Of a stretch of DNA of 64,000 nucleotides, positions 1 through 64,000 are shown piece by piece. The DNA comes from Streptomyces sp. H27-H5 (GTDB lineage: Bacteria; Actinomycetota; Actinomycetes; Streptomycetales; Streptomycetaceae), in the NCBI RefSeq assembly GCF_026627505.1, contig NZ_JAPNLK010000033.1:1-64000 (forward strand), in the 5' to 3' direction. The position numbers and the translations under genes were made by a program. Under the pieces are notes generated by a model. It searched no databases. It was not told where the DNA came from and saw only the letters and a list, made by a program, of their open reading frames with translations. Every line of letters starts with the position of its first letter. The stretch's first letter is position 1.

Positions 1-61
1 CACCCCCGAGGACGCACTCGACACCGCCTGCCACCTCCACCTCACCGGTCTCGACACCTGA
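1..61 (+). CDS. C-terminal end of an unidentified protein (5' partial)
   Basis: An open frame enters from the left edge and ends at a TGA at 59-61. The visible tail reads TPEDALDTACHLHLTGLDT. Codon use is typical of a high-GC gene, with G or C in nearly every third position. The fragment is too short to assign a family. The call rests only on frame and codon bias, so the coding status is moderately sure and the function is unknown. Confidence 0.45.
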   Translation, partial: TPEDALDTACHLHLTGLDT

Positions 62-153
62 CACGGGCAAGCGCACGCCAAGCCCGACGTCAACCCCCGA
101 AGGATTTACGACGCAGACCACTTAGGGTCGGGCCGCACACCGAGAGGATCACC

Positions 154-650
154 GTGCCCGTCCTGTCACGCATCGAGCTGTACCACGTCGCGGTACCGCT
201 GCCGACGCCGTTCCGTCCCGCCTGGGTCCCCGGCCTTCCCCAGACCCACAACCGGTTCGACCTGCTGCGTCTCGTGACGGACGACGGTGTGGAGGGCTGG
301 TCGGCCGGGCCGGCGATGGGGCGCGAACGCCGCGGGCTCGGCGATCTGCTGGGGCCGTACCTGCTGGGCCTGGACCCCACCGACATCGAGGAGGTGGCCC
401 GGCGCGTCGACGAGGGGTTCGAGAGCGTCAAGCTCCGCGTGCACGCCGATTCCGCGGAGGAGGACGTCGCGCAGGTCGAGGCCGTGACGAAGGCCTTCGG
501 CGACCGGATCCGGATCGGGGTCGACGCCAACCAGGGGTGGCGGGTGACGGTGGTGGCCGACGCTCCCCTGTGGGACCGGGCACGTGCCCGGCGGTTCGCC
601 GACGCCTGCGCCGCCCTGTCCCTGCCGACCGGCCCCGGTCTGGGCTTCAC
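154..650 (+). pseudogene. Decayed mandelate racemase/muconate-lactonizing (enolase superfamily) gene
   Basis: The frame starts at GTG 154. Residues 1 to about 85 look like the N-terminal capping domain of the enolase superfamily (RIELYHVAVPLPTPF, DLLRLVTDDGVEGW). The text then jumps straight to barrel sequence (DEGFESVKLRVHADSAEEDV and RIRIGVDANQGWRV), so about 40 residues expected between the two are missing. After FADACA it jumps again to a C-terminal-like LPTGPGLGF, losing most of the barrel. Family members are about 370 residues; only about 165 remain. Both junctions keep the reading frame, which then runs on out of homology to a stop at 795. Catalytic Lys and acid residues of the barrel are largely gone, so this is almost certainly inactive. 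Confidence 0.65.
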
Positions 651-793
651 GGCAGGACGACGCGCTGCTCCTTGCCGTACTCGTCGACGTACTTGTAGTG
701 GAAATCGCCCACGGCGGCCGAGGCCGAACCCGGCATCGTCAGGATCAGGGCGAGGGAGGCGAGGGCTGCGGCGGCGGTGTGACGGAGCTTCAT
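647..793 (-). CDS. Very short secreted protein (48 aa), possibly truncated
   Basis: ATG at 793 is preceded by a GGAAGG ribosome-binding site. The protein opens with MKLRHTAAAALASLALILTM and PGSASA, a clear Sec signal peptide with a cleavage site near residue 27. Only about 21 mature residues follow (AVGDFHYKYVDEYGKEQRVV, then LP) before the stop. Small Streptomyces secreted proteins with a similar YxYVDEYG stretch are, as I recall, longer, so this gene may have lost its 3' end at the junction it shares with the decayed enolase gene, with which it converges and overlaps by 4 nt. Function unknown. Confidence 0.55.
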   Translation of the reverse strand: MKLRHTAAAALASLALILTMPGSASAAVGDFHYKYVDEYGKEQRVVLP

Positions 794-929
794 AGGCGGA
801 TCGGTACCTTCCGTGGGGGATTCGGTAACCGACCCTAGGAGCGGCCCGCCAGGCGAATCGATCCGCCGGATTCCCTCGGCGTGGCGTACGGGGCATCCGG
901 GCGGGAGGTCGACACGGCCGCGGCGCCGA

Positions 930-1490
930 TCAGGAACGGCCGTCCGCCGGGGCCGCGATGGCGTGGTAGGTGCGTCCGCCCGCCTCGTAGGTGCCGAGCG
1001 GGGTCATCCCGAAGCCGTCGACGTGCACCCGCCACGACGGTTCGTTGCCCTCCTCGATGAAGGCGACGACGGCCTCGGCGCGTCCGGAGGCCTCGGCGAC
1101 GGCGTTCGCGAACAGTCCCCGCGCCACCCCGCGCCCGCGGAACGCCGCATCGACCACGACGGGCCCGTAGAGCAACCAGCGCACGCCGCTCAGGGGGCGT
1201 CCGCGCCACTCCAGTACGTCCTGGGCGGCGAGCAGACCGAGGACGGGAGGCGGCGGGTCGGGCAGGTCCGTCGCCACGGAGAGCGCGAGGAGACCGGCGA
1301 GCCGGCCCTCCTCGTCGGCGACCAGCAACTCCCCGTTCCCGGCCATGGCACGCAGCGCCGCCTCGTCGAAGGCCCCCTGTACGAACCCCTGGGCGCGGCG
1401 TTGCTCTGCCGTCAGGGCGTCGTGGTGGTTGGCGGAGAAGAGCGCGGCCATGGCGGGAGCGTCGGCCTCGGTGGCGTATCGGTAACGCAT
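930..1490 (-). CDS. GNAT-family N-acetyltransferase
   Basis: A 186-residue protein starting at ATG 1490. It has a GNAT layout: an N-terminal strand and helix (MRYRYATEADAPAMAALF), central strands with LLVADEEGRLAGLLAL, and the acetyl-CoA pyrophosphate loop around residues 118-125 (VDAAFRGRGVARGLF, the R-G-x-G-x-A motif). The C-terminal strand and FGMTPLGTYEAGGRTYH fit the end of the fold. It should transfer an acetyl group from acetyl-CoA to an amine; the substrate cannot be read from the sequence. It stands alone, facing the MerR-like gene's downstream end. Confidence 0.82.
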   Translation of the reverse strand: MRYRYATEADAPAMAALFSANHHDALTAEQRRAQGFVQGAFDEAALRAMAGNGELLVADEEGRLAGLLALSVATDLPDPPPPVLGLLAAQDVLEWRGRPLSGVRWLLYGPVVVDAAFRGRGVARGLFANAVAEASGRAEAVVAFIEEGNEPSWRVHVDGFGMTPLGTYEAGGRTYHAIAAPADGRS

Positions 1491-1593
1491 GGGGCCGATG
1501 CTGCCACGGACTCCTCGACCGATCGGGGACGTCGGGCCCGGGGCCCGTCACCTGGCAGGGGGATCGGATCGGGCCTCGGGATCGCCGGGCGGC

Positions 1594-1983
1594 TCAGCGT
1601 CCGGGGTCGGGGTTCCGGTCGCGACCGGAACCCTGGCCGGCATCGCGGGGGTCGGGGTCGGCCGGCGACTGCGCCGCGGCCTTTCGGTACTCCGCGTTGA
1701 GGCGCTGGGCCTCTTCGAGCTGGTCTTCGAGGATGACGATCCGGCAGGCGGCGTCGATGGCCATTCCGCCGTCCACCAGTTCTCGGGCACGGGCGGCGAT
1801 CCGCAGCTGGTAGCGGGAGTACCGGCGGTGACCGCCCTCCGAACGCAGCGGGGTGATCAGGCGGGCCTCGCCGATCGCGCGGAGGAAGCCGGCCGTGGTT
1901 CCGAGCATCTCGGCGGCCCTGCCCATGGTGTAGGCGGGGTAGTCGTCGTCGTCGAGACGATCGAGCGGGTTCTCTGCTGTCAC
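1594..1983 (-). CDS. MerR-like helix-turn-helix regulator
   Basis: A 129-residue protein. I chose GTG 1983, which gives MTAENPLDRLDDDDYPAY; the open frame extends further upstream but loses coding character there. Residues 18-70 hold a MerR-type winged helix (YTMGRAAEMLGTTAGFLRAI, then TPLRSEGGHRRYSRYQL), with the wing signature GGHRRYS. A short helical region rich in Glu and Arg follows (VILEDQLEEAQRLNAEYRKA), but there is no separate effector domain with metal- or drug-binding residues. It resembles compact actinobacterial MerR-like regulators. It sits downstream of the small hydrophobic protein gene, separated from it by a strong terminator, so it probably has its own promoter within 1984-2101. 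Confidence 0.8.
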   Translation of the reverse strand: MTAENPLDRLDDDDYPAYTMGRAAEMLGTTAGFLRAIGEARLITPLRSEGGHRRYSRYQLRIAARARELVDGGMAIDAACRIVILEDQLEEAQRLNAEYRKAAAQSPADPDPRDAGQGSGRDRNPDPGR

Positions 1984-2101
1984 TTCCACCTCATCGGACG
2001 GGAACGCGTCAAGGCCCCGACGCCATGTGGCACCGGGGCCCCGAGAGAATTCAACACCGTTCGCCGGAAGCCACCGCTCCCGGCTCACTGTGTCCGCCGA
2101 A

Positions 2102-2150
2102 CACGACGGTGGGGCCCGCTCCTCGTCGAGGAGCGGGCCCCACCGTCGTG
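2102..2150 (-). terminator. Perfect 23-bp hairpin terminator
   Basis: Arms at 2102-2124 and 2128-2150 are perfectly complementary with a 3-nt loop. It lies 15 nt after the stop of the hydrophobic protein gene, read on the minus strand. The stem is GC-rich with no T-tract, typical of Streptomyces factor-independent terminators. Confidence 0.75.
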
Positions 2151-2165
2151 CATGGACGAGCGTGG

Positions 2166-2327
2166 CTACCAGCGGTACCAGCGGCCACTCCCACCCTTCG
2201 GGCGGGCCACGAAGCCCACCAGCCACAGCACCAGTACCGCGATGGCGACCCACCAGAGGATCTTCACCGCGAAACCGGCACCGAAGAGAATCAGAGCGAG
2301 CAGAAGAACGAGAAGCAGGGGAACCAT
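2166..2327 (-). CDS. Small hydrophobic membrane protein (53 aa)
   Basis: ATG 2327 has a good GGAGG site 9 nt upstream. The protein starts MVPLLLVLLLALILFGAGFA and contains two closely spaced transmembrane helices (residues 2-21 and 23-41, the second reading ILWWVAIAVLVLWLVGFV). It ends with a basic, aromatic tail RPKGGSGRWYRW. Short membrane proteins of this type are common in Streptomyces and often sit near stress genes; here CsbD and a cold-shock gene follow. No catalytic motif is present and the function is unknown. Confidence 0.75.
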   Translation of the reverse strand: MVPLLLVLLLALILFGAGFAVKILWWVAIAVLVLWLVGFVARPKGGSGRWYRW

Positions 2328-2540
2328 GGTTATCAACCTCCGAAACGCCGACTGCCCGCACCCCGCCCGACCATGCACACAAAACTTATTTGTTTTTTAT
2401 CGCCCCAGGCGGGAAGTCGATGTCCCCCCCTGTCCACCCCGCTCGCCCGACATCCGTTCAGACTCACCCCGTTTGAGCACCCGAGAACCGGTCACACGAA
2501 CCGAGGCAAGAGACTTTCTCAATGTTGGGGAGTGATGGTT

Positions 2541-2714
2541 GTGTCGGCTGAAGAGAAGACCCAGGCCAAGACCGAGCAGGCCAAGGGCAAGGTCAAGGAA
2601 GCCGCGGGCCGCACGGTCGGCAACGAGCGTCTCACCGCCGAAGGCCGGGCGGACCAGGCCAAGGGCGATGCCCGAGAGGCCAAGGAGAAGGTCAAGGACA
2701 CCTTCAAGCACTGA
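2541..2714 (+). CDS. CsbD-family stress protein
   Basis: A small, highly charged helical protein (57 aa from GTG 2541). The CsbD pattern is plain: EQAKGKVKEAAGRTVGNERL, then AEGRADQAKGDAREAKEKVK. I prefer GTG 2541 because the GGGGAG at 2527-2532 is then 8 nt away; ATG 2535 in the same frame is only 2 nt from it and would add two residues. CsbD proteins are abundant general-stress proteins controlled by sigma-B-type factors in Gram-positive bacteria. Their biochemical role is unresolved. A strong terminator follows directly. Confidence 0.88.
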   Translation: MSAEEKTQAKTEQAKGKVKEAAGRTVGNERLTAEGRADQAKGDAREAKEKVKDTFKH

Positions 2715-2744
2715 CCTCCTCGGAATCCGGGAACGCCCGGATCC

Positions 2745-2799
2745 GAAAACGGCCTGTGGGCGGCCCCGACCGAGTCGGGGCCGCCCACAGGCCGTTTTC
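2745..2799. terminator. Perfect 25-bp bidirectional hairpin
   Basis: Arms 2745-2769 and 2775-2799 are fully complementary with a 5-nt loop. The outer ends are GAAAAC and GTTTTC, so transcripts of either strand leave the stem with a T-run. It lies between the convergent csbD-like and cold-shock genes. Confidence 0.85.
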
Positions 2800-2826
2800 C
2801 CTCACGTGCGCGCGCGAACGCGAAAA

Positions 2827-2860
2827 GCCGGGGCCCGCACCCGAAGGTGCGGGCCCCGGC
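2827..2860 (-). terminator. 14-bp hairpin after the cold-shock gene
   Basis: Arms 2827-2840 and 2847-2860 pair perfectly around a 6-nt loop, 19 nt past the stop of the cold-shock gene. On the minus strand a CTTTTC tract follows the stem. Confidence 0.75.
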
Positions 2861-2879
2861 CCACGCGTGATCGCGAACG

Positions 2880-3083
2880 TCAGGCCGTGACGATGTTCTC
2901 GGCCGTCGGGCCCTTCTGGCCCTGCGCGATGTCGAAGCTGACCTTCTGGCCTTCCTGGAGCTCACGGAAGCCCTGGGAGGCGATGTTCGAGTAGTGGGCG
3001 AACACGTCCGGTCCGCCACCCTCCTGCTCGATGAAGCCGAAGCCCTTTTCCGCGTTGAACCACTTCACGGTGCCATTAGCCAT
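2880..3083 (-). CDS. CspA-family cold-shock protein
   Basis: A 67-residue single cold-shock domain, the usual length. It shows [20 protein letters not shown] with the RNP1 motif KGFGFIEQ, the RNP2 motif DVFAHYS, and the closing strand [11 protein letters not shown]. Such proteins bind single-stranded RNA and DNA and act as RNA chaperones. ATG 3083 has a very strong AAGGAG site. The upstream non-coding stretch is long, consistent with the extended 5' leader of csp mRNAs, but I found no cold box I would defend. Streptomyces carry several csp paralogues, so I give no gene number. Confidence 0.97.
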
Positions 3084-3469
3084 GTCAATCTCCTTCGGGG
3101 CACAGCCCAGAAATCCACACCCTGCGGATTTCGAGTCGCCGCATGATCTTCCCGTCCGGAAAATGCCGGAAACACAAAAGCACCCTCACCGGTCTGAACG
3201 ACCGATGAGCACCCTCGAAGTTTGGGAACCACAACTGCAACTGAAATCACAGTAGCACGCCCTGACTACGACAAAATCGGCCGCGAATCCCGACCCTCCA
3301 GGGAGGCGAGAAAGACTCCCCGCAGCTATCCGCTCTTTCTGTCCTGGCCGACACAGAAATACGACATCGAGGCCGACGTCGGGGGGCGCACGCCGGACGC
3401 GTCGGACACGGCGCGGATCCCCGCCCCACCTGCCGGTCAGGACGGCCGACCGCCCCTACGGTGTGGACC
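3084..3469. other. Intergenic region between divergent cold-shock and membrane-protein genes
   Basis: About 385 bp without a credible gene. It should hold the cold-shock gene's promoter and leader (minus strand) and the promoter of the membrane-protein gene (plus strand). The part at 3150-3350 is less GC-rich than its surroundings. I see no clear -10/-35 pair or riboswitch. Confidence 0.4.
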
Positions 3470-4024
3470 ATGGCCCACGACGAGACCCCTGCGGCCGGGT
3501 CCCCCGCTCACGGTCCCGCACCCGACAAGGCCCTCGACGACGAACCGTTGCTCGCCGCCGCGCGGCTCAAGGAGCGCCTGTACGCGACGATCACCATGAT
3601 CTCGGTGGTGGTCGGGCTCGCCGGCTTCGGCCACACCGACACGGCCGAAGCGGCGGCCACGATCCTCACGACCGCCGTCGGCCTGTGGCTGGCCGCCCTG
3701 GTCGCTGACCAACAGGCCCACCGCGTCGTCCACGGCCGCTTCGCCACCGGCCGCGAGCTGCGCCACATGTTGTCCGTCAGCAGCCCCCTGTTGCTGTCCG
3801 CGGCGGGCCCCCTCACCCTCCTCGCCGTGGCGGCGCTCACCGCCGTCACCGTGGAGTCCGCGCTGCTGATCGCGGCCGCGGTGAACGTCGCCGGCCTGTT
3901 CACCTGGGGGTGTTACGGGGGCATCCGCATGGGGGCCGGTACGGTCCTCGCCGTACTGGCCGGGGTCCTGGACGCGATCATCGGAACGGCGGTCGCCCTG
4001 GTCAAGGTCGCCGCCGGCCACTGA
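3470..4024 (+). CDS. Multi-pass membrane protein of unknown function
   Basis: A 184-residue protein from ATG 3470 (MAHDETPAAGSPAH). A polar N-terminus of about 40 residues is followed by four to five hydrophobic helices, for example YATITMISVVVGLAGF, AATILTTAVGLWLAALVA, LLLSAAGPLTLLAVAALTAV and VLAVLAGVLDAIIGTAVAL. The second half is typical of helical inner-membrane proteins with small residues. I do not recognise a family motif. An upstream in-frame start at 3461 exists but lacks a ribosome-binding site. It converges on the ferredoxin gene. Confidence 0.7.
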   Translation: MAHDETPAAGSPAHGPAPDKALDDEPLLAAARLKERLYATITMISVVVGLAGFGHTDTAEAAATILTTAVGLWLAALVADQQAHRVVHGRFATGRELRHMLSVSSPLLLSAAGPLTLLAVAALTAVTVESALLIAAAVNVAGLFTWGCYGGIRMGAGTVLAVLAGVLDAIIGTAVALVKVAAGH

Positions 4025-4072
4025 ACACCCTCGCCCCGGGGCCTACCGGCCACCCGACGGTCGTGACCCGGC

Positions 4073-4303
4073 CTACGGGCGCGGGGCGATCACCGTTCCC
4101 GCCTCCCGCACCGTGATGGCCTGGGCCGGGCAGATGTCCGCCGCGTCCAGCACCCGCGCGTCCTCGTCCGTCTCCGGCCGGCGCACCGAGGCGTGCTCGT
4201 CCTCCAGGGCGAACACCTCGGGGGCGACGGCGGCGCACATCCCCGAGCCCATGCACAGCTGTCGGTCCGCGCGTACGGTCCACTTCCCGGGCATGGCGCT
4301 CAC
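4073..4303 (-). CDS. P450-associated ferredoxin (probable [3Fe-4S])
   Basis: A 76-residue ferredoxin. Cluster ligands read C17-M-G-S20-G-M-C23 and later C58-P59. A serine occupies the position of the second Cys of a [4Fe-4S] motif, the pattern of [3Fe-4S] ferredoxins that feed bacterial P450s. I chose GTG 4303 because its GTGA overlaps the stop of the P450 gene, implying translational coupling; GTG 4306 and ATG 4294 are in-frame alternatives. Its role should be to pass electrons from a ferredoxin reductase, not encoded here, to the P450. Confidence 0.87.
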   Translation of the reverse strand: MSAMPGKWTVRADRQLCMGSGMCAAVAPEVFALEDEHASVRRPETDEDARVLDAADICPAQAITVREAGTVIAPRP

Positions 4304-5499
4304 CACCCGACCGGCATCACACGCGGGCCCCTGACCAGCATCTGCGACTTCCACGTCACATCACCCGCGAGGCGCAGACCGGGGAATCGGGTGACGAGCG
4401 CGGCCAGTGCCTCCTGGAGTTCGAGGCGGGCCAGCGGGGCGCCCAGGCAGTGGTGGACTCCGTGGCCGAAGCCGAGGTGGGGGACGCCGTCGCGGGTGAT
4501 GTCCAGGACGCCCGGGGCGCTGAACCGCAGCGCGTCGCGGTTGGCGGCGCCGGTGGCGACCAGCACCGGGGTGCCGGCCCGCACCAGGGTGCCGCCGACC
4601 TCCACGTCCTCGGTGGCGTAGCGCGGCTGACTGGCGCCGCTGCCCAGCGGGACGAAGCGCAGCAGTTCCTCGACGGCGTTGGCGACGAGTTCGGGGCGCG
4701 AACGCAGCAGGGCGAGTTGTTCCGGGTGCTCCAGCAGGGTGAGGGTGAAGTTGGGGATCTGCGAGGCGGTGGTCTCGTGGCCCGCGACCAGGATGCCCAC
4801 GCACAGGTCGACCAGTTCCAGCTCGGAGAGCCGGTCGGATCCGTCCCGGGCCTCGATGAGGGCCGTCATCAGGTCGTCCCGCGGCCGGGCACGGTGGTGG
4901 TGGATCAGGGTGCGCATGTAGTCGCGCAGTTCCTCGCGGTTGACCTCGAACTCGGCGGCGCTGAGGGAGCTGGTCGACAGCGCGGCGTCGCTCCAGACCC
5001 GGAAGCGGGGTCGGTCCTCCTCGGGGACCCCGAGCATCCGGCAGATCACGGCGACGGGCAGGGGGAGCGCGAACCGGTCCACGAGGTCGGCGGGAGGGCC
5101 GGCCGCCTCCAGGTCGTCGAGGAGTTCCGCGGCGAGTTCGCGTACCCGGGGCCGGAGCTTCTCCACCTGGTGCACGGTGAACGCGCGGGCCACCAGGGAG
5201 CGCAGTCGGGTGTGGTCGGGCGGGTCCATGGCGAGGATGCCGCTGTCGGATCGCCCCTCGGACTGGCGGGGTTCGTCGTGGCGGGCGCCCTCGGCGCGGC
5301 TGAAGCGCCGGTCTCCGAGGACGAGCCGGGCATCGGCGTAGCGGGTGACCAACCAGGCGCTCTCGCCGTAGGGCAGTTGGACGCGTAAGAGTCCGGGACG
5401 CTCCCGGACCTGCTCGTAGGCGTCGGCGAGTCGGAGCCCCTCGGCGGAGTTGAAGGGGTAGGCCAGGGGTGCGGTGGTGTCGGTGTCCGGTGCGGGCAT
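4300..5499 (-). CDS. Cytochrome P450 (class I, CYP105-like layout)
   Basis: A 399-residue soluble P450, the usual length. It has the I-helix AGHETTA, the K-helix ExxR in EELLRF, and the haem loop FGHGVHHCLGAPLAR with ligand Cys351. ATG 5499 is preceded by TGGAGG. It is co-transcribed with the overlapping ferredoxin. The substrate is unknown; such enzymes hydroxylate terpenoids, polyketides or xenobiotics. Codon 38 is TTA (5386-5388 on the complement), so translation should depend on the bldA tRNA. A perfect TetR-type operator lies just upstream of the start, pointing to repression by the divergent TetR protein. Confidence 0.95.
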   Translation of the reverse strand: MPAPDTDTTAPLAYPFNSAEGLRLADAYEQVRERPGLLRVQLPYGESAWLVTRYADARLVLGDRRFSRAEGARHDEPRQSEGRSDSGILAMDPPDHTRLRSLVARAFTVHQVEKLRPRVRELAAELLDDLEAAGPPADLVDRFALPLPVAVICRMLGVPEEDRPRFRVWSDAALSTSSLSAAEFEVNREELRDYMRTLIHHHRARPRDDLMTALIEARDGSDRLSELELVDLCVGILVAGHETTASQIPNFTLTLLEHPEQLALLRSRPELVANAVEELLRFVPLGSGASQPRYATEDVEVGGTLVRAGTPVLVATGAANRDALRFSAPGVLDITRDGVPHLGFGHGVHHCLGAPLARLELQEALAALVTRFPGLRLAGDVTWKSQMLVRGPRVMPVGW

Positions 5500-5512
5500 C
5501 GCGGCCTCCAGA

Positions 5513-5530
5513 TGTAAGCGACTGCTTACA
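5513..5530. promoter_or_regulatory. TetR-type operator palindrome
   Basis: TGTAAGC-GACT-GCTTACA is a perfect 7-bp inverted repeat with a 4-nt spacer. It lies 14 nt upstream of the P450 start and in the intergenic region shared with the divergent TetR gene. Size and position fit the operator of that regulator, covering the P450 promoter and possibly its own. Confidence 0.72.
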
Positions 5531-5673
5531 AACGTAGGACGGTCCCTCCGGACGGTCAACGGGGCCTCGGCGTCGTTATCCTGACAGGCCGCCCGCGGAC
5601 GGCCGGCGCGCGCGGGAACACGCCGGCGCACGACGGGGAGCGACGAAGAGACGGCGGAGCGAGGACAGCGACG

Positions 5674-6276
5674 ATGGACGAAGCCACGAGCGCGCGAGCG
5701 GGCGGGCGCCGCCGCGACGCCTCGGCCACCCGCCGCCGGATACTCGACGCGGCGCGCGACCTGTTCGCCGAGCGGGGGTACGAGCGGGCCACCGTCCGCG
5801 ACATCGCGGAGGTGGCCGGCTCGAACCAGGCGTTGCTGTTCCGCTACTTCGGTTCCAAACAGGGGCTGCTCGCCGAGGTGCTCGCCCGGGGCGGCCTGGA
5901 GCAGGTACGGGCCACCCCGCCGGAGGAGCTGTTCGAGACCGCGCTGCGCTCCATGCTCACGAGCAGCGCCGCCGGCACGGGCGACCGTTCCCTGGAGGTG
6001 TACCTGCGGTCGGTGGGCCGCGGTGAGGACGCGGCCGGGACCCTGCGTGAGCTGGGCGCGGAGTACCAGCGGGCGCTGGCATCGCTGTCCGGCGCGCCGG
6101 ACGGTGCCCTGCGCGCCGATCTGGCGATGGCCTGGTTGCTCGGCATCGGCCTGATGCGGACGGTCGTGGCCCGCGAGCCGCTGGCCGGCGCCGACCCGGA
6201 CGAGGTGTGCGCCCTCGTCCTCACCACGCTGCGGCACCTGTGGGCGGCTCCCCCGGATCCCCCGGGCGACACGTAG
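5674..6276 (+). CDS. TetR/AcrR-family repressor
   Basis: A 200-residue protein starting at ATG 5674. The N-terminal helix-turn-helix spans residues 18-65 (ATRRRILDAARDLFAERGYE, then TVRDIAEVAGSNQALLFRYF, GSKQGLLAEV), the textbook TetR pattern. The rest is the all-helical ligand-binding and dimerisation domain. It is divergent from the P450-ferredoxin operon with a palindromic operator between them, so it probably represses that operon and its own gene until a ligand, perhaps the P450 substrate, binds. Confidence 0.94.
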   Translation: MDEATSARAGGRRRDASATRRRILDAARDLFAERGYERATVRDIAEVAGSNQALLFRYFGSKQGLLAEVLARGGLEQVRATPPEELFETALRSMLTSSAAGTGDRSLEVYLRSVGRGEDAAGTLRELGAEYQRALASLSGAPDGALRADLAMAWLLGIGLMRTVVAREPLAGADPDEVCALVLTTLRHLWAAPPDPPGDT

Positions 6277-6282
6277 CGTCCG

Positions 6283-6969
6283 TCAGGGAGCGGGGACCGC
6301 GACGGCGGGTTCCTCGTGCTGTTCGATCTCCGGGCGCCCCTTCTTCGGGAGCAGGAACGTGACGGCCAGGAACGCCACCAACAGGCAGGCCTGGGCGACG
6401 AGTGCGTGCCGGAACCCCGTGGTGAAGTCACCGGTCCCCGCCCTGTCGAAGAAGAGCGATCCGAAGACGGCCACTCCGATGGAGCCGCCGATGGACTGAA
6501 CGGCCGACAGGACGCCGGACGCGGAGCCGATCTCGTCGTCGTCCACCGCGGCCAGGATGAAGCTGAACAGGGCCGCGATCACCATGCCGGAGCCGATGCC
6601 CGCGACCGCCACGCCCGGGGCGATGTCCCCGAGCGAGAAGGCCGTCCCCACCCTCCCCAGCTCGTACCAGAGCAGCGCCGCTCCCCCGAGCTGTACGAGC
6701 GGGCCGACCTGGAGGACGGCCCGATCGCCCGGCTTCCTCGGGACCACCTTGGCGGCGACGACGAGCGCGGCGATGCCGATGGGGAGGTTGACCAGGAACA
6801 CCAGCCGCCGGCCGAGGCCGAAGAGGTCGGCCGAGATGAGTGCGCCGCCGAGGACCGGGCCGATGATGCCGCCCAGTCCCACGACGAGCCCGAAGATGCC
6901 GAAGACCCTGGCGAGTTCGGCGCCCGAGAAGTTCTCCCGCAGGAGTCCGAGCCCATGGGGCAGGAGCAT
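6283..6969 (-). pseudogene. 5'-truncated DHA2 (EmrB/QacA) MFS exporter
   Basis: The homologous part begins at LLPHGLGLLRENFSGAELAR, which in 14-helix drug exporters lies just after transmembrane helix 4, and runs to a normal C-terminus. About 228 residues remain of the usual 470-500. Motifs such as GPVLGGALI and FLVNLPIGIAALVVA are intact in the retained part. Everything upstream is occupied by the MarR gene on the other strand, which overlaps the fragment by 15 nt. The simplest reading is one deletion that removed the first third of the exporter together with the shared promoter region. It is unlikely to work as a transporter. Confidence 0.78.
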
Positions 6970-7392
6970 GGCGCGCTCCGCGAGCAACTGCGGAACATGA
7001 CCTTGCGCCAGCAGCGTTTCGAGAGGTACCTGGGGCGTGAGCTGCACACGGACTCGGCGGGGCTGACGGTCATGGGCCACCTCGTCAGCGTCGGCCCGAC
7101 CTCCCCCACCGACCTCGCCCGGGCGCTGGGCACCTCCACCGCGGCAATGACGCTGGTCATCGACCGGCTCGTGGCGGCCGACCACGCCACCCGCCGACCC
7201 CATCCCACGGACCGTCGCAAGGTGATCGTCACCCCCGCCGACGACTGGGAGGCCCGCTCCTACGCGTACGTCTCCCCCCTCATCCAGGGAGTCACCGCCG
7301 CCGCCTCGAACCTCACACCCGAGGAGCAGGTCACCGTGGCCGCCTTCCTGGAGCGGATCATCGGCGCCTACGACCACGCGACGCACCCCTGA
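6955..7392 (+). CDS. MarR-family regulator
   Basis: A 145-residue winged-helix protein. ATG 6955 has AGGAG 9 nt upstream and gives MGQEHGALREQLRNMTLRQQ. The DNA-binding core is SAGLTVMGHLVSVGPTSPTD, LARALGTSTAAMTLVIDRLV and the wing RRPHPTDRRKVIVTP. The first residues may be newly recruited from the truncated exporter sequence, because the gene starts inside it on the opposite strand. MarR proteins next to DHA2 exporters normally repress them; here the target has lost its 5' end. Confidence 0.78.
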   Translation: MGQEHGALREQLRNMTLRQQRFERYLGRELHTDSAGLTVMGHLVSVGPTSPTDLARALGTSTAAMTLVIDRLVAADHATRRPHPTDRRKVIVTPADDWEARSYAYVSPLIQGVTAAASNLTPEEQVTVAAFLERIIGAYDHATHP

Positions 7393-7433
7393 CACCTACC
7401 GCCACCGGGGCGGCGACGCGGTGGTCGGTGTGG

Positions 7434-8711
7434 CTACCAGGGCAGCTCGCGCACCTGCTGGACGCACAGGACCACGAACAGCAGCCCGGCGCCCGCGAGC
7501 ATCGCGTTGCTCAGCGCGCCGTTGCGCCAATCGGCGGGCGTACGGCTGGAGTTGAGCAACCACAGCAGGGTGAGGGCCAGGAACGGCATGAAGAACGCGC
7601 CGATCACCCCGTAGACGATGACGAGCCCGAAGGGCTGGTCCAGGAACAGCAGGCTGATGGGCGGGAAGGTGAGCCAGAGCAGGTACGCCCGGAAGGGCAG
7701 GGACTTCTCGCGGTCCGTTCCGGCCGGGACGAGGGAGGGCCGGTACTTGCTCGTGAAGTCGGCGAACATCAGGCTGACTCCGTGCCACACCCCGATCAGC
7801 GAGGTGAACGAGGTGGCGAAGAATCCCACCAGGAAGAGCTTGGCGGTGGCGCTCCCGTAGCGCTGCTCCAGGATGCCGCTGAGGTCCAGCAGTCCCTTGT
7901 CCCCCTTGGTGAGCGCGGCGCCGGAGGAGTACAGGAGCTCCGCGCCCACGAAGAGCATTGCCACGACGAAGATGCCGGTGGTGCCGTAGGCGACGCGATT
8001 GTCGAGCCGCATCACCTTCATCCAGCCCGTGTCGGTCCACCCCTTGGCGTTGACCCAGTAGCCGTACGCGGCGAGCGTGATGGTGCCGCCGACGCCACCG
8101 ATCAGGCCGAGCGTGTAGATCAGCGAACCGTCCGGGAGGACGGGCACGAGGCCGGCGAGGGCCTCGTCGAGGTGGGGGGTGACCCGGATCGCGAGGTAGA
8201 CCGTGACGAGGAACATCACGCCGACCAGGACGGTCATGACCTTCTCGAAGACGGCGTAGCGGTTGAACCAGACGAAGACCAGTCCGACCAGGCCGCACAG
8301 CAGGGCCCAGCCCTTCAGGTCCATGACGTCGGGGAACAGCGCGGCCAGCGGAAGGGCGCTGGAGGACATCGCGGCGGCGCCGTAGACGAACCCCCAGACG
8401 ACCACGTAGCCGACGAAGTAGAAGGTGGTCCAGGGTCCGAGGCTGCGCCAGCCGTCGAAGAGGGTCCGGCCGGTGGCCAGGTGCCAGCGGCCCACCGCCT
8501 CGGCGAGGGAGACCTTGACCAGGCAGCCGATGACGGCCGCCCACAGCAGGGTGTAGCCGAACTTGCCGCCCGCGATGAGTGTCGCGACGAGGTCACCGGC
8601 GCCGACGCCCGTCGCCGCGACGACGATGCCGGGGCCGATGTGGCGCCAACTCGCCTTGCGTGGCGAACGGTTCTCGCCCCGCCGGGCGTCGATGCGCGTG
8701 CTGTCCGCCAT
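7434..8711 (-). CDS. Nramp-superfamily (SLC11-like) membrane transporter, non-canonical
   Basis: A 425-residue, roughly 11-helix membrane protein from ATG 8711. The fold signature is recognisable: GPGIVVAATGVGAGDLVATL in helix 1 and FLVGFFATSFTSLIGVWHGV later. Canonical manganese/iron Nramps carry DPGN in helix 1 and MPH in helix 6. Here helix 1 has GAGD and the helix-6 region reads GGVGGTITLAAYGYWVNAKG, so neither metal-site motif is present. It belongs to a divergent branch whose substrate may not be Mn2+ or Fe2+. A hairpin separates it from ectD, so it is probably its own transcription unit. Confidence 0.85.
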   Translation of the reverse strand: MADSTRIDARRGENRSPRKASWRHIGPGIVVAATGVGAGDLVATLIAGGKFGYTLLWAAVIGCLVKVSLAEAVGRWHLATGRTLFDGWRSLGPWTTFYFVGYVVVWGFVYGAAAMSSSALPLAALFPDVMDLKGWALLCGLVGLVFVWFNRYAVFEKVMTVLVGVMFLVTVYLAIRVTPHLDEALAGLVPVLPDGSLIYTLGLIGGVGGTITLAAYGYWVNAKGWTDTGWMKVMRLDNRVAYGTTGIFVVAMLFVGAELLYSSGAALTKGDKGLLDLSGILEQRYGSATAKLFLVGFFATSFTSLIGVWHGVSLMFADFTSKYRPSLVPAGTDREKSLPFRAYLLWLTFPPISLLFLDQPFGLVIVYGVIGAFFMPFLALTLLWLLNSSRTPADWRNGALSNAMLAGAGLLFVVLCVQQVRELPW

Positions 8712-8813
8712 GGGACCCAGCCTTCCGTCGGCCTTCTGTGGCAACCCGTGCCACCAAAGCCGCTCACCGGCGGTCGCGCAAGAGGGCAGGAGGGTGATCG
8801 CGGCGCACGAGTG

Positions 8814-8849
8814 CGGGGAACACCACGCCGATCGGCGAGGTGTTCCCCG
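8814..8849 (-). terminator. Hairpin downstream of ectD
   Basis: Arms 8814-8824 and 8839-8849 pair over 11 bp and enclose a further short palindrome (CGCCGATCGGCG). The hairpin starts 34 nt after the ectD stop on the minus strand and likely ends the ect transcript. Confidence 0.65.
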
Positions 8850-8883
8850 TGAGGTCACACGTGCGGGCGGGCCCGCCGAGGGG

Positions 8884-9783
8884 TCAGCGCACCGGGACGA
8901 CGTCCCGCGCGGCGATGAACTCGGGGCGGCGGACGGGAGCCGCGAAGGGCTCCTCCGGCGCGTTCTCCACACTGTTGAACACGAAGAAGACGTTGCTGCG
9001 CGGGTAGGGGGTGATGTTGTCCCCGGAGCCGTGCATCGCGTTGCAGTCGAACCAGGTGGCCGAGCCGGCCTGGCCGGTGAAGAGCCTGATGCCGCAGGCC
9101 TCCGAGAACTTCGTGAGCGCTTCCTGCGAGGGGATGCCCGCGTCCTGCATCTGCAGGGACCGCTTGTAGTTGTCCTTGGGCGTCTCGCCGGCGCAGCCCA
9201 GGAAGGTCCGGTGGGAGCCCGGCATGATCATGAGGCCGCCGTTGGTGGGGTAGTTCGGCGTCAGCGCGATCGACACCGAGACCGTCCGCATGCGCGGGAG
9301 TCCGTCCTCCGCGTGCCAGGTCTCGAAGTCGGAGTGCCAGTAGAAGCCGCGTGCGCCGAAGCCGGGCTTCACGTTGATCCGGGACTGGTGCACGTACACG
9401 TCCGACCCGAGGATCTGTCGGGCGACGCCCACCACCCGTGGATCGGCGGCGAGTCGCGCGAAGGCCGCGCTGATCCGGTGTACCTCGAACACCGAGCGGA
9501 CCTCGTCCGAGGCCGGCTCGATGATGGACCGTTCATCCGCCCGTATCGCCGGGTCGGCGACGAGGCGGTCCAGTTCGGTCCGGTAGACATCGACTTCCTC
9601 GGGGGTGATGAGCTGGTCCACCGGGTGGAAGCCCTGCCGCTCGAAAGTCTCCAGCTCATGCCCCCACAGCGGCCCCGGGGTCCCGGACGCCGACCAGACG
9701 ACGGGGTCCTGACGGCCGATCAGAACCTCCTCGGGGCCCCGGGTCGGATACGTGTCCACAGTGCGCGCGGTTGTGGTGATCAT
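8884..9783 (-). CDS. ectD: Ectoine hydroxylase EctD
   Basis: A 299-residue Fe(II)/2-oxoglutarate dioxygenase that converts ectoine to 5-hydroxyectoine. The diagnostic stretch FYWHSDFETWHAEDGLPRMR holds the iron-binding HxD and the EctD-specific signature. The distal ligand His is in CNAMHGSGDN, and RSNVFFVFNS contains the 2-oxoglutarate-binding Arg region. Length matches the family. ATG 9783 begins MITTTARTVDTY. It is the last gene of the operon, 38 nt after ectC. Confidence 0.97.
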   Translation of the reverse strand: MITTTARTVDTYPTRGPEEVLIGRQDPVVWSASGTPGPLWGHELETFERQGFHPVDQLITPEEVDVYRTELDRLVADPAIRADERSIIEPASDEVRSVFEVHRISAAFARLAADPRVVGVARQILGSDVYVHQSRINVKPGFGARGFYWHSDFETWHAEDGLPRMRTVSVSIALTPNYPTNGGLMIMPGSHRTFLGCAGETPKDNYKRSLQMQDAGIPSQEALTKFSEACGIRLFTGQAGSATWFDCNAMHGSGDNITPYPRSNVFFVFNSVENAPEEPFAAPVRRPEFIAARDVVPVR

Positions 9784-9821
9784 GATGTTGCCTGCCTCTC
9801 CTCTCGTCTTCTCGGGCTGCC

Positions 9822-10226
9822 TCAGGCGCTGTGCGGCTCGGTGAGCAGCGGGTAGACGCCGTTCTCGTCGTGGTCCTCGCGCCCGGTGACGGGCGGGTTG
9901 AAGACGCACAGACAGCGGAAGTCCCGTGCGACCCGCAGGGTGTGCCGTTCGTGGCCGTCCAGCAGGTACATGGTTCCGGGCGTGATGAGGTACTTCTCGC
10001 CCGTCTCCTCGTCGGTGAGTTCGGCCTCGCCCTCGGTGCACACGACGGCCTCGACGTGGTTCGCGTACCACATCGACGTCTCGGTGCCGGCGTAGAGCAC
10101 GGTCTCGTGCAGGGAGAAGCCGACGCGCTCGCGCGCGAGCACGATGCGCTTGCTCTCCCAGGTCCCGGACGCGGCCTTCACGTGCCGGTCGGTCCCCTCG
10201 ATGTCCTTGAAAGAACGGACGATCAT
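9822..10226 (-). CDS. ectC: L-ectoine synthase EctC
   Basis: A 134-residue cupin enzyme that cyclises N-gamma-acetyl-diaminobutyrate to ectoine. Seen are [20 protein letters not shown], the core [40 protein letters not shown] and a C-terminal [20 protein letters not shown], all typical of EctC. I chose ATG 10226 rather than the upstream in-frame ATG because it matches the conserved N-terminus. It lies 39 nt downstream of ectB. Confidence 0.97.
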
Positions 10227-10265
10227 TCTTCGTTCACCTCTCTTCACATGCGACGCGCGTGGTGG

Positions 10266-11534
10266 TCAGGCCGTCTCGCGGACGGAGCGCGTCAGGATTT
10301 CCAGACCCTCTTCGAGTTCGGCGGGGGTCAGCGTGAGCGGCGGCAGGAGCTTGACCACCTCGCTCTCGGGACCGGAGGTCTCGACGAGGAGGCCGTGTTC
10401 GTAGGCCTGCCGGCAGACGGCGGTCGCCCGGGTGCTGTCCTCGAACTCCAGGCCCCACACCATGCCCCTGCCCCGGTGGGTGGTTCCCGGACGCCCGTCC
10501 TCGGCGCAGATCTCACTCAGCGTCTGCTCGATGCGCGCGCCCTGGAGGAGGGTGCGGTCCCGCAGGCCGCCGTCGTGCCAGAACGTGTCCAGGGCGGCGG
10601 TGGCCGTGACGAAGGCGGGGTTGTTGCCGCGGAAGGTGCCGTTGTGTTCGCCGGGCTCCCAGATGTCCAGTTCCGGCTTGAACAGGCAGAGCGACATGGG
10701 CAGTCCGTAACCGCTGATGGACTTGGACAGCGTCACGATGTCCGGGGTGATGCCCGCTTCCTCGAAGGAGAAGAACTCGCCGGTGCGGCCGCAACCCATC
10801 TGGACGTCGTCGACGATGAGCAGCATGTCGCGGCGCCGGCACAGGTCCGCCAGCTGTCGCAGCCACTCGGGGCGGGCGACGTTCACGCCGCCCTCGCCCT
10901 GGATGGTCTCCACGATCACGGCGGCGGGGTGGTTCAGCCCGGACCCCTGGTCCTCCAGCAGCCGCTCGAACCAGATGAAGTCCGGCGTCTGGCCGCCCAG
11001 GTAGTTGTCGAAGGGCATGGGCGTGGTGTGGACCAGGGGGACACCGGCGCCGGCGCGCTTGAAGGCGTTGCCGGTCACGGCGAGCGAGCCGAGGGACATC
11101 CCGTGGAAGGCGTTGGTGAAGGAGACCACCGCTTCGCGTCCCTTGGCCTTCCGCGCGAGCTTCAGCGCGGCCTCGACGGCGTTGGTGCCCGTCGGGCCCG
11201 GGAACATGACCTTGTACGGGAGGCTGCGCGGGGCCAGGATCTTGGACTGGAAGGTCTCGAGGAAGGCCCGTTTGGCGGTGGTCGACATGTCCAGGGCGTG
11301 CGTGATGCCGTCCCGCTCGATGTAGTCCAGCAGGGCACGCTTCAGCACGGGGTTGTTGTGTCCGTAGTTGAGCGACCCGGCTCCGGCGAAGAAGTCGAGG
11401 TAGTCACGCCCCCGCTCGTCGTACAGTCGGCTGCCGCTCGCCTTCTCGAAGACGGTCGGCCAGGCACGGCAGTAGCTGCGGACCTCGGACTCGACGGTCT
11501 CGAAAACACTCAGAAGCGGCTCGGTGATGGTCAA
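10266..11534 (-). CDS. ectB: L-2,4-diaminobutyrate 2-oxoglutarate transaminase EctB
   Basis: A 422-residue class III PLP aminotransferase that turns aspartate semialdehyde into diaminobutyrate. It starts MTITEPLLSVFETVESEVRS. Key parts are GPTGTNAVEAALKLARKAKG, the cofactor aspartate in LLIVDDVQMGCGRTG, and the PLP lysine in TLSKSISGYGLP. The closing ETSGPESEVVKLLPPLTLT fits the family. It is the second gene of the ect operon, 133 nt after ectA. Confidence 0.97.
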   Translation of the reverse strand: MTITEPLLSVFETVESEVRSYCRAWPTVFEKASGSRLYDERGRDYLDFFAGAGSLNYGHNNPVLKRALLDYIERDGITHALDMSTTAKRAFLETFQSKILAPRSLPYKVMFPGPTGTNAVEAALKLARKAKGREAVVSFTNAFHGMSLGSLAVTGNAFKRAGAGVPLVHTTPMPFDNYLGGQTPDFIWFERLLEDQGSGLNHPAAVIVETIQGEGGVNVARPEWLRQLADLCRRRDMLLIVDDVQMGCGRTGEFFSFEEAGITPDIVTLSKSISGYGLPMSLCLFKPELDIWEPGEHNGTFRGNNPAFVTATAALDTFWHDGGLRDRTLLQGARIEQTLSEICAEDGRPGTTHRGRGMVWGLEFEDSTRATAVCRQAYEHGLLVETSGPESEVVKLLPPLTLTPAELEEGLEILTRSVRETA

Positions 11535-11667
11535 CGAAATCTCCTTGTGAATGTGCGACGTGCGGCGTGCGGGGGTGCGACGTGGCGCGGCGCGGCAACG
11601 GATCGGCGACGCGGCCGGCCACGTGGGGGTGTCGTGGAACGGTGGGAGGAACCGGGCCCGGGAAGGG

Positions 11668-12219
11668 TCAGAAGGCCAGCGGCCCGATGCGGTGCAGGAC
11701 CTCGGGAGCGTGCGCGTCGACCTCGGGGAAGTCGCCGGGCGCGAAGAGCACCTCGCGGGTCAGCCGCGCGCCGTGGCGTGCGGCGTACGCGGCGAACAGT
11801 CGCTCCGAGGCGGCGTTGTCGGGCGTGATGGTCGTCTCGACACAGCGCAGGGGCCGCTTCGCGGCCTCGCGGACGGACAGGCCGTCGAGCAGCGCTCCGG
11901 CCACGCCCTGTCCCCGCCGGGACTCGTCGACGGCGACCTGCCACACGAACAGGGTGTCGGGGGCCTCGGGCCGGCGGTATCCGCTGACGAACCCGACGGC
12001 CCGTCCGCTCTCGTCACGGGCGACCACCGAGGAGCCGGCGAAGTCACGGCACCACAGGAGGTAGCTGTACGAGGAGTTCAGGTCCAAGGTCTTCGAGTCA
12101 CGAGCGATACGCCAGAGGGAAGCTCCGTCTTCCACGTCCGGGCTGTCGAGGCGCAACTCCTGGGGAAGTTCCAGGTAGCCGCTTCGGCTGCGGTCCAGGT
12201 CTGCATGTGCAGTGGTCAT
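11668..12219 (-). CDS. ectA: L-2,4-diaminobutyrate acetyltransferase EctA
   Basis: A 183-residue GNAT enzyme that acetylates diaminobutyrate at the gamma-amino group. The EctA pattern is visible: DGASLWRIARDSKTLDLNSS, YSYLLWCRDFAGSSVVAR, and the acetyl-CoA loop QVAVDESRRGQGVAGALLDG. TTITPDNAASERLFAAYA is also characteristic. ATG 12219 is chosen; the open frame extends further upstream without homology. It is the first gene of the operon, and the region ahead of it should carry the osmotically controlled promoter. Confidence 0.96.
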   Translation of the reverse strand: MTTAHADLDRSRSGYLELPQELRLDSPDVEDGASLWRIARDSKTLDLNSSYSYLLWCRDFAGSSVVARDESGRAVGFVSGYRRPEAPDTLFVWQVAVDESRRGQGVAGALLDGLSVREAAKRPLRCVETTITPDNAASERLFAAYAARHGARLTREVLFAPGDFPEVDAHAPEVLHRIGPLAF

Positions 12220-12509
12220 GCCGACGCAAGTTACCCAGCACGAGAAAAAAATGCATGGGTCCACAAGCTTCCGGATGGAGGGTCGGCATGTTATTGGTGC
12301 GGGCGCGGAGAACCTCTCCGATACACCTCGTTGATGATCTTCATATCGTGCCGAATCACGACATGTCATCCCAGCGAAGCCGTTTATAACGAGGCTGTAA
12401 CTTCTGCATTTCGCCTGCGAGTCGCCCTCGCGATCGTTACAATCCCGCAAACCTGCGACCGTTTCGGCCCCGGAGGGCTGGGCAAGACGGCCGACGGAGC
12501 TCGGTGCGG
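12220..12509 (-). promoter_or_regulatory. Upstream region of the ect operon
   Basis: About 290 bp with no gene. It is clearly less GC-rich than its surroundings, with an A7 run at 12244-12250 and CGTTTATAACGAGGC near 12381. As the only gap ahead of ectA it must hold the operon promoter. I could not pick a single convincing -35/-10 pair by eye. Confidence 0.45.
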
Positions 12510-12764
12510 TCAGCCGAGCCAGACGACGTCGATGACGTAGAGGCGGCCCGCGGACCTGTTGACGAAGTACACGGCGGCGAGCTGTCCGATCGTCGCGGAG
12601 CGGACGTCCTCCCCCTCGGGGTCCCGGTTGTCGAAGGCCGGGAACGACCAGGGGTCGCGGGAGGCGATGTCGAGGACGTCACGGACGATCTCCACCGCGT
12701 ACTCGGGAAGTCCCGCCAGCGCCTTCGCCGCGTGCGGGGACAGCCGGACCGGCCAACCGTTCAC
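12510..12764 (-). CDS. RelE/ParE-like small protein, putative toxin
   Basis: An 84-residue protein. It has the compact RelE/ParE layout: WPVRLSPHAAKALAGLPEYA at the start, a helical EIVRDVLDIASRDPWSF, then strands IGQLAAVYFVNRSAGRLYVI and DVVWLG. The GTG start at 12764 overlaps the stop of the preceding gene as GTGA, so the two are translationally coupled. RelE-type proteins cleave mRNA on the ribosome and ParE-type proteins poison gyrase; the residues here do not decide between them. No toxicity evidence is visible from sequence alone. Confidence 0.7.
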   Translation of the reverse strand: MNGWPVRLSPHAAKALAGLPEYAVEIVRDVLDIASRDPWSFPAFDNRDPEGEDVRSATIGQLAAVYFVNRSAGRLYVIDVVWLG

Positions 12765-13066
12765 CGCCGGGGTCCGAAGAGGTCTTCCAGCGCGGTGCCG
12801 TCGCCGTCGTCCCTGTCCGAGGCCAGGAAGGCGTCGACGGCCGGGGCGGCGGTCAGGCGGACCTGCCAGGTGCGGACCACGTCGTGCAGCGGGGCGAGGC
12901 TGTAGCTGTGGCGGGCGTACTCCAGGGCCTGGGCCCAGTCACGTTCGAAGGCGGGCGCCCACCGCTCCGCGTTGCGGTCGGCTCGGATACGGCCGAGCAG
13001 TTCGGCCGCCGCCGTGGGGGCGGGTGCCGGTGGCAGGGCGGGCGCGTACTCGGGCCGTGCGCTCAT
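12761..13066 (-). CDS. Small helical protein, putative cognate antitoxin (DUF6247-like)
   Basis: A 101-residue acidic and helical protein from ATG 13066, which has GGAGG 5 nt upstream. It opens MSARPEYAPALPPAPAPTAA, continues AAELLGRIRADRNAERWAPA and FERDWAQALEYARHSYSLAP, and ends DDGDGTALEDLFGPRR. The central part resembles the DUF6247 proteins of Streptomyces. Being first in a two-gene unit that overlaps a RelE-like gene by 4 nt is the usual antitoxin-toxin order. The assignment is inference from arrangement. Confidence 0.62.
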   Translation of the reverse strand: MSARPEYAPALPPAPAPTAAAELLGRIRADRNAERWAPAFERDWAQALEYARHSYSLAPLHDVVRTWQVRLTAAPAVDAFLASDRDDGDGTALEDLFGPRR

Positions 13067-13437
13067 GCGTCCTCCAGAGGGTTCCGGCCGACACGCTAGC
13101 GAAGATCCGCCCGCCGGTTCCGGTCCGCCGGACGCGGAGCGCCCGGCCCGGCTCTGACGTGGGTGAACGCACCTTGAACGCACACGCCGGCCGATTCGGG
13201 GTACGTTCGTGGGTACGGGGTGCGGCCTTGGCCATCAGGGTCGCGACGGGGGCCGCACCCCGACACTCGTGAAACCGCGCCGGGCACCCTCGACAACCGT
13301 GCCCGGGTTCGTGATCATCCGCCCGGCGGCGCTGACGGCCCCCGGGAGCCTCTCGTACGGATGGGCCCCTGAGCCCTTCCTGGTCCCCCGCGTACGCCCC
13401 GGGAGTCCCTCGCGCCCCGCGCGGCCCTCGGACGCGG
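13067..13437. other. Intergenic region, no gene seen
   Basis: About 370 bp. Open frames here are non-specific high-GC frames without ribosome-binding sites or recognisable protein character. The right part must contain the 3' flank of the hypothetical gene ending at 13438; the left part carries the promoter of the toxin/antitoxin-like pair. Confidence 0.4.
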
Positions 13438-13758
13438 TCAGCACAGGCGTCGCCGCGCCCCGCCGCCCGGAGGCAGGGGTGCGGGCGCGGGGTCGGCTCC
13501 CCGCAGGTGGAGGTCCCGGACCGTGGCGGCGATCTCGCGCTGGAGGTGGTCCCAGGAGACGAGCCGTTGCCAGAGGGGGTCAGGTTCGCCCGGTACGGTG
13601 GCGCCGCGCGCGGTCCACTCCCGGGCGAGTTCCTCGTACAGGGGCGCCCCGTCGGCGCCGGTACGGATCGCCTGCCGGGGAACGCGCGTGGCCAGGACAC
13701 CGTCGTCCGCGCCGCGGTGCCGAGCCGTGCCGGTGATTGTGGAGTGCTTCGGAGCCAT
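13438..13758 (-). CDS. Hypothetical protein (106 aa)
   Basis: ATG 13758 gives MAPKHSTITGTARHRGADDG. The middle looks like a real folded protein: APLYEELAREWTARGATVPG, then PLWQRLVSWDHLQREIAATV and RDLHLRG. The tail is proline- and arginine-rich. Trp and acidic residues are balanced in a way random GC-rich frames rarely show. I recognise no domain. It lies just downstream of the YihY gene on the same strand, 65 nt away, so co-transcription is possible. Confidence 0.55.
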   Translation of the reverse strand: MAPKHSTITGTARHRGADDGVLATRVPRQAIRTGADGAPLYEELAREWTARGATVPGEPDPLWQRLVSWDHLQREIAATVRDLHLRGADPAPAPLPPGGGARRRLC

Positions 13759-13823
13759 GCCCACCCAAACGATCCGCCACCCGCGCGGACACGACCCCGC
13801 CGGCCGCGGCGCGCCTCGGGCGG

Positions 13824-14732
13824 TCAGGACACCTCGGGTTCCGTCCGCGGCGTGTCACGGGCCAGGACCGCGTTGAACTGGGCGCCGGTGAGCAGCGCGA
13901 GGTTGGTGAACCAGAGCCAGATGAGGAACACCACGATCCCCGCGAGCGAACCGTAGAGCCGGCTGTAGGTGCCGAACTCGGTGTAGAGCGTGAAGAGCGC
14001 CGAGGCGGACAACCAGAGGACGGCCGCCAGAGCGCCGCCCGGAAGGCCGCGGCGGGTTCCCCGGGCGCGCGCCGGGCCGGTGCGGAAGAGGATCAGGATG
14101 AGCGAGATGGCGATGACGAGCAGGGTCGGCCAGCGCAGCACAGCCATGGTGTCCACGCCCTCGTAGCCCGCGGCGGCCGCGAGGCGGCGGGCGAAGGGGC
14201 CCGAGGCGACGAGACTGGCCGCGCCGGTCACCAGCAGGCCCAGCAGCAGGGCGGCGGTGAGGACGAGGACGTGGGCGGCGCGCAGGGGCGGTCGCGTGTC
14301 GGGGAGTCGGTACATCGCGTGCAGCGCGCGGCGGAAGACCGCGAGGTAACTGGACGCCGACCACAGGGCGCTGACGATCCCGCTCGCGAGCAGCAGCCAC
14401 ATGGAGGACGGGTCCGCGGTCAGGGAGTCGAGGACCTCGCGGAGCGTGGCCGCGGACTGGGGCGGGGCGTAGGAGGTGAGGTCGAGGATGAGGCGCTCGC
14501 GGGTGCCCGGGCCGGCCAGCCCCACCAGGGAGACCGAGACGAGCAGGGCGGGCACGAGGGCCAGCACCGCGTAGTAGGTGAGGGCCGCGGCGTAGTCGGC
14601 GACGTTGTCGTCCCACACGCGCACCGCGGTGTCGCGCAGGGCGGAGCGGGTGCGCACGGCGAGCGCGAGGGCGCCGTTCCCCTGGATCGCCGGGGTGGTG
14701 CGGGGAGCCGTGGGGGAAGTGTTCGATGCCAC
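13824..14732 (-). CDS. YihY/BrkB-family inner-membrane protein
   Basis: A 302-residue protein with about six transmembrane helices. Family features are WDDNVADYAAALTYYAVLAL near residue 41, the segment SALWSASSYLAVFRRALHAM, and GSLAGIVVFLIWLWFTNLAL near the C-terminus. It was once called ribonuclease BN, but the family is not a nuclease; its role is unsettled and may be in envelope or solute transport. It is divergent from the channel-like gene to its right. Confidence 0.92.
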   Translation of the reverse strand: MASNTSPTAPRTTPAIQGNGALALAVRTRSALRDTAVRVWDDNVADYAAALTYYAVLALVPALLVSVSLVGLAGPGTRERLILDLTSYAPPQSAATLREVLDSLTADPSSMWLLLASGIVSALWSASSYLAVFRRALHAMYRLPDTRPPLRAAHVLVLTAALLLGLLVTGAASLVASGPFARRLAAAAGYEGVDTMAVLRWPTLLVIAISLILILFRTGPARARGTRRGLPGGALAAVLWLSASALFTLYTEFGTYSRLYGSLAGIVVFLIWLWFTNLALLTGAQFNAVLARDTPRTEPEVS

Positions 14733-14955
14733 GGGGCGCTCATGCCCCTCGTGGCCGTTCCTACGCGCCCCCGGACCCCGCCGCGTGCCGGGCCCGAACT
14801 CAAGATCGACACGTCACGCGATGGGCGGATCCCGCGTCGGCGCTCCGTTCGCGTCGAGCGGGCGCACTAGCCTGCATCCTGTACAAAACCACCGATGCCG
14901 GGCAGTCGTGCACACGACGCGCACCCGGCACCGACAGCTGACCGAGGAACCCCGG

Positions 14956-16959
14956 TTGACAGGTCGCAGGACGACGGAACAACGCGCCGACCCCGCCTGG
15001 CCGCGTACCCGCTATTGGTTCGACACCATCGTGGCGCGCGGGTCCGCGCTGCTCATCGGCTGGCTCACCCTCATGTGTCTGGCCATCGTGGTCCCGGCCA
15101 GCATCGCGCTGGTCTGGGCCGACCAGGACGCGCCGACCACCTGGTCGGGGCAGCTCGTCGCCGTCTGGGTGAGCGTCGGCCAGACCCTGAAGATCGGGGG
15201 CGCCGTCGGCAGCCCCCTGTACGTCGTCATCTCGGTCCTGCTGGCCCTGGTGGCGCTGTTGTTCGTCTCCACCCTCGTCAGCCTGATCACCACCGGCCTC
15301 AACGACAAGGTGCTGGCCCTGCGACGCGGCCGGTCCACCGTCCTGGAGTCGGGGCACACCGTGCTGCTCGGCTGGTCGGACCAGGTCTTCCCGATCGTCT
15401 CGGAACTGACCGTCGCCAACTCCAATCAGCGCAGGGCCGTCATCGCCGTCCTGGGGCCGAGGGACAAGGCGGAGATGGAGGACGAGATCGACACCGCGCT
15501 CGGCCGCCTCGGTCACACCCGGCTGATCTGTCGCAGCGGCGTGACCACCGATCCTGCGGTCATCTCCCTGGTCAGCCCCGAGACCGCGCGCGCCGTCCTG
15601 GTCCTGACCCACGAGGGCGAGGACGGTGACGCCCACGTGGTGAAGACGCTGCTGGCGCTGGAGGCGGCGGTGCGCGGGCGGGGGCGCCCCTCCGTCGTCG
15701 CGGCGGTGCGCGACGGGCGCCACCAACGGGCAGCGGACCTGGCCGCGGGGGCCCACGGCCGGGTGCTGAACATCGAGGACATCACCGCCCGCCTCATCGC
15801 CCAGGCCTCGTGCCGGCCCGGGCTCTCCCTCGTCTACCAGGAGTTGCTGGACTTCGACGGCGACGAGATCTACATGGTCGACGAACCCGCCCTGGTCGGA
15901 CGGACCTTCGGTGACCTGCTGCTCGCGTACGACACCTCCAGCGTCATCGGCATCCTGCGCGGTGCGGGCGGCGTGGAACTCAATCCGCCCGCCGACCGCG
16001 TGCTCGGCGCGGACGAACGGATCGTGCTGATCACCGAGGACGACGACACCGCGACCAGGGCGGAGCGGCCGCCCACCGTGGACGAGGAGGCGATCGTGGT
16101 GCCGCGCACGACGACGTGGCCCCCGGAGCGGTTCCTGCTGCTCGGGTGGAACCACCGTGCTCCGCTCGTCGTGGCCCAACTCGACCGGTGTGTCCCCGAC
16201 GGTTCGACCCTCGTCGTGATGGCGGAGGGCGAGGGACCGCTGGAGGAGGCCGGGCGGTGCGCGCGGTTACCGGGGCGCCGCATGCGCGTGACCGTGCACA
16301 GCGGCGACATCACCGACCCGCGGAACCTCGACGAGCTGGACGTGCTCTCGTTCGACCGGGCCATCGTCCTCGGGTACGACGAGGTGTCCACCGCGCCCGG
16401 GAGTCTCTGCGGTGACGACAGGACCCTGGTGACCCTGCTGCACCTGCGTGCGCTGGAGGAGGCCTCCGGGCGTGAACTGGCCGTCGTGACCGAGATGACC
16501 GACGACCGCAACCGCCTTCTCGCGCCCGCGCGGGAAGGGGCCGACTTCATCGTCGGCGGGCGGCTCATCAGCCTGTTGATGACGCAGATCGCAGAGAACC
16601 CGTACCTGGCCGACGTCTTCGACGGCCTGTTCACGGTGGGCGGTGACACCCTTCATCTGAAGCCCGCGACGGGATACGTGCTGCCCGACCGGGAGGTCAC
16701 CTTCGCGACGGTGGTGGAGTCCGGTCTCAGGCAGGGGCACTGTGTCATCGGGTTCCGGCTCCACGAGGTCGGCGCGCAGGGCCCCTCGTACGGCGTCCGG
16801 ATCAACCCGGACAAGCGGGAGCGGATCCGGTTGGGTGCGGAGGATTCGGTGATCGTGTTGGCGCCGAAACCGGTGGCCGCGGGCGCGGGCGCCCTGTCGG
16901 GGCATCCGTTGCCCGAGGGCCGACGCGCCGGCCGGGCCGAGGTGGAGGGTGTGGCGTGA
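14956..16959 (+). CDS. CASTOR/POLLUX-like ion channel with RCK/TrkA-N domains
   Basis: A 667-residue protein. I chose TTG 14956, which has GAGGAAC upstream and gives MTGRRTTEQRADPAWPRTRY; GTG 14908 is an alternative. Two N-terminal helices (ALLIGWLTLMCLAIVVPASI and VISVLLALVALLFVSTLVSL) precede two Rossmann-type domains, marked by GHTVLLGWSDQVFPIVSELT and LLLGWNHRAPLVVAQLDR. This matches the bacterial relatives of plant CASTOR/POLLUX channels, which conduct potassium or calcium. Codon 438 is TTA (16267-16269), unusual in this genome and implying bldA dependence. It is divergent from YihY. Confidence 0.88.
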   Translation: MTGRRTTEQRADPAWPRTRYWFDTIVARGSALLIGWLTLMCLAIVVPASIALVWADQDAPTTWSGQLVAVWVSVGQTLKIGGAVGSPLYVVISVLLALVALLFVSTLVSLITTGLNDKVLALRRGRSTVLESGHTVLLGWSDQVFPIVSELTVANSNQRRAVIAVLGPRDKAEMEDEIDTALGRLGHTRLICRSGVTTDPAVISLVSPETARAVLVLTHEGEDGDAHVVKTLLALEAAVRGRGRPSVVAAVRDGRHQRAADLAAGAHGRVLNIEDITARLIAQASCRPGLSLVYQELLDFDGDEIYMVDEPALVGRTFGDLLLAYDTSSVIGILRGAGGVELNPPADRVLGADERIVLITEDDDTATRAERPPTVDEEAIVVPRTTTWPPERFLLLGWNHRAPLVVAQLDRCVPDGSTLVVMAEGEGPLEEAGRCARLPGRRMRVTVHSGDITDPRNLDELDVLSFDRAIVLGYDEVSTAPGSLCGDDRTLVTLLHLRALEEASGRELAVVTEMTDDRNRLLAPAREGADFIVGGRLISLLMTQIAENPYLADVFDGLFTVGGDTLHLKPATGYVLPDREVTFATVVESGLRQGHCVIGFRLHEVGAQGPSYGVRINPDKRERIRLGAEDSVIVLAPKPVAAGAGALSGHPLPEGRRAGRAEVEGVA

Positions 16960-17060
16960 CCGGGCGTGGTCGCCGAACGCACAGGAGGCGGCGGTCCGTC
17001 CGGACCGGCCGGCGGCGAGGGGGCCGGCCAACGCGCGAAGTGAGCTTCCCGCGCAGGGAA

Positions 17061-17261
17061 TCAGCCCGTCAGGGCGCCCGCGTCCTGGTCCTGGGCCACC
17101 ACGAGGAAGGCGTCCTGGTCCAGGTCCATCACGACGCGCACCGCCTCGCCGTGGGCGCGGCGACGCGCCGCGGATTCCTCGGCGGGCCAGCTTCCGCGCG
17201 GACCACCGGCGGGGAAAAACTCGAGAACCTTCGCACCTGTCACCCTCGACACCTCCGCCAT
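17061..17261 (-). CDS. Hypothetical small protein (66 aa)
   Basis: ATG 17261 has CGGAG 5 nt upstream and gives MAEVSRVTGAKVLEFFPAGG. The rest includes PRGSWPAEESAARRRAHGEA and VRVVMDLDQDAFLVVAQDQD. The alternating hydrophobic stretch at the end suggests strands. I recognise no family. The balanced composition and ribosome-binding site argue for a gene, but the evidence is modest. Confidence 0.45.
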   Translation of the reverse strand: MAEVSRVTGAKVLEFFPAGGPRGSWPAEESAARRRAHGEAVRVVMDLDQDAFLVVAQDQDAGALTG

Positions 17262-17364
17262 GCGGCTCCGATTAAGGCTGTGTTCACCGCTTGCCCCCGC
17301 CGCCCGCCGACATGCGCGCCGGGGGCGCCCGGGCTTTCGCGGTCGGCGCTCTACTGTGTGCCCC

Positions 17365-18588
17365 ATGGCAGCGAAGATCAGTCCGGCCCGTGGACACGAC
17401 CGGCGGCGGCTCGGATACCTGAGCGCGGCGGCGGTGTTCGCCATCGGCATGGCCGGCACGACGCTCCCCACTCCCCTCTACGGGCTGTACCGGCAGGAAC
17501 TCGGCTTCTCCGAGCTGATGGTGACGCTGGTCTTCGCCGCCTACGCCGTCGGGGTCATCGTCACGTTGCTCGTCGCCGGCAACTACTCCGACGAGGCGGG
17601 CCGCCGGCCCGTACTGCTGTACGCGTTGGGGCTGTCGGCGCTGAGCGCGGGCTGCTTCCTGCTGGAGGGCGGCCTCCCGCTGCTGTTCGCGGGCCGGGTG
17701 CTGTCCGGGTTCTCGGCGGGTCTGCTCAGCGGCGTGGGTACGGTCACCGTCCTGGAACTGGCGCCCCCCGAGCGCAAGAGGCGCGCGGGACTGGCCGCGA
17801 CCGCGGCCAACATGGGCGGCCTGGGCTGCGGTCCGCTGCTGGCCGGGCTGTTGGCCGAGTACGCGCCACTGCCGCTGGTCCTGCCGTTCCTGGCCCATCT
17901 CGTCCTGCTGTCCTTCGCGTGCGCCATCGTGCTGCTGCTGCCCGAGACGGTCGAGCACCCCCGACGCCTGCCTCCCCTGAGGCCGCAGGGTCTGTCCGTT
18001 CCACCGGACATCCGCGGCGTCTTCGTGCCGTGCGCGCTCGCGGCGTTCGCCGGGTTCGCGCTGCTCGGACTGTTCACCTCGATCGCGCCGAGCTTCGTGT
18101 CCGAGACCCTGGGCGTGACCAACCACGCCACGGCCGGTCTGGTGGTCTTCACCGTGTTCCTCGGCTCGACGATCGGTCAGGTCCTGGTGGGGCGCATGCC
18201 CGTAGGGCGGGCGCTGCCGCTGGGCTGCCTCGTCCTGGTGGGCGGTCTCCTGCTGGTCGGCGCCTCGCTGTGGACCGAGTCGATGCCGCTGCTGGTGGCG
18301 GGAGCGGTGTGCGGGGGGCTGGGGCAGGGGATGGCCTTCCGCGCGGGGCTCACGGCCGTGAGTGACGCGGCGCCGCCCGCGCACCGGGGCGGCACGATCT
18401 CCTCGTTCTTCGTGGTGGCGTACACGGGCATCTCGCTCCCGGTGGTGGGCGTGGGCGCGTTGACGCTGTGGCTCGGACTGGTGGGTGCCGGGCTGACGTT
18501 CACCGTGTGCGCGACGGTACTGGCCGCCGCGACGGGCCTGTACCTCCTGCGCCACCCACCCACGGCGCCCTCGCCGTCCGCGTCCTGA
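17365..18588 (+). CDS. MFS transporter (12-helix, DHA1-like)
   Basis: A 407-residue protein from ATG 17365 (MAAKISPARGHDRRRLGYLS). Twelve hydrophobic helices are visible. The family motif between helices 2 and 3 is GNYSDEAGRRPVLLYALGL, and RVLSGFSAGLLSGVGTVTVL marks helix 4. Length and layout fit a proton-driven small-molecule or drug exporter. The substrate is unknown. It converges on the DUF2071 gene. Confidence 0.9.
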   Translation: MAAKISPARGHDRRRLGYLSAAAVFAIGMAGTTLPTPLYGLYRQELGFSELMVTLVFAAYAVGVIVTLLVAGNYSDEAGRRPVLLYALGLSALSAGCFLLEGGLPLLFAGRVLSGFSAGLLSGVGTVTVLELAPPERKRRAGLAATAANMGGLGCGPLLAGLLAEYAPLPLVLPFLAHLVLLSFACAIVLLLPETVEHPRRLPPLRPQGLSVPPDIRGVFVPCALAAFAGFALLGLFTSIAPSFVSETLGVTNHATAGLVVFTVFLGSTIGQVLVGRMPVGRALPLGCLVLVGGLLLVGASLWTESMPLLVAGAVCGGLGQGMAFRAGLTAVSDAAPPAHRGGTISSFFVVAYTGISLPVVGVGALTLWLGLVGAGLTFTVCATVLAAATGLYLLRHPPTAPSPSAS

Positions 18589-18640
18589 ACCCGGCGCGGG
18601 GCGGGCGCGCCGCGGCCCCGACCGCGCGGGCTTGACCGGC

Positions 18641-18662
18641 AGATCCGAAAGAGGCGACCTAG
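18641..18662 (-). repeat. 22-nt element, near-copy of the one at 30469-30490
   Basis: AGATCCGAAAGAGGCGACCTAG matches AGATCCGAAAGAGACGGCCTAG at 30469-30490 in 20 of 22 positions. In both places the terminal CTA is the complement of the TAG stop codon of a minus-strand gene. Here there is no inverted partner; at the second site there is. It may be a terminal-repeat scar of an insertion element. Confidence 0.5.
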
Positions 18663-19405
18663 CCCGCCGCGATGCGGCCCGGGCGCCCGAAGCGGACCGG
18701 GACCCCGGGTGAGTACAGGACGCTGACCGGGTCACCGACCGGGGCGGGCAGACCGGCCGCGGCGATCAGGTCCTCCCGGCATTCGAGCAGTTCCGCACGG
18801 TGCAGGGGCCAGCGGGGGTGGGTGTTCGGCAGGTGCAGCGGACCGCCGGGGAAGTCGTTGTGCAGGCACCAGCGGGCGGTGAGGAAGTGTTCCAACTCCG
18901 TGGGCTCGTCGATGGGCTCCCCGACACGGACGGCGATCCGCGAGTGCGCGCCCCGCGGGCCGGGCCACCTGCGCACACCCGTGTACGTGAGGACGTCACC
19001 GGTACGGTCGAGGGACATCCGCGACCACTGGTAGGGCAGCCGGAACACGGTCCGGGCGACCGCCACCGACACCAGGCGCGAGGCGTCCAGGGAGCGGAAG
19101 ACGACCCCTCGTCGTCCCCGGGCGTCCACCGAGTACAGGCGCACGTTCGTCTCCGGGAAGGACCCGAGGTACGGGACGCCGGGCAGCCCCAGCCAGCCGA
19201 CGCGGTCCATCCGGAAGGCGATGAGGCCGACGTACGTGACGCCGTCGAGGGTGTCGGGGACGGTCCCGGGCGGCAGCAGCGGAGCCACGTCCGCCGGGTC
19301 TGCCGGCCAGTGCAGGAAGGCGAGGTCGAGCCAGGACTGCGTCAACAGCGCACGCGTCGAGGAGACGGGCGGCTCGCTGCGGATCGGTTCACGGGAGAAC
19401 GACAC
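18659..19405 (-). CDS. DUF2071 (YqjF-like) protein
   Basis: A 248-residue protein from GTG 19405 (MSFSREPIRSEPPVSSTRAL). DUF2071 features are LTQSWLDLAFLHWPADPADV followed by PLLPPGTVPDTLDGVTYVGL, FRMDRVGWLGLPGVPYLGSF and NVRLYSVDARGRRGVVFRSL. The family has an acetoacetate-decarboxylase-like beta fold, but no enzymatic role is established. The stop TAG coincides with the end of a 22-nt repeated element, so the last codons may have been altered by an insertion. It lies downstream of the next gene on the same strand. Confidence 0.82.
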   Translation of the reverse strand: MSFSREPIRSEPPVSSTRALLTQSWLDLAFLHWPADPADVAPLLPPGTVPDTLDGVTYVGLIAFRMDRVGWLGLPGVPYLGSFPETNVRLYSVDARGRRGVVFRSLDASRLVSVAVARTVFRLPYQWSRMSLDRTGDVLTYTGVRRWPGPRGAHSRIAVRVGEPIDEPTELEHFLTARWCLHNDFPGGPLHLPNTHPRWPLHRAELLECREDLIAAAGLPAPVGDPVSVLYSPGVPVRFGRPGRIAAG

Positions 19406-19443
19406 GAGCCCAGTGTCCCAGCCCGTCACCGGGCCGGGAGTGG

Positions 19444-20415
19444 TCAGCGCTCCGGGTGCGGCGGGCGGAACGACGACAGCATGGCGATGAAGGAGGCGGA
19501 CCCGGTGATCACCCCGGGGCGTCCGCTGCCGGCCGGGGCGGGTTCCACGCCCACGGCCTCGATGCCGCCCTCGTGGATCCACAGCACCTTCGGGCTGAGC
19601 CGCTGTTCCGGCGGGGCCTTCTCCCAGTTGTCGAGGGTGACCGTCGAATAGCCGACGAGCTGGGAGTGCAGATCGGGGCCGTCCACGGCCTGGAAGTACA
19701 GGAACCCCTCGTGCGGCACCATCGCGAGGATGCCCAGGGGGGCGGGACGGCCCAGGAGGTCGCCGGCCCGCAGCAGGTGGGTGCAGGTGAAGCCGGTCTC
19801 GCAGGTCACCGAGACCATGGGGTTGGCCGCGCCGCTGTCGTCCCGTGCGACGGGTTCGGCGGCGAGGTTCCGTTCGGCCAGCGCCCACACCTCGTCCCCG
19901 TCGACGTTCCAGGCACGGAACTGTGAGGCCGGCACGGGCGACGAGCGGTCGCCGTCCACCCGGACCACCAGGACCACGGCCAGGTCCTCGGTCAGCGGTC
20001 TGACCAGGGCGAAGTCCTCGGCGACGGTACGGGCGGGCACGACCCGCGGCAGCAGCAGCGGACGGACCTCCTCGTAGCCCGCCTCGTGCAGGGCCCTGCG
20101 GCGGTCGCCGAGTTCCAGCAGCCCGTTCAGGTGCCCCACGGCGGCTTCGCGCCACTGCGCCCGGGGCAGCGGCCGCACCAGGAGGGCCAGCTCCGCCAGG
20201 TCCAGCGGGATCCCGCTGCCGATGCCGAGTTGCAGGTGCTGCTCGGCGCCGAACCGCATCGGCTGGTCGGAGCCTTCGCCGTCGAGGAAGAGGCCGTTGA
20301 GGAGGGCCAGGAAGGACTGCCATTCGGCGGGCCCGAACCAGGGACACCACGGCGGGACGGGCAGCCCGGTGTCGGCGGGGACCGCGGCCTTCTTCGCTCT
20401 GCGGAACAAGGGCAT
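19444..20415 (-). CDS. Hypothetical protein (323 aa)
   Basis: ATG 20415 gives MPLFRRAKKAAVPADTGLPV. There is no signal peptide or transmembrane helix. The sequence is mixed alpha/beta with many Trp and acidic residues (PPWCPWFGPAEWQSFLALLN, FALVRPLTEDLAVVLVVRVD, CETGFTCTHLLRAGDLLGRP, DNWEKAPPEQRLSPKVLWIH). It reads as a well-formed cytoplasmic protein. I do not recognise the family. It is 38 nt upstream of the DUF2071 gene on the same strand and may be co-transcribed with it. Confidence 0.75.
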   Translation of the reverse strand: MPLFRRAKKAAVPADTGLPVPPWCPWFGPAEWQSFLALLNGLFLDGEGSDQPMRFGAEQHLQLGIGSGIPLDLAELALLVRPLPRAQWREAAVGHLNGLLELGDRRRALHEAGYEEVRPLLLPRVVPARTVAEDFALVRPLTEDLAVVLVVRVDGDRSSPVPASQFRAWNVDGDEVWALAERNLAAEPVARDDSGAANPMVSVTCETGFTCTHLLRAGDLLGRPAPLGILAMVPHEGFLYFQAVDGPDLHSQLVGYSTVTLDNWEKAPPEQRLSPKVLWIHEGGIEAVGVEPAPAGSGRPGVITGSASFIAMLSSFRPPHPER

Positions 20416-20631
20416 GCGCGACAGGTTAAGGCCGTGCGAATCCCGCTGTGAGCGTGTAAACAAGGCTGATGGACGGCGAGTTCAGGCCGGCGGGTGCCGC
20501 AGGGGCGCGGCGGCGGACAGGTACCGGAAATGGCCGAAGGAATGAGGCCGGGTGCGGCCCGCGGTTCCTAGCCTGGGATGGTGCCCCCGGCTCCCGGGGG
20601 CGCCGTCCCGTCACCAGTGAAGAGCGGTTTC

Positions 20632-21399
20632 ATGAGAATCAGCAGCTTGCCGGACACCCGCCGCACGGCCGGGATCGCCCTCACGGCGACGGCCCTCACC
20701 CTCGCCTCCCTGTGCTGCGCCACGGAGGCCTCCGCCACCACGCGGCCCTCGACACCGCAGGCCCGGACGGCGCCCGCCGCGGCGACGGTGCCGCTCTCGA
20801 TCGCCCGGACCGCGGACGGCGGCGCACGCGACGTCGCGATCACGATCGACGACGGACCCGACCCGGTCTGGACGCCGCAGGTCCTGGACGTGCTGAAGGG
20901 GTACGGGGTCAAGGCCACGTTCTGCATGATCGGAACGAACGCCGAGAAGTACCCCGATCTCGTCCGGCAGGTGGTGGCGGACGGACACCGGTTGTGCGAC
21001 CACTCCGTCAGCCACGACATGACCATGGACAGGAAGCCCGTCGCCTATCAGGAGCGGCAGATCCTCGACGCCGAGGACATGATCGAGAAGGCGGCCCCGG
21101 GGGCGACCGTCGACTACTACCGCGCACCGGGCGGCGCCTTCTCCCCGGCCGGCCGGCGGATCGCGGCGGAGCACGGGATGCGCCCGCTGGGCTGGAGCGT
21201 GGACCCGAAGGACTGGAGCCGGCCCGGCACGCCCGCGATCGTGGCCACGGTGGAGAACGGGCTGCCCGCGGAGCCGACCGTGCTGTTCCACGACGGGGGC
21301 GGCGACCGTGGCGAGACGGTGGAGGCCCTGCGCACGCTCCTGCCGTGGTTCACGGAGCACGGCTACGCGTTCACCTTCCCGGTCCGCACGGCCGGCTGA
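20632..21399 (+). CDS. Secreted polysaccharide deacetylase (NodB domain, CE4)
   Basis: A 255-residue protein from ATG 20632. A Sec signal peptide (TAGIALTATALTLASLCCAT, cleavage near ASA) precedes a NodB domain. The CE4 motifs are present: the metal-binding TIDDGPDP, the HSVSH zinc site in CDHSVSHDM, and YYRAPGGAFSP. It should remove N- or O-acetyl groups from chitin, peptidoglycan or xylan outside the cell. It stands alone on the plus strand. Confidence 0.94.
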   Translation: MRISSLPDTRRTAGIALTATALTLASLCCATEASATTRPSTPQARTAPAAATVPLSIARTADGGARDVAITIDDGPDPVWTPQVLDVLKGYGVKATFCMIGTNAEKYPDLVRQVVADGHRLCDHSVSHDMTMDRKPVAYQERQILDAEDMIEKAAPGATVDYYRAPGGAFSPAGRRIAAEHGMRPLGWSVDPKDWSRPGTPAIVATVENGLPAEPTVLFHDGGGDRGETVEALRTLLPWFTEHGYAFTFPVRTAG

Positions 21400-21472
21400 A
21401 ACCCCCCGGCCGGGGGCACCTCGTCCACCCCGGCTACCAGGCGGTAACGTCGCCTCCGAGGATTGGAGTTCC

Positions 21473-21985
21473 ATGACCCGCCTGCTCAGCGTTTCCGACA
21501 GCGTCATCGTCGAGGCCAGCCCGTCAACGGTGTACCGGCACGTGTGCGACCCCTCTCTCATGGGCCGCTGGAGCCCCGAGAACCTGGGTGCCACCCTCAC
21601 CCGCGAGCCGGGCCCCGTACCGGTCGGGACGGTCTTCGACGGACACAACAAGCGCGGCGCCTTCCGCTGGACCACGCGCTGCACCGTGACGGCGGCGGAC
21701 CAGGACGAGCTGTTCCGCTTCCGGGTCCACTCCATCGGGCTGAAGCGGCCGCGCCTGCGCGGCCCCATCGCCACCTGGGAGTACCGGTTCGAGGCGGTCC
21801 CCGAGGGGACGAAGGTGACGGAGACCTGGACCGACGACCGCCGCTCGTGGCCGGATCTCGTCGCGAACGTCTTCGACAAGATCGCAACGGGCGGGCACAC
21901 ATTCGCCGACTTCCAGCGCCGGAACATCCGCGTCACCCTGCGCAATCTCAAGGCCGCCCTGGAATCCGACGCCGGCAGGTCGTGA
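21473..21985 (+). CDS. SRPBCC (polyketide cyclase/START-like) protein
   Basis: A 170-residue protein from ATG 21473 with TTGGAG upstream. It begins MTRLLSVSDSVIVEASPSTV and continues YRHVCDPSLMGRWSPENLGA, the usual opening of this helix-grip fold. TWEYRFEAVPEGTKVTETWT is the characteristic central strand pair. Members bind hydrophobic ligands; the ligand is unknown. It follows the deacetylase by 73 nt on the same strand. Confidence 0.87.
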   Translation: MTRLLSVSDSVIVEASPSTVYRHVCDPSLMGRWSPENLGATLTREPGPVPVGTVFDGHNKRGAFRWTTRCTVTAADQDELFRFRVHSIGLKRPRLRGPIATWEYRFEAVPEGTKVTETWTDDRRSWPDLVANVFDKIATGGHTFADFQRRNIRVTLRNLKAALESDAGRS

Positions 21986-22216
21986 GCGAGGGCGGTGCGG
22001 CGACCTCGGCGCGCTTGGCGCCCGTGACCGCAGCCGACCCGCCCGGGGAAGTCCGCGTTTGGAGCGGAATAATCCGGCCACACTAGTTGCTATATACATC
22101 GATCGACGCGGGTGTCGCCCTCCCCTGGAGGGGCACGCCCGCCCGACGATCGCCGCACATCCGCACGTCCGGTGACGGCAACGCCCGGCCTGGCCTTCCC
22201 TCAGGAGTCAACCCCC

Positions 22217-23536
22217 ATGTCGAACCACCCCCCGGAGCAGCCCGCAGACACCGTCGAGCGGCTTCGCGCCGGCTTCGCGTCCGGTCGCACCAAGTCGCTC
22301 TCCTGGCGCACGACGCAGCTCCGGGCGGTGCGCGCCCTGCTGAAGGAACGCGGGGAGGAGCTGGCCGCCGCGCTCCACGCGGACCTCGGGAAGGGGCGCG
22401 AGGAGGCCTACCGCACCGAGATCGACTTCGTCGTGCGGGAGATCGACCACACGCTGGACAACCTCGCGGAGTGGCTCCGCCCCCGGCCGGTGGAGGTTCC
22501 CGAGCGGCTGAGCCCGGCCACCGCGCACACCGTGCTGGATCCGCTGGGCGTGGTCCTGGTCATCGCCCCGTGGAACTACCCGCTGCAACTGCTGCTGGCC
22601 CCCGTCGTCGGCGCGCTGGCCGCGGGCAACTGCGTCCTCGCCAAGCCCAGCGAACTGGCCCCGGCCACGTCGAGGGCCGTGGCCGAGCTGCTGCCGCTGT
22701 ACGTGGACACCGACGCGGTCGCGGTGGTGGAGGGCGGCGTCCCCGAGACGACGGAGCTGTTGGCGCAGCGCTTCGACCACATCTTCTACACCGGCAACGG
22801 GACGGTCGGCCGGATCGTGATGCGTGCCGCCGCCGAGCACCTCACCCCGGTGACACTGGAACTCGGCGGCAAGTCACCGGCGTTCGTCGACCGCGGCACG
22901 GACCTGGCCGTCGTGGCCGCCCGGCTGGCGTCGACGAAATTCATGAACGCGGGCCAGACCTGCGTCGCCCCCGACTACGTGCTCACCGACCCCGAGACGG
23001 CCCGGGAGCTGGAGAAGGCCCTCGCCGACGCCGTGCACACGCTGTACGGGGACGACCCGGCCGCCTCCCCCGCGTACGGCCGCATCATCAACGACCGTCA
23101 CTTCGACCGCCTCACGGGCCTGCTGGCGTCGGGCCGCACGGTGGTCGGCGGCGACCACGACCGCGCGGCGCGCTACATCGCCCCCACGGTCCTGGCCGAC
23201 GTGTCCCCGGACTCCCCCGTGATGGCCGAGGAGATCTTCGGGCCGATCCTGCCGGTGGTCGAGGTGGCCGGGCTGGACGAGGCCATCGCGTTCATCGGCG
23301 ACCGGGACAAGCCGTTGGCGCTGTACGCCTTCACCGAGTCGCGGACCACGCGGGAACGCCTCACCGAGGAGACCTCCTCGGGCGGTCTCACGTTCGGCCT
23401 TCCCGTGGCCCATCTGACCGTCTCCGACCTCCCGTTCGGCGGGGTGGGCGAGAGCGGCATGGGCAACTACCACGGTCACTGGTCGCTGGCCACGTTCAGC
23501 CACCTCAAGGCGGTCCTGGACAAGCCGCTGGGCTGA
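22217..23536 (+). CDS. NAD(P)-dependent aldehyde dehydrogenase (class 3-like)
   Basis: A 439-residue enzyme from ATG 22217 (AGGAG site 9 nt upstream). It shows PLGVVLVIAPWNYPLQLLLA, the general-base Glu in TLELGGKSPAF, and the catalytic Cys249 in NAGQTCVAPDYVL. The length of about 440 residues matches the fatty-aldehyde (class 3, ALDH3-type) branch rather than the 490-residue classes. It oxidises aldehydes to acids. It stands alone and ends in a strong terminator. Confidence 0.95.
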   Translation: MSNHPPEQPADTVERLRAGFASGRTKSLSWRTTQLRAVRALLKERGEELAAALHADLGKGREEAYRTEIDFVVREIDHTLDNLAEWLRPRPVEVPERLSPATAHTVLDPLGVVLVIAPWNYPLQLLLAPVVGALAAGNCVLAKPSELAPATSRAVAELLPLYVDTDAVAVVEGGVPETTELLAQRFDHIFYTGNGTVGRIVMRAAAEHLTPVTLELGGKSPAFVDRGTDLAVVAARLASTKFMNAGQTCVAPDYVLTDPETARELEKALADAVHTLYGDDPAASPAYGRIINDRHFDRLTGLLASGRTVVGGDHDRAARYIAPTVLADVSPDSPVMAEEIFGPILPVVEVAGLDEAIAFIGDRDKPLALYAFTESRTTRERLTEETSSGGLTFGLPVAHLTVSDLPFGGVGESGMGNYHGHWSLATFSHLKAVLDKPLG

Positions 23537-23549
23537 CCCCACCGACGAC

Positions 23550-23589
23550 GCGGGGAGGGAACCGGCCATCGCGCCGGGTCCCTCCCCGC
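23550..23589 (+). terminator. Hairpin after the aldehyde dehydrogenase gene
   Basis: Arms 23550-23566 and 23573-23589 pair over 17 bp with one mismatch and a 6-nt loop, 14 nt past the stop codon. Confidence 0.75.
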
Positions 23590-23745
23590 ACGCCATCAGT
23601 AGGGTTCACCGCGACACCGGCACACGGGGCCGCCCGCTCACGGCCCGGGGATCCATCATGGCGTTGCCGAACCGCCCCTCGATGGATCGTCCGCCGGCCC
23701 GCCCACGCACCCGCGGTGGCCGGCCCGAGCTCAATGGAGAGCCGA

Positions 23746-24213
23746 ATGAACCGTGTGTGGATGCGCACCCTCTCGCTGGTCGTTCTCGCGGGTCTCGCCG
23801 CCGGGGCGACGGGGTGTTCCGACGGCAGCACGCCGTCCGATGTCGCCTCGAAGGCGGCGTCCGCCGTGCAGTCGGTCGGGGCGGGTCTGGACTCCGCGGC
23901 GGCCGAGGCGAAGAAGAAGCTCGACGGGGTGAAGGACGGGGTGAACGCGAAGAACGACGTGACCCTCGGAACCGTCGCCCGGGACACCGACGGGCGCACC
24001 ACCGTCCCCGTGACGGTGTCCAACACGGCCGGCGACAAGAAGTCCTTCGCCGTACAGGTCGACTTCCGCGACAGCGGGGGCACCCTGCTCGACACCGTCG
24101 TGGTGACCGTCGCGGACGTGACGGCCGGCGCGACCGGCAAGGGCACGGCCCGCAGCACCCGGAGCCTTTCGGGCGAGGTGAAGGCCGAGACCGGGACCGC
24201 CCTGCGCTACTGA
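23746..24213 (+). CDS. Putative lipoprotein with an FxLYD-like beta domain
   Basis: A 155-residue protein from ATG 23746. The signal region LVVLAGLAAGATGCSDGS ends in a Cys suitable for lipidation. An Ala/Lys-rich helix follows (VQSVGAGLDSAAAEAKKKLD), then a beta-sandwich-like part: TTVPVTVSNTAGDKKSFAVQ and VDFRDSGGTLLDTVVVTVAD. The latter resembles FxLYD domains of exported proteins. It likely sits on the outer face of the membrane; no partner is evident. Confidence 0.8.
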   Translation: MNRVWMRTLSLVVLAGLAAGATGCSDGSTPSDVASKAASAVQSVGAGLDSAAAEAKKKLDGVKDGVNAKNDVTLGTVARDTDGRTTVPVTVSNTAGDKKSFAVQVDFRDSGGTLLDTVVVTVADVTAGATGKGTARSTRSLSGEVKAETGTALRY

Positions 24214-24251
24214 GACGCGCACGGCGGTCCCGGCTCGACCCGGCGGAAGCC

Positions 24252-25580
24252 TCAGGCGGGGCCGTCGGCGACGGGAGTGGTCGGCCCCGGGTCGGCCGGG
24301 GGCTCCGACCCGGTTTCCGGCGCGGACCGGGTACCGGGCTGCGCCCCGTCCTCGGCGGGGGGCTCGTCGCCCTCGTTTCCCGCGTAGGCGCGCAGGTGAC
24401 CGATCACCGTGTTGGCGACGGCGACCAGCGGCACGGCGACGACGGCGCCGCCGATCCCCGCGACCAGTCCACCGGTCGCGACGGCCAGGACCACGGCCAG
24501 GGGATGGACCCGGACCGCACGCCCCAGGATGAAGGGCTGGAGGATGTGCCCTTCGATCTGCTGGACCGCGAGCACCACCAGCAGGGCCATGAGCGCGGTG
24601 AACACGCCCTGGGTGACGAGTGCGACGACCACGGCGAGGGCCCCGGACACCACCGCGCCGACCAGCGGCACGAACGACGCCAGGAAGATCACCACACCGA
24701 TGGGCACGGCGAGCGGGACGCCCAGGAGGTAGATGCCGACGCCGATGAAGAGCGCGTCGATCAGGGCGACGATCATCGTCCCGCGCACGTACGCGGTGAG
24801 CGTGCCCCAAGCGCGCGGACCGGCGCCCGCCACGCCCGGCCGGGCGACGGCCGGGACCAGTTTGAGCGTCCACTGCCAGATGCGCTTGCCGTCGTACAGC
24901 AGGAAGAGCGTGGAGAACATCGCCAGCAGCATGCCGGTGAAGATCTCCACGAGCACGGTCACGCCTTGGAGGCCCGTGGAAGTGATCTCGCTGGTGCTGG
25001 TGCCGATCGCGTCGCTCAGGTTCTTGGCGACGTCATTGATCTGCTGCTCGGTCACGTGGAACGGACTGTCGAGCAGCCACTGTTTGAGTTCCTCGATGCC
25101 TTCCTGGAGGCGCCCCGAGAGGGTGTCGAGGTTGTCGAGCACCTGCCAGACCACGAACCAGCCGACCAGGCCCAGCACGAGGAACCCGCAGATCGCGGTC
25201 ACCGCGGTGGCCAGGCCCTGGGACAGGCCGCTTCGGTGCAGTCGGGCGACCGTCGGCTGGAGCAGCGCGGTGACCAGAAGGGCGACGACGAAGGCGAGGA
25301 CGACGAGTCGGACGGCGCCGATGACCCGCATCAGCACCCACAGCGTGGCCGCGAGCACGAGGAACCGCCAGCCCGCCTCGGCCGCCACCCGAATGCTCCA
25401 GGGCACCGCCACGGCCGGATCCGGTGTACGGGGGCGGGCGCGTCGGGCCTCTGCCGTCCGCTCCTCCTCCGCGTTCTCCCCGTACTCCGCGTCGCGGCGC
25501 GCCTGGGCCTGCGCGCGGCGCTCGCCGAGCGCGGTCGCGCCTTCTTTCACGCGGTCGAGCCATCTGTGGATTCCGGGCAT
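24252..25580 (-). CDS. AI-2E family (PerM/YdiK-type) transporter
   Basis: A 442-residue protein from ATG 25580. A charged N-terminal stretch of about 60 residues precedes eight helices in the family's arrangement. Typical segments are VVLAFVVALLVTALLQPTVA, GVTVLVEIFTGMLLAMFSTL and IGVVIFLASFVPLVGAVVSG, and AVQQIEGHILQPFILGRAVR carries the family's conserved QxxEGHxLxP pattern. Despite the name, most members do not export AI-2; some are sodium/proton antiporters, which would fit a stress role. The C-terminal tail is acidic and proline-rich. Confidence 0.93.
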   Translation of the reverse strand: MPGIHRWLDRVKEGATALGERRAQAQARRDAEYGENAEEERTAEARRARPRTPDPAVAVPWSIRVAAEAGWRFLVLAATLWVLMRVIGAVRLVVLAFVVALLVTALLQPTVARLHRSGLSQGLATAVTAICGFLVLGLVGWFVVWQVLDNLDTLSGRLQEGIEELKQWLLDSPFHVTEQQINDVAKNLSDAIGTSTSEITSTGLQGVTVLVEIFTGMLLAMFSTLFLLYDGKRIWQWTLKLVPAVARPGVAGAGPRAWGTLTAYVRGTMIVALIDALFIGVGIYLLGVPLAVPIGVVIFLASFVPLVGAVVSGALAVVVALVTQGVFTALMALLVVLAVQQIEGHILQPFILGRAVRVHPLAVVLAVATGGLVAGIGGAVVAVPLVAVANTVIGHLRAYAGNEGDEPPAEDGAQPGTRSAPETGSEPPADPGPTTPVADGPA

Positions 25581-25648
25581 TCGGAACCTCCCTCCGTGTC
25601 GTTGCCCTTCTGCCCTCGATCTGCTCCGTCAGCCGGGTGGGCCGCGGT

Positions 25649-25677
25649 CGGTTCGGGAGTCGGTTCGGGAGTCGGTT
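25649..25677. repeat. Short tandem repeat of 12 nt
   Basis: TCGGTTCGGGAG occurs twice in tandem (25649-25672) and a third partial copy TCGGT follows. It lies in the non-coding gap between the AI-2E gene and the next gene upstream, next to a hairpin. Confidence 0.6.
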
Positions 25678-25688
25678 CACACGGCGAG

Positions 25689-25720
25689 GGGCCCGGCGTC
25701 GTGTGTCCGACGCCGGGCCC
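25689..25720 (-). terminator. 13-bp hairpin
   Basis: Arms 25689-25701 and 25708-25720 are perfectly complementary around a 6-nt loop. It lies downstream of the gene ending at 25899 and upstream of the AI-2E gene, so it likely separates the two units. Confidence 0.7.
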
Positions 25721-25898
25721 TGGGTGGTGCGGTTGCGCGGTCCACGACGGCTTCCCTCCGCTGTCCGGTACGGGGCGACTCGCCCCGGGAGGTCCAGCGT
25801 GGTTCATCCGGCCCGCTCCGGCATCCGCGCGTGACTCGGCGACCAGCGGGAGCGTGGGGGTCAAGGGCTCGATGCGGTGCCCCGACCCGGTGCGCGCC

Positions 25899-26501
25899 TC
25901 AGGTGTTGAGGAGGCGGTTGAAGAAGGAGCGGTAGCGCTGCAGCGCGAGGCGCAGGTCCTCCGTGGCGACCTGTTCGCCCCGGTCCCACTGGCCCTCCAG
26001 GTCCTGCTTGTGCGCGGAGAAGGTCCGGGCGAGCTCCTGCATCACCTCGGCCACCAGGGTGTCGGCGGACCGCACCGCTTCCTGCGGGTCGTCCACGAAG
26101 CGCCCCTGGATCTCGCTCCACTGCTTGCGCAGGCCGTCCGCGTCGGCTCCCCCGAGCAGGGGCTCGTCCGATTCGCCGGCGCCGACCTCGTCGGTGCTCG
26201 CCTCGGTGCGCGCCGGCTCGTCCCGCAGGCCGTCCCGGCCGAACTCGCGCGGGTCGCCTGCCGAGACCTCGCGCGGGTCGTCCCGTACGCCGTCCAGGGG
26301 GTCGGCCGGCAGGCCGTCCCGACCGAACTCTCGCGGGTCCTCGCGCGGGTCGTCGCGTATGACGTCGCCCTCGGTCCCGGCGGTGGTGTCGGCCCCGCCG
26401 GGATACACGCCGGAGCCGCGCTCGGTACCCGGGTGGGCGAGGCTCTCCGTGGTCAGGCGGCCCTCGACGGGTCGGCCGGTCGTGTCTTCGTTCTCCCGCA
26501 T
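25899..26501 (-). CDS. Unknown protein with acidic repeats and a domain shared with its neighbour
   Basis: A 200-residue acidic protein from ATG 26501. Residues 50-100 contain imperfect repeats of DPREFGRDGL. The C-terminal 70 residues (WSEIQGRFVDDPQEAVRSAD, TLVAEVMQELARTFSAHKQD, ATEDLRLALQRYRSFFNRLL) align by eye with the C-terminus of the next gene upstream: FVD-P-AV-AD-LV and RYR/HYR-FF/LF-LL. So a helical domain of about 75-90 residues has been duplicated. It starts 1 nt after that gene's stop, so the pair is translationally coupled. Function unknown. Confidence 0.77.
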   Translation of the reverse strand: MRENEDTTGRPVEGRLTTESLAHPGTERGSGVYPGGADTTAGTEGDVIRDDPREDPREFGRDGLPADPLDGVRDDPREVSAGDPREFGRDGLRDEPARTEASTDEVGAGESDEPLLGGADADGLRKQWSEIQGRFVDDPQEAVRSADTLVAEVMQELARTFSAHKQDLEGQWDRGEQVATEDLRLALQRYRSFFNRLLNT

Positions 26502-26502
26502 G

Positions 26503-27051
26503 TCATCGGCTCCCTTGGTTCGTGTTCGTCAGCAGGTCGTCGAACAGAGCGCGGTAGTGCACCATCGCCCCGCGGAGTTCCTCGGTCGTCGTCTCGCCCT
26601 CGCCGCTGCGCACGTTGACCTCGTGGGCCGCGCGGTAGTGTTCGAGGGTGCGTCCGTGTTCGACGGACAGGTCACGCAGTTGTCCGTGGAACCCGTCCGC
26701 CGGGTAGCCGCGCTCCCGCATCAGCCGGGACACCAGCTCGTCGGCCCGGGCGACCGACCCTTCCGGGCGGTCCACGAAGGCTTCCTGTACGCCGCGCCAC
26801 TCCTCGGCGTACTCCGTCCGGCGTTCGGCGGGCAGGTCCTTGATCTCGAACGTGTCGTGGCGCTGTTGGCGCGCCCTCAGCTCGCGGTCGGCCGCCATCC
26901 GGCTGCCGGCGGCCTCGGCCGTCCGGTCGTATTCGGGGCCGAACTGCCGCTGGAGGTTCCTGCGGCGCGTGAACAACCACACTCCCGCGGCGAGGGCGAT
27001 GAGCACCAGCGCGGCGGGAACGATGATCGCGATGAGCGTGCTTGTGGACAT
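26503..27051 (-). CDS. Membrane-anchored unknown protein with the same C-terminal domain
   Basis: A 182-residue protein from ATG 27051. One N-terminal transmembrane helix (STLIAIIVPAALVLIALAAG) is followed by basic RRRNLQRQFGPEYDRTAEAA. The cytoplasmic part has YAEEWRGVQEAFVDRPEGSV, ARADELVSRLMRERGYPADG and EELRGAMVHYRALFDDLLTN. The last part is paralogous to the downstream protein. Together they look like a membrane-bound and a soluble form of one domain. I recall similar YSIRK-less, single-helix proteins in Streptomyces annotated only as secreted or membrane hypothetical proteins. Confidence 0.8.
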   Translation of the reverse strand: MSTSTLIAIIVPAALVLIALAAGVWLFTRRRNLQRQFGPEYDRTAEAAGSRMAADRELRARQQRHDTFEIKDLPAERRTEYAEEWRGVQEAFVDRPEGSVARADELVSRLMRERGYPADGFHGQLRDLSVEHGRTLEHYRAAHEVNVRSGEGETTTEELRGAMVHYRALFDDLLTNTNQGSR

Positions 27052-27238
27052 GTTGGCCTCCAGGCCGCGGCCTCGTCTCTTCGGTTGCTGTGGCGGCTGC
27101 CCGCAACCCCCGGGCACAAACCCGCCCGGGTGGAGTCGAGATGAGTGGGTGTAAGTGGGTGGGGTGGCAGGGGCCACCGGTGCGCGCGCCGCCCTCGGGA
27201 GTGGTGTGTGCACCCCTCGGCGGGTCGCGCGGCGCGTG

Positions 27239-27649
27239 TCAGCTCGTGTGCGGGTGGGGCGGGCCGGCGGGGTGGAAGCAGGCGGTGATCGCCTTGCCGC
27301 CGTGGCAGGCGTGCACGTCCCAGGTGTCGGCGAGCGTCGCCACGATGCCCAGGCCGCGCCCGGAGGTCGCTCCCTCGCCGGGCTCGCGCGGCTCGGGCAG
27401 GTGGGGGTCGCCGTCGGCGACGCTCACGTGCAGGCAGCTGCCGTCCCAGGTCAGCACCAGATGTGCGGCACCCTCGGTGTGCAGGTGCGCGTTGGTGACC
27501 AGCTCGGACACGGTGAGCAGGACGGAGTGCACGGTGTCCGGCTCCTCCCGTGCCCACGGCAGGGTGTCGAGGTGTTCGTCGGTCCAGCGGCGTGCCGCAC
27601 GGACTCCTTCGGCGATGGGGAACGAGCGTGCCCATCCGACCGCTTTCAT
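27239..27649 (-). CDS. Anti-sigma-type ATP-binding protein (RsbW/SpoIIAB-like HATPase)
   Basis: A 136-residue single HATPase_c domain from ATG 27649, with GGAG 9 nt upstream. The N box is LTVSELVTNAHLHTEGAAHL, the Asp box is HVSVADGDPHLPEPRE, and the G box is SGRGLGIVATLADTWD. Proteins of this kind bind ATP and either sequester a sigma factor or phosphorylate a STAS partner. No sigma or STAS gene is adjacent, so its partner is encoded elsewhere. Confidence 0.9.
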   Translation of the reverse strand: MKAVGWARSFPIAEGVRAARRWTDEHLDTLPWAREEPDTVHSVLLTVSELVTNAHLHTEGAAHLVLTWDGSCLHVSVADGDPHLPEPREPGEGATSGRGLGIVATLADTWDVHACHGGKAITACFHPAGPPHPHTS

Positions 27650-27817
27650 GACCACTGGCTCCGCCTCCCGCCTGTTCCCGGACCGACCGGCCCTGATACC
27701 CGTGACTCGTGTGCCCGTCGCTCGTGTGGCCTCATGGCGCTGTCCGGCTGTCCGTCCGCGTGCCCTTCGCCGTGTCGAGCGTGCCCCCTCGGGCGGCCGG
27801 CACGCCGGCGAGCGTCG

Positions 27818-28240
27818 TCATTCGGCGGCGAACACCTCGGCGAGGAAGCCGTCGACGTCCTGGTTCTCCTCACCCGCGGCCACCATGGCGTAGGTCTGTT
27901 CCAGGAACCGCGACACCGCGCCGGCGTCCGCGAGGAGCACCGCGCGTCCCTGACCCGACGAGGGGTCGCCGCGCAGCTCGAAGCGGACGGCGGGATGTGC
28001 GCCGTCCCGCTGGGGTCGCAGGGAGACGTCTCCCTCCCCCACGGGCCGGCGCAGCCCGTCGGCCAGCATCTGCCGGTCGAGGTACCACTGGGCCAGGAAG
28101 GTCTCGCCGTACACGAACTGTGCCCGGACCGCGTGCGGGTCGCTGCCTTCGTAGGTCATCCGGGCCTCGACGACGAGCGGGAGTCCCGCTTCCTCTTCTT
28201 CCAGACGCATCGAAATCGTGTCCGACACACAGGTCTTCAC
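27818..28240 (-). CDS. SsgA-like (SALP) sporulation/cell-division regulator
   Basis: A 140-residue protein from GTG 28240, with GGAGG 5 nt upstream. The SALP features are VVEARMTYEGSDPHAVRAQF and GETFLAQWYLDRQMLADGLR, then PVGEGDVSLRPQRDGAHPAV and LLADAGAVSRFLEQTYAMVA. SALPs occur only in sporulating actinomycetes and steer septum placement, cell-wall remodelling and spore maturation. Which paralogue (SsgA-G or other) cannot be decided by eye. It stands among small membrane and stress genes. Confidence 0.92.
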   Translation of the reverse strand: MKTCVSDTISMRLEEEEAGLPLVVEARMTYEGSDPHAVRAQFVYGETFLAQWYLDRQMLADGLRRPVGEGDVSLRPQRDGAHPAVRFELRGDPSSGQGRAVLLADAGAVSRFLEQTYAMVAAGEENQDVDGFLAEVFAAE

Positions 28241-28313
28241 AGGGGCCTCCGGAACGCGGTCGGTGGATTCCTCCGCCTGCCCTCGGAACGCCCCCTCATG
28301 CCTGGCCGGTTCC

Positions 28314-28853
28314 TCAGTCCTCGTCGGTGTAGCGGAAGCGGGCCCACAGGGGCAGGAGGAACCAGCAGACGAGGAACCAGAGGAACACCCCGGCCACGAT
28401 CCACGGCGCGAGCATGTTGTGGGTGGCGACCCGCAGGACGAGCAGCAGGGCGGTCACGAGGGTGCACAACAACAGGACCAGTCCGACGAAGGTGAGCCGG
28501 GAGCACCAGGCGACGGCCTGGGGCTTGATGCGACGGCCCGAGACGATCCGATGGAAGGCGACCGGGGCGATCAGGGCGCCGGTGGCGAGCGATCCCAGGA
28601 CGACGGTGATGATGTAGATCGTCTTGTCGGTCGACGGGAGCCCGTGGAAGAGCGGGGTGAACACGACCGTCAGCAGGAAGCCGAAGAGGATCTGCACTCC
28701 GGTCTGGGCCACGCGTATCTCTTGTACGAGTTCCTGCCATTGGCGGTCGGCGCGCTCCTCGGGGCTCTCGCCTCTGCCGTCGTGCGACCGCCCTCGTCCG
28801 GCCACGGGGGTCTTGCCCTCGTCGTCGGACGCGGCCTGTGCGGGGTCCGCCAT
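28314..28853 (-). CDS. DUF6328-like four-helix membrane protein
   Basis: A 179-residue protein from ATG 28853. A polar N-terminus is followed by EERADRQWQELVQEIRVAQT, a conserved amphipathic segment, and four helices (GVQILFGFLLTVVFTPLFHG, YIITVVLGSLATGALIAPVA, FVGLVLLLCTLVTALLLVLR, WIVAGVFLWFLVCWFLLPLW). The pattern matches DUF6328 membrane proteins of actinobacteria, whose function is unknown. Confidence 0.85.
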   Translation of the reverse strand: MADPAQAASDDEGKTPVAGRGRSHDGRGESPEERADRQWQELVQEIRVAQTGVQILFGFLLTVVFTPLFHGLPSTDKTIYIITVVLGSLATGALIAPVAFHRIVSGRRIKPQAVAWCSRLTFVGLVLLLCTLVTALLLVLRVATHNMLAPWIVAGVFLWFLVCWFLLPLWARFRYTDED

Positions 28854-28969
28854 GATGATGTCCCTTCTGGCGGCCTTCCGGCCGCGCGGCGTGAGTCCGC
28901 GGGGCCGCGGTGGGGAGGGGACCTCCCGAAATCATCGAACGCATGCCCGGGCGAACGCGTCTCACACCC

Positions 28970-29007
28970 GTCGGATCCGCGCGCGACACCGGTCGGATCC
29001 GCGCGCG
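28970..29007. repeat. 16-nt direct repeat, 22-nt period
   Basis: GTCGGATCCGCGCGCG occurs at 28970-28985 and again at 28992-29007. It is immediately followed by a small GGCGCC...GGCGCC hairpin. It could be a regulator-binding repeat for the DUF6328 gene or a duplication scar. Confidence 0.55.
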
Positions 29008-29047
29008 GCGCCCGTGTAGGGCGCCGTCGGGGGTCGCCGGGTGCGCG

Positions 29048-29083
29048 CGAGGGGCGGACACCGCGATCGGTGTCCGCCCCTCG
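29048..29083 (-). terminator. Perfect 16-bp hairpin
   Basis: Arms 29048-29063 and 29068-29083 are fully complementary around CGAT. It lies downstream of the DUF6131-like gene on the minus strand. Confidence 0.75.
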
Positions 29084-29192
29084 GCCGTGCGGTGGAACGA
29101 ACCACCGGCCCGGTGTGTGTGGTTGCCCGCGTACGGGCCGATGTGTGACGCCGTGAAGGACACCGCCTACCGGCGTCCGGTGGTTGCGTCGC

Positions 29193-29348
29193 CTAGTAGT
29201 AGTGCTTCCGTCCGCCCAGAGCGTGCCCCATGGCGCCCAGGATCCACAGGATCAGGCCTACGACGATGAGGATGATCCCGATGGTGTACAGGATGCTGAT
29301 GTGGGCCACGATCGCGACGATGAGCAGGATTACTCCGAGGATGATCAC
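29193..29348 (-). CDS. DUF6131-like two-helix membrane protein (51 aa)
   Basis: GTG 29348 is preceded by GGAGGG. The 51-residue product starts MIILGVILLIVAIVAHISIL, continues YTIGIILIVVGLILWILGAM and ends GHALGGRKHYY. Two hydrophobic helices and the His/Tyr-rich tail match the DUF6131 proteins common in Streptomyces, usually near stress-regulated genes. Its function is unknown. Confidence 0.8.
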   Translation of the reverse strand: MIILGVILLIVAIVAHISILYTIGIILIVVGLILWILGAMGHALGGRKHYY

Positions 29349-29424
29349 GGTGCCCTCCGATCTTCGCGTGATGATTCTTCACTGTGGGCCCGGTGGCCGC
29401 GTGGCTCCGGGGTGGGGGGACGGT

Positions 29425-29688
29425 TCAGTGTCCGAACAGGTGCCGCCTTCGAGGGACTCCTCCCGCGGGGCGGGACTCGTCGGTGGGCGGGGCTTGGGTG
29501 GTGGGGGCGTTGGCGGGGTCCGGGTCGGCCGGGGCCCGCGTGAGCGTGACGCCCGTCGCGGGATCCCGGTAACCGAGGACGTCGAATCCCTGTCCGATCC
29601 CTTGGCCGACCCCGGCGTTGCCGAGGACACCGGCGATCGCGACGACGACCGCGGCGATCAGAACGACCAGCCCGAGGGTGATCAGCAT
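29425..29688 (-). CDS. Small membrane protein, C-terminus possibly altered
   Basis: ATG 29688 with GGGAGG upstream gives MLITLGLVVLIAAVVVAIAG and VLGNAGVGQGIGQGFDVLGY. This start resembles a family of Streptomyces proteins that, as I recall, continue with a second transmembrane helix after the FGY motif. Here the remaining 45 residues are polar and proline-rich (ATGVTLTRAPADPDPANAPT) with no second helix. Either this is a one-helix variant or the 3' part was replaced by rearrangement. I found no simple frameshift that restores the helix. Confidence 0.58.
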   Translation of the reverse strand: MLITLGLVVLIAAVVVAIAGVLGNAGVGQGIGQGFDVLGYRDPATGVTLTRAPADPDPANAPTTQAPPTDESRPAGGVPRRRHLFGH

Positions 29689-29876
29689 GGCGCCCTCCCA
29701 GCGAATTCGTGCGCCGAAGGGGCGCACGGGGCAGCCTTCAACCACGCTCCTGCCCGTTTATCCGCTCTCCATACCGGACTGCGTTCATTGCCCCGAAACC
29801 CCCCGGAAAGGCAGCGTGCGGGAACCGGTGGCCCTTGGGGCGTGCCGGTGGGGTGCGGCCGGTCGTTGATGCTCCC

Positions 29877-30248
29877 GTGGAGCGCCGATTTCAGTTGAGT
29901 GACGAGGCCTGGACCGCGATCGAGACGCGGCTCGGCAGGCCCGCGGCCCGTGTGGAGCGCACGGCCGTCGAGGCCATCGTGTGGAAACTGTCGACGGGAG
30001 CCGCCTGGCGGGATCTACCCGCCCGGTACGGCCCCTGGCACAGCATGGCCGAGCGGTACCGGATCTGGGTCGGTGACGGCACTTGGGGCCGCATCGAGGC
30101 GGCACTGGTGTCCTCCCCCGCCGATCTGGTGGGCGAGGACGACTGGAGCACCCGATGGCTCCCCCGGCAGGCCGACACCGCACCCGCCGACGAGGCTTCG
30201 GGCCTCGCCGCCCGGACGGGGCCGGCCGGGGAGGCCGGGGCGCCGTGA
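29877..30248 (+). CDS. Orphan IS5-type transposase N-terminal domain (DUF4096-like)
   Basis: A 123-residue protein from GTG 29877. It contains only the DNA-binding helical domain found at the N-terminus of IS5-family transposases: RRFQLSDEAWTAIETRLGRP, AVEAIVWKLSTGAAWRDLPA and YGPWHSMAERYRIWVGDGTW. A DDE catalytic domain is absent; the tail is low-complexity (EASGLAARTGPAGEAGAP). It may be a transposase remnant or a domesticated DNA-binding protein. Two unusual hairpins follow, one containing a possible insertion-element end. Confidence 0.7.
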   Translation: MERRFQLSDEAWTAIETRLGRPAARVERTAVEAIVWKLSTGAAWRDLPARYGPWHSMAERYRIWVGDGTWGRIEAALVSSPADLVGEDDWSTRWLPRQADTAPADEASGLAARTGPAGEAGAP

Positions 30249-30356
30249 CCGGCCGGGAAGGGGGGACACCGCCCTCGACCCGAGGTGACCGGTTCCCGTC
30301 GACGCCGGTGACCACTTCGTCGATCGGTCGTTGAACCCGACGCTCGGCGAAACGAA

Positions 30357-30399
30357 CACCACGAGGTCCCGGAGCCCCCGCATCCGGGACCTCGTGGTG
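30357..30399. terminator. Perfect 16-bp hairpin
   Basis: Arms 30357-30372 and 30384-30399 (CACCACGAGGTCCCGG and its complement) enclose an 11-nt loop. It is about 110 nt after the transposase-domain gene and probably ends its transcript. Confidence 0.65.
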
Positions 30400-30432
30400 T
30401 CCCGGGCCGACCGGGGCACTCTGCGGGTCACG

Positions 30433-30488
30433 AGGTCGTCTCTTTCGGATCTTGCGGGGGCCGCGGCAAGATCCGAAAGAGACGGCCT
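30433..30488. repeat. 23-bp inverted repeat containing the duplicated 22-nt element
   Basis: Arms 30433-30455 and 30466-30488 pair with a single G-T mismatch across a 10-nt loop. The right arm carries AGATCCGAAAGAGACGGCCTAG, a near-copy of the single element at 18641-18662. The structure could end transcription of the minus-strand gene whose TAG stop it abuts. It also looks like two abutted ends of an insertion element. Confidence 0.65.
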
Positions 30489-30771
30489 AGGGCAGGCCCG
30501 CGGCCCGCCGACGCTCCAGCATCTCCCCGACCGACACCGTCGGCATGTGCCCGGCCAGCGCGACCGCGACCCGCGGGCCCCGGTCGGCGTCGGCGGCGAG
30601 CATCGCCCGGCCCCACCAGCGCAGCAGTACGCCCCTCGCCTCGTCGGGCGCGGCGAGCAGGAGTTCGGCGTGGAACTCCCGGCGGCACTCCCCCGACAGC
30701 GCCGCCGCGATGCCCTCGGCGTGCCGCGGGATCCGCCGCGGTCCGTGCGGGTGAACCGGTTGCGCGCTCAT
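30487..30771 (-). CDS. Hypothetical helical protein (94 aa)
   Basis: ATG 30771 gives MSAQPVHPHGPRRIPRHAEG. The rest, IAAALSGECRREFHAELLLA, PDEARGVLLRWWGRAMLAAD and GEMLERRRAAGLP, is helical and resembles the antitoxin-like DUF6247 group in a loose way. No toxin-like gene is adjacent. The TAG stop is part of the 22-nt repeated element. Confidence 0.6.
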   Translation of the reverse strand: MSAQPVHPHGPRRIPRHAEGIAAALSGECRREFHAELLLAAPDEARGVLLRWWGRAMLAADADRGPRVAVALAGHMPTVSVGEMLERRRAAGLP

Positions 30772-31263
30772 GGGACGTTCCCCTCGATCGACTGCTGCCC
30801 CGAGTCTGCCCCCTGGCGGGCCGTGAGGTCGAGCGTTCGCGCGCAAAGCCGGTCCGTGCGCCCGTTCGGATCGCGGCGGCGCCGTCCGTGTCGCCTCGGA
30901 CATGACAGCCGGTCAGCGGCGTCGTGACCGCGGGCCGGTCTCCCCGGGATGACGGGTCGCGAGGGCCGGGCCGCCGCCGCGTCCGCTCTCTCGGTCGCTC
31001 ACTCGCGGACGGGCAGCCGGCCCGGCCTCGTCGGTCATTCGGAGCCGCCCCACGAGGGGATTGGCCGGGTGACGGGTACGGCGACCCGGCCGGGACACGA
31101 GGACACCGTCCGCGCCCGCGCGCCCGGCTCCGTCCGGACCGTCCCTCGCGACCAGGCATTCATCCGTCGGCCACGAAATGTTTCTTACCGGCCAGTAGAC
31201 ATGGCGGCGACGCTCCCCAAGCATGGGCGCGTACATGCCAACGTGTGACGAGGAGCGTCCCCC
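30772..31263. other. Long intergenic region
   Basis: About 490 bp between divergent genes. Open frames here are GC-rich noise without ribosome-binding sites. A less GC-rich patch at 31165-31205 (GAAATGTTTCTTACCGG) is the most promoter-like part and lies upstream of the phosphatase gene. Confidence 0.4.
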
Positions 31264-31947
31264 ATGCGCAGCACCCGCCCCCGCACCACCCGCACCGCCA
31301 CCGCCGCCGCGGTGGCCGCCGCGGCCACCGTCCTGACCCTGCTTCCGGCCACCGCCGCGGACGCGGCCGACCGATCCGCGCCCACGTCCGCGCCCGCGGT
31401 CTCGGCCCCCGCCGCGTCCGCGCCCGGCGGCAACGCCGCGATCCTCGGCATCGACTACGCCACCTGGCAGCGGGACGTCGCCGACGTCATCGACGCGGCC
31501 CGCCCCGCCATCGAGCAGCGCATCGCCGCCTCGCCCGCCGGGGAGAAGCCCGCGCTCGTCCTCGACATCGACAACAGCTCGTTGGAGACGGACTTCCACT
31601 GGTTCTGGACCTTCCCCACTCCCGCGATCGGCAAGGTCCGTGACCTCACCCGGTACGCGAACGAGCGTGGGGTCGCCGTCTTCTTCGTGACCGCGCGCCC
31701 GGGGATCGTGTACTCCCTCACCGAACGCAACCTGAAGGCCGTCGGCTACCCGGTCTCGGGCCTGTACGTCCGGGACCTGCCGGACCTGTTCCACGAGGTC
31801 AGCACGTACAAGACGGGCAAGCGCGCCGAGATCGAGGCCCGCGGCTACACGATCATCGCCAACATCGGGAACAACGCGAGCGACCTCGTCGGCGGCCACG
31901 CCGAACGCACCGTGAAGCTGCCCGACTACGGCGGCAAGCTGTCCTGA
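31264..31947 (+). CDS. Secreted HAD-superfamily acid phosphatase
   Basis: A 227-residue protein from ATG 31264, which has GAGGAG upstream. A Sec signal peptide (TATAAAVAAAATVLTLLPAT, cleavage near ADA) leads to a HAD domain. Motif I is LVLDIDNSSLETD with the DxD nucleophile, motif II is FFVTARPG, and motif III/IV is TGKRAEIEARGYTIIANIGN. This matches class B/IIIB secreted acid phosphatases. It should hydrolyse phosphomonoesters outside the cell, supplying phosphate. Confidence 0.9.
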   Translation: MRSTRPRTTRTATAAAVAAAATVLTLLPATAADAADRSAPTSAPAVSAPAASAPGGNAAILGIDYATWQRDVADVIDAARPAIEQRIAASPAGEKPALVLDIDNSSLETDFHWFWTFPTPAIGKVRDLTRYANERGVAVFFVTARPGIVYSLTERNLKAVGYPVSGLYVRDLPDLFHEVSTYKTGKRAEIEARGYTIIANIGNNASDLVGGHAERTVKLPDYGGKLS

Positions 31948-32136
31948 CGCCGGCGGAGGCCGCGGCCGGGTGGCCGTCGTGTGCGACGCACGCCCACCCG
32001 CCCGCGGCCGAACCGCGTCCTTCGCGGCACAGGGCGGCGCCCGTCCGCCGAGTGGCGTGGATCACGGCAACGTATCGCGCGCGGGCGGCGACTTGGGGGT
32101 GTCAGGTCACCGCCCGAGGCAAGGAACGAAGCTCAC

Positions 32137-33513
32137 GTGCCCACTCCCTCCCACCGTCTTCCCCGTACGCGCCGCATCGCCGTCCTCGCCGGCGGCTCCG
32201 TCGCGGCGGCGTGCGTGCTCGGCGCCGTTCCGTTCGCGATGAGCGCCCAGGCCGCCCCCGATCTCGCGCACGCCGCGCTCCCCGCACACGACGGTTGGGC
32301 GGCCGACGGCAAGGGCACCACCGGCGGCTCGGCGGCCTCCGGCAGCCGCGTGTTCACCGTCTCCACGCGGGCCGAACTCGCCAAGGCGCTGACCACCGGG
32401 TCGGCGACGGCTCCGCGCGTCGTCCGGGTGAAGGGCGCCATCGACACGAACGTCGACGACTCCGGTCGCCCCCTCGGCTGCGACGACTACGCCCAGGGCA
32501 CGGGGTACTCGCTCGCCTCGTACCTGAAGGCCTACGACCCGGCGAACTGGGGCCGCTCGAAGGTGCCTTCCGGCGCCCAGGAGTCGGCGCGGGCCACCGC
32601 GCAGAAGCGGCAGGCGGCGCGGATGGTGCTCGACGTCCCGTCGAACACCACGATCGTCGGGGTCCCGGGTACCGGCGCCGGCCTGAAGGGCGGCAGCCTC
32701 CAGGTGAAGAAGGCGGACAACGTCATCATCCGCAACCTCGCCTTCTCCGACACCCGCGACTGCTTCCCCCAGTGGGACCCCACGGACGGTTCGACCGGCA
32801 ACTGGAACTCCGCCTACGACTCGCTGTCCCTGCGCGGTGCCACCCATGTGTGGGCCGATCACAACACGTTCACCGACAGCCCCGGCCTCGACGCCGCCAA
32901 CCCCCGCCGCTTCGGGCGCGAATACCAGGTCCACGACGGCGCCCTGGACATCACCAACGCCTCCGACCTGGTGACGGTGTCGTACAACCGGTTCTCCGAC
33001 CACGACAAGACGATGCTCATCGGCAGCAGCGACAACGACACCCGGCTGCGGGTCACCCTGCACCACAACGTCTTCCGGGGGATCGTGCAGCGGGCCCCGC
33101 TGGCCCGCGTCGGACAAGTGCACCTGTACAACAACCACTTCGACACGACCGAGCGCGACGGCTACGCCTTCGCCTACTCCATCAGCTCCCGGGCACGCGC
33201 CCAGGTGGTCGCCGAGTACAACAACTGGACGCTTCCCGGCGCCGGGAAGACCTCCCGGCTGCTGACCGGGGACGGAACGGGTGCGCTGGCCGGGTCCGGG
33301 AACCTGGTGAACGGGCGCGTGACCGACCTGGTGGCCGCGTACAACGCCGCGAACCCGAAGAAGATCCGGCCGACGGTGAACTGGCGGCCCGTGCTCTCCG
33401 CCGGCCTGGAGACGTCCGCGGCCGGCCTTCCCGCCTCGCTCGGCCGGACGGCCGGCGCCGGCGTGCTGACCGCCTCCGGGGCCCTCGCCCGTACCGACGT
33501 CCGGACCCCGTGA
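32137..33513 (+). CDS. Secreted pectate lyase (PL1)
   Basis: A 458-residue protein from GTG 32137, with AAGGA upstream. After a signal peptide (RIAVLAGGSVAAACVLGAVP) comes a right-handed beta-helix. PL1 landmarks are VWADHNTFTDS near residue 238 (the calcium-binding vWxDH motif) and RAPLARVGQVHLYNNHF near residue 319 (the catalytic RxPxxR). It cleaves polygalacturonate by beta-elimination with Ca2+. It is followed 17 nt later by an ECF sigma gene and that gene's membrane partner, suggesting regulation linked to the substrate. Confidence 0.96.
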   Translation: MPTPSHRLPRTRRIAVLAGGSVAAACVLGAVPFAMSAQAAPDLAHAALPAHDGWAADGKGTTGGSAASGSRVFTVSTRAELAKALTTGSATAPRVVRVKGAIDTNVDDSGRPLGCDDYAQGTGYSLASYLKAYDPANWGRSKVPSGAQESARATAQKRQAARMVLDVPSNTTIVGVPGTGAGLKGGSLQVKKADNVIIRNLAFSDTRDCFPQWDPTDGSTGNWNSAYDSLSLRGATHVWADHNTFTDSPGLDAANPRRFGREYQVHDGALDITNASDLVTVSYNRFSDHDKTMLIGSSDNDTRLRVTLHHNVFRGIVQRAPLARVGQVHLYNNHFDTTERDGYAFAYSISSRARAQVVAEYNNWTLPGAGKTSRLLTGDGTGALAGSGNLVNGRVTDLVAAYNAANPKKIRPTVNWRPVLSAGLETSAAGLPASLGRTAGAGVLTASGALARTDVRTP

Positions 33514-33530
33514 GCGGAGGTCCCCCGTCC

Positions 33531-34142
33531 ATGGCTGCTACCGTCACCCACCTGCCGCCCGCTGCCGGCACCGGCACATCGCACGGCACATCGCACGGAG
33601 GCCCCGGCTTGCTCCTCGTACACCACGACGCCTCCGCCGAGTTCCACGCCTTCTTCGAACAACACCACGCCGAACTCTCGCGGCTGGCCGCGATGCTCAT
33701 CGGTGAACCGGACGCCGCCGCCGACCTGGCCGCGGACGCCCTCGTCGCCGTATGGCACCGCTGGGACCGGGTGCGCGGCGCCGATCACCCCCTCGCGTAC
33801 GCCCGGGGCGTGGTGGCGAACTTGGCCCGTACCAGGATCCGTGCGGCCGTGCGCGAGCGGCGGCGGGTGAGTCTCTTCTGGTCGAACCGCCCCGAGGTGG
33901 TCGAGGCCGCGGACGTCGCCTCCGTCCTCGACGTACGAAGCGCCCTGGCCCGGCTGCCGTTTCGCAAACGGGCGTGTGTGGTCCTGCGCCACGCGCTCGA
34001 CCTGTCCGAGAAGGACACCGCGCTCGCCCTCGGGATATCCGTCGGCACGGTGAAGAGCCAGACTTCCAAGGGGATGGCGGAACTACAGAAGCTGCTCGGC
34101 ACGCGGGCCGCCGGCGAACTCACGGGAGGGAGGACCCGATGA
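33531..34142 (+). CDS. SigE-family ECF RNA polymerase sigma factor
   Basis: A 203-residue protein from ATG 33531, GGAGG 9 nt upstream. Region 2 is EFHAFFEQHHAELSRLAAML and AAADLAADALVAVWHRWDRV; region 4 is ALARLPFRKRACVVLRHALD and LALGISVGTVKSQTSKGMAE. This matches the actinobacterial SigE-type extracytoplasmic-function group, with an N-terminal extension of about 35 residues. Its stop overlaps the next gene's start as ATGA, so the two are coupled. The pectate lyase gene lies immediately upstream. Confidence 0.92.
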   Translation: MAATVTHLPPAAGTGTSHGTSHGGPGLLLVHHDASAEFHAFFEQHHAELSRLAAMLIGEPDAAADLAADALVAVWHRWDRVRGADHPLAYARGVVANLARTRIRAAVRERRRVSLFWSNRPEVVEAADVASVLDVRSALARLPFRKRACVVLRHALDLSEKDTALALGISVGTVKSQTSKGMAELQKLLGTRAAGELTGGRTR

Positions 34143-34798
34143 CCGACCTGCACGAGGAGTTGCGGGCCGCCGCACGGGCCCACGTACCGGACCGGGAGCG
34201 GATGCTCGCGCGCGTGGAACGGGGCATGGCCGACGCGCCGCCCCCCGCCGCCCGGCGGCAGGCCCTCTCCTGGCCCCGCGTCACCCTCGCCTCTCTCGCC
34301 GCCGGCGCGGCCCTGGTGGTCGGCGCCCACACCGTGGCGTCGGTGACGGGTGAAGAGGAGCGTGGCGCACGACAGGTGGTGTCGGCGCCCGACGGCGCCG
34401 GCACGCCGAGCACCGAGAGCGGGCCGCTGTGGTCCGACGGGTCCGTCGACCCGCACAGCAACACCTACTGGGCCCAGAGCAACATCACCCTCCAGACCCG
34501 GGAGCCGCTCACCGCGTTCAGCCTGGAGGTCCGCATCGCACAGACGGGCGGCGTGGCCACCACCGGCACCTGGCAGACCCTGCCGGCCGGCGACTTCGAC
34601 GTCGTGGCCCGGGAGTCCGGCGGCGCCCTGGTCTACCGGTGGACCCTCAAGGCCGGCAGAACGGTGCCGGCGGGCCGCCATGTCTTCGCCGCCCAGTACA
34701 ACCACGCCGAGGGCGGCCGGGACGCCGGGAAGGACACGTACGCGTCGACGGCCACCGCAGCCGGGGGCGCGGCGCACGAGGTCGGAGGGGGCTTCTGA
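34139..34798 (+). CDS. Membrane protein coupled to the ECF sigma factor, putative anti-sigma/sensor
   Basis: A 219-residue protein from ATG 34139. The cytoplasmic part is MTDLHEELRAAARAHVPDRE and MLARVERGMADAPPP, the short helical pattern seen in partners of SigE-type factors. One transmembrane helix follows (LASLAAGAALVVGAHTVASV). The outer part of about 145 residues is beta-rich: ITLQTREPLTAFSLEVRIAQ, GTWQTLPAGDFDVVARESGG and YRWTLKAGRTVPAGRHVFAA, reminiscent of carbohydrate-binding modules. No zinc-binding HxxxCxxC anti-sigma motif is present. The role as sensor and anti-sigma factor is inferred from coupling and layout. Confidence 0.78.
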   Translation: MTDLHEELRAAARAHVPDRERMLARVERGMADAPPPAARRQALSWPRVTLASLAAGAALVVGAHTVASVTGEEERGARQVVSAPDGAGTPSTESGPLWSDGSVDPHSNTYWAQSNITLQTREPLTAFSLEVRIAQTGGVATTGTWQTLPAGDFDVVARESGGALVYRWTLKAGRTVPAGRHVFAAQYNHAEGGRDAGKDTYASTATAAGGAAHEVGGGF

Positions 34799-34835
34799 CC
34801 GGTGGTCGACCCGCGGTGCGCGCTACGGTCGGGCC

Positions 34836-35300
34836 ATGGCCACCAGAATCGATCTGACGCTTGACTGTGCCGATGCCCGGCCGCTCGCCGCCTTCTGGAA
34901 GACGGCACTGGGCTACGTCGACGAGCCGCCACCCGCCCCCTTCGCCACGCGCGAGGAGTGGGCCGCCCACTTCGATCCCCCGGAGGACGGCGCGGACGCG
35001 CACGACCCGGACGCGGCCGACCCCGCGGGCGGCGGGGCGTGGCTCTGCGATCCGGACGGCGTCGGCCCCCGTCTCTCGATCCTGAGGGTTCCGGAACCCA
35101 AGCGGGCGAAGAATCGCCTGCACATGGACATCCGGGTGCCGGGGCACGGCGGTCCGGCCGAGCGGTGAGAACGGATCGGGGCGGAGTCCCGTCGTCTGGT
35201 GGTGGCGGGCGGGCGGGTCGTGGCGGAGTTCGAGGGGCACCACGTGGTGATGGCGGATCCGGAGGGCAACGAGTTCTGCGTGGCCGCCGCCCCCGCGTGA
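34836..35300 (+). pseudogene. VOC/glyoxalase-like protein interrupted by an in-frame TGA
   Basis: The frame starts at ATG 34836 (MATRIDLTLDCADARPLAAF) and reads WKTALGYVDEPPPAPFATRE, then GPRLSILRVPEPKRAKNRLH and MDIRVPGHGGPAER. TGA at 35166-35168 stops it. The same frame continues without a break as ERIGAESRRLVVAGGRVVAE, HHVVMADPEGNEFCVAAAPA to TGA 35300. In related proteins the interrupted site reads ERWxRI, so TGA replaces a tryptophan TGG. The whole would be 154 residues, the normal size. As written, translation gives a 110-residue fragment lacking the last beta strands and their metal ligand. Confidence 0.78.
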
Positions 35301-35722
35301 GGCGCCGGCAGGGCGTTCGGGGATTCGGTGACCGCCCCCCGTTCGGTCGGTCGCGGCGCGGTCCCGCACCCTCGCGTAGGGGCTCGCCCGCCACCGGGCG
35401 TCACGACGAGCACGCTGCGTAGTGCGACGCATGCGATGGTTCGAGCGGGTTCGCTCCGCTTTGTGGAGCGCACAGGTGGCCTGCCACGGGCCGATGTCCG
35501 CGAACGCGGTCCCGGCAGGCGGTGTCCCCACGGCCGGACGGTCGTTGAGAAGAACGGTCAGCGAAGTGGACCACGCCGAGTCCCGGGGCCTGGGCCCCGG
35601 GACTCGGCGCTTCCTGAACCGCCGGCCCGGACAAGGGCGTTGACGGGGAAGCAAAGGGCCGGCCCGGGCCCGTGTCCCGAAGGCGGTCCGAACCAGGGGC
35701 CCGGCCGCGACGTGTGCTGCGT
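35301..35722. other. Intergenic region with a strong hairpin
   Basis: About 420 bp. A small frame at 35422-35643 exists but lacks protein character. The hairpin at 35574-35609 is the main feature. The rest shows nothing I can name. Confidence 0.4.
35574..35609. terminator. Perfect 17-bp hairpin
   Basis: Arms 35574-35590 and 35593-35609 are complementary with a 2-nt gap, effectively a 4- to 6-nt loop. It lies 270 nt downstream of the glyoxalase-like gene and upstream of the DoxX gene. Confidence 0.65.
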
Positions 35723-36232
35723 GTGAACACGACATCCTCCGGTCCGCGGTCCGCCGCCACGCGGCACGCGCTCCTGCCCCTGCGCCTCTTCCTCGGCATC
35801 ACGTTCGTGTACGCCGGCGTCGACAAACTCCTCGACCCGGCGTTCCTCTCCGCCACCGGTGACGGCTCGATCGGCCAACAGCTCGAAGGGGTGAAGGGGT
35901 CGGCCGCGATCCCGGCACTGGTGGCGGTCGCCCTGAACGACCCGGGTGGCTTCGGCCTGGCGATGGCCCTCGGCGAGACCGCCGTCGGGCTGGGGGTCCT
36001 GGCCGGCCTGCTGACCCGGATCGCGGCCCTCGGGGGCGCACTGATCTCGCTCAGCCTCTGGCTGACCGTCAGTTGGCAGGCCACCCCGTACTACTACGGA
36101 AACGACCTGGCCTACCTGATGGCCTGGACCCCGCTGGTCCTCGCGGGCGCACCGACCTTGTCCCTCGACGCGGCGCTGCGCCGGCGGCGCGCCACCCCCC
36201 GGGGCCGGCGGCGCGTCAACCGCCGAGAGTGA
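35723..36232 (+). CDS. DoxX-family membrane protein
   Basis: A 169-residue protein from GTG 35723 (MNTTSSGPRSAATRHALLPL); GTG 35714 is an alternative and neither has a strong ribosome-binding site. The family signature is LRLFLGITFVYAGVDKLLDP at residues 19-38. Three further helices follow (GFGLAMALGETAVGLGVLAG, LISLSLWLTVSWQATPYYYG, AYLMAWTPLVLAGA). DoxX proteins occur in redox and sulfur-stress complexes; the role here is unknown. Its 3' end overlaps the convergent ligase gene by 17 nt. Confidence 0.87.
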   Translation: MNTTSSGPRSAATRHALLPLRLFLGITFVYAGVDKLLDPAFLSATGDGSIGQQLEGVKGSAAIPALVAVALNDPGGFGLAMALGETAVGLGVLAGLLTRIAALGGALISLSLWLTVSWQATPYYYGNDLAYLMAWTPLVLAGAPTLSLDAALRRRRATPRGRRRVNRRE

Positions 36233-37325
36233 GGCGGGCGCACCGGGTGACCACGGCGGCGAGGTCCCCCTCGTCGCGCAGGAGGGCGCGCTGCACCCGG
36301 GCCCCGGTGCCCCGCTCCTGGAGTTCCACCAGGCCGGCCCGGACCCGTTCGGCGTCCCCGTTCTCCTCCAGGGCGTCCCGTACGTGCTCGTACAACGCCC
36401 ACACGACATCCTCGGGAGAGGTCTCCGCCAGTGTGACCGGATGGATCAGGGGCCCGTCGAGCCCGGATCGGGCCGCCCGCCACGCCGCCAGCCGGAGCAG
36501 GGCGGTGTCGACCTGGGACGGGGGCTCTCCGGCCTGCCAGGCCCGGGAGGCCGTGTCCACCAGCCCGCGGGTCAGTGCGGCGAGCAGTACGGGCGTCCCC
36601 GCGTCCAGGCAGACGTCCGCCACCCGGATCTCCACCGTGGGGTAGGACGCGGCCAGCCGAGCGTCGAAGTAGATCATGCCCTCGTCGCGGAGGGCGCCGG
36701 TCGCGAGCATGGCCCGGACCCGCTCGTGGTAGCGGTCGGCGGAGCCGAAGACGCTCACCGGGCCGGCCGAGGGCCACCGGTTCCAGACCCTGCTGCGATA
36801 GCTCCCGTAGCCGGTGTCCTCTCCCTGCCAGAAGGGTGAGTTCGCGCTCAGGGCGGTCAGGACGGACAGCCAGGGGCGAATCCGGTCCAGGACCGCCACG
36901 CCCTCCTCGTCGGAGTCCACCGACACGTGAACGTGGCAGCCGCAGGTCAGCTGCTCCTGCGCCGTCAGGCCGAACTGCCGGCCGATCCACTGGTACCGCT
37001 CCCCCCTACTCAGTGAGGGCTCCACCCGGGTCGGGCAGGTGGCGAGAGCGGCGACGACCATGCCCGCGGCCTCGGCGTGCCGGGCGGCCTCGGCGCGCCA
37101 GCGCAGGATCTCCTCGCCGAGCTCGCCCATCATCGTCACCGGTTTGGTCGCGAATTCGACCTGTTGCTTGTGGAGTTCCTTCTCCAGCGGGATCTCGCCG
37201 TCGGCTCCCGCCGCGCGGCCCCCCGTCCGGATCGCGGAGGCCAGCACCGCGCCGGCGGACGCGGCGGGTTCACCGGTCCGCGGATCGACGAGCAGCAGTT
37301 CTTCCTCGACACCGACACTGCGCAT
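36216..37325 (-). CDS. YbdK-type carboxylate-amine ligase (glutamate-cysteine ligase 2 family)
   Basis: A 369-residue protein from ATG 37325. It opens MRSVGVEEELLLVDPRTGEP with the GVEEE(F/L) signature. EKELHKQQVEFATKPVTMMG, LTCGCHVHVSVDSDEEGVAV and YPTVEIRVADVCLDAGTPVL are the ATP-grasp-like glutamine-synthetase-fold motifs. E. coli YbdK has weak glutamate-cysteine ligase activity. Streptomyces use mycothiol rather than glutathione, so the true substrate is uncertain. It is divergent from GlsB/YeaQ. Confidence 0.93.
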   Translation of the reverse strand: MRSVGVEEELLLVDPRTGEPAASAGAVLASAIRTGGRAAGADGEIPLEKELHKQQVEFATKPVTMMGELGEEILRWRAEAARHAEAAGMVVAALATCPTRVEPSLSRGERYQWIGRQFGLTAQEQLTCGCHVHVSVDSDEEGVAVLDRIRPWLSVLTALSANSPFWQGEDTGYGSYRSRVWNRWPSAGPVSVFGSADRYHERVRAMLATGALRDEGMIYFDARLAASYPTVEIRVADVCLDAGTPVLLAALTRGLVDTASRAWQAGEPPSQVDTALLRLAAWRAARSGLDGPLIHPVTLAETSPEDVVWALYEHVRDALEENGDAERVRAGLVELQERGTGARVQRALLRDEGDLAAVVTRCARLTLGG

Positions 37326-37500
37326 ACGGTCCCTTTCGCCGGCTCCTGGTCCGACGTCTGCCCACTTCCCCGGTGGGCACGCGTCCCGGGCGGGCCTGCG
37401 GCCCTCTCCTTTCGCCGGGCATTTCGCCCGGGTTTGAATTCCTCCGCAGGGAGCATTCGGCGAACGTAGGAAATTCATCGGAGCCCGGAGAGGCAACACC

Positions 37501-37767
37501 ATGGGAATCATCGCCTGGATCATCATCGGACTGCTTGCGGGAATGATCGCGAAAGCGCTCATGCCCGGCAGGGATCCCGGCGGTTTCTTCGTCACCATCC
37601 TGATCGGCATCGCCGGTGGTCTCCTCGGCGGCTGGCTGGGGAAGGTGCTGTTCGGGGTCGACTCGATCGACGGCTTCTTCGACCTCTCGACCTGGATCGC
37701 GGCCGTCGTCGGCTCGATGATCCTGCTGCTCGTCTACCGCCTCGTCACGGGCGGCCGACGACGCTGA
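37501..37767 (+). CDS. GlsB/YeaQ/YmgE-family membrane stress protein
   Basis: An 88-residue protein from ATG 37501. Its three helices carry the family's Gly-rich pattern: MGIIAWIIIGLLAGMIAKAL, GGFFVTILIGIAGGLLGGWL and WIAAVVGSMILLLVYRLVTG. Members are general-stress or envelope proteins, often under sigma-B-type control. A hemerythrin gene follows 59 nt downstream on the same strand, suggesting one stress operon. Confidence 0.94.
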   Translation: MGIIAWIIIGLLAGMIAKALMPGRDPGGFFVTILIGIAGGLLGGWLGKVLFGVDSIDGFFDLSTWIAAVVGSMILLLVYRLVTGGRRR

Positions 37768-37826
37768 CCTGCGGCCCTGGGCCGCGAGAACCACGCCGGG
37801 CACGACAGAACAGGCAGGAGCACGCC

Positions 37827-38333
37827 ATGACGGCGAATGACGATGTAGTCGCTGTGATCCTGAAGGACCACCGCACCATGGAGGAACTGTTTCGCCGCAT
37901 GCGGAGCGTGGAGGCCGACCGCGCCGAGGCGTTGAAGAAGTTCTCCGCGCTGCTCATCGCGCACGCCGAGGCCGAGGAGTCCGAGGTGTACGGCGCGCTG
38001 AAGCGGTTCAAGAACGTGGACGACGAGGAAGTGGAACACGGGGCCGAGGAGCACACCGAGGGCAACGAGGCGTTGCTGGCCCTCCTGGAGGTCGCCGACG
38101 TCGGCTCCGAGGAGTGGGACGAGCGCCTCGAAGACCTGTCGAAGGCGGTGTCGCACCACATCGACGAGGAGGAACGGACGATCCTCAACGGTGCCAGGGA
38201 GAACGTCCCGGACGAACGCCGGGCCGAGCTGGGCGTCGCGTTCCTGCGCGAGCGGGAGAAGCACCTGGCGGCCGACTGCGGCAGCATCGAGAACGTACGA
38301 GCCGTCCTGCACGCCCACGGTGAGGACCGATGA
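37827..38333 (+). CDS. Hemerythrin-domain protein
   Basis: A 168-residue helical protein from ATG 37827. Likely diiron ligands are in VILKDHRTMEELF, LLIAHAEAEESEVY, HTEGNEALLAL and SHHIDEEERTIL, the H...HxxxE...H...HxxxE spacing of hemerythrins. Such proteins bind oxygen or sense redox and oxidative stress. The C-terminal extension of about 35 residues is helical. Its stop overlaps the next gene as ATGA. Confidence 0.93.
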   Translation: MTANDDVVAVILKDHRTMEELFRRMRSVEADRAEALKKFSALLIAHAEAEESEVYGALKRFKNVDDEEVEHGAEEHTEGNEALLALLEVADVGSEEWDERLEDLSKAVSHHIDEEERTILNGARENVPDERRAELGVAFLREREKHLAADCGSIENVRAVLHAHGEDR

Positions 38334-38806
38334 CCGGCGCCCGCATACCGGGCGGGGCGTCGGGCAGGCGCGCCACCATGGACGATTCCACACAGCACAC
38401 CACCGAGTACCGCATCACCGTCGACGGTGAGCGCTTCACCTGCGAGGACGCCCAGGGGCTGGGCCCCCAGGGCGACGGGGGCCTGCCGGGGCAGGAGCTG
38501 ACCGTGACGCTCACCGGCTGCGTCCTGACCGACACCCCGAAGGCCCTCGCCTGGGCGCTCGGCCGGGAGCCGGACGGGCAGCGCACCGTCCGGATCGACG
38601 CCACGACGGCGAACGGCCGGGAGGTGGTCACCGCCTGGGACCTGACGGACGCGGCCCCGACCGGGACCGACGACGCGAGCGGCACGGCATCGAACCACGA
38701 GACGCGCATCCAGCGGCTGACGCTGCACGCCGTGAAGATCACCCCGGTGTTGCGCGACGAGGACCGGTTCCAGGACGCCGGGCCCACTCCCTCTCCCCGA
38801 GGCTGA
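38330..38806 (+). CDS. Hypothetical protein coupled to the hemerythrin gene
   Basis: A 158-residue acidic protein from ATG 38330, which overlaps the upstream stop by 4 nt; ATG 38378 (MDDSTQHTTEYRITVDGERF) is another possible start and better matches where protein-like sequence begins. The middle, GQELTVTLTGCVLTDTPKAL and WALGREPDGQRTVRIDATTA, looks like a beta-rich fold. I do not recognise the family. Coupling suggests a role alongside the hemerythrin. Confidence 0.62.
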   Translation: MTGARIPGGASGRRATMDDSTQHTTEYRITVDGERFTCEDAQGLGPQGDGGLPGQELTVTLTGCVLTDTPKALAWALGREPDGQRTVRIDATTANGREVVTAWDLTDAAPTGTDDASGTASNHETRIQRLTLHAVKITPVLRDEDRFQDAGPTPSPRG

Positions 38807-38813
38807 ACCGCCC

Positions 38814-38836
38814 GCCCCGTCGTCGTGGGACGGGGC
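38814..38836. terminator. 8-bp GC-rich hairpin
   Basis: GCCCCGTC at 38814-38821 pairs with GACGGGGC at 38829-38836 around a 7-nt loop, 8 nt after the stop codon. Confidence 0.5.
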
Positions 38837-38932
38837 CCGGGGGCCGTCGCGTCCCGCGGCCGTCCCCTCACACGGTCGGACCTGCCGACATGCCGAGTGG
38901 CGTGCCTGCCCGAAGAATCAGAGGTCGACACG

Positions 38933-40486
38933 ATGGCAGGACCGTCCCGCCGCCCGCAGCCCTCGCGCAGCGGTCACGCGTCGACCGATCGGATGCTCCG
39001 TACCCTGCTCCGGCGCCGCAAGAAGGCCCCGCCCAGCGAGGACGTATCGGTCGCCGATCAGCCGCAGGTGCGCCGCGACGTGACCGCGGCCGCCCTGGGC
39101 AACACGATGGAGTGGTTCGACTTCGGCGTGTACGCCTACCTGGCCGGAACCATGGGCAAGGTCTTCTTCCCGTCGAGTTCGCCGGGCGCCCAGGTCGTCT
39201 CGACGTTCGCGACCTTCGCCGCCGCCTTCCTGGTCCGCCCCCTCGGCGGCCTCGTGTTCGGGCCGCTCGGCGACCGGATCGGCCGGCAGAAGGTCCTCGC
39301 GGCGACGATGATCATGATGGCGGCCAGTACGTTCGCCGTCGGGTTCCTCCCGACGTACGCGTCCGTCGGCTTCGTCGCGCCCCTGCTGCTCCTGGTCTGC
39401 CGGCTGGTCCAGGGCTTCTCCACGGGCGGCGAGTACGCCGGCGCGACCACCTACATCGCCGAGTACGCGCCGGACAAGCGCCGGGGGTTCCTGGGCAGCT
39501 GACTCGACTTCGGCACGTTCGTCGGTTACGCCATGGGCTCCGGCCTGGTCACCATCCTGACCCTCGTCATGGGCTCGGACGGCCGGGAGGACTGGGGCCG
39601 GCGCATCCCGTTCTTCATCGCGGGCCCGCTGGGCCTGATCGGCCTGTACATGCGGCTGAAGCTGGAGGAGACCCCGGCCTTCAAGAAGGAGGCCGCCTAC
39701 GCGGCCGCCGAAGGGGAGGCGGGCGCGGAGGTCCCGGCGGCGGGCCGGGGGCACCCCAAGGAGATCTTCACGCGCCACTGGCACGCGGTGCTCATCTGCA
39801 TGGGGCTGGTCCTGCTGTACAACGTCACGAACTACATGGTGACGTCCTACCTGCCCACCTACATGACCGTCACCCTGGGCGAGAACGACACCACGGCCCA
39901 GCTCCTTGTCCTCGGGACGATGCTGCTCGTGGTCCTGACGATCACGACCGTGGGCCACACCTCGGACCGCTGGGGCCGCAGACCGGTGTTCCTCGCGGGC
40001 AGTGTCGCCCTGGTGGCCCTGGCCATCCCGGCGTTCCTACTGATCCGGGAGGGCGGGATCCTGTTGCCGGCCGTGGGCTGCGCGATCCTCGGGCTGCTGC
40101 TCGTCTGCTTCGCGGGGACGGCCGCCTCCACGCTGCCCGCGCTGTTCCCGACCCGACTGCGGTACGCGGCCTTCAACATCTCGGTGTCCCTGTTCGGCGG
40201 CACGACACCGCTGTTCACCTCGGCGCTCGTGGAGGCCACCGGCAACGACATGGTCCCGGCGTACTACCTGATGGTCGCGGGCGTCATCGGATTCGTGTCG
40301 ACGCTGTTCCTGCACGAGACCGCCGGAAAGCCGCTGCGCGGGCCCGGTCCGATGGTCGAGACGTCCGACGAGGCGGACGCCCTGGTGGCCCGCAGCCGCA
40401 CGGCGGCCGGCCGGCAGGCCCGGGACATCTGGATCCGACCGCGCCATCCCTGGGCCCGCCACAAGCCGCGCGACCGGGACACGTGA
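38933..40486 (+). pseudogene. MHS-family (ProP-like) transporter interrupted by an in-frame TGA
   Basis: The frame begins at ATG 38933. An N-terminal cytoplasmic stretch of about 45 residues leads to [19 protein letters not shown], the metabolite:H+ symporter signature. Then come [20 protein letters not shown] and [23 protein letters not shown] at 39500-39502 follows RRGFLGS. The same frame continues at once with LDFGTFVGYAMGSGLVTILT to a normal C-terminus at 40486. In E. coli ProP the matching site reads GSWLDFGS, so TGA stands exactly at a conserved Trp. Full length would be 517 residues. ProP-type carriers import proline, betaine or ectoine. As written, translation would stop after helix 5. 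Confidence 0.87.
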
Positions 40487-40523
40487 CCCGTCGGGTCCGC
40501 CGTGTCCGGTGCGCGATCGCCGT

Positions 40524-41075
40524 TCAGCCGTGCGTGTCCGCCTGGAGAGGGACACCGTCGAGAAGGGGCGCGGCGGGGGCCGAGGTGGTCGGCAGCGTGC
40601 TCGGCGCCGGGGCCGGCGCGGGCAGACCGGTCGTCAGGCGCACCACGTCGACCTCGGCCCAGACCACCTTGCCGTGGTCATGGGCCTGGGCGTCCCAACG
40701 GTCCGAGAGCCGCCGCACTATGTACAGGCCGTGGCCTCCCGGCGTCGCTCCCTGCTGCCGGGGACGGGGGCGCGGCAGTTCGGTCTCCCCGTCGAAGACC
40801 TCGATGCGCAGGACGTCGCCGGCGGCCGCGATCACGAACTCCTGGCAACCGCCGGCGTGCATGACGGCGTTGGTCAGCAGCTCCGACACGATGAGCAGGA
40901 CGTCCTCGGCGGTCTCGTGACCGTCCCATCCCCAGTCACGCAGGGCTTCCCGGGTGAAATCTCGTCCCTTGGCGACCTGGCCGCGGGTCCCGCTCAGCGC
41001 GAGGCGCCGACGCTGGGTCACGGCCTTGATGTCCGCGCGCAGCGGATCGCCGGTCTCCGGTCCGATGGGCGTCAC
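40524..41075 (-). CDS. Anti-sigma-type ATP-binding protein (HATPase)
   Basis: A 183-residue protein from GTG 41075, with a GGGGGTGA site upstream. The HATPase core has the N box LIVSELLTNAVMHAGGCQEF, the Asp box IEVFDGETELPRPRP and the G box GGHGLYIVRRLSDRWD. A proline-rich tail of about 35 residues follows. It belongs to the large Streptomyces RsbW-like group that controls sigma factors or phosphorylates STAS partners. A STAS gene lies 200 nt upstream on the same strand, the obvious candidate partner. Confidence 0.9.
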   Translation of the reverse strand: MTPIGPETGDPLRADIKAVTQRRRLALSGTRGQVAKGRDFTREALRDWGWDGHETAEDVLLIVSELLTNAVMHAGGCQEFVIAAAGDVLRIEVFDGETELPRPRPRQQGATPGGHGLYIVRRLSDRWDAQAHDHGKVVWAEVDVVRLTTGLPAPAPAPSTLPTTSAPAAPLLDGVPLQADTHG

Positions 41076-41272
41076 TGTGGTCTCACCCCCTGGGGCACTG
41101 GTCTTGTCGTTGATGTCGTACTCCTGCCGTCCTGGCCCGGTAAAAGTCCGGATCGACCGTTTCGGTGTCCCAGACCCCGCGCATACCCGCCCTGTCCTCT
41201 TGAACACCTCGGATGCGGGTGCCGGTCCCCCTCCTGGGAGGAGTCACGGCAGGTGCGAGGCGGTGTCGGGGC

Positions 41273-41674
41273 TCATCCCGCAGCGAGGGCGTCCGGCACG
41301 GTGCGGCTGATGGTGAAGACGCCGTCCGCGCCGGTGAGCTGGAGGAGTCTCGACAACTGGTCGGTGGGCGCCGCCAGTCGCAGCGCGATGCCCTCCCGTT
41401 CGGTGTCGAGCCTCAGGCTCAGCAGCAGGTTGAGGCCCGAGGAGTCGCAGAATCCGACTCCCGAGAGGTCGATCACCAGTCGGGACGGGCCCGACCCGAT
41501 CGCCTCGTCCAGGACGGGCTGGACGGATCCCAGGCTGTCGAGGTCGAGGTCTCCGGAGAGCGCGCACACCACGGCGTCCGGCTCGCTGTGCCGGAGTTCG
41601 GCCCGCCGCGGCTCGGCCGTCTCGTTGTCGGCGCGGGGCGGCACGTCACTGTCCCCTAGGTCGCGAGTTCCCAC
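41273..41674 (-). CDS. STAS-domain anti-sigma factor antagonist
   Basis: A 133-residue protein. I chose GTG 41674 (GGAAGG 5 nt upstream); GTG 41644 with AGGGGA is nearly as good and would remove 10 residues. The STAS core is AVVCALSGDLDLDSLGSVQP, then SRLVIDLSGVGFCDSSGLNL with the phosphorylatable Ser in DSSG. Such proteins free a sigma factor from its anti-sigma kinase when dephosphorylated. Neighbours on both sides encode HATPases, which fits a partner-switching set. Confidence 0.88.
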   Translation of the reverse strand: MGTRDLGDSDVPPRADNETAEPRRAELRHSEPDAVVCALSGDLDLDSLGSVQPVLDEAIGSGPSRLVIDLSGVGFCDSSGLNLLLSLRLDTEREGIALRLAAPTDQLSRLLQLTGADGVFTISRTVPDALAAG

Positions 41675-41756
41675 GTCAGCCTTCCGATGCACTGTCTTTT
41701 CCGTTGCGCGTGTTCGCGTCTGAACTCTACAGCCGGTTCGTCACTCTTGGTCGTGC

Positions 41757-42719
41757 TCATGACCGCCGGTTGATCGTCATGTGGAGGCGCAGGGTGAGTC
41801 CCGTGTCCAGGGCCCTGACCTCGACGAGGTCGCACAACTGGTGGATCATCCACAGGCCGCGGCCCCCGTTGCCGGAGGCCAGGGCGGGGCGGGAGCGGCC
41901 GGCGAGCGGGTCGCGGAGGCGGCCGTCGTCGCTGACCTCGGCGACCACGTCGCCCGCGGGTGTGGTCCACAGGCGCAGCCGTCCCTTCCCGCCACCGTGG
42001 GCGACCGAGTTGGCGGCCGCCTCGCTGACGGCGAGGACCAGGTCGTCGCGCCGTCCCGCGTCGAGCGCCGTCCGTCGGGCCCAGGATTCGGCGTGCTCGC
42101 GCACGTCGGCGAGCCGGCCCGCCGCGTAGTCGACGAGGACGGCCTCGGCAGCGGGTTCGGTCAGCGGGACGTCGCAGTCCGCGCAGACGACGGCGGCGTC
42201 CGTGTAGGCGGGGCTGGCGAGTTCCCGGCCGGACTCGATCAGGGTGGGGTGGGTGCGCCGGGCGTCGGCGATCACCTCGGGGGCCAGCGCGCCCGTGTCG
42301 TACGGGCACAGGATGGTCGCGGACCGGTGTGCGAAGGCGGTGTTGATGAGCGCCTCGTGGCGGGTGGCCTCCAGGACCTCGGCCCGGGAACGGCCCGGCC
42401 AGATCGGCTCGCCCACGATCCGCGCGGTGCGCCCCGGGTGTCGGTCGGCGAACCCCTGGAGGGCGGCGAGGATGCGTCCGGGGTTGCGGCCCAGCTCCGT
42501 CATGTCCACGCCGTCGATGTGGTCGGCGTCGGAGCCCAGGTACCGGCGCAGCGCTTCCAGGCTCGGGCCGGGGACGGCGACGAGGACGGGCTCGTCGGCG
42601 GCGAGGGCCGTGCGGACGAAGTCGCCGACGCCGGCCGTGTATTCCTCGGGGTCCCGGTAGAAGAGGGCCGGGTGGACGAAGGCTCCGGGGGCGGTTGCCG
42701 GGGAGGCCGTGTCGATCAT
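41757..42719 (-). CDS. MEDS-domain sensor with anti-sigma HATPase domain
   Basis: A 320-residue protein from ATG 42719. Residues 15-180 form a MEDS domain (HPALFYRDPEEYTAGVGDFV, LVAVPGPSLEALRRYLGSDA, RIVGEPIWPGRSRAEVLEAT). The C-terminal HATPase has LVLAVSEAAANSVAHGGGKG and GNGGRGLWMIHQLCDLVEVR. MEDS domains are found in sensors of methanogen and actinomycete regulators. A small ORF upstream overlaps its start as ATGA. It likely responds to a metabolite and passes the signal to the STAS protein 83 nt downstream. Confidence 0.91.
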   Translation of the reverse strand: MIDTASPATAPGAFVHPALFYRDPEEYTAGVGDFVRTALAADEPVLVAVPGPSLEALRRYLGSDADHIDGVDMTELGRNPGRILAALQGFADRHPGRTARIVGEPIWPGRSRAEVLEATRHEALINTAFAHRSATILCPYDTGALAPEVIADARRTHPTLIESGRELASPAYTDAAVVCADCDVPLTEPAAEAVLVDYAAGRLADVREHAESWARRTALDAGRRDDLVLAVSEAAANSVAHGGGKGRLRLWTTPAGDVVAEVSDDGRLRDPLAGRSRPALASGNGGRGLWMIHQLCDLVEVRALDTGLTLRLHMTINRRS

Positions 42720-42970
42720 GAGGTGACCTCACGGGCGTCGAGGTCTCCGCCGCCGGCGAATCGTATGCCCGGTCGGTCGCGCGGGGGTACGGCGCCCAGC
42801 GGCGTTCCCGACGTTCGCGGCCGGCCCACGCGGCGCACCACGGTCTCGGCCCGTGTCGCGTCGTCCTCGTACGGGAGGAACGCGTGCTCGCCGGCGGCGC
42901 CGGGTGAGCAGGGCCGGCGGGGGTGGGGTGAAGGCACGCTCTTCCCTCGTAGGCGGGACGAAATCGACAT
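42716..42970 (-). CDS. Possible small protein (84 aa) coupled to the MEDS gene
   Basis: ATG 42970 gives MSISSRLRGKSVPSPHPRRP and the frame runs to a TGA that overlaps the MEDS gene's ATG. The overlap is the main support. Composition is basic and low in hydrophobic residues (DDATRAETVVRRVGRPRTSG), and I recognise no domain. It may be real or a chance frame. Confidence 0.35.
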   Translation of the reverse strand: MSISSRLRGKSVPSPHPRRPCSPGAAGEHAFLPYEDDATRAETVVRRVGRPRTSGTPLGAVPPRDRPGIRFAGGGDLDAREVTS

Positions 42971-43054
42971 CGGCTGGCGCAAGGATTCTACCGGCGCCGC
43001 AGGCCCCCGGTCGCGGGTCCGTCGAACCGGGTCGGGCCTGCCGGACACGCGGAA

Positions 43055-43090
43055 GGGCGGCACCGCCGGAAGGGTCCGGAGGTGCCGCCC
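43055..43090 (-). terminator. 10-bp hairpin after the sigma factor gene
   Basis: GGGCGGCACC at 43055-43064 pairs with GGTGCCGCCC at 43081-43090 around a 16-nt loop that could itself fold. It begins 11 nt past the sigma gene's stop on the minus strand. Confidence 0.6.
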
Positions 43091-43101
43091 GCAGGACGGG
43101 T

Positions 43102-44019
43102 TCAGGCGGCGAGCATGCCGCTCCGCAGCTGGGTGAGGATCCGCGTCAGGAGGCGGGAGACCTGCATCTGGGAGATGCCGAGTTCGGCGCCGATCTCGGC
43201 CTGGGTCTTCTCCTGGCCGAAGCGCATCCGCAGGATCAGACGGTCGCGCTCTTGCAGCCGGCCGAGCAGCGGGGCGAGGGTGTGCATCTCCTCGAAGAGC
43301 TCCACGGCCGGGTCGGCCTCGCCCATGCTCTCGGCGAGCGGACGGGTTTTGCGGCCGCTCGTCGCCGCTTCGTCGGAGTCGGCGGAGGCGTCCAGGGAGC
43401 CACTGGTGTAGCCGTTGGCGGCCACCAGTCCCTCGATGACCTCCTCCTCGCCGAGTTCCAGGTGCTCGGCGATCTCCTTGACCGTCGGCGCCCGGCCGAG
43501 CACGTCCGTCAGCTCTTCCTGGCTCTTCGCGAGTTCCGTCCGCAGTTCCTGGAGCCGGCGGGGTACGTGCACGGCCCACGTCGTGTCGCGGAAGTAGCGC
43601 TTGATCTCGCCGGTGATGTAGGGGAGGGCGAGGGTGGAGAACTCGACCTCCCGGTCCGGGTCGAAGCGGTCGATCGCCTTGATCAGGCCGATGGTGCCCA
43701 CCTGGACGATGTCCTCCATCTCGACACCGCCGCCGCTCGCCCGACCGCGGAAGCGTCGGGCGGCGAAGTGGACGAGGGAGATGTTCATCTCGATGAGGGT
43801 GTTGCGCGCGTACTGGTACTCGCGCGTCCCCTCCTCCAGGGTCCGCAGCCGGGTCAGGAACAGGCGCGACAGTGCGCGCGCGTCACCGGGGGCCACCTCG
43901 CGGGCGTTGGCCACGGGGGGCAGTTCCGTGAAGGACTCCCCCGCCTGGAATCCGGTCGGGGGAACGACCTCGGCGGCTGTCTCACGTACGGGGCTGACGA
44001 CTGCGACAGAGCGAGGCAT
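43102..44019 (-). CDS. SigB/SigF/SigG-family RNA polymerase sigma factor
   Basis: A 305-residue group 3 sigma factor from ATG 44019. Region 2 is NISLVHFAARRFRGRASGGG and VEMEDIVQVGTIGLIKAIDR, then FDPDREVEFSTLALPYITGE. Region 3 is VHVPRRLQELRTELAKSQEE, and region 4 is DRLILRMRFGQEKTQAEIGA with GISQMQVSRLLTRI. This is the stress and sporulation sigma family of Streptomyces (SigB, F, G and others); the exact paralogue cannot be set by eye. It is flanked by anti-sigma and STAS genes and is divergent from the poly-HAMP kinase. Confidence 0.96.
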   Translation of the reverse strand: MPRSVAVVSPVRETAAEVVPPTGFQAGESFTELPPVANAREVAPGDARALSRLFLTRLRTLEEGTREYQYARNTLIEMNISLVHFAARRFRGRASGGGVEMEDIVQVGTIGLIKAIDRFDPDREVEFSTLALPYITGEIKRYFRDTTWAVHVPRRLQELRTELAKSQEELTDVLGRAPTVKEIAEHLELGEEEVIEGLVAANGYTSGSLDASADSDEAATSGRKTRPLAESMGEADPAVELFEEMHTLAPLLGRLQERDRLILRMRFGQEKTQAEIGAELGISQMQVSRLLTRILTQLRSGMLAA

Positions 44020-44372
44020 GGCGACGTTCCCTCCCTGGTGCGGATGGCTTCGTTGCCGCTCTTGCCCCCGCTTTCGGGCGCTACACGGTCCTTCATCGAT
44101 TATTTTCGGTCAGTCTTGGCTTGATCTGACGGGTTCTGGTTCGGCAGGTGTCCGCATGTCGGAGTACGGGTCCGCGCGATGCGGGAGTCGATGTCGTGGT
44201 CGGGAGCCCCGCGCCGGCCTCCGGAGAACGAAGCGGGACCGGGGACCTCGCCGGATAGTCTTCACCTTGTTCGCCGACCGACCGGGACCCGTGGGGGTCC
44301 GGCGGCCGGACGAAGCAGTGCCGCACCGCCCGTCAACGGCACCGCGGGAATCCGGAACTGAGCGGGGGACAG

Positions 44373-48947
<4,575 letters not shown>

Positions 48948-48992
48948 CTCCCCGCCGCCCCTCACGTACTCGCCCAGGAGCCCGGACTCACC

Positions 48993-51452
48993 GTGAAAAG
49001 CCCTCAGCACCAAGACGGACCGCGGGGTGAGATGTCATCCCTGGAGGCGGACGACGTCACCGTTCCCGCTGCCCGCGGCTCCCGGCCCGGTGGGCCCGGT
49101 GCGGCCCGCCGGCCGGATCCCGGCGCCGACGTGGGCCCGCTGGCCGCCACCGTGGAACGCCTGCGCCGGGAGGTGCGCGAGGCGCAGTCCGCGTCGGACG
49201 GGCGGGCCCTGATCGAGATGGCCAAGGGCGTTCTCGTCGGCAAACTGGGGTGCGGTCCCGCCGAGGCGGCGCGGCAGTTGGCGATCCTGGCCGAGCAGTC
49301 GGGCACGACCGTGCTCGGTCTCTCGGTGGAGATCATCAACGAGGCGTCCCGGGACCGGGTCAGTGAGCTCGCGGCGGAGTTCCTGGAGCGCGCGGAGGCG
49401 GACGGCGACGGCCCGGACGGTGCGGCGGCGGTGCGGTTGCGCGCGGCCGAGAGCGGGCTGTTGTCCGCCTCGGACGCTCAGGCCGTGGCGACCGCGCTGT
49501 TGGAGAACGCGTTGGCTCCGCTGGGGGCGCACGGCGTGGTCATCTGGCTCGCGGGGGCGGACTCCTCGCTGACGCTGGCCGGGCAGGCCGGGTTCACCGA
49601 GGACGAGGCGCTCCGCTGGCGGTACGTGCCGCCCGAGGTCGCCACCTGCGCGCGTCTCGCGCTCGTCGAGCGGGGGCCCGCCTTCGTCTCGCGTCTGTCC
49701 GACTCCGGCATGCCCTCGATCGGGCGCCGCCGGCATCCGCACGGGGGACGCATAGCGGTACCGGCGGGGACGGGCGGCCGCATCCACGGGGTGCTGGAGG
49801 TGTGCTGGCCGCAGCCGCTGGCGCCGCAGCCGCCGCGGATCATCCGGCAGATCGAGGCGTTGGCGGAGCTGTGCGCCCACACGCTGGAGGATCCGACGGG
49901 CGCGGGCACGCCCTCGGTGCCGGGCCGGACGCCGCACGCGGCGGTGGCCGAACTGACCTCTCTCGCCGACCACTTGCACGATCCGGCGCTCGTCCTCACG
50001 CCGATCCTCGGCCCCGCGGGCGGTCTGACGGACTTCCGGGTCCACCACGCCAACGACCGTTTCACCGACCCCGCCGGTCGGCCCCGCAGCGCCGTGAGCG
50101 GCTCCACGTTCCTGGAGGCCTACCCCCTGGCGGCCGAGGACAACGGACTCTTCGAGAAGCTGGAACGGGTCTACGCCACCGGGGAGTCCTTCCAGACCCG
50201 GCGGATGACGCTGACCGCCTTCATCGACGACGTGCCGCTCACCGGCGTGGCCGACGCCAGCATCACGCGGCACGGCGCCGCGCTCCTGTTGATCTGGCGG
50301 ATCGAGGACGAGACCGCGCGGCTGGCCGGCCTGCTGCAACACGCGCAGCGGCTCGGCCGGATCGGCGGCTTCGAGGAGAACTTCACCACGGGCGAGATCA
50401 CCTGGAACGGGCAGCTCTTCTCGCTGTACGGGCTGCCGGCGGGCGCCTCGCCGGTGCCTCTGGAAGCGCTCCCCGGTCACGCGCACCCCGATGACATCAC
50501 CTCGATCAGTCGGTTCCTGCGCACGCTGATGCACTACCGGCGCGAGGCCTCCGTGGCCTTCCGCCTCCAGCGTCCGGACGGGGTGACCCGGCACATCCGC
50601 ATCGTCGCGGAGCCCGTCCAGGACGCGGACGGCTCGCTGTTCGCCGTACGGGGCGCCTACCAGGACATCTCCGCACAGCATTGGACCGAGGTGGCTCTGG
50701 CCGCCACCCGGGACCAACTGGCCCACACAGAGGCCGAGTCGGCGGAGCGCAGCCGTCTCGCGTTGCAGTTGCAGCACGCGATCATGCCGCCCGCGCCCGC
50801 GCCGCTCGACGCGCCGGGGATCCGCATCGGCGTGCGGTACCGGCCTGCCGAGTCGCAGGCCCTGATCGGCGGGGACTGGTACGACTCGGTGGTCCTGCCG
50901 AACCGGCAGGTGCTCCTGTGCGTCGGCGACGTCGCCGGCCACGGCATCGAGGCGGCCACCGGCATGGTGGTCCTGCGCAACGCCCTGCGCGGCCTCGCGG
51001 TGACCGGCGCCGGGCCAGCCCAGTTGCTCACCTGGCTGAACGCGGTCGCCCACCACCTGACCAGCGACCTGACCGCGACCGCCGTGTGCGGGATCTTCGA
51101 TCCGGACCGGCGGGTGTTGCGTTGGGCGCGCGCGGGACACCTGCCGCCCATCCTCGTGCGGGGCGCTCGGGCCACGGCCTTCCCGCTGGCCAAGGGCCTG
51201 TTGCTCGGTGCGGTGCCGAACGCGGAGTACACGGAGGAGGAGGTGCAGCTCGAAGCCGAGGACACCGTGTTGATGTACACCGACGGGCTCGTGGAACGCC
51301 GGGACACCTCCATGATGGATTCCCTGACCCAACTCCTGGGCCTCGCGCAGCGGGAGTCCCCGTCGCTGGAGAGCCGGCTCGATCGCCTGCTGACCCACAG
51401 CAGGTCGGACACGGACGACGACACCTGCCTCGTCGGGGTCCAGGTGCGCTGA
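48993..51452 (+). CDS. ANTAR-GAF-PAS-PP2C (SpoIIE/RsbU-type) phosphatase
   Basis: An 819-residue protein. GTG 48993 has AGGAG 12 nt upstream; ATG 49032 is an alternative. Residues 68-115 form an ANTAR-like domain ([20 protein letters not shown]). A GAF-like domain follows (about 145-310), then PAS-type domains ([24 protein letters not shown]-type [20 protein letters not shown]), and the PP2C domain from about residue 590: [37 protein letters not shown] with metal-binding [18 protein letters not shown] and [12 protein letters not shown]. It should dephosphorylate a STAS antagonist. ANTAR domains bind RNA, so a link to antitermination or an atypical sensing role is possible. It follows the poly-HAMP kinase by 45 nt. 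Confidence 0.93.
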
Positions 51453-51567
51453 GCGAGCCGACAGGGGGGCGTCAGCATCGCGCCCTCAAGATCACGTTCG
51501 GGTGGTTCGTCGTCTCCCGGGCGCGTTCGGCGCGGGTGGATCGGGCCGGTGCCCCGAGGGTGGCTTC

Positions 51568-53508
51568 ATGATCATTGAATCCTCCTCCGGTACCGCGGGC
51601 CAGACCTCCCGGCGTTCGTTGCTCGCCGGCGCGGGCGCCCTGGCCGTGGCCGGCGGGGTCGCCGCCGGCGTCGCCCCCGCCCCCGCCTCCGCCGCCATCA
51701 CCACCGCGCCCGCCGCGGCCCCTTCGGCGGACTGGGACACCTGTCTGGCCGTCGCCCGTTCCGTCCTGGTCCGCGACGACAACGACGAGTCGCTGGTGCC
51801 GCGTTACGCGGACGTCCTGTTGAAGTCCGGTCTGCCCAGGTCCCGCAGGGCCCCCAGGAAGGTGCTGGTGATCGGCGCCGGCCCGGCCGGCCTGACCGCC
51901 GCCCACTTGCTGAACGCGGCGGGCCACCGGGTCACCGTCATCGAGGCCAACGCCAACCGTGTCGGCGGCCGCGTCAAGACCTTCCGCGCGGGCGGTCACG
52001 AGCGCGCCGCGGCCCCGTTCGCCGACCCGAAGCAGTACGCCGAGGCCGGGGCCATGCGCATCCCCGACAGCCACCCGCTGGTGACCGGACTCATCGACTC
52101 GCTGGGGCTGAACCGCCGGCCCTTCCACCTGGTCGACGTGGACCGCGCGGGCCGCCCGGCGTCCCGTACCTGGATCCTCGTCAACGGCATCAGGGTGCGC
52201 CGCGCGGACTACGCGCGCGACCCGCGCGCCGTCAACCGCTCCTTCGGCGTCCCCGCCGCGTACGAGAACGTCCCGGCCGCGCAGATCGTACGGGGCGCCC
52301 TGGCCCCCGTGCGCAAGGAGATCGACGGCAAGGAGGGGCGCGCACTCGTCGAGGGCTGGGCGCGGGTGATCCAGCGCCACGGCCACATGTCGATGTACCG
52401 CTACCTCACCGACGAGGCGAAGCTGGACGAGCGGACCGTCGACCTGATCGGCACGGTCGAGAACCTCACCTCCCGGCTCCACCTCACGTTCCTGCACTCC
52501 TTCATCTCCTCCGCCCTGATCAGCCCGGACACCCGCTTCTTCGAACTCCCCGACGGCACCGGCACCCTCGCGGACGCCATGTACGCACGGGTCAAGGACC
52601 TGGTGAGGCTGGACCGGCGGGTCACCCGCATCGCGCGGGACGCGGCGGGCAGGTCCGTCGCGGTGGAGACGGTGTCCGAGGGGCGCGGCGGTCGCCCCGT
52701 CGTGCGGGAGACCTTCACCGGCGACGTCGCCATCGTCACCGTGCCGTTCTCGGGGCTGCGGCACATCCCCGTCACGCCCGCCCTGTCGTACGGCAAGCGG
52801 CGCGCGATCACCGAGCTGCACTACGACGCCGCCACCAAGGTGCTGCTCGAATTCAGCCGCCGCTGGTGGGAGTTCACCGAGGCGGACTGGAAGCGGGAGT
52901 TGGAGGCCGTGCGCAAGGGCCTCCACGCCGACTACCAGACGGGCCGCACCCCGGGTGACGGCTCGTTGTTGGGTGCCCACCCCGCGACGCCGAAGGGCCG
53001 TGTCACGCAGGCTCAGCGCGCGCACTACGCGGCCTGCAGGCTCGTCGCCCGGGACCAGCCGGAGGCCGCCGGAGTCGTCGGGGGCGGCTCCACCAGCGAC
53101 AACCCCAACCGCTTCATGTTCCAGCCCTCGCACCCGGTCCCGGGCAGCGCGGGCGGTGTGGTCCTGGCCTCCTACAGTTGGGCCGACGACGCCCTGAAGT
53201 GGGACGCCCTCGACGACGCCGAGCGGTACCCGAGGGCGCTGTCCGGCCTCCAGGACGTGTACGGGCAGCGGATCGAGGTGTTCTACACGGGCGTCGGCGC
53301 GACCCAGTCCTGGATGCGCGACCCGTACGCGTACGGCGAGGCCTCGGTGCTCCTTCCCGGGCAGCACACCGAGTTGTTCCCGCACGTCCACCGCGCCGAG
53401 GGCGGGTTGCACTTCGCCGGCTGCCACACCTCCGTCAAGCCGGCGTGGATCGAGGGCGCGCTGGAGTCGGCCGTGCGCACCGCCCTCGAAGTCCATCTCG
53501 GGGACTGA
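51568..53508 (+). CDS. Tat-exported flavin amine oxidase (L-amino-acid oxidase type)
   Basis: A 646-residue protein from ATG 51568. A twin-arginine signal [20 protein letters not shown] leads to an FAD-binding Rossmann motif [20 protein letters not shown], followed by [16 protein letters not shown]. The C-terminal FAD motif is in [20 protein letters not shown]. Length and layout match secreted L-amino-acid oxidases or related monoamine oxidases, which release hydrogen peroxide and ammonia. It is upstream of the chaplin gene but probably separately transcribed. Confidence 0.93.
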
Positions 53509-53706
53509 CGGGACGGGCGCCCGTCCGGGGACTCCCCCGTGGTGGGACGCACTTGGCCCACGGAGTCACTCGTGCGAGGGAATGACCGGGGCCGGGCCAA
53601 GCCGGACCGGCCGTACGGAACGAAACACTTGCGTGGGTCCCGACGGGGCCCCGGGGCACGCCCCTTCGCGGGGCGGGTCCGTCACCACCTTTGAAAGAGA
53701 TCTCTC

Positions 53707-53946
53707 ATGTCGCGTGTTCTGAAGACCGCCGGTCTCGCCCTCGCCGCCGGAGCCGTCGTGATCGGTGGAGCCTCGATGGCCTCCGCGGACGCCGGTGCGC
53801 AGGGCGCGGCGATCGGTTCCCCCGGTGTCCTGTCGGGGAACCTCATCCAGGTGCCCGTCCACATCCCGATCAACGCCTGCGGCAACTCCGTCAGCGTCAT
53901 CGGCCTGCTCAACCCGGCGTTCGGCAACACCTGCGTCAACGCCTGA
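53707..53946 (+). CDS. Short chaplin (ChpD-H type)
   Basis: A 79-residue protein from ATG 53707, with AAAGAGAT upstream. After a signal peptide (LALAAGAVVIGGASMASADA) the mature domain shows the chaplin pattern: GAAIGSPGVLSGNLIQVPVH, PINACGNSVSVIGLLNPAFG, then NTCVNA, with the paired Cys58 and Cys76. Chaplins self-assemble into amyloid-like films that lower surface tension and coat aerial hyphae and spores. It works with SapB, whose gene cluster starts 2 kb downstream. A GGAAC at 53617-53621 with GGTCC 15 nt on is an ECF-type promoter candidate, weakly supported. Confidence 0.96.
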   Translation: MSRVLKTAGLALAAGAVVIGGASMASADAGAQGAAIGSPGVLSGNLIQVPVHIPINACGNSVSVIGLLNPAFGNTCVNA

Positions 53947-53971
53947 TCGATCGACGGGGACCGTGGTCCCG

Positions 53972-53997
53972 CCCTGCCGCCTCTGACGGGGGCAGGG
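53972..53997. terminator. 7-bp hairpin between chaplin and exporter genes
   Basis: CCCTGCC at 53972-53978 pairs with GGCAGGG at 53991-53997. It lies between two convergent stops (53946 and 54004) and may serve both. Confidence 0.5.
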
Positions 53998-54003
53998 TGA
54001 CGG

Positions 54004-55446
54004 TCACGGCGCAGGAAGGGTTCCGGTCGTCCTCGGGGGCGACCGGCGGCCCGCCCGGATCAGCGGGAGGAGGGCGGCGGCGCCCAGGAGCGACAGGAGC
54101 GCGGCGACCCGCAGCACCTCCTCGATGGCCGGTCCGTCCGAGGCGGCCCGCGCCGCCGATCCGCTGAGGACCTCCAGCACCGTCGTCGCGACGGCCACGG
54201 CCATGGCGCCGAGCAGGACCAGCGAGGTGAGGACCAGCCCGGAGGCGGCCGCCAGGCGGTTCTCGGGGACGTACGACTGGGTGGCCACGTTCGTCAGGGC
54301 CCAGCCGAACCCCAGTCCGACGCCCACGACCGCGAAGACGGCGGTGTAGAGGGCGAGCGGGTTCGTCCACGTCAGCAGCAGGAGGCCAAGGCCGCTCAGG
54401 ACCAGACCGCCGGCCATCAGCGTCTCGGGCCGCCACCGGTGGGCGAGGTGCCCGGACCAGTAGCTGGCGGCGCCCGCGCCGACGGACAGCGCGAGGAAGA
54501 TCAGTCCGGCGTCCAGCGGGGAGAGCCCGCGGGCCTGCTGGAGGTACAGCGCGGACAGGACCGCCACCAGGCAGTACACGATGTTCGACACGGAGCCGGC
54601 CAGGGTGACGGTCACGAACGGCCCGTTGCGCAGCAGGGACAGGTCCAGCAGCGGCTCGGCGGTCCGCCGCTCGATCACCACGAAGAGGGCGAGCAGCAGG
54701 GCTCCCGCGACCAGACAGCCGAGGGTGGCCGGCGAGGCCCAGCCCCAGCGACCGCCCTGGTCGACGGCGATCATGATCGCGGTGAGACCGGCGGCCACGG
54801 TGACGGCGCCGGGCAGGTCCAGTCCGTGTCCGGCCTCCTCGTCGCGGGTGTCGGTGACGAAGCGCAGCATGAGGAAGGCGGCGACGGCGCAGAAGGGCAC
54901 GTTCAGCAGGAAGACCGCCCGCCAGCTGACGTGCTCGGCGAAGGCCCCGCCCACGAACGGTCCGAGCGCGGTGCCGATCGCGCTGAAGGCCAACACCGTG
55001 CCCACGGCGCGGCCTTGTCGGTCGTCGCGGAAGTGGGCGGTGACGACCGCGACGGCGACGGGGAAGATCAGCGCCGCCGTGGCGCCCTGCACCACGCGTC
55101 CGACGACCAGCCAGAGCTCGTTCTGCGCGGCGGCGCACACCACGGACACGAGGGCGAAGCCGGTCAGCCCCCACACGATGACGGTGCGGCGGCCGTGGAC
55201 GTCGGCGGCCCGACCGCCGGTGATCATCAGGGCCCCGAGGGTCAGCATGTAGCCGCTGACCAGCCACTGGAGGTCGGTGGTGGGCGTGGAGAAGTCCCGG
55301 GCGATCACCGGCAGCATCAGGTTGAGGGCGAACCAGTCCATCTGGACCAGGAGCATCGAGAGCGAGGCCGCCGCGATGACGGCGCGGTCCCGGCCGGAGA
55401 ACAGCCGGCGCCCGCGCGATCCGGTGGCCGCCTCGTCCACGCCCAT
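54004..55446 (-). CDS. DHA2-family (14-helix) MFS exporter
   Basis: A 480-residue protein from ATG 55446 (MGVDEAATGSRGRRLFSGRD). Family features are LLVQMDWFALNLMLPVIARD in helix 1, GGRAADVHGRRTVIVWGLTG between helices 2 and 3, and GTVLAFSAIGTALGPFVGGA (antiporter motif C) in helix 5. Fourteen helices can be counted. Members export drugs and lipophilic compounds by proton antiport. An upstream open frame to 55776 lacks homology. No regulator gene is adjacent. Confidence 0.93.
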   Translation of the reverse strand: MGVDEAATGSRGRRLFSGRDRAVIAAASLSMLLVQMDWFALNLMLPVIARDFSTPTTDLQWLVSGYMLTLGALMITGGRAADVHGRRTVIVWGLTGFALVSVVCAAAQNELWLVVGRVVQGATAALIFPVAVAVVTAHFRDDRQGRAVGTVLAFSAIGTALGPFVGGAFAEHVSWRAVFLLNVPFCAVAAFLMLRFVTDTRDEEAGHGLDLPGAVTVAAGLTAIMIAVDQGGRWGWASPATLGCLVAGALLLALFVVIERRTAEPLLDLSLLRNGPFVTVTLAGSVSNIVYCLVAVLSALYLQQARGLSPLDAGLIFLALSVGAGAASYWSGHLAHRWRPETLMAGGLVLSGLGLLLLTWTNPLALYTAVFAVVGVGLGFGWALTNVATQSYVPENRLAAASGLVLTSLVLLGAMAVAVATTVLEVLSGSAARAASDGPAIEEVLRVAALLSLLGAAALLPLIRAGRRSPPRTTGTLPAP

Positions 55447-55752
55447 CAGCACGTCCTGTCCGCAGCCCCCGCCAACCGCCACCACCAGCATGCGCCGGTG
55501 CGGGGCCGCCGGCACGCCGACCCGATCGAACCCGTTCGAATCGAAGGCACGTTTGCGCGAGGGCACGCGGGCGCGGACGCGGTGCGGCGCCACACTCAAG
55601 TACGTTCCCCGCCAAAGGCGGAAGGCAATCCCCGAGGCATCTCGGCCAACGTTCTCGAACACCCCAGAGCGCCCCCACAGTGACGTTCCAGCAGACCGGT
55701 GCGGGGGCAGCCGCTTCATGCCGTTGTCGCTTACCGAAGGAGCAGTTCCGCT

Positions 55753-56367
55753 ATGACGAAGGTCCTGGTCGTGCACAGCGTCCGCCTGGTCCGATCCGCC
55801 CTCGCAGCCCTGCTGAGATCCGAAGGCCCCTTCGAAGTCACCGCCGTGGGCTGGCGGGCCGCTGTACGCGAGACGGAGTGCTTACGGCCGGACGTCACGG
55901 TCGTCGACCTCGACTGTCCGGGCGCCGCTCCGCTCCTGGCGGGGATGGGCCGCAGGGATCGGCACTCCCCCTCCTCCCCCGCGTCCTCACCGATATTGGT
56001 ACTGGCCTCGGCGGGTACGCCCGGATCGCTGCGGAGGGCGTTCCGTGCACCGGTGCTGGGGTGTGTGGACAAGGACGGCTCGCCGGGCCGCCTGGTACGG
56101 GCCGTGCGCCGGGTCGCGGCCGGTGAGCGCTTCGTCGACGCCTCGCTCGCGTCCGCCTGCATGGAGGCGGACCCGGTACCGCTGAGTCCCCGCGAACTGA
56201 GCGTGCTGGCCCGCGCGGCGGAGGGCGATTCGATCGCCGAGATCGCCAGCGCCCTGCACCTGGCCAGCGGCACCGTGCGCAACTACATGGCCGCCGCCAC
56301 GCGCAAGGCCGGCGCGCGCAACCGCATCGACGCCATCCGCATATCCCGCAGGGAGGGCTGGGTCTGA
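55753..56367 (+). CDS. ramR: RamR-like orphan response regulator of the SapB cluster
   Basis: A 204-residue protein from ATG 55753 with AAGGAG upstream. The receiver-like half has VLVVHSVRLVRSALAALLRS, where the acidic pair of true receivers is replaced by His-Ser, VTVVDLDCPG with the acceptor Asp, and a retained Lys in CVDKDGS. The C-terminal LuxR-type helix-turn-helix is PLSPRELSVLARAAEGDSIA, EIASALHLASGTVRNYMAAA. The loss of the acid pocket suggests phosphorylation-independent work. Codon 44 is TTA (55882-55884), which predicts bldA control. It is convergent with the ramCSAB genes, whose promoter it should activate. Confidence 0.9.
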   Translation: MTKVLVVHSVRLVRSALAALLRSEGPFEVTAVGWRAAVRETECLRPDVTVVDLDCPGAAPLLAGMGRRDRHSPSSPASSPILVLASAGTPGSLRRAFRAPVLGCVDKDGSPGRLVRAVRRVAAGERFVDASLASACMEADPVPLSPRELSVLARAAEGDSIAEIASALHLASGTVRNYMAAATRKAGARNRIDAIRISRREGWV

Positions 56368-56431
56368 GACCGCGGCCGCCCGCGAGCCGATGCCGGGGCC
56401 GAGAGCGCCCCGCCCGGGGGCGGTGCCCGTC

Positions 56432-58257
<1,826 letters not shown>

Positions 58258-58261
<4 letters not shown>

Positions 58262-60117
58262 CGGGCCGCCCCCTGACCGCTCGGGTCCGCGGTGCGGGCG
58301 GGCTCCGGATCGGGTCCGGGCTCCGGCGCGGGATCCGGGCGCGCGCCCGCCGCGAACACGGCCCGGTAGTCCGGATCGCGCCACAACTCGACGTGCGGGC
58401 CGGTGGCCCGAACGCGCCCGTCCTCCAGCCACACCACGAGGTCGGCCCGGGCGGCCGAGGAGATCCGGTGCGCGACGACGATCCGGGTGCCTGCCCGGAC
58501 CTGTTCCGCGACGGCCCGCTCGACCTCGCGGGCGGTGACCGTGTCGAGGCTGGAGGTGGCGTCGTCGAGGATCAGCAGTCGGCCGGCGCAGCAGAACGCC
58601 CGGGCCAGGCCCAGGCGTTGGACTTCCCCGCCCGACATGGGGGCCTCGGCCACCGGTGTGTCGTACCCCCGGGGCAGGCGTCGTACGAACAGGTCCGCTC
58701 CGGCCGCCCGGGCGGCCCCGCGCACCGCTTCAGGATCCGGCGTCGGACCGGCGCCGAACGCGATGGCGTCGCCGACGCTGTCACCGAGCAGCGCCGGCCG
58801 ATGGAAGGCGTGCCCGACGTCGCGGCGCAGGGCTTCGGCGGTCAGTTCCCGCAACGGGACACCGTCCAGCAGCACCTGCCCGCTGTCGGGGTCCGTGAGT
58901 CGTCCGGCGACGGCGGCGAGCAGCGTCTTGCCGGAGCCCGAGCCGCCCACGACAGCCGCCGTGGTCCCGCCCGGGACGAGCAGGTCGATGTCGCGCAGCA
59001 CCGCGGTTCCGTCGCGCGTCACGCGTACGCCACGCAGTTCCAGGGTGCCGGTGCCGCCGTCGGGCAGCTGCCGGTCGCCGTGTTCCAGGGCGGGCAGGTC
59101 GAAGAGTTCGGCGGTGCGGCGGGCGGCGGCCCGGCCGCGCACGGCGGCGCTGAGCTTGCTGGTGACGGCCCCGATGCCGGCGGCGAGGCCGGCGTAGCGC
59201 ACGGCGGCGAGGAGTTCCCCGACGTCGAGCGCGCCGGCGGACAGGCGGATGCCGCCCACGCCGAGGACGACGTACAGCAGGAGCGGCATCAGGGCGGTGG
59301 TGCGGGCCATCGTCGCGCCGTAGACCTGCCACATCCGGCGCCCCTCGGCGTCGAGGTCGGGCAGTCGGGCGAGGATCCGGGCGCGTTCCCGGGCGGCGGT
59401 GCCGGCGGCGGCAATGGTGCGCGCCCCGGCCAGGGCCTCGACGAGCCGGCCGGCGGTCGCGAGTTGGGCCCGCTGGTAGCGGGAGACGATGGTGGAGGAG
59501 TCTCGGGCGAAGGCCCTCAGCAGGAGGACGAGCGGGGGCAGGCCGGCGACGAAGGCCAGTGCGGTCCAGGGGTCGATGACGAACAGCGCGACGAGTCCCC
59601 CGACCGGGGGCAGCAGCGCGGCGATCCCGGTCGCGAGGGTGGCCGGTACGGTGCCGGCCTCGGTGGCGTGCGCGGTCAGTCGCGCCGCGATCTCGCCGGG
59701 GGCGAGCCGGGCGGCCCGGTGGGGCGCGGTGCGCAGCAGCCGGGAGAGTCCCAGCCGGCGCAGCCAGGCCGTGGAGCGGGCGTCCACCGCGCCGGTGAGC
59801 CGGGTCGTGGCGGCGTCCAGGAGCACCTCGGCCACGATGACGGCGGCGCACAGCAGGGTCCAGTACGGGGCTGCCGGATCGCGGCGGAGCAGGAGGTCGA
59901 GGGTGAGGCCGAGCAGAGCGGGTTCGGCGAGGGCGGCGACGGAGGCGGCGGTCGCGCATCCGAGCACGGCGGTCGCCCGTCCGGTGCTGTGGCGGGCGGC
60001 GTCGCGGAGCGCGCGATCGGCGGAGCGGGGGTCCTCGGGGCCCGTGGGGGTCGCGTTGCCCCGGGAGCGCTCGTGGGTGAGGACGGCCGGTTCCGGCGGG
60101 TCGTCGTGCGGGGTCAT
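58258..60117 (-). CDS. ramA: ABC transporter half-molecule, RamA/AmfA-like
   Basis: A 619-residue membrane-ATPase fusion from ATG 60117 with AGGAG 9 nt upstream. Six helices lie in residues 45-300. The ATPase domain carries Walker A VVGGSGSGKTLL, signature MSGGEVQRLGLA, Walker B LLILDDATSSLD and the H-loop VVAHRIS. In Walker B the catalytic Glu is replaced by Asp, so this half may have a degenerate site and RamB, with a Glu, the active one. It is 76 nt after ramS, with a stem-loop in between. Confidence 0.94.
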
Positions 60118-60142
60118 CCGCGGCGGCTCCTGAGAGGTGGGT

Positions 60143-60174
60143 CGGGGCCCGGACGGCGAACCGTCCGAGCCCCG
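60143..60174 (-). promoter_or_regulatory. Intercistronic stem-loop between ramS and ramA
   Basis: Arms 60143-60156 and 60161-60174. On the transcript they form a 14-bp stem with one G-U pair closed by a C(UUCG)G tetraloop, an unusually stable hairpin. It lies 19 nt after the ramS stop and ahead of the ramA ribosome-binding site. It may end part of the transcripts or protect the ramC-ramS message, giving more peptide than transporter. Confidence 0.7.
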
Positions 60175-60193
60175 TACAGGCCTGACGACCTGG

Positions 60194-60328
60194 TTAGTTA
60201 CAGGTCGTGACGCTCAGGCTGCTGTCTCCGCAGAGCAGCAGGCTCGCGCGGCTTCCGCCGCCCGTCATCGCGGCCTCGGTGATCTCTTCCTTGGGGGTTT
60301 CCATCGACTGCAGGTCAAGAAGCGTCAT
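60194..60328 (-). CDS. ramS: RamS/AmfS-like lanthipeptide precursor (SapB)
   Basis: A 44-residue class III lanthipeptide precursor. ATG 60328 overlaps the ramC stop by 4 nt. The leader MTLLDLQSMETPKEEITEAA has the LxDLQ recognition motif. The C-terminal core reads SRASLLLCGDSSLSVTTCN, giving two S-x2-S-x3-C units that become lanthionine-type rings. As I recall the S. coelicolor RamS, its core differs by Ile for Val and a shorter junction; here the leader/core region has TGGGS, two extra residues overall. The product, SapB, is a surfactant needed for aerial growth on rich media. Confidence 0.97.
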   Translation of the reverse strand: MTLLDLQSMETPKEEITEAAMTGGGSRASLLLCGDSSLSVTTCN

Positions 60329-62961
60329 GTCAGTTCCTCTTCTTCTCCGGGGATGTACCGATGGGTCACGGCCCCTTGCGGGACCGGCTTGGGGGCCGCC
60401 GCGGTGTCGCGCAGCGGCGGAAGGAACGGCAGGTGCGCGCGCCCGCCGGGCACGGCGCTGCCGAGGGCGAGGAGAGCGCCGGCCGTGCCCGTGGACAGGT
60501 CCATGGACAGGCGCATCATCTGCTCGCCGGGGAAGGCCAGTTGGCCTTGGTAGGGGACGGCGTGCCGGGCGAGGGCGTCGATCTGCCGCGCGATGTCGTC
60601 GGGCCGCGTCCCCGGTCCGGGGGTCGTGGTCCGGGCGAGGTGCAGGATCATGCCGGCCGCGCCGCGGAAGAGTCCGGGCTGGGCGTAGAAGGTGGCCTGG
60701 GCGGCCGCCACGATGCCGCGCCGGGCCTCCTCGAAGCGCGGGTCGGCCCCGTGCTCCAGCCAGTCGTCGAGCACCATGCCGATGCCGGCGCTGCCCTCGC
60801 CCAGGTAGGGCATGGTCCGCCAGCCCTCGTTGACCTGGAGGGTGCCGAACGCGCTGGTCACGCAGCGGTCGAGGTCGCGGTGCAGGGCCTGTCCGGCTCG
60901 CGCCAGGAGTTCCGTGTCGCCGGTGCGTTCGTACAGGCGCAGGAAGAGCAGGGCGGGACCGGCGTTGCCGTACAGCAGTCCCGCCCGGGTGAGGTCGGGG
61001 GCGGAGCGGGCGACCAGTTCGGCGCAGCGCAGGGCGGCGTCGTGCAGGGCGCTCTCCCCGGTCGTGGTGCCCAGGGCGTCCAGTGCGAGGCCGACTCCGG
61101 CGAGGCCGCTGTGCAGGTCGGGGCCTACGGTCTGCCACGGCTGGCGCAGCAGCTGTTCGGCGAGGGCGAGGGCGCGTTCACGGTGCCCGAGCCGGTCGAG
61201 GGTCCAGGCGGTGCCGGCGAGGCCGTCGTAGAAGCCGAGGGGTGTGCCGGAGTCCGGCTCCTCTGTCCGTTTGAGCAGCCACTTCTCGGCCTCGGGCCAG
61301 GGTTCGGCGCCGGTCTCGGCAAGGGCGTAGAGGACGCCCGCGGCGCCGTGTCCGAAGCCGATTCCGCCGCCGGCCGCGGCGAACTGGGCGATGTCGCCGG
61401 GGAAGAGCCTGTCCTCGCGGTCCAGGGTGGCCGAGGCGCGCAGGGCGGCCGTCATGGACGCGCGGGCGCGGGACCAGTCCCCCGGTTCGACGGGCAGGTA
61501 CGGGCCGGTGGGCACGGTCGGGCGATGGCCGGGCTCGCCGGGCGGCGGGTCGTAGAGGATCTCCTCCACGGCCTCGTCGAGGAAGGCCCTCGGTACGGGG
61601 AACTGTTCGGCGGCGATGTCGGCCAGGTGCGCGGCCTTCGCCCGGTCCAGTACGAACAGGCTGGTCAGTGGCAGGAACAGGGCGAGTCTGAGGCAGGCGA
61701 GGGCGTAGCGGTCGACGGAGAAGCCACGTCGTCCGGCGGGGGCGACGAACGCCGGGTTGGCGACGGTCTGCCGCAGCCCTTCGTCGACGTGGGCGGCGGC
61801 CTCGAAGTCCAGGAGCGCCACGGAGGGTTCGCCGTCCTCGTCCTCCGCCACCATGATGTTGAACAGGTGCAGGTCGTTGAAGACGACCCCGCGGGCGTGC
61901 ACGGCCTCCACGGCCTCCGTCACCCGCCGGTGGATCGTCAGCGCCCACCGGGTGTACGAGGCGAGCTCCTCCGGGTCCGGTTCCGCCTCGATCAGGGGGT
62001 GGCGGCGGGCGAAGTACGTGTTGAGCGGCTTGCCCTCCAGGTACTGGAGGACGAGGAAGTGGTGGTCGCCGACGGTGAAGGTGCCGCGGACGGACGGGAC
62101 GCAGTCCAGGCCCTCCAGCCGTTCCAGGGCGGTCCGCTCGCGGTGCAGCCGGGCCACGGCGTCGGCTCCGTCGGCGGCGAGTCCCGCATGGGGGCGGGCC
62201 TCCTTCAGCACCACCGGTTCGCCGGTGCGGCTGTCCGTGCCGGCGTAGACGCCGCCTCCGTTGGAGAAGTGGAGCGCGCGCTCGATGGTGTAGGGCACGT
62301 CGGTGAGCGTCACGGCCGAACGCGCGTCGAGGTGCGGCTTCAGGAACGCCGGGAGGTCGACCCACTCGGGCGGTTGGAACGACGGCCCGCGGGGGTCGGG
62401 GACGAGTCGACCGTCGGGGGTCTCGATCGCCGGCACGAGTTCGCCCCGCGCGTCGTAGCAGTGCCGCAGGGTGAAGCTGCCGTAGCGCAGGTGGACCGGT
62501 CCGGCGCCCCAGCGCAGATCGCTGAGGATGTACGGTCCGGGCTCGCCGGTCAGCAGGGCGTCGAGGTCCTCGGCGATGCGCCGGCACTGCTCCTGGTCGG
62601 CCGGGTACACGGTGATGAACTTCCCGCTGGCCGCGCGGTCGGCGTACTTGGCGTTGCGTATGTGCAGCAGGTGGCGGCTCGGCACGAACTTGAAGGCGAT
62701 GCGCCGGGGCACGCAGTAGGCGTGGACGCGGTCGAGGATCGACTCGGCGTTGTCCAGCCGGGCGGAAACGTGGATCTTCCAGCCCTGGAAGGGGAGTTCG
62801 ACACCGAGGGGGCGCAGCGCGTACCAGTCGCCGGTGCGGTGCGAACGCCACCCGGTCGGCACGGGAGCGAGGGCCGGGCCGTAGTTCTCGTCGGCCCGTC
62901 GGTACGGGGCGTCGTAGAACCAACGGTCGGCGTCGCAGAACGCGGCGTACCCCTTGTTCAC
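60325..62961 (-). CDS. ramC: Class III lanthionine synthetase RamC/AmfT (LanKC)
   Basis: An 878-residue enzyme from GTG 62961 (GGGAG upstream). Residues 1-220 form the lyase-type domain (MNKGYAAFCDADRWFYDAPY). The kinase spans about 220-520, with the ATP-site Lys in PVVLKEARPHAG, the catalytic loop VVFNDLHLFNIMVAE and the metal motif LLDFEAA. Residues 540-878 are LanC-like (GFGHGAAGVLYALAETGAEP, LLYGNAGPALLFLRLY, LFRGAAGMILHLART) but lack the zinc-binding Cys/His set, as in other LanKC enzymes. It phosphorylates and dehydrates Ser residues of RamS and forms the rings. It is the first gene of the ramCSAB operon. Confidence 0.97.
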   Translation of the reverse strand: MNKGYAAFCDADRWFYDAPYRRADENYGPALAPVPTGWRSHRTGDWYALRPLGVELPFQGWKIHVSARLDNAESILDRVHAYCVPRRIAFKFVPSRHLLHIRNAKYADRAASGKFITVYPADQEQCRRIAEDLDALLTGEPGPYILSDLRWGAGPVHLRYGSFTLRHCYDARGELVPAIETPDGRLVPDPRGPSFQPPEWVDLPAFLKPHLDARSAVTLTDVPYTIERALHFSNGGGVYAGTDSRTGEPVVLKEARPHAGLAADGADAVARLHRERTALERLEGLDCVPSVRGTFTVGDHHFLVLQYLEGKPLNTYFARRHPLIEAEPDPEELASYTRWALTIHRRVTEAVEAVHARGVVFNDLHLFNIMVAEDEDGEPSVALLDFEAAAHVDEGLRQTVANPAFVAPAGRRGFSVDRYALACLRLALFLPLTSLFVLDRAKAAHLADIAAEQFPVPRAFLDEAVEEILYDPPPGEPGHRPTVPTGPYLPVEPGDWSRARASMTAALRASATLDREDRLFPGDIAQFAAAGGGIGFGHGAAGVLYALAETGAEPWPEAEKWLLKRTEEPDSGTPLGFYDGLAGTAWTLDRLGHRERALALAEQLLRQPWQTVGPDLHSGLAGVGLALDALGTTTGESALHDAALRCAELVARSAPDLTRAGLLYGNAGPALLFLRLYERTGDTELLARAGQALHRDLDRCVTSAFGTLQVNEGWRTMPYLGEGSAGIGMVLDDWLEHGADPRFEEARRGIVAAAQATFYAQPGLFRGAAGMILHLARTTTPGPGTRPDDIARQIDALARHAVPYQGQLAFPGEQMMRLSMDLSTGTAGALLALGSAVPGGRAHLPFLPPLRDTAAAPKPVPQGAVTHRYIPGEEEELT

Positions 62962-62972
62962 TCCTGCTCCCT

Positions 62973-63040
62973 CGGTCGGTGACAGGAACGAAGGTGTCAC
63001 GCGGAGCGACGGCCCCGACAGTCGCCGCTGTCACCGATCG
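62973..63040. promoter_or_regulatory. Inverted 13-mer pair upstream of ramC, possible RamR sites
   Basis: CGGTCGGTGACAG (62973-62985) and CTGTCACCGATCG (63028-63040) are inverted copies matching at 12 of 13 positions, 42 nt apart. A related GGTGTCAC lies between them (62993-63000). They lie 12 and 67 nt upstream of the ramC start. Position suits an activator or repressor of the operon; assignment to RamR is inference. Confidence 0.5.
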
Positions 63041-63318
63041 GGTGTGCAGTACGCACGAGTCACTTGGCGGCGCGGGAAGGCGATCGCGGGGCGCGCCGGG
63101 GGCGCGGCCGGGGCGGGCCGAGGGGCGTGGGCGGGATGGGCCGAGGGGCGTGGCCGGATGGGCTGTCGGGGTGAAGCAGCCGCTCGCAGCGCGCCGCCTC
63201 CCGTCCGATCATCTGACTGGCCGTAGATTCCCTTGCGTCCGGGGAGCACCGGCGCGACAGACCGGTCCCCTTCGCTGCGACCGTCGGCGTACGGTCCGGT
63301 CCCGCCCGGGAGAGTGCC
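63041..63318. other. Intergenic region between divergent ramC and thioredoxin-fold lipoprotein genes
   Basis: About 280 bp with no gene. It contains purine-rich, GC-rich sequence with repeated GGGGCGYGG-like words near 63095-63150. The promoter of the lipoprotein gene should lie in its right part. Confidence 0.4.
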
Positions 63319-63858
63319 ATGCGTTCTCGTGTCGCCGCCGTCCTGCTCCTCGCACTGGGCCTGCCGCTGACCGGCTGCTCGTCCGACGGGGCGGACCCCG
63401 CCACCCGGGGGGCCGCCGGCGCACCGGCCCCCGGCCGTCAGGCAGCCCCCTCCCATCTGCGCTTCACCGCCAAGACCCTGGACGGCGCGGTGTTCAACGG
63501 AGCGGCGCTCGCGGGCAAGCCGGTGCTGTTTTGGTTCTACGGGGCCGCGTGCGCCGAATGCCCGGCCCAGGCCTTCGAGACCGCGGCCAAGGCCGACCGC
63601 TACGTCGGGCGCGTCCACGTGGTGGCCGTCGCGGAACCGGGCACGGGCAACGGACTCCAGGGCTTCGCCGCCCCGGCCGGAGCGGGCCGCCTCCCGCACC
63701 TCTCCGACGTCGGCCACGCCCTGCGGGACCGCTTCCACGCCGAGGGCATCAACACGTACGTGCTGCTCGACGAGGACGGCGAGGTGCTCTACAAGGGCGC
63801 CGGAGCGGAGGGCGACAAACTCGACGGGGAGCTCGCGGCCCTCGCCTCCGGAGCCTGA
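63319..63858 (+). CDS. Thioredoxin-fold lipoprotein (TlpA/ResA-like)
   Basis: A 179-residue protein from ATG 63319. The signal peptide ends in the lipobox LTGC (VAAVLLLALGLPLTGCSSDG). A short linker leads to a thioredoxin fold: FTAKTLDGAVFNGAALAGKP, then VLFWFYGAACAECPAQAFET with the redox CAEC motif followed by Pro, and INTYVLLDEDGEVLYKGAGA. It should act outside the membrane as a thiol oxidoreductase, perhaps in cytochrome maturation or oxidative defence. It is divergent from ramC. Confidence 0.88.
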   Translation: MRSRVAAVLLLALGLPLTGCSSDGADPATRGAAGAPAPGRQAAPSHLRFTAKTLDGAVFNGAALAGKPVLFWFYGAACAECPAQAFETAAKADRYVGRVHVVAVAEPGTGNGLQGFAAPAGAGRLPHLSDVGHALRDRFHAEGINTYVLLDEDGEVLYKGAGAEGDKLDGELAALASGA

Positions 63859-64000
63859 CGGGGGTCGGGGTGGGGGTTGGGTCCGGCCGGTCACGCGCCA
63901 CGTGCCGGGGGCGTGCCGCGGGTGCGGCGACCACGGGCCCCGGGCACGTCCGGCTCTACCGATCGGCCCCTCCGATCGGCCTCTCCGCCGGCCCGTGACC

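Follow-up and report, generated by a model that had tools for sequence, protein, structure and literature searches.

A candidate ECF sigma/anti-sigma pair linked to pectin breakdown genes and a shared promoter motif in Streptomyces

In Streptomyces sp. H27-H5, a pectate lyase gene (PEL), an ECF sigma factor gene (SIG), and a gene for a membrane protein with an outer domain (MEM) form one operon, and gene linkage and promoter-like motifs suggest that a pectin regulon is most likely under the control of SIG-MEM, which in this operon would also raise its own expression. We put the probability at roughly two in three that the two proteins act as sigma and anti-sigma factor in the service of pectin breakdown, in which case SIG would be released by an outside cue and would read promoters carrying the motif. 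The operon and its features (Table 1) lie in the window, the whole 64,000-nt stretch of contig NZ_JAPNLK010000033.1 that was analyzed.

Table 1 Features of the operon region and of the MEM protein (positions in the window)
Feature	Position	Strand	Basis
HAD IIIB acid phosphatase gene, upstream of the operon	31264..31947	+	Pfam Acid_phosphat_B
Predicted SIG-dependent promoter, CGGCAAC-N17-CGAC	32065..32092	+	44 nt before the PEL start codon
PEL, pectate lyase, family PL1, first operon gene	32137..33513	+	Pfam, PDB match
SIG, ECF sigma factor, SigE family	33531..34142	+	TIGR02983, 164.1 bits (cut-off 141.55)
MEM, one-TM partner, proposed anti-sigma factor and sensor	34139..34798	+	
MEM residues 1-31, two cytoplasmic helices, proposed minimal anti-sigma domain	34139..34231	+	Conservation, model, weak NCBIfam match
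MEM residues 48-66, transmembrane helix	34280..34336	+	Hydropathy scan
MEM residues 91-219, ectodomain, nine-strand beta-sandwich	34409..34795	+	AlphaFold2 model, conservation

Operon structure and gene identity

PEL, SIG, and MEM are open frames on the same strand, with 17 nt between PEL and SIG and with the MEM start inside the SIG stop codon (ATGA overlap). The original prediction had described this contiguous arrangement and had called the first gene a pectate lyase and the second an ECF sigma factor; the open frames and the family matches bear it out. PEL matches Pfam Pectate_lyase_4 (E 1.1e-42) and, over nearly its full length, the Bacillus pectate lyase 1bn8 (E 7e-115); it retains the DGxxD, DHDK, and QRAP segments, which have a role in PL1 enzymes, and qualifies as a PL1 pectate lyase. 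By eye, its N-terminus resembles a signal peptide. SIG (203 aa) contains Sigma70_r2 and r4_2 domains, and its NCBIfam score, above the curated cut-off, places it in the SigE family. The acid phosphatase gene falls into the same cluster as the acid phosphatase genes of related loci, is found at 10 of the 80 named MEM loci described below, and is possibly an accessory gene. An Rfam scan of positions 29000-38000 found nothing.

Architecture of MEM

MEM consists of two short helices (predicted at residues 2-14 and 16-31), a transmembrane helix, and a beta-sandwich ectodomain, and contains no cysteine. The original prediction of one membrane helix and a beta-rich outer domain holds, but two cytoplasmic helices are predicted in place of the single one proposed. 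Zinc anti-sigma (ZAS) proteins carry the motif HxxxCxxC; being cysteine-free, MEM lacks it, as had been anticipated. Residues 1-31 include a conserved HxPDR..(M/I)LAR, and basic residues precede the transmembrane helix, a sign pointing to an N-in orientation; the membrane stretch itself is poorly predicted in the AlphaFold2 model. We propose that MEM is an anti-sigma factor, as suggested by gene order, the overlap, and a weak match to an NCBIfam 'anti-sigma factor' model (E 0.0024, residues 8-90) that lies far below the cut-off. MEM matched no Pfam family up to E 0.1, the seven families matched by 50 MEM sequences at the same threshold included none that was consistent, and PDB sequence searches with MEM alone or with a MEM profile returned nothing useful. 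An early alignment drew on the window plus 26 of 37 extended loci, after removal of fragments and of sequences without a clear start; those of 50 sequences comprised the window and 49 of the 80 named loci, with L084 and L116 excluded for unclear starts and others removed by eye as near-duplicates.

Within MEM, conservation is highest in the ectodomain (mean column identity 66% vs 46% for the whole protein), and Trp111, Gln113, Trp145, Trp168, and His189 are invariant in the 50 aligned sequences. Its AlphaFold2 model has a mean pLDDT of 96.3 and a pTM of 0.90. Among structure matches, adhesin, pilin, and cohesin chains tied at Z 10.5-11.9, so no family is named and assignment to any one of these three was dropped. 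The many Foldseek matches included the CBM2 chains 3ndy_E and 6qfs_A (target TM 0.56-0.58), and hhalign against a small CBM2 profile (9 sequences) gave a probability of 2.4% over 11 columns. Modeling of the outer domain, suggested earlier for what was thought to be a sugar-binding-like domain, gave a confident beta-sandwich: the predicted fold is well defined but generic.

Linkage of SIG-MEM to pectin genes

The 80 named loci were collected with MEM alone as query. SIG has a match at 78 of them, and MEM relatives occur in 30 of 61 genomes (own included), which indicates that the observed gene arrangement exceeds chance. Pectin lyase or pectinesterase genes (PL1, PL3, PL9, CE8, PL4, or PL26) lie within about 10 kb at 66 of the 80 loci, with no scored pectin gene at the other 14, and at none of 20 control loci of other SigE-family sigma genes (Fisher value 2.6e-12, which takes no account of shared ancestry); these controls were hand-picked, not random, from over-cut-off TIGR02983 rows of genomes G004, G009, G013, and G019. 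Lack of conserved linkage, which the original prediction had named together with sigma-independent lyase expression as grounds for giving up the idea, is ruled out by these counts, and judged by gene neighborhoods the pectin association is not a local chance. The gene ahead of SIG-MEM varies by lineage (PL1, PL9, divergent PL3, or DPBB). On a tree of 78 rows (window included), the PL1-front form requires three label changes, at least two of them forced by well-supported branches. For MEM with PF00544, counts over 37 genomes of the genus were 18/4/3/12 (p 0.0005).

A promoter-like motif shared by pectinase genes

Upstream of PL1, PL3, PL4, PL9, PL11, and CE8 genes, which are unrelated pectinase families, and of the PEL-SIG-MEM operon, we found the motif CGGCAACC-TT...GGyGGCRAC, whose core AAC-N17-CRAC has ECF-like geometry. 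The window copy has GTATC in place of CCTTT, a weaker variant that it shares with the nearest relative (L068). Scored with a PL3-promoter matrix from other species, it is the best site of the window at 16.0, against 15.9 for a site in the complemented-window control. The specific form of the motif has three exact matches in the 9.13-Mb assembly of this strain and none in the reversed control; they lie before PEL-SIG-MEM, before an unlinked PL1-CE8 fusion, and ahead of a lectin gene that neighbors a second SIG-MEM pair.

The PL3-promoter matrix gave 76 matches in the 80 MEM loci, compared with none in reversed controls and none in 400 kb of control loci. Thirty-seven matches do not precede PL3 and so fall outside the training class; for 23 of these the gene behind is another that acts on pectin or belongs to a GH12-PL1-SIG-MEM operon, and for five it is SIG. 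Across 61 genomes (own included), the specific form occurs at 32 forward places vs four reversed. Thirty of the 32 were examined (two had no locus): 16 precede a gene as expected, 13 of them pectin genes, and 12 fall within coding frames and have no gene following them. The specific-form matches of four MEM-negative genomes (G002, G030, G042, and G043; six loci) were set aside as lying inside coding frames; such matches also occur in some MEM-positive genomes. A shorter pattern, GGCAAC-N17-CGAC, proved unspecific (135 matches vs 56 reversed in the own assembly) and was given up; the matches listed look like Gly-Asn...Asp codons.

In 198 genomes of the genus, scored for 15 MEM candidates per genome, 97 contain both motif and MEM, 19 MEM only, five the motif only, and 77 neither (Fisher value 3.9e-30, again without account of shared ancestry); the pattern used had three reversed matches. 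Many pectin-cluster genes lack the motif: with a strict pattern it was found upstream of 0/45 CE8, 0/22 GH43, 2/49 PL1, and 1/8 PL4 genes. The region upstream of SIG itself has it in one of 77 cases under the strict pattern, so feedback would be special to operons of the PEL-SIG-MEM kind. Through the matrix and specific-form matches, one shared, predicted ECF-type promoter motif ties SIG-MEM to unlinked pectinase genes.

Comparison with known systems

SigI is a family separate from SigE-type ECF sigma factors, and Pfam includes an RsgI model. NCBIfam gave 78 rows for SIG, with no SigI model in the best 25; no RsgI family appeared when MEM was compared with Pfam and NCBIfam up to E 1, and RsgI was absent from the seven Pfam families matched by the 50 MEM sequences. 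The clostridial likeness noted in the original prediction therefore survives as a shared logic and not as membership of the SigI or RsgI family. The closest case in that logic is SigI3/RsgI3 of Clostridium thermocellum, the pectin-linked member, which activates pl11 and ce12 promoters and has an RsgI3 outer domain that binds pectin (PMC4711584, PMC12203970). Both systems combine a sigma gene followed by a membrane-spanning (here putative) anti-sigma factor with an outer domain, and (here predicted) promoters of pectin genes. Unlike SigI3, SIG is an ECF sigma factor of the SigE family; unlike RsgI3, MEM has an N-terminus of about 30 residues without an RsgI match, and its ectodomain is a single beta-sandwich with proposed pectin binding, whereas that of RsgI3 consists of PA14 repeats.

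In ECF52/ECF53 of Actinobacteria (e.g., SCO4117), sigma, zinc finger, membrane segment, and outer domain form one protein (PMC5826349, PMC8999054, PMC10766802). Actinobacterial ECF control through a membrane segment to a carbohydrate-type outer domain would be common to both, but SIG and MEM are two genes without a zinc motif, and SIG has no extension. Bacteroides glycan systems (PMC10766802) free an ECF sigma factor upon outside glycan sensing, which by analogy resembles the release proposed here; they are Gram-negative and often regulate outer-membrane transporters, unlike SIG-MEM. At eight of the 20 control SigE-family loci (L237-L240, L244, L245, L250, and L251), the downstream protein has a short, basic-ended N-terminus and one membrane helix between residues 42 and 74; unlike SIG-MEM, these loci have no probed pectin genes nearby and no motif.

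Proposed mechanism and alternative explanations

We propose that the short cytoplasmic helices of MEM hold SIG at the membrane and that the extracellular ectodomain comes into contact with pectin, with a fragment of it, or with a surface to which pectin is linked. Such contact would release SIG by a shape change or proteolysis, and free SIG with RNA polymerase would read CGGCAACC-TT...GGyGGC(G/A)AC promoters ahead of pectinase genes. The motif and its downstream genes are observed; we infer from operon structure and co-occurrence that SIG recognizes it. A single motif promoter would serve PEL, SIG, and MEM in this strain, so that activation would raise lyase and regulator together. This promoter form also precedes at least one gene not linked to the operon, which encodes a pectate lyase fused to a pectinesterase.

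What MEM senses is the point at which another reading has most weight, although we consider it unlikely: a true pair may control pectinases while MEM responds to the state of the wall or envelope, to a partner protein, or to proteolysis, with specificity supplied by other regulators such as the cluster IclR. The generic ectodomain, close to adhesin, pilin, and cohesin domains, would fit this, as would the PBP gene at 49 and the IclR gene at 51 of the 80 loci, the MEM relatives that adjoin DPBB, lectin, or GH62 genes instead of pectinases, and the ectodomain found in a membrane protein without SIG (L058). Against it stand the conservation of the ectodomain, with its invariant Trp residues, and the exchange of the front gene between pectinase families.

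We regard it as improbable that the motif is that of a different regulator or sigma factor, with SIG-MEM as a member of the regulon that does not control it. Sigma genes over the TIGR02983 cut-off number 46 in six genomes (SIG included; 161 weaker or stronger matches in total), so another sigma could read the motif, and the mostly motif-free SIG upstream regions and the five motif genomes in which no MEM was found also agree with this; the ECF spacing, the non-palindromic form, and the tracking of MEM over 198 genomes count against it. Least credible is hitchhiking of the pair, by chance, in a conserved chromosomal region with pectin genes. In the largest clade, a single syntenic block indeed accounts for much of the linkage, but loci and front genes differ in the window-type clade, the motif stands at unlinked pectinase genes, and the controls lack pectin genes.

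Implications for Streptomyces

SCO1876 may be the S. coelicolor orthologue, given the gene order there. The other ground is SCO1875, a class B PBP (PMC6767563); PMC3902916 and PMC2631018, the two papers that name SCO1876, do no more than list it. A literature search, with most subscription papers and all preprints outside its scope, found no report of an ECF sigma factor controlling Streptomyces pectin genes and no description of the SIG-MEM pair. Yet SIG-MEM is widespread: 116 of the 198 genomes of the genus have MEM.

It is quite conceivable, although we offer it tentatively, that ECF modules for sensing polysaccharides form a family in Streptomyces, with an origin separate from that of clostridial SigI/RsgI, in which a conserved beta-sandwich ectodomain on a minimal anti-sigma factor would read pectin (or other plant-wall polymers in the DPBB, lectin, and GH62 relatives) and one code, CGGCAAC-N17-CRAC, would link unlinked plant-wall enzyme genes genus-wide. 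The genus matters for the turnover of carbon in soil and for association with plants, and a candidate switch, sensor, and promoter code for their pectin digestion are now named. One promoter sequence and one small, confidently modeled ectodomain are open to testing. In many related species this pair and this candidate DNA switch lie next to pectin genes, which makes a whole digestion program testable as well.

Structure of the operon and its membrane protein

As the original prediction had it, the genes for the pectate lyase (PEL), the sigma factor (SIG) and its one-TM partner (MEM) lie on one strand as an operon, judged by sequence, with a 17-nt gap between PEL and SIG and an ATGA overlap between SIG and MEM. 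Among solved structures, PEL is nearest to Bacillus enzymes. MEM matched no family in a Pfam scan, and its residues 8–90 gave a weak NCBIfam anti-sigma match (E 0.0024, well below the cut-off). Its expected single transmembrane helix (residues 48–66) and lack of a zinc anti-sigma motif (zero cysteines) were both confirmed. The structural model has helices at residues 2–14 and 16–31, a poorly predicted middle and then a nine-strand beta-sandwich. The closest named relative of MEM (69% identity) is from Streptomyces sp. G-G2.

Features of the operon, motif sites and related or neighbouring loci
Feature	Location	Strand	Description
PEL	32137-33513	+	PL1 pectate lyase
SIG	33531-34142	+	SigE-family ECF sigma factor, over NCBIfam cut-off
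MEM	34139-34798	+	One-TM protein
Motif site	32065..32092	+	Upstream of PEL-SIG-MEM; exact CGGCAACNNNTYNNNNNNSGGYGGCRAC
Motif site	C22:52392		Upstream of fused PL1-CE8 gene; exact CGGCAACNNNTYNNNNNNSGGYGGCRAC
Motif site	C328:4854		Upstream of ricin-lectin/BNR gene adjoining second SIG-MEM pair; exact CGGCAACNNNTYNNNNNNSGGYGGCRAC
Motif site	C328:1951		Upstream of DPBB-cluster gene and SIG of second pair; one mismatch
Second SIG-MEM pair (L066)	G000:C328:1-10000		Own genome; MEM cut by contig end
Motif array	L070:9226-9323		Four overlapping copies, 21-nt spacing, 5' of SIG
MEM relative (L037)	G025:C1 around 7013451-7014159		No SIG detected; apparently split over two frames; preceded by promoter motif; possibly a decaying copy
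PBP probe	L042:4399-5850		PBP gene neighbouring SIG-MEM
Ectodomain protein	L058:7838-8737	+	One TM; MEM ectodomain without SIG or matching anti-sigma N-terminus; adjoins long gene, by eye beta-helix/AAA-like
Fusion protein	L063:7274-8437	+	Sigma-region-2-like segment, TM helix and MEM-ectodomain relative
Fusion protein	L065:7490-8671	-	As L063
Transposase fragment	Window 29709-30248	+	IS4/5-type (DUF4096), slightly 5' of operon
Sigma factor cluster	Window 40524-43914	-	Sigma factor (regions 2-4) near two HATPase_c_2 proteins, one with MEDS sensor domain

The anticipated beta-rich outer domain was recovered when the ectodomain was modelled alone (pLDDT 96.3, pTM 0.90). Its conservation is high (mean column identity 66%, 50 sequences), with invariant tryptophans. 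In Foldseek and VIA-align, numerous beta-sandwich structures tied, among them staphylococcal and pilin adhesin domains, cohesins and AP2 mu; CBM2 chains were in the Foldseek list, and a small CBM2 profile gave no match. On these results the modelled domain may be sugar-binding-like, as had been proposed. The ectodomain also occurs in other proteins (L058, L063 and L065); in the L063 and L065 fusions, a SIG search did not find region 4.

Conserved linkage to pectin genes

Related loci were searched with MEM alone, so pectin genes were not preselected. Of 61 genomes, 30 have a MEM relative; within the genus, with 15 candidates scored per genome, the count is 116 of 198. A scan of named genomes gave 502 relatives, of which the best 80 loci were retained (79 titled Streptomyces, one '[Kitasatospora] papulosa'); SIG was found in 78 of these 80. 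Pectin genes were scored on the fetched DNA (at most about 10 kb per side), with probe families assigned by Pfam. The linkage that the original prediction depended on is conserved at this level: 66 of the 80 loci carry PL1, PL3, PL9, CE8, PL4 or PL26. None of these genes was found in 20 control stretches (20 kb each) surrounding SigE-family sigma genes other than SIG in four genomes, and every SIG-MEM locus of the same genomes (L031, L036, L040, L045) has pectin genes nearby. Across 37 genomes of the genus, MEM and PF00544 lyases co-occurred in 18 (MEM only, 4; lyase only, 3; neither, 12). A PBP gene is a steady neighbour of SIG-MEM (49/80 named loci); in S. coelicolor, the PBP SCO1875 is described as a sigma-E target (PMC6767563).

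PL1 lies immediately 5' of SIG-MEM in the window, L068 (with a GH12 gene ahead of it), L080, L090 and L146; L116 has the motif and a PL1 match, and a SIG match is absent. Elsewhere, the front gene encodes PL9 (L073, L099, L119, L145) or a DPBB-domain protein (L128, L138; L126 and L133 resemble these by layout alone), or a PL3 gene is divergent from the pair (L071, L075, L084). On a tree of 78 SIG-MEM rows, the window falls inside a supported 16-row clade that mixes front-gene forms, and three changes are needed to account for the PL1 form, two or more of which well-supported branches make unavoidable. The tree therefore shows exchange of the front gene, often for another pectinase.

A promoter-like motif upstream of pectinase genes

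Two-block words were sought upstream of each gene class. The word CAACC-N16-CGAC (context CGGCAACC-N14-GGCGAC) lies upstream of 37/45 PL3 and about 10/29 PL9 genes, and of one of 212 background upstreams. A strict pattern gave PL3 36/45, PL9 9/29, PL4 1/8, PL1 2/49, SIG 1/77, CE8 0/45 and GH43 0/22. A weight matrix from the PL3 promoters matched 76 times (≥14 bits) across the 80 loci, with no such match in the reversed sequences and none at ≥12 bits in 400 kb of control loci; 59 of the 80 loci have a match. The 76 matches precede PL3 (39, the training class), PL9 (11), PL1 (5), PL4 (3), CE8 (1), SIG itself (5, in two loci, four of them the L070 array) and eight other genes, with four lacking a predicted gene. 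These eight encode GH12 (L068, heading a PL1-SIG-MEM operon), PL11 (L083), PL1 (L090), DPBB proteins (L128, L138), lectin proteins (L128, L133) and the L133 front gene. Outside the training class, 23 of 37 matches precede pectin-acting genes or the L068 operon. Matches lie a median of 98.5 nt ahead of the start codon. The geometry, AAC-N17-CRAC, resembles that given for sigma-E promoters (AAC, 17 or 18 bases, CGTC; PMC6767563), but the -10 element differs.

The window site differs from most others in having GTATC in place of CCTTT. With a matrix score of 16.0 it ranks first in the window, although the complemented window holds a site at 15.9; of 100 simulated 64-kb strands, two reach 12 and none 16. 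The case for it comes from its placement 44 nt 5' of the PEL start codon, the same variant heading the homologous L068 operon, and its rarity in the genome, where CGGCAACNNNTYNNNNNNSGGYGGCRAC occurs three times in 9.13 Mb (reversed pattern, 0). One occurrence marks an unlinked putative target, the PL1-CE8 gene; the second SIG-MEM pair, behind a DPBB-cluster gene and adjoining a ricin-lectin/BNR gene, has the motif 5' of both genes.

Across 61 genomes, CGGCAACNNNTYNNNNNNSGGYGGCRAC was found at 32 places (reversed, 4). Among 30 examined, 12 lie in coding frames without a gene start behind, two (L181, L198) were flagged as coding with a gene 240–300 nt further on, and 16 precede a gene (L187 also flagged as overlapping a frame). 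Thirteen of the 16 are pectin genes: PL1-CE8 fusions (5; four by Pfam scan, L204 by PF00544 match), PL3 (4, by cluster), CE8, PL11, PL4 and PEL (1 each). The others are DPBB, a DUF4037 gene (286 nt away) and MEM without SIG. In 198 genomes, with a stricter form allowing one mismatch (3 reversed matches), motif and MEM co-occurred in 97 (MEM only, 19; motif only, 5; neither, 77; raw counts, kinship ignored).

Proposed regulation and relation to known systems

The likeness to SigI/RsgI systems held in part: the pectin-linked SigI3/RsgI3 pair of C. thermocellum is the nearest working model, but SIG-MEM fails the SigI/RsgI family tests. The outer PA14 domains of RsgI3 are reported to bind pectin, with SigI3 activating the pl11 and ce12 promoters (PMC4711584), and RsgI signalling is described as ending in proteolysis by RseP and ClpXP (PMC12203970). 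On our best reading, MEM would act as an anti-sigma factor restraining SIG; an outside signal tied to pectin, probably pectin or its fragments, would release SIG, perhaps by a conformational change or by proteolysis; and freed SIG would read the motif and drive pectinase expression, with positive feedback added by the window's operon arrangement.

ECF52 proteins are described as joining sigma, zinc finger, TM and carbohydrate module in a single chain (PMC5826349, PMC8999054), and a 2024 review treats ECF52/53 carbohydrate domains as predictions awaiting experimental validation (PMC10766802). For eight of the 20 control sigma genes, the next gene encodes a one-TM protein whose short N-terminus has a basic end, so the SIG-MEM layout belongs to a wider kind. 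What is new here is the proposed pectin regulon and its promoter code, rather than the layout.
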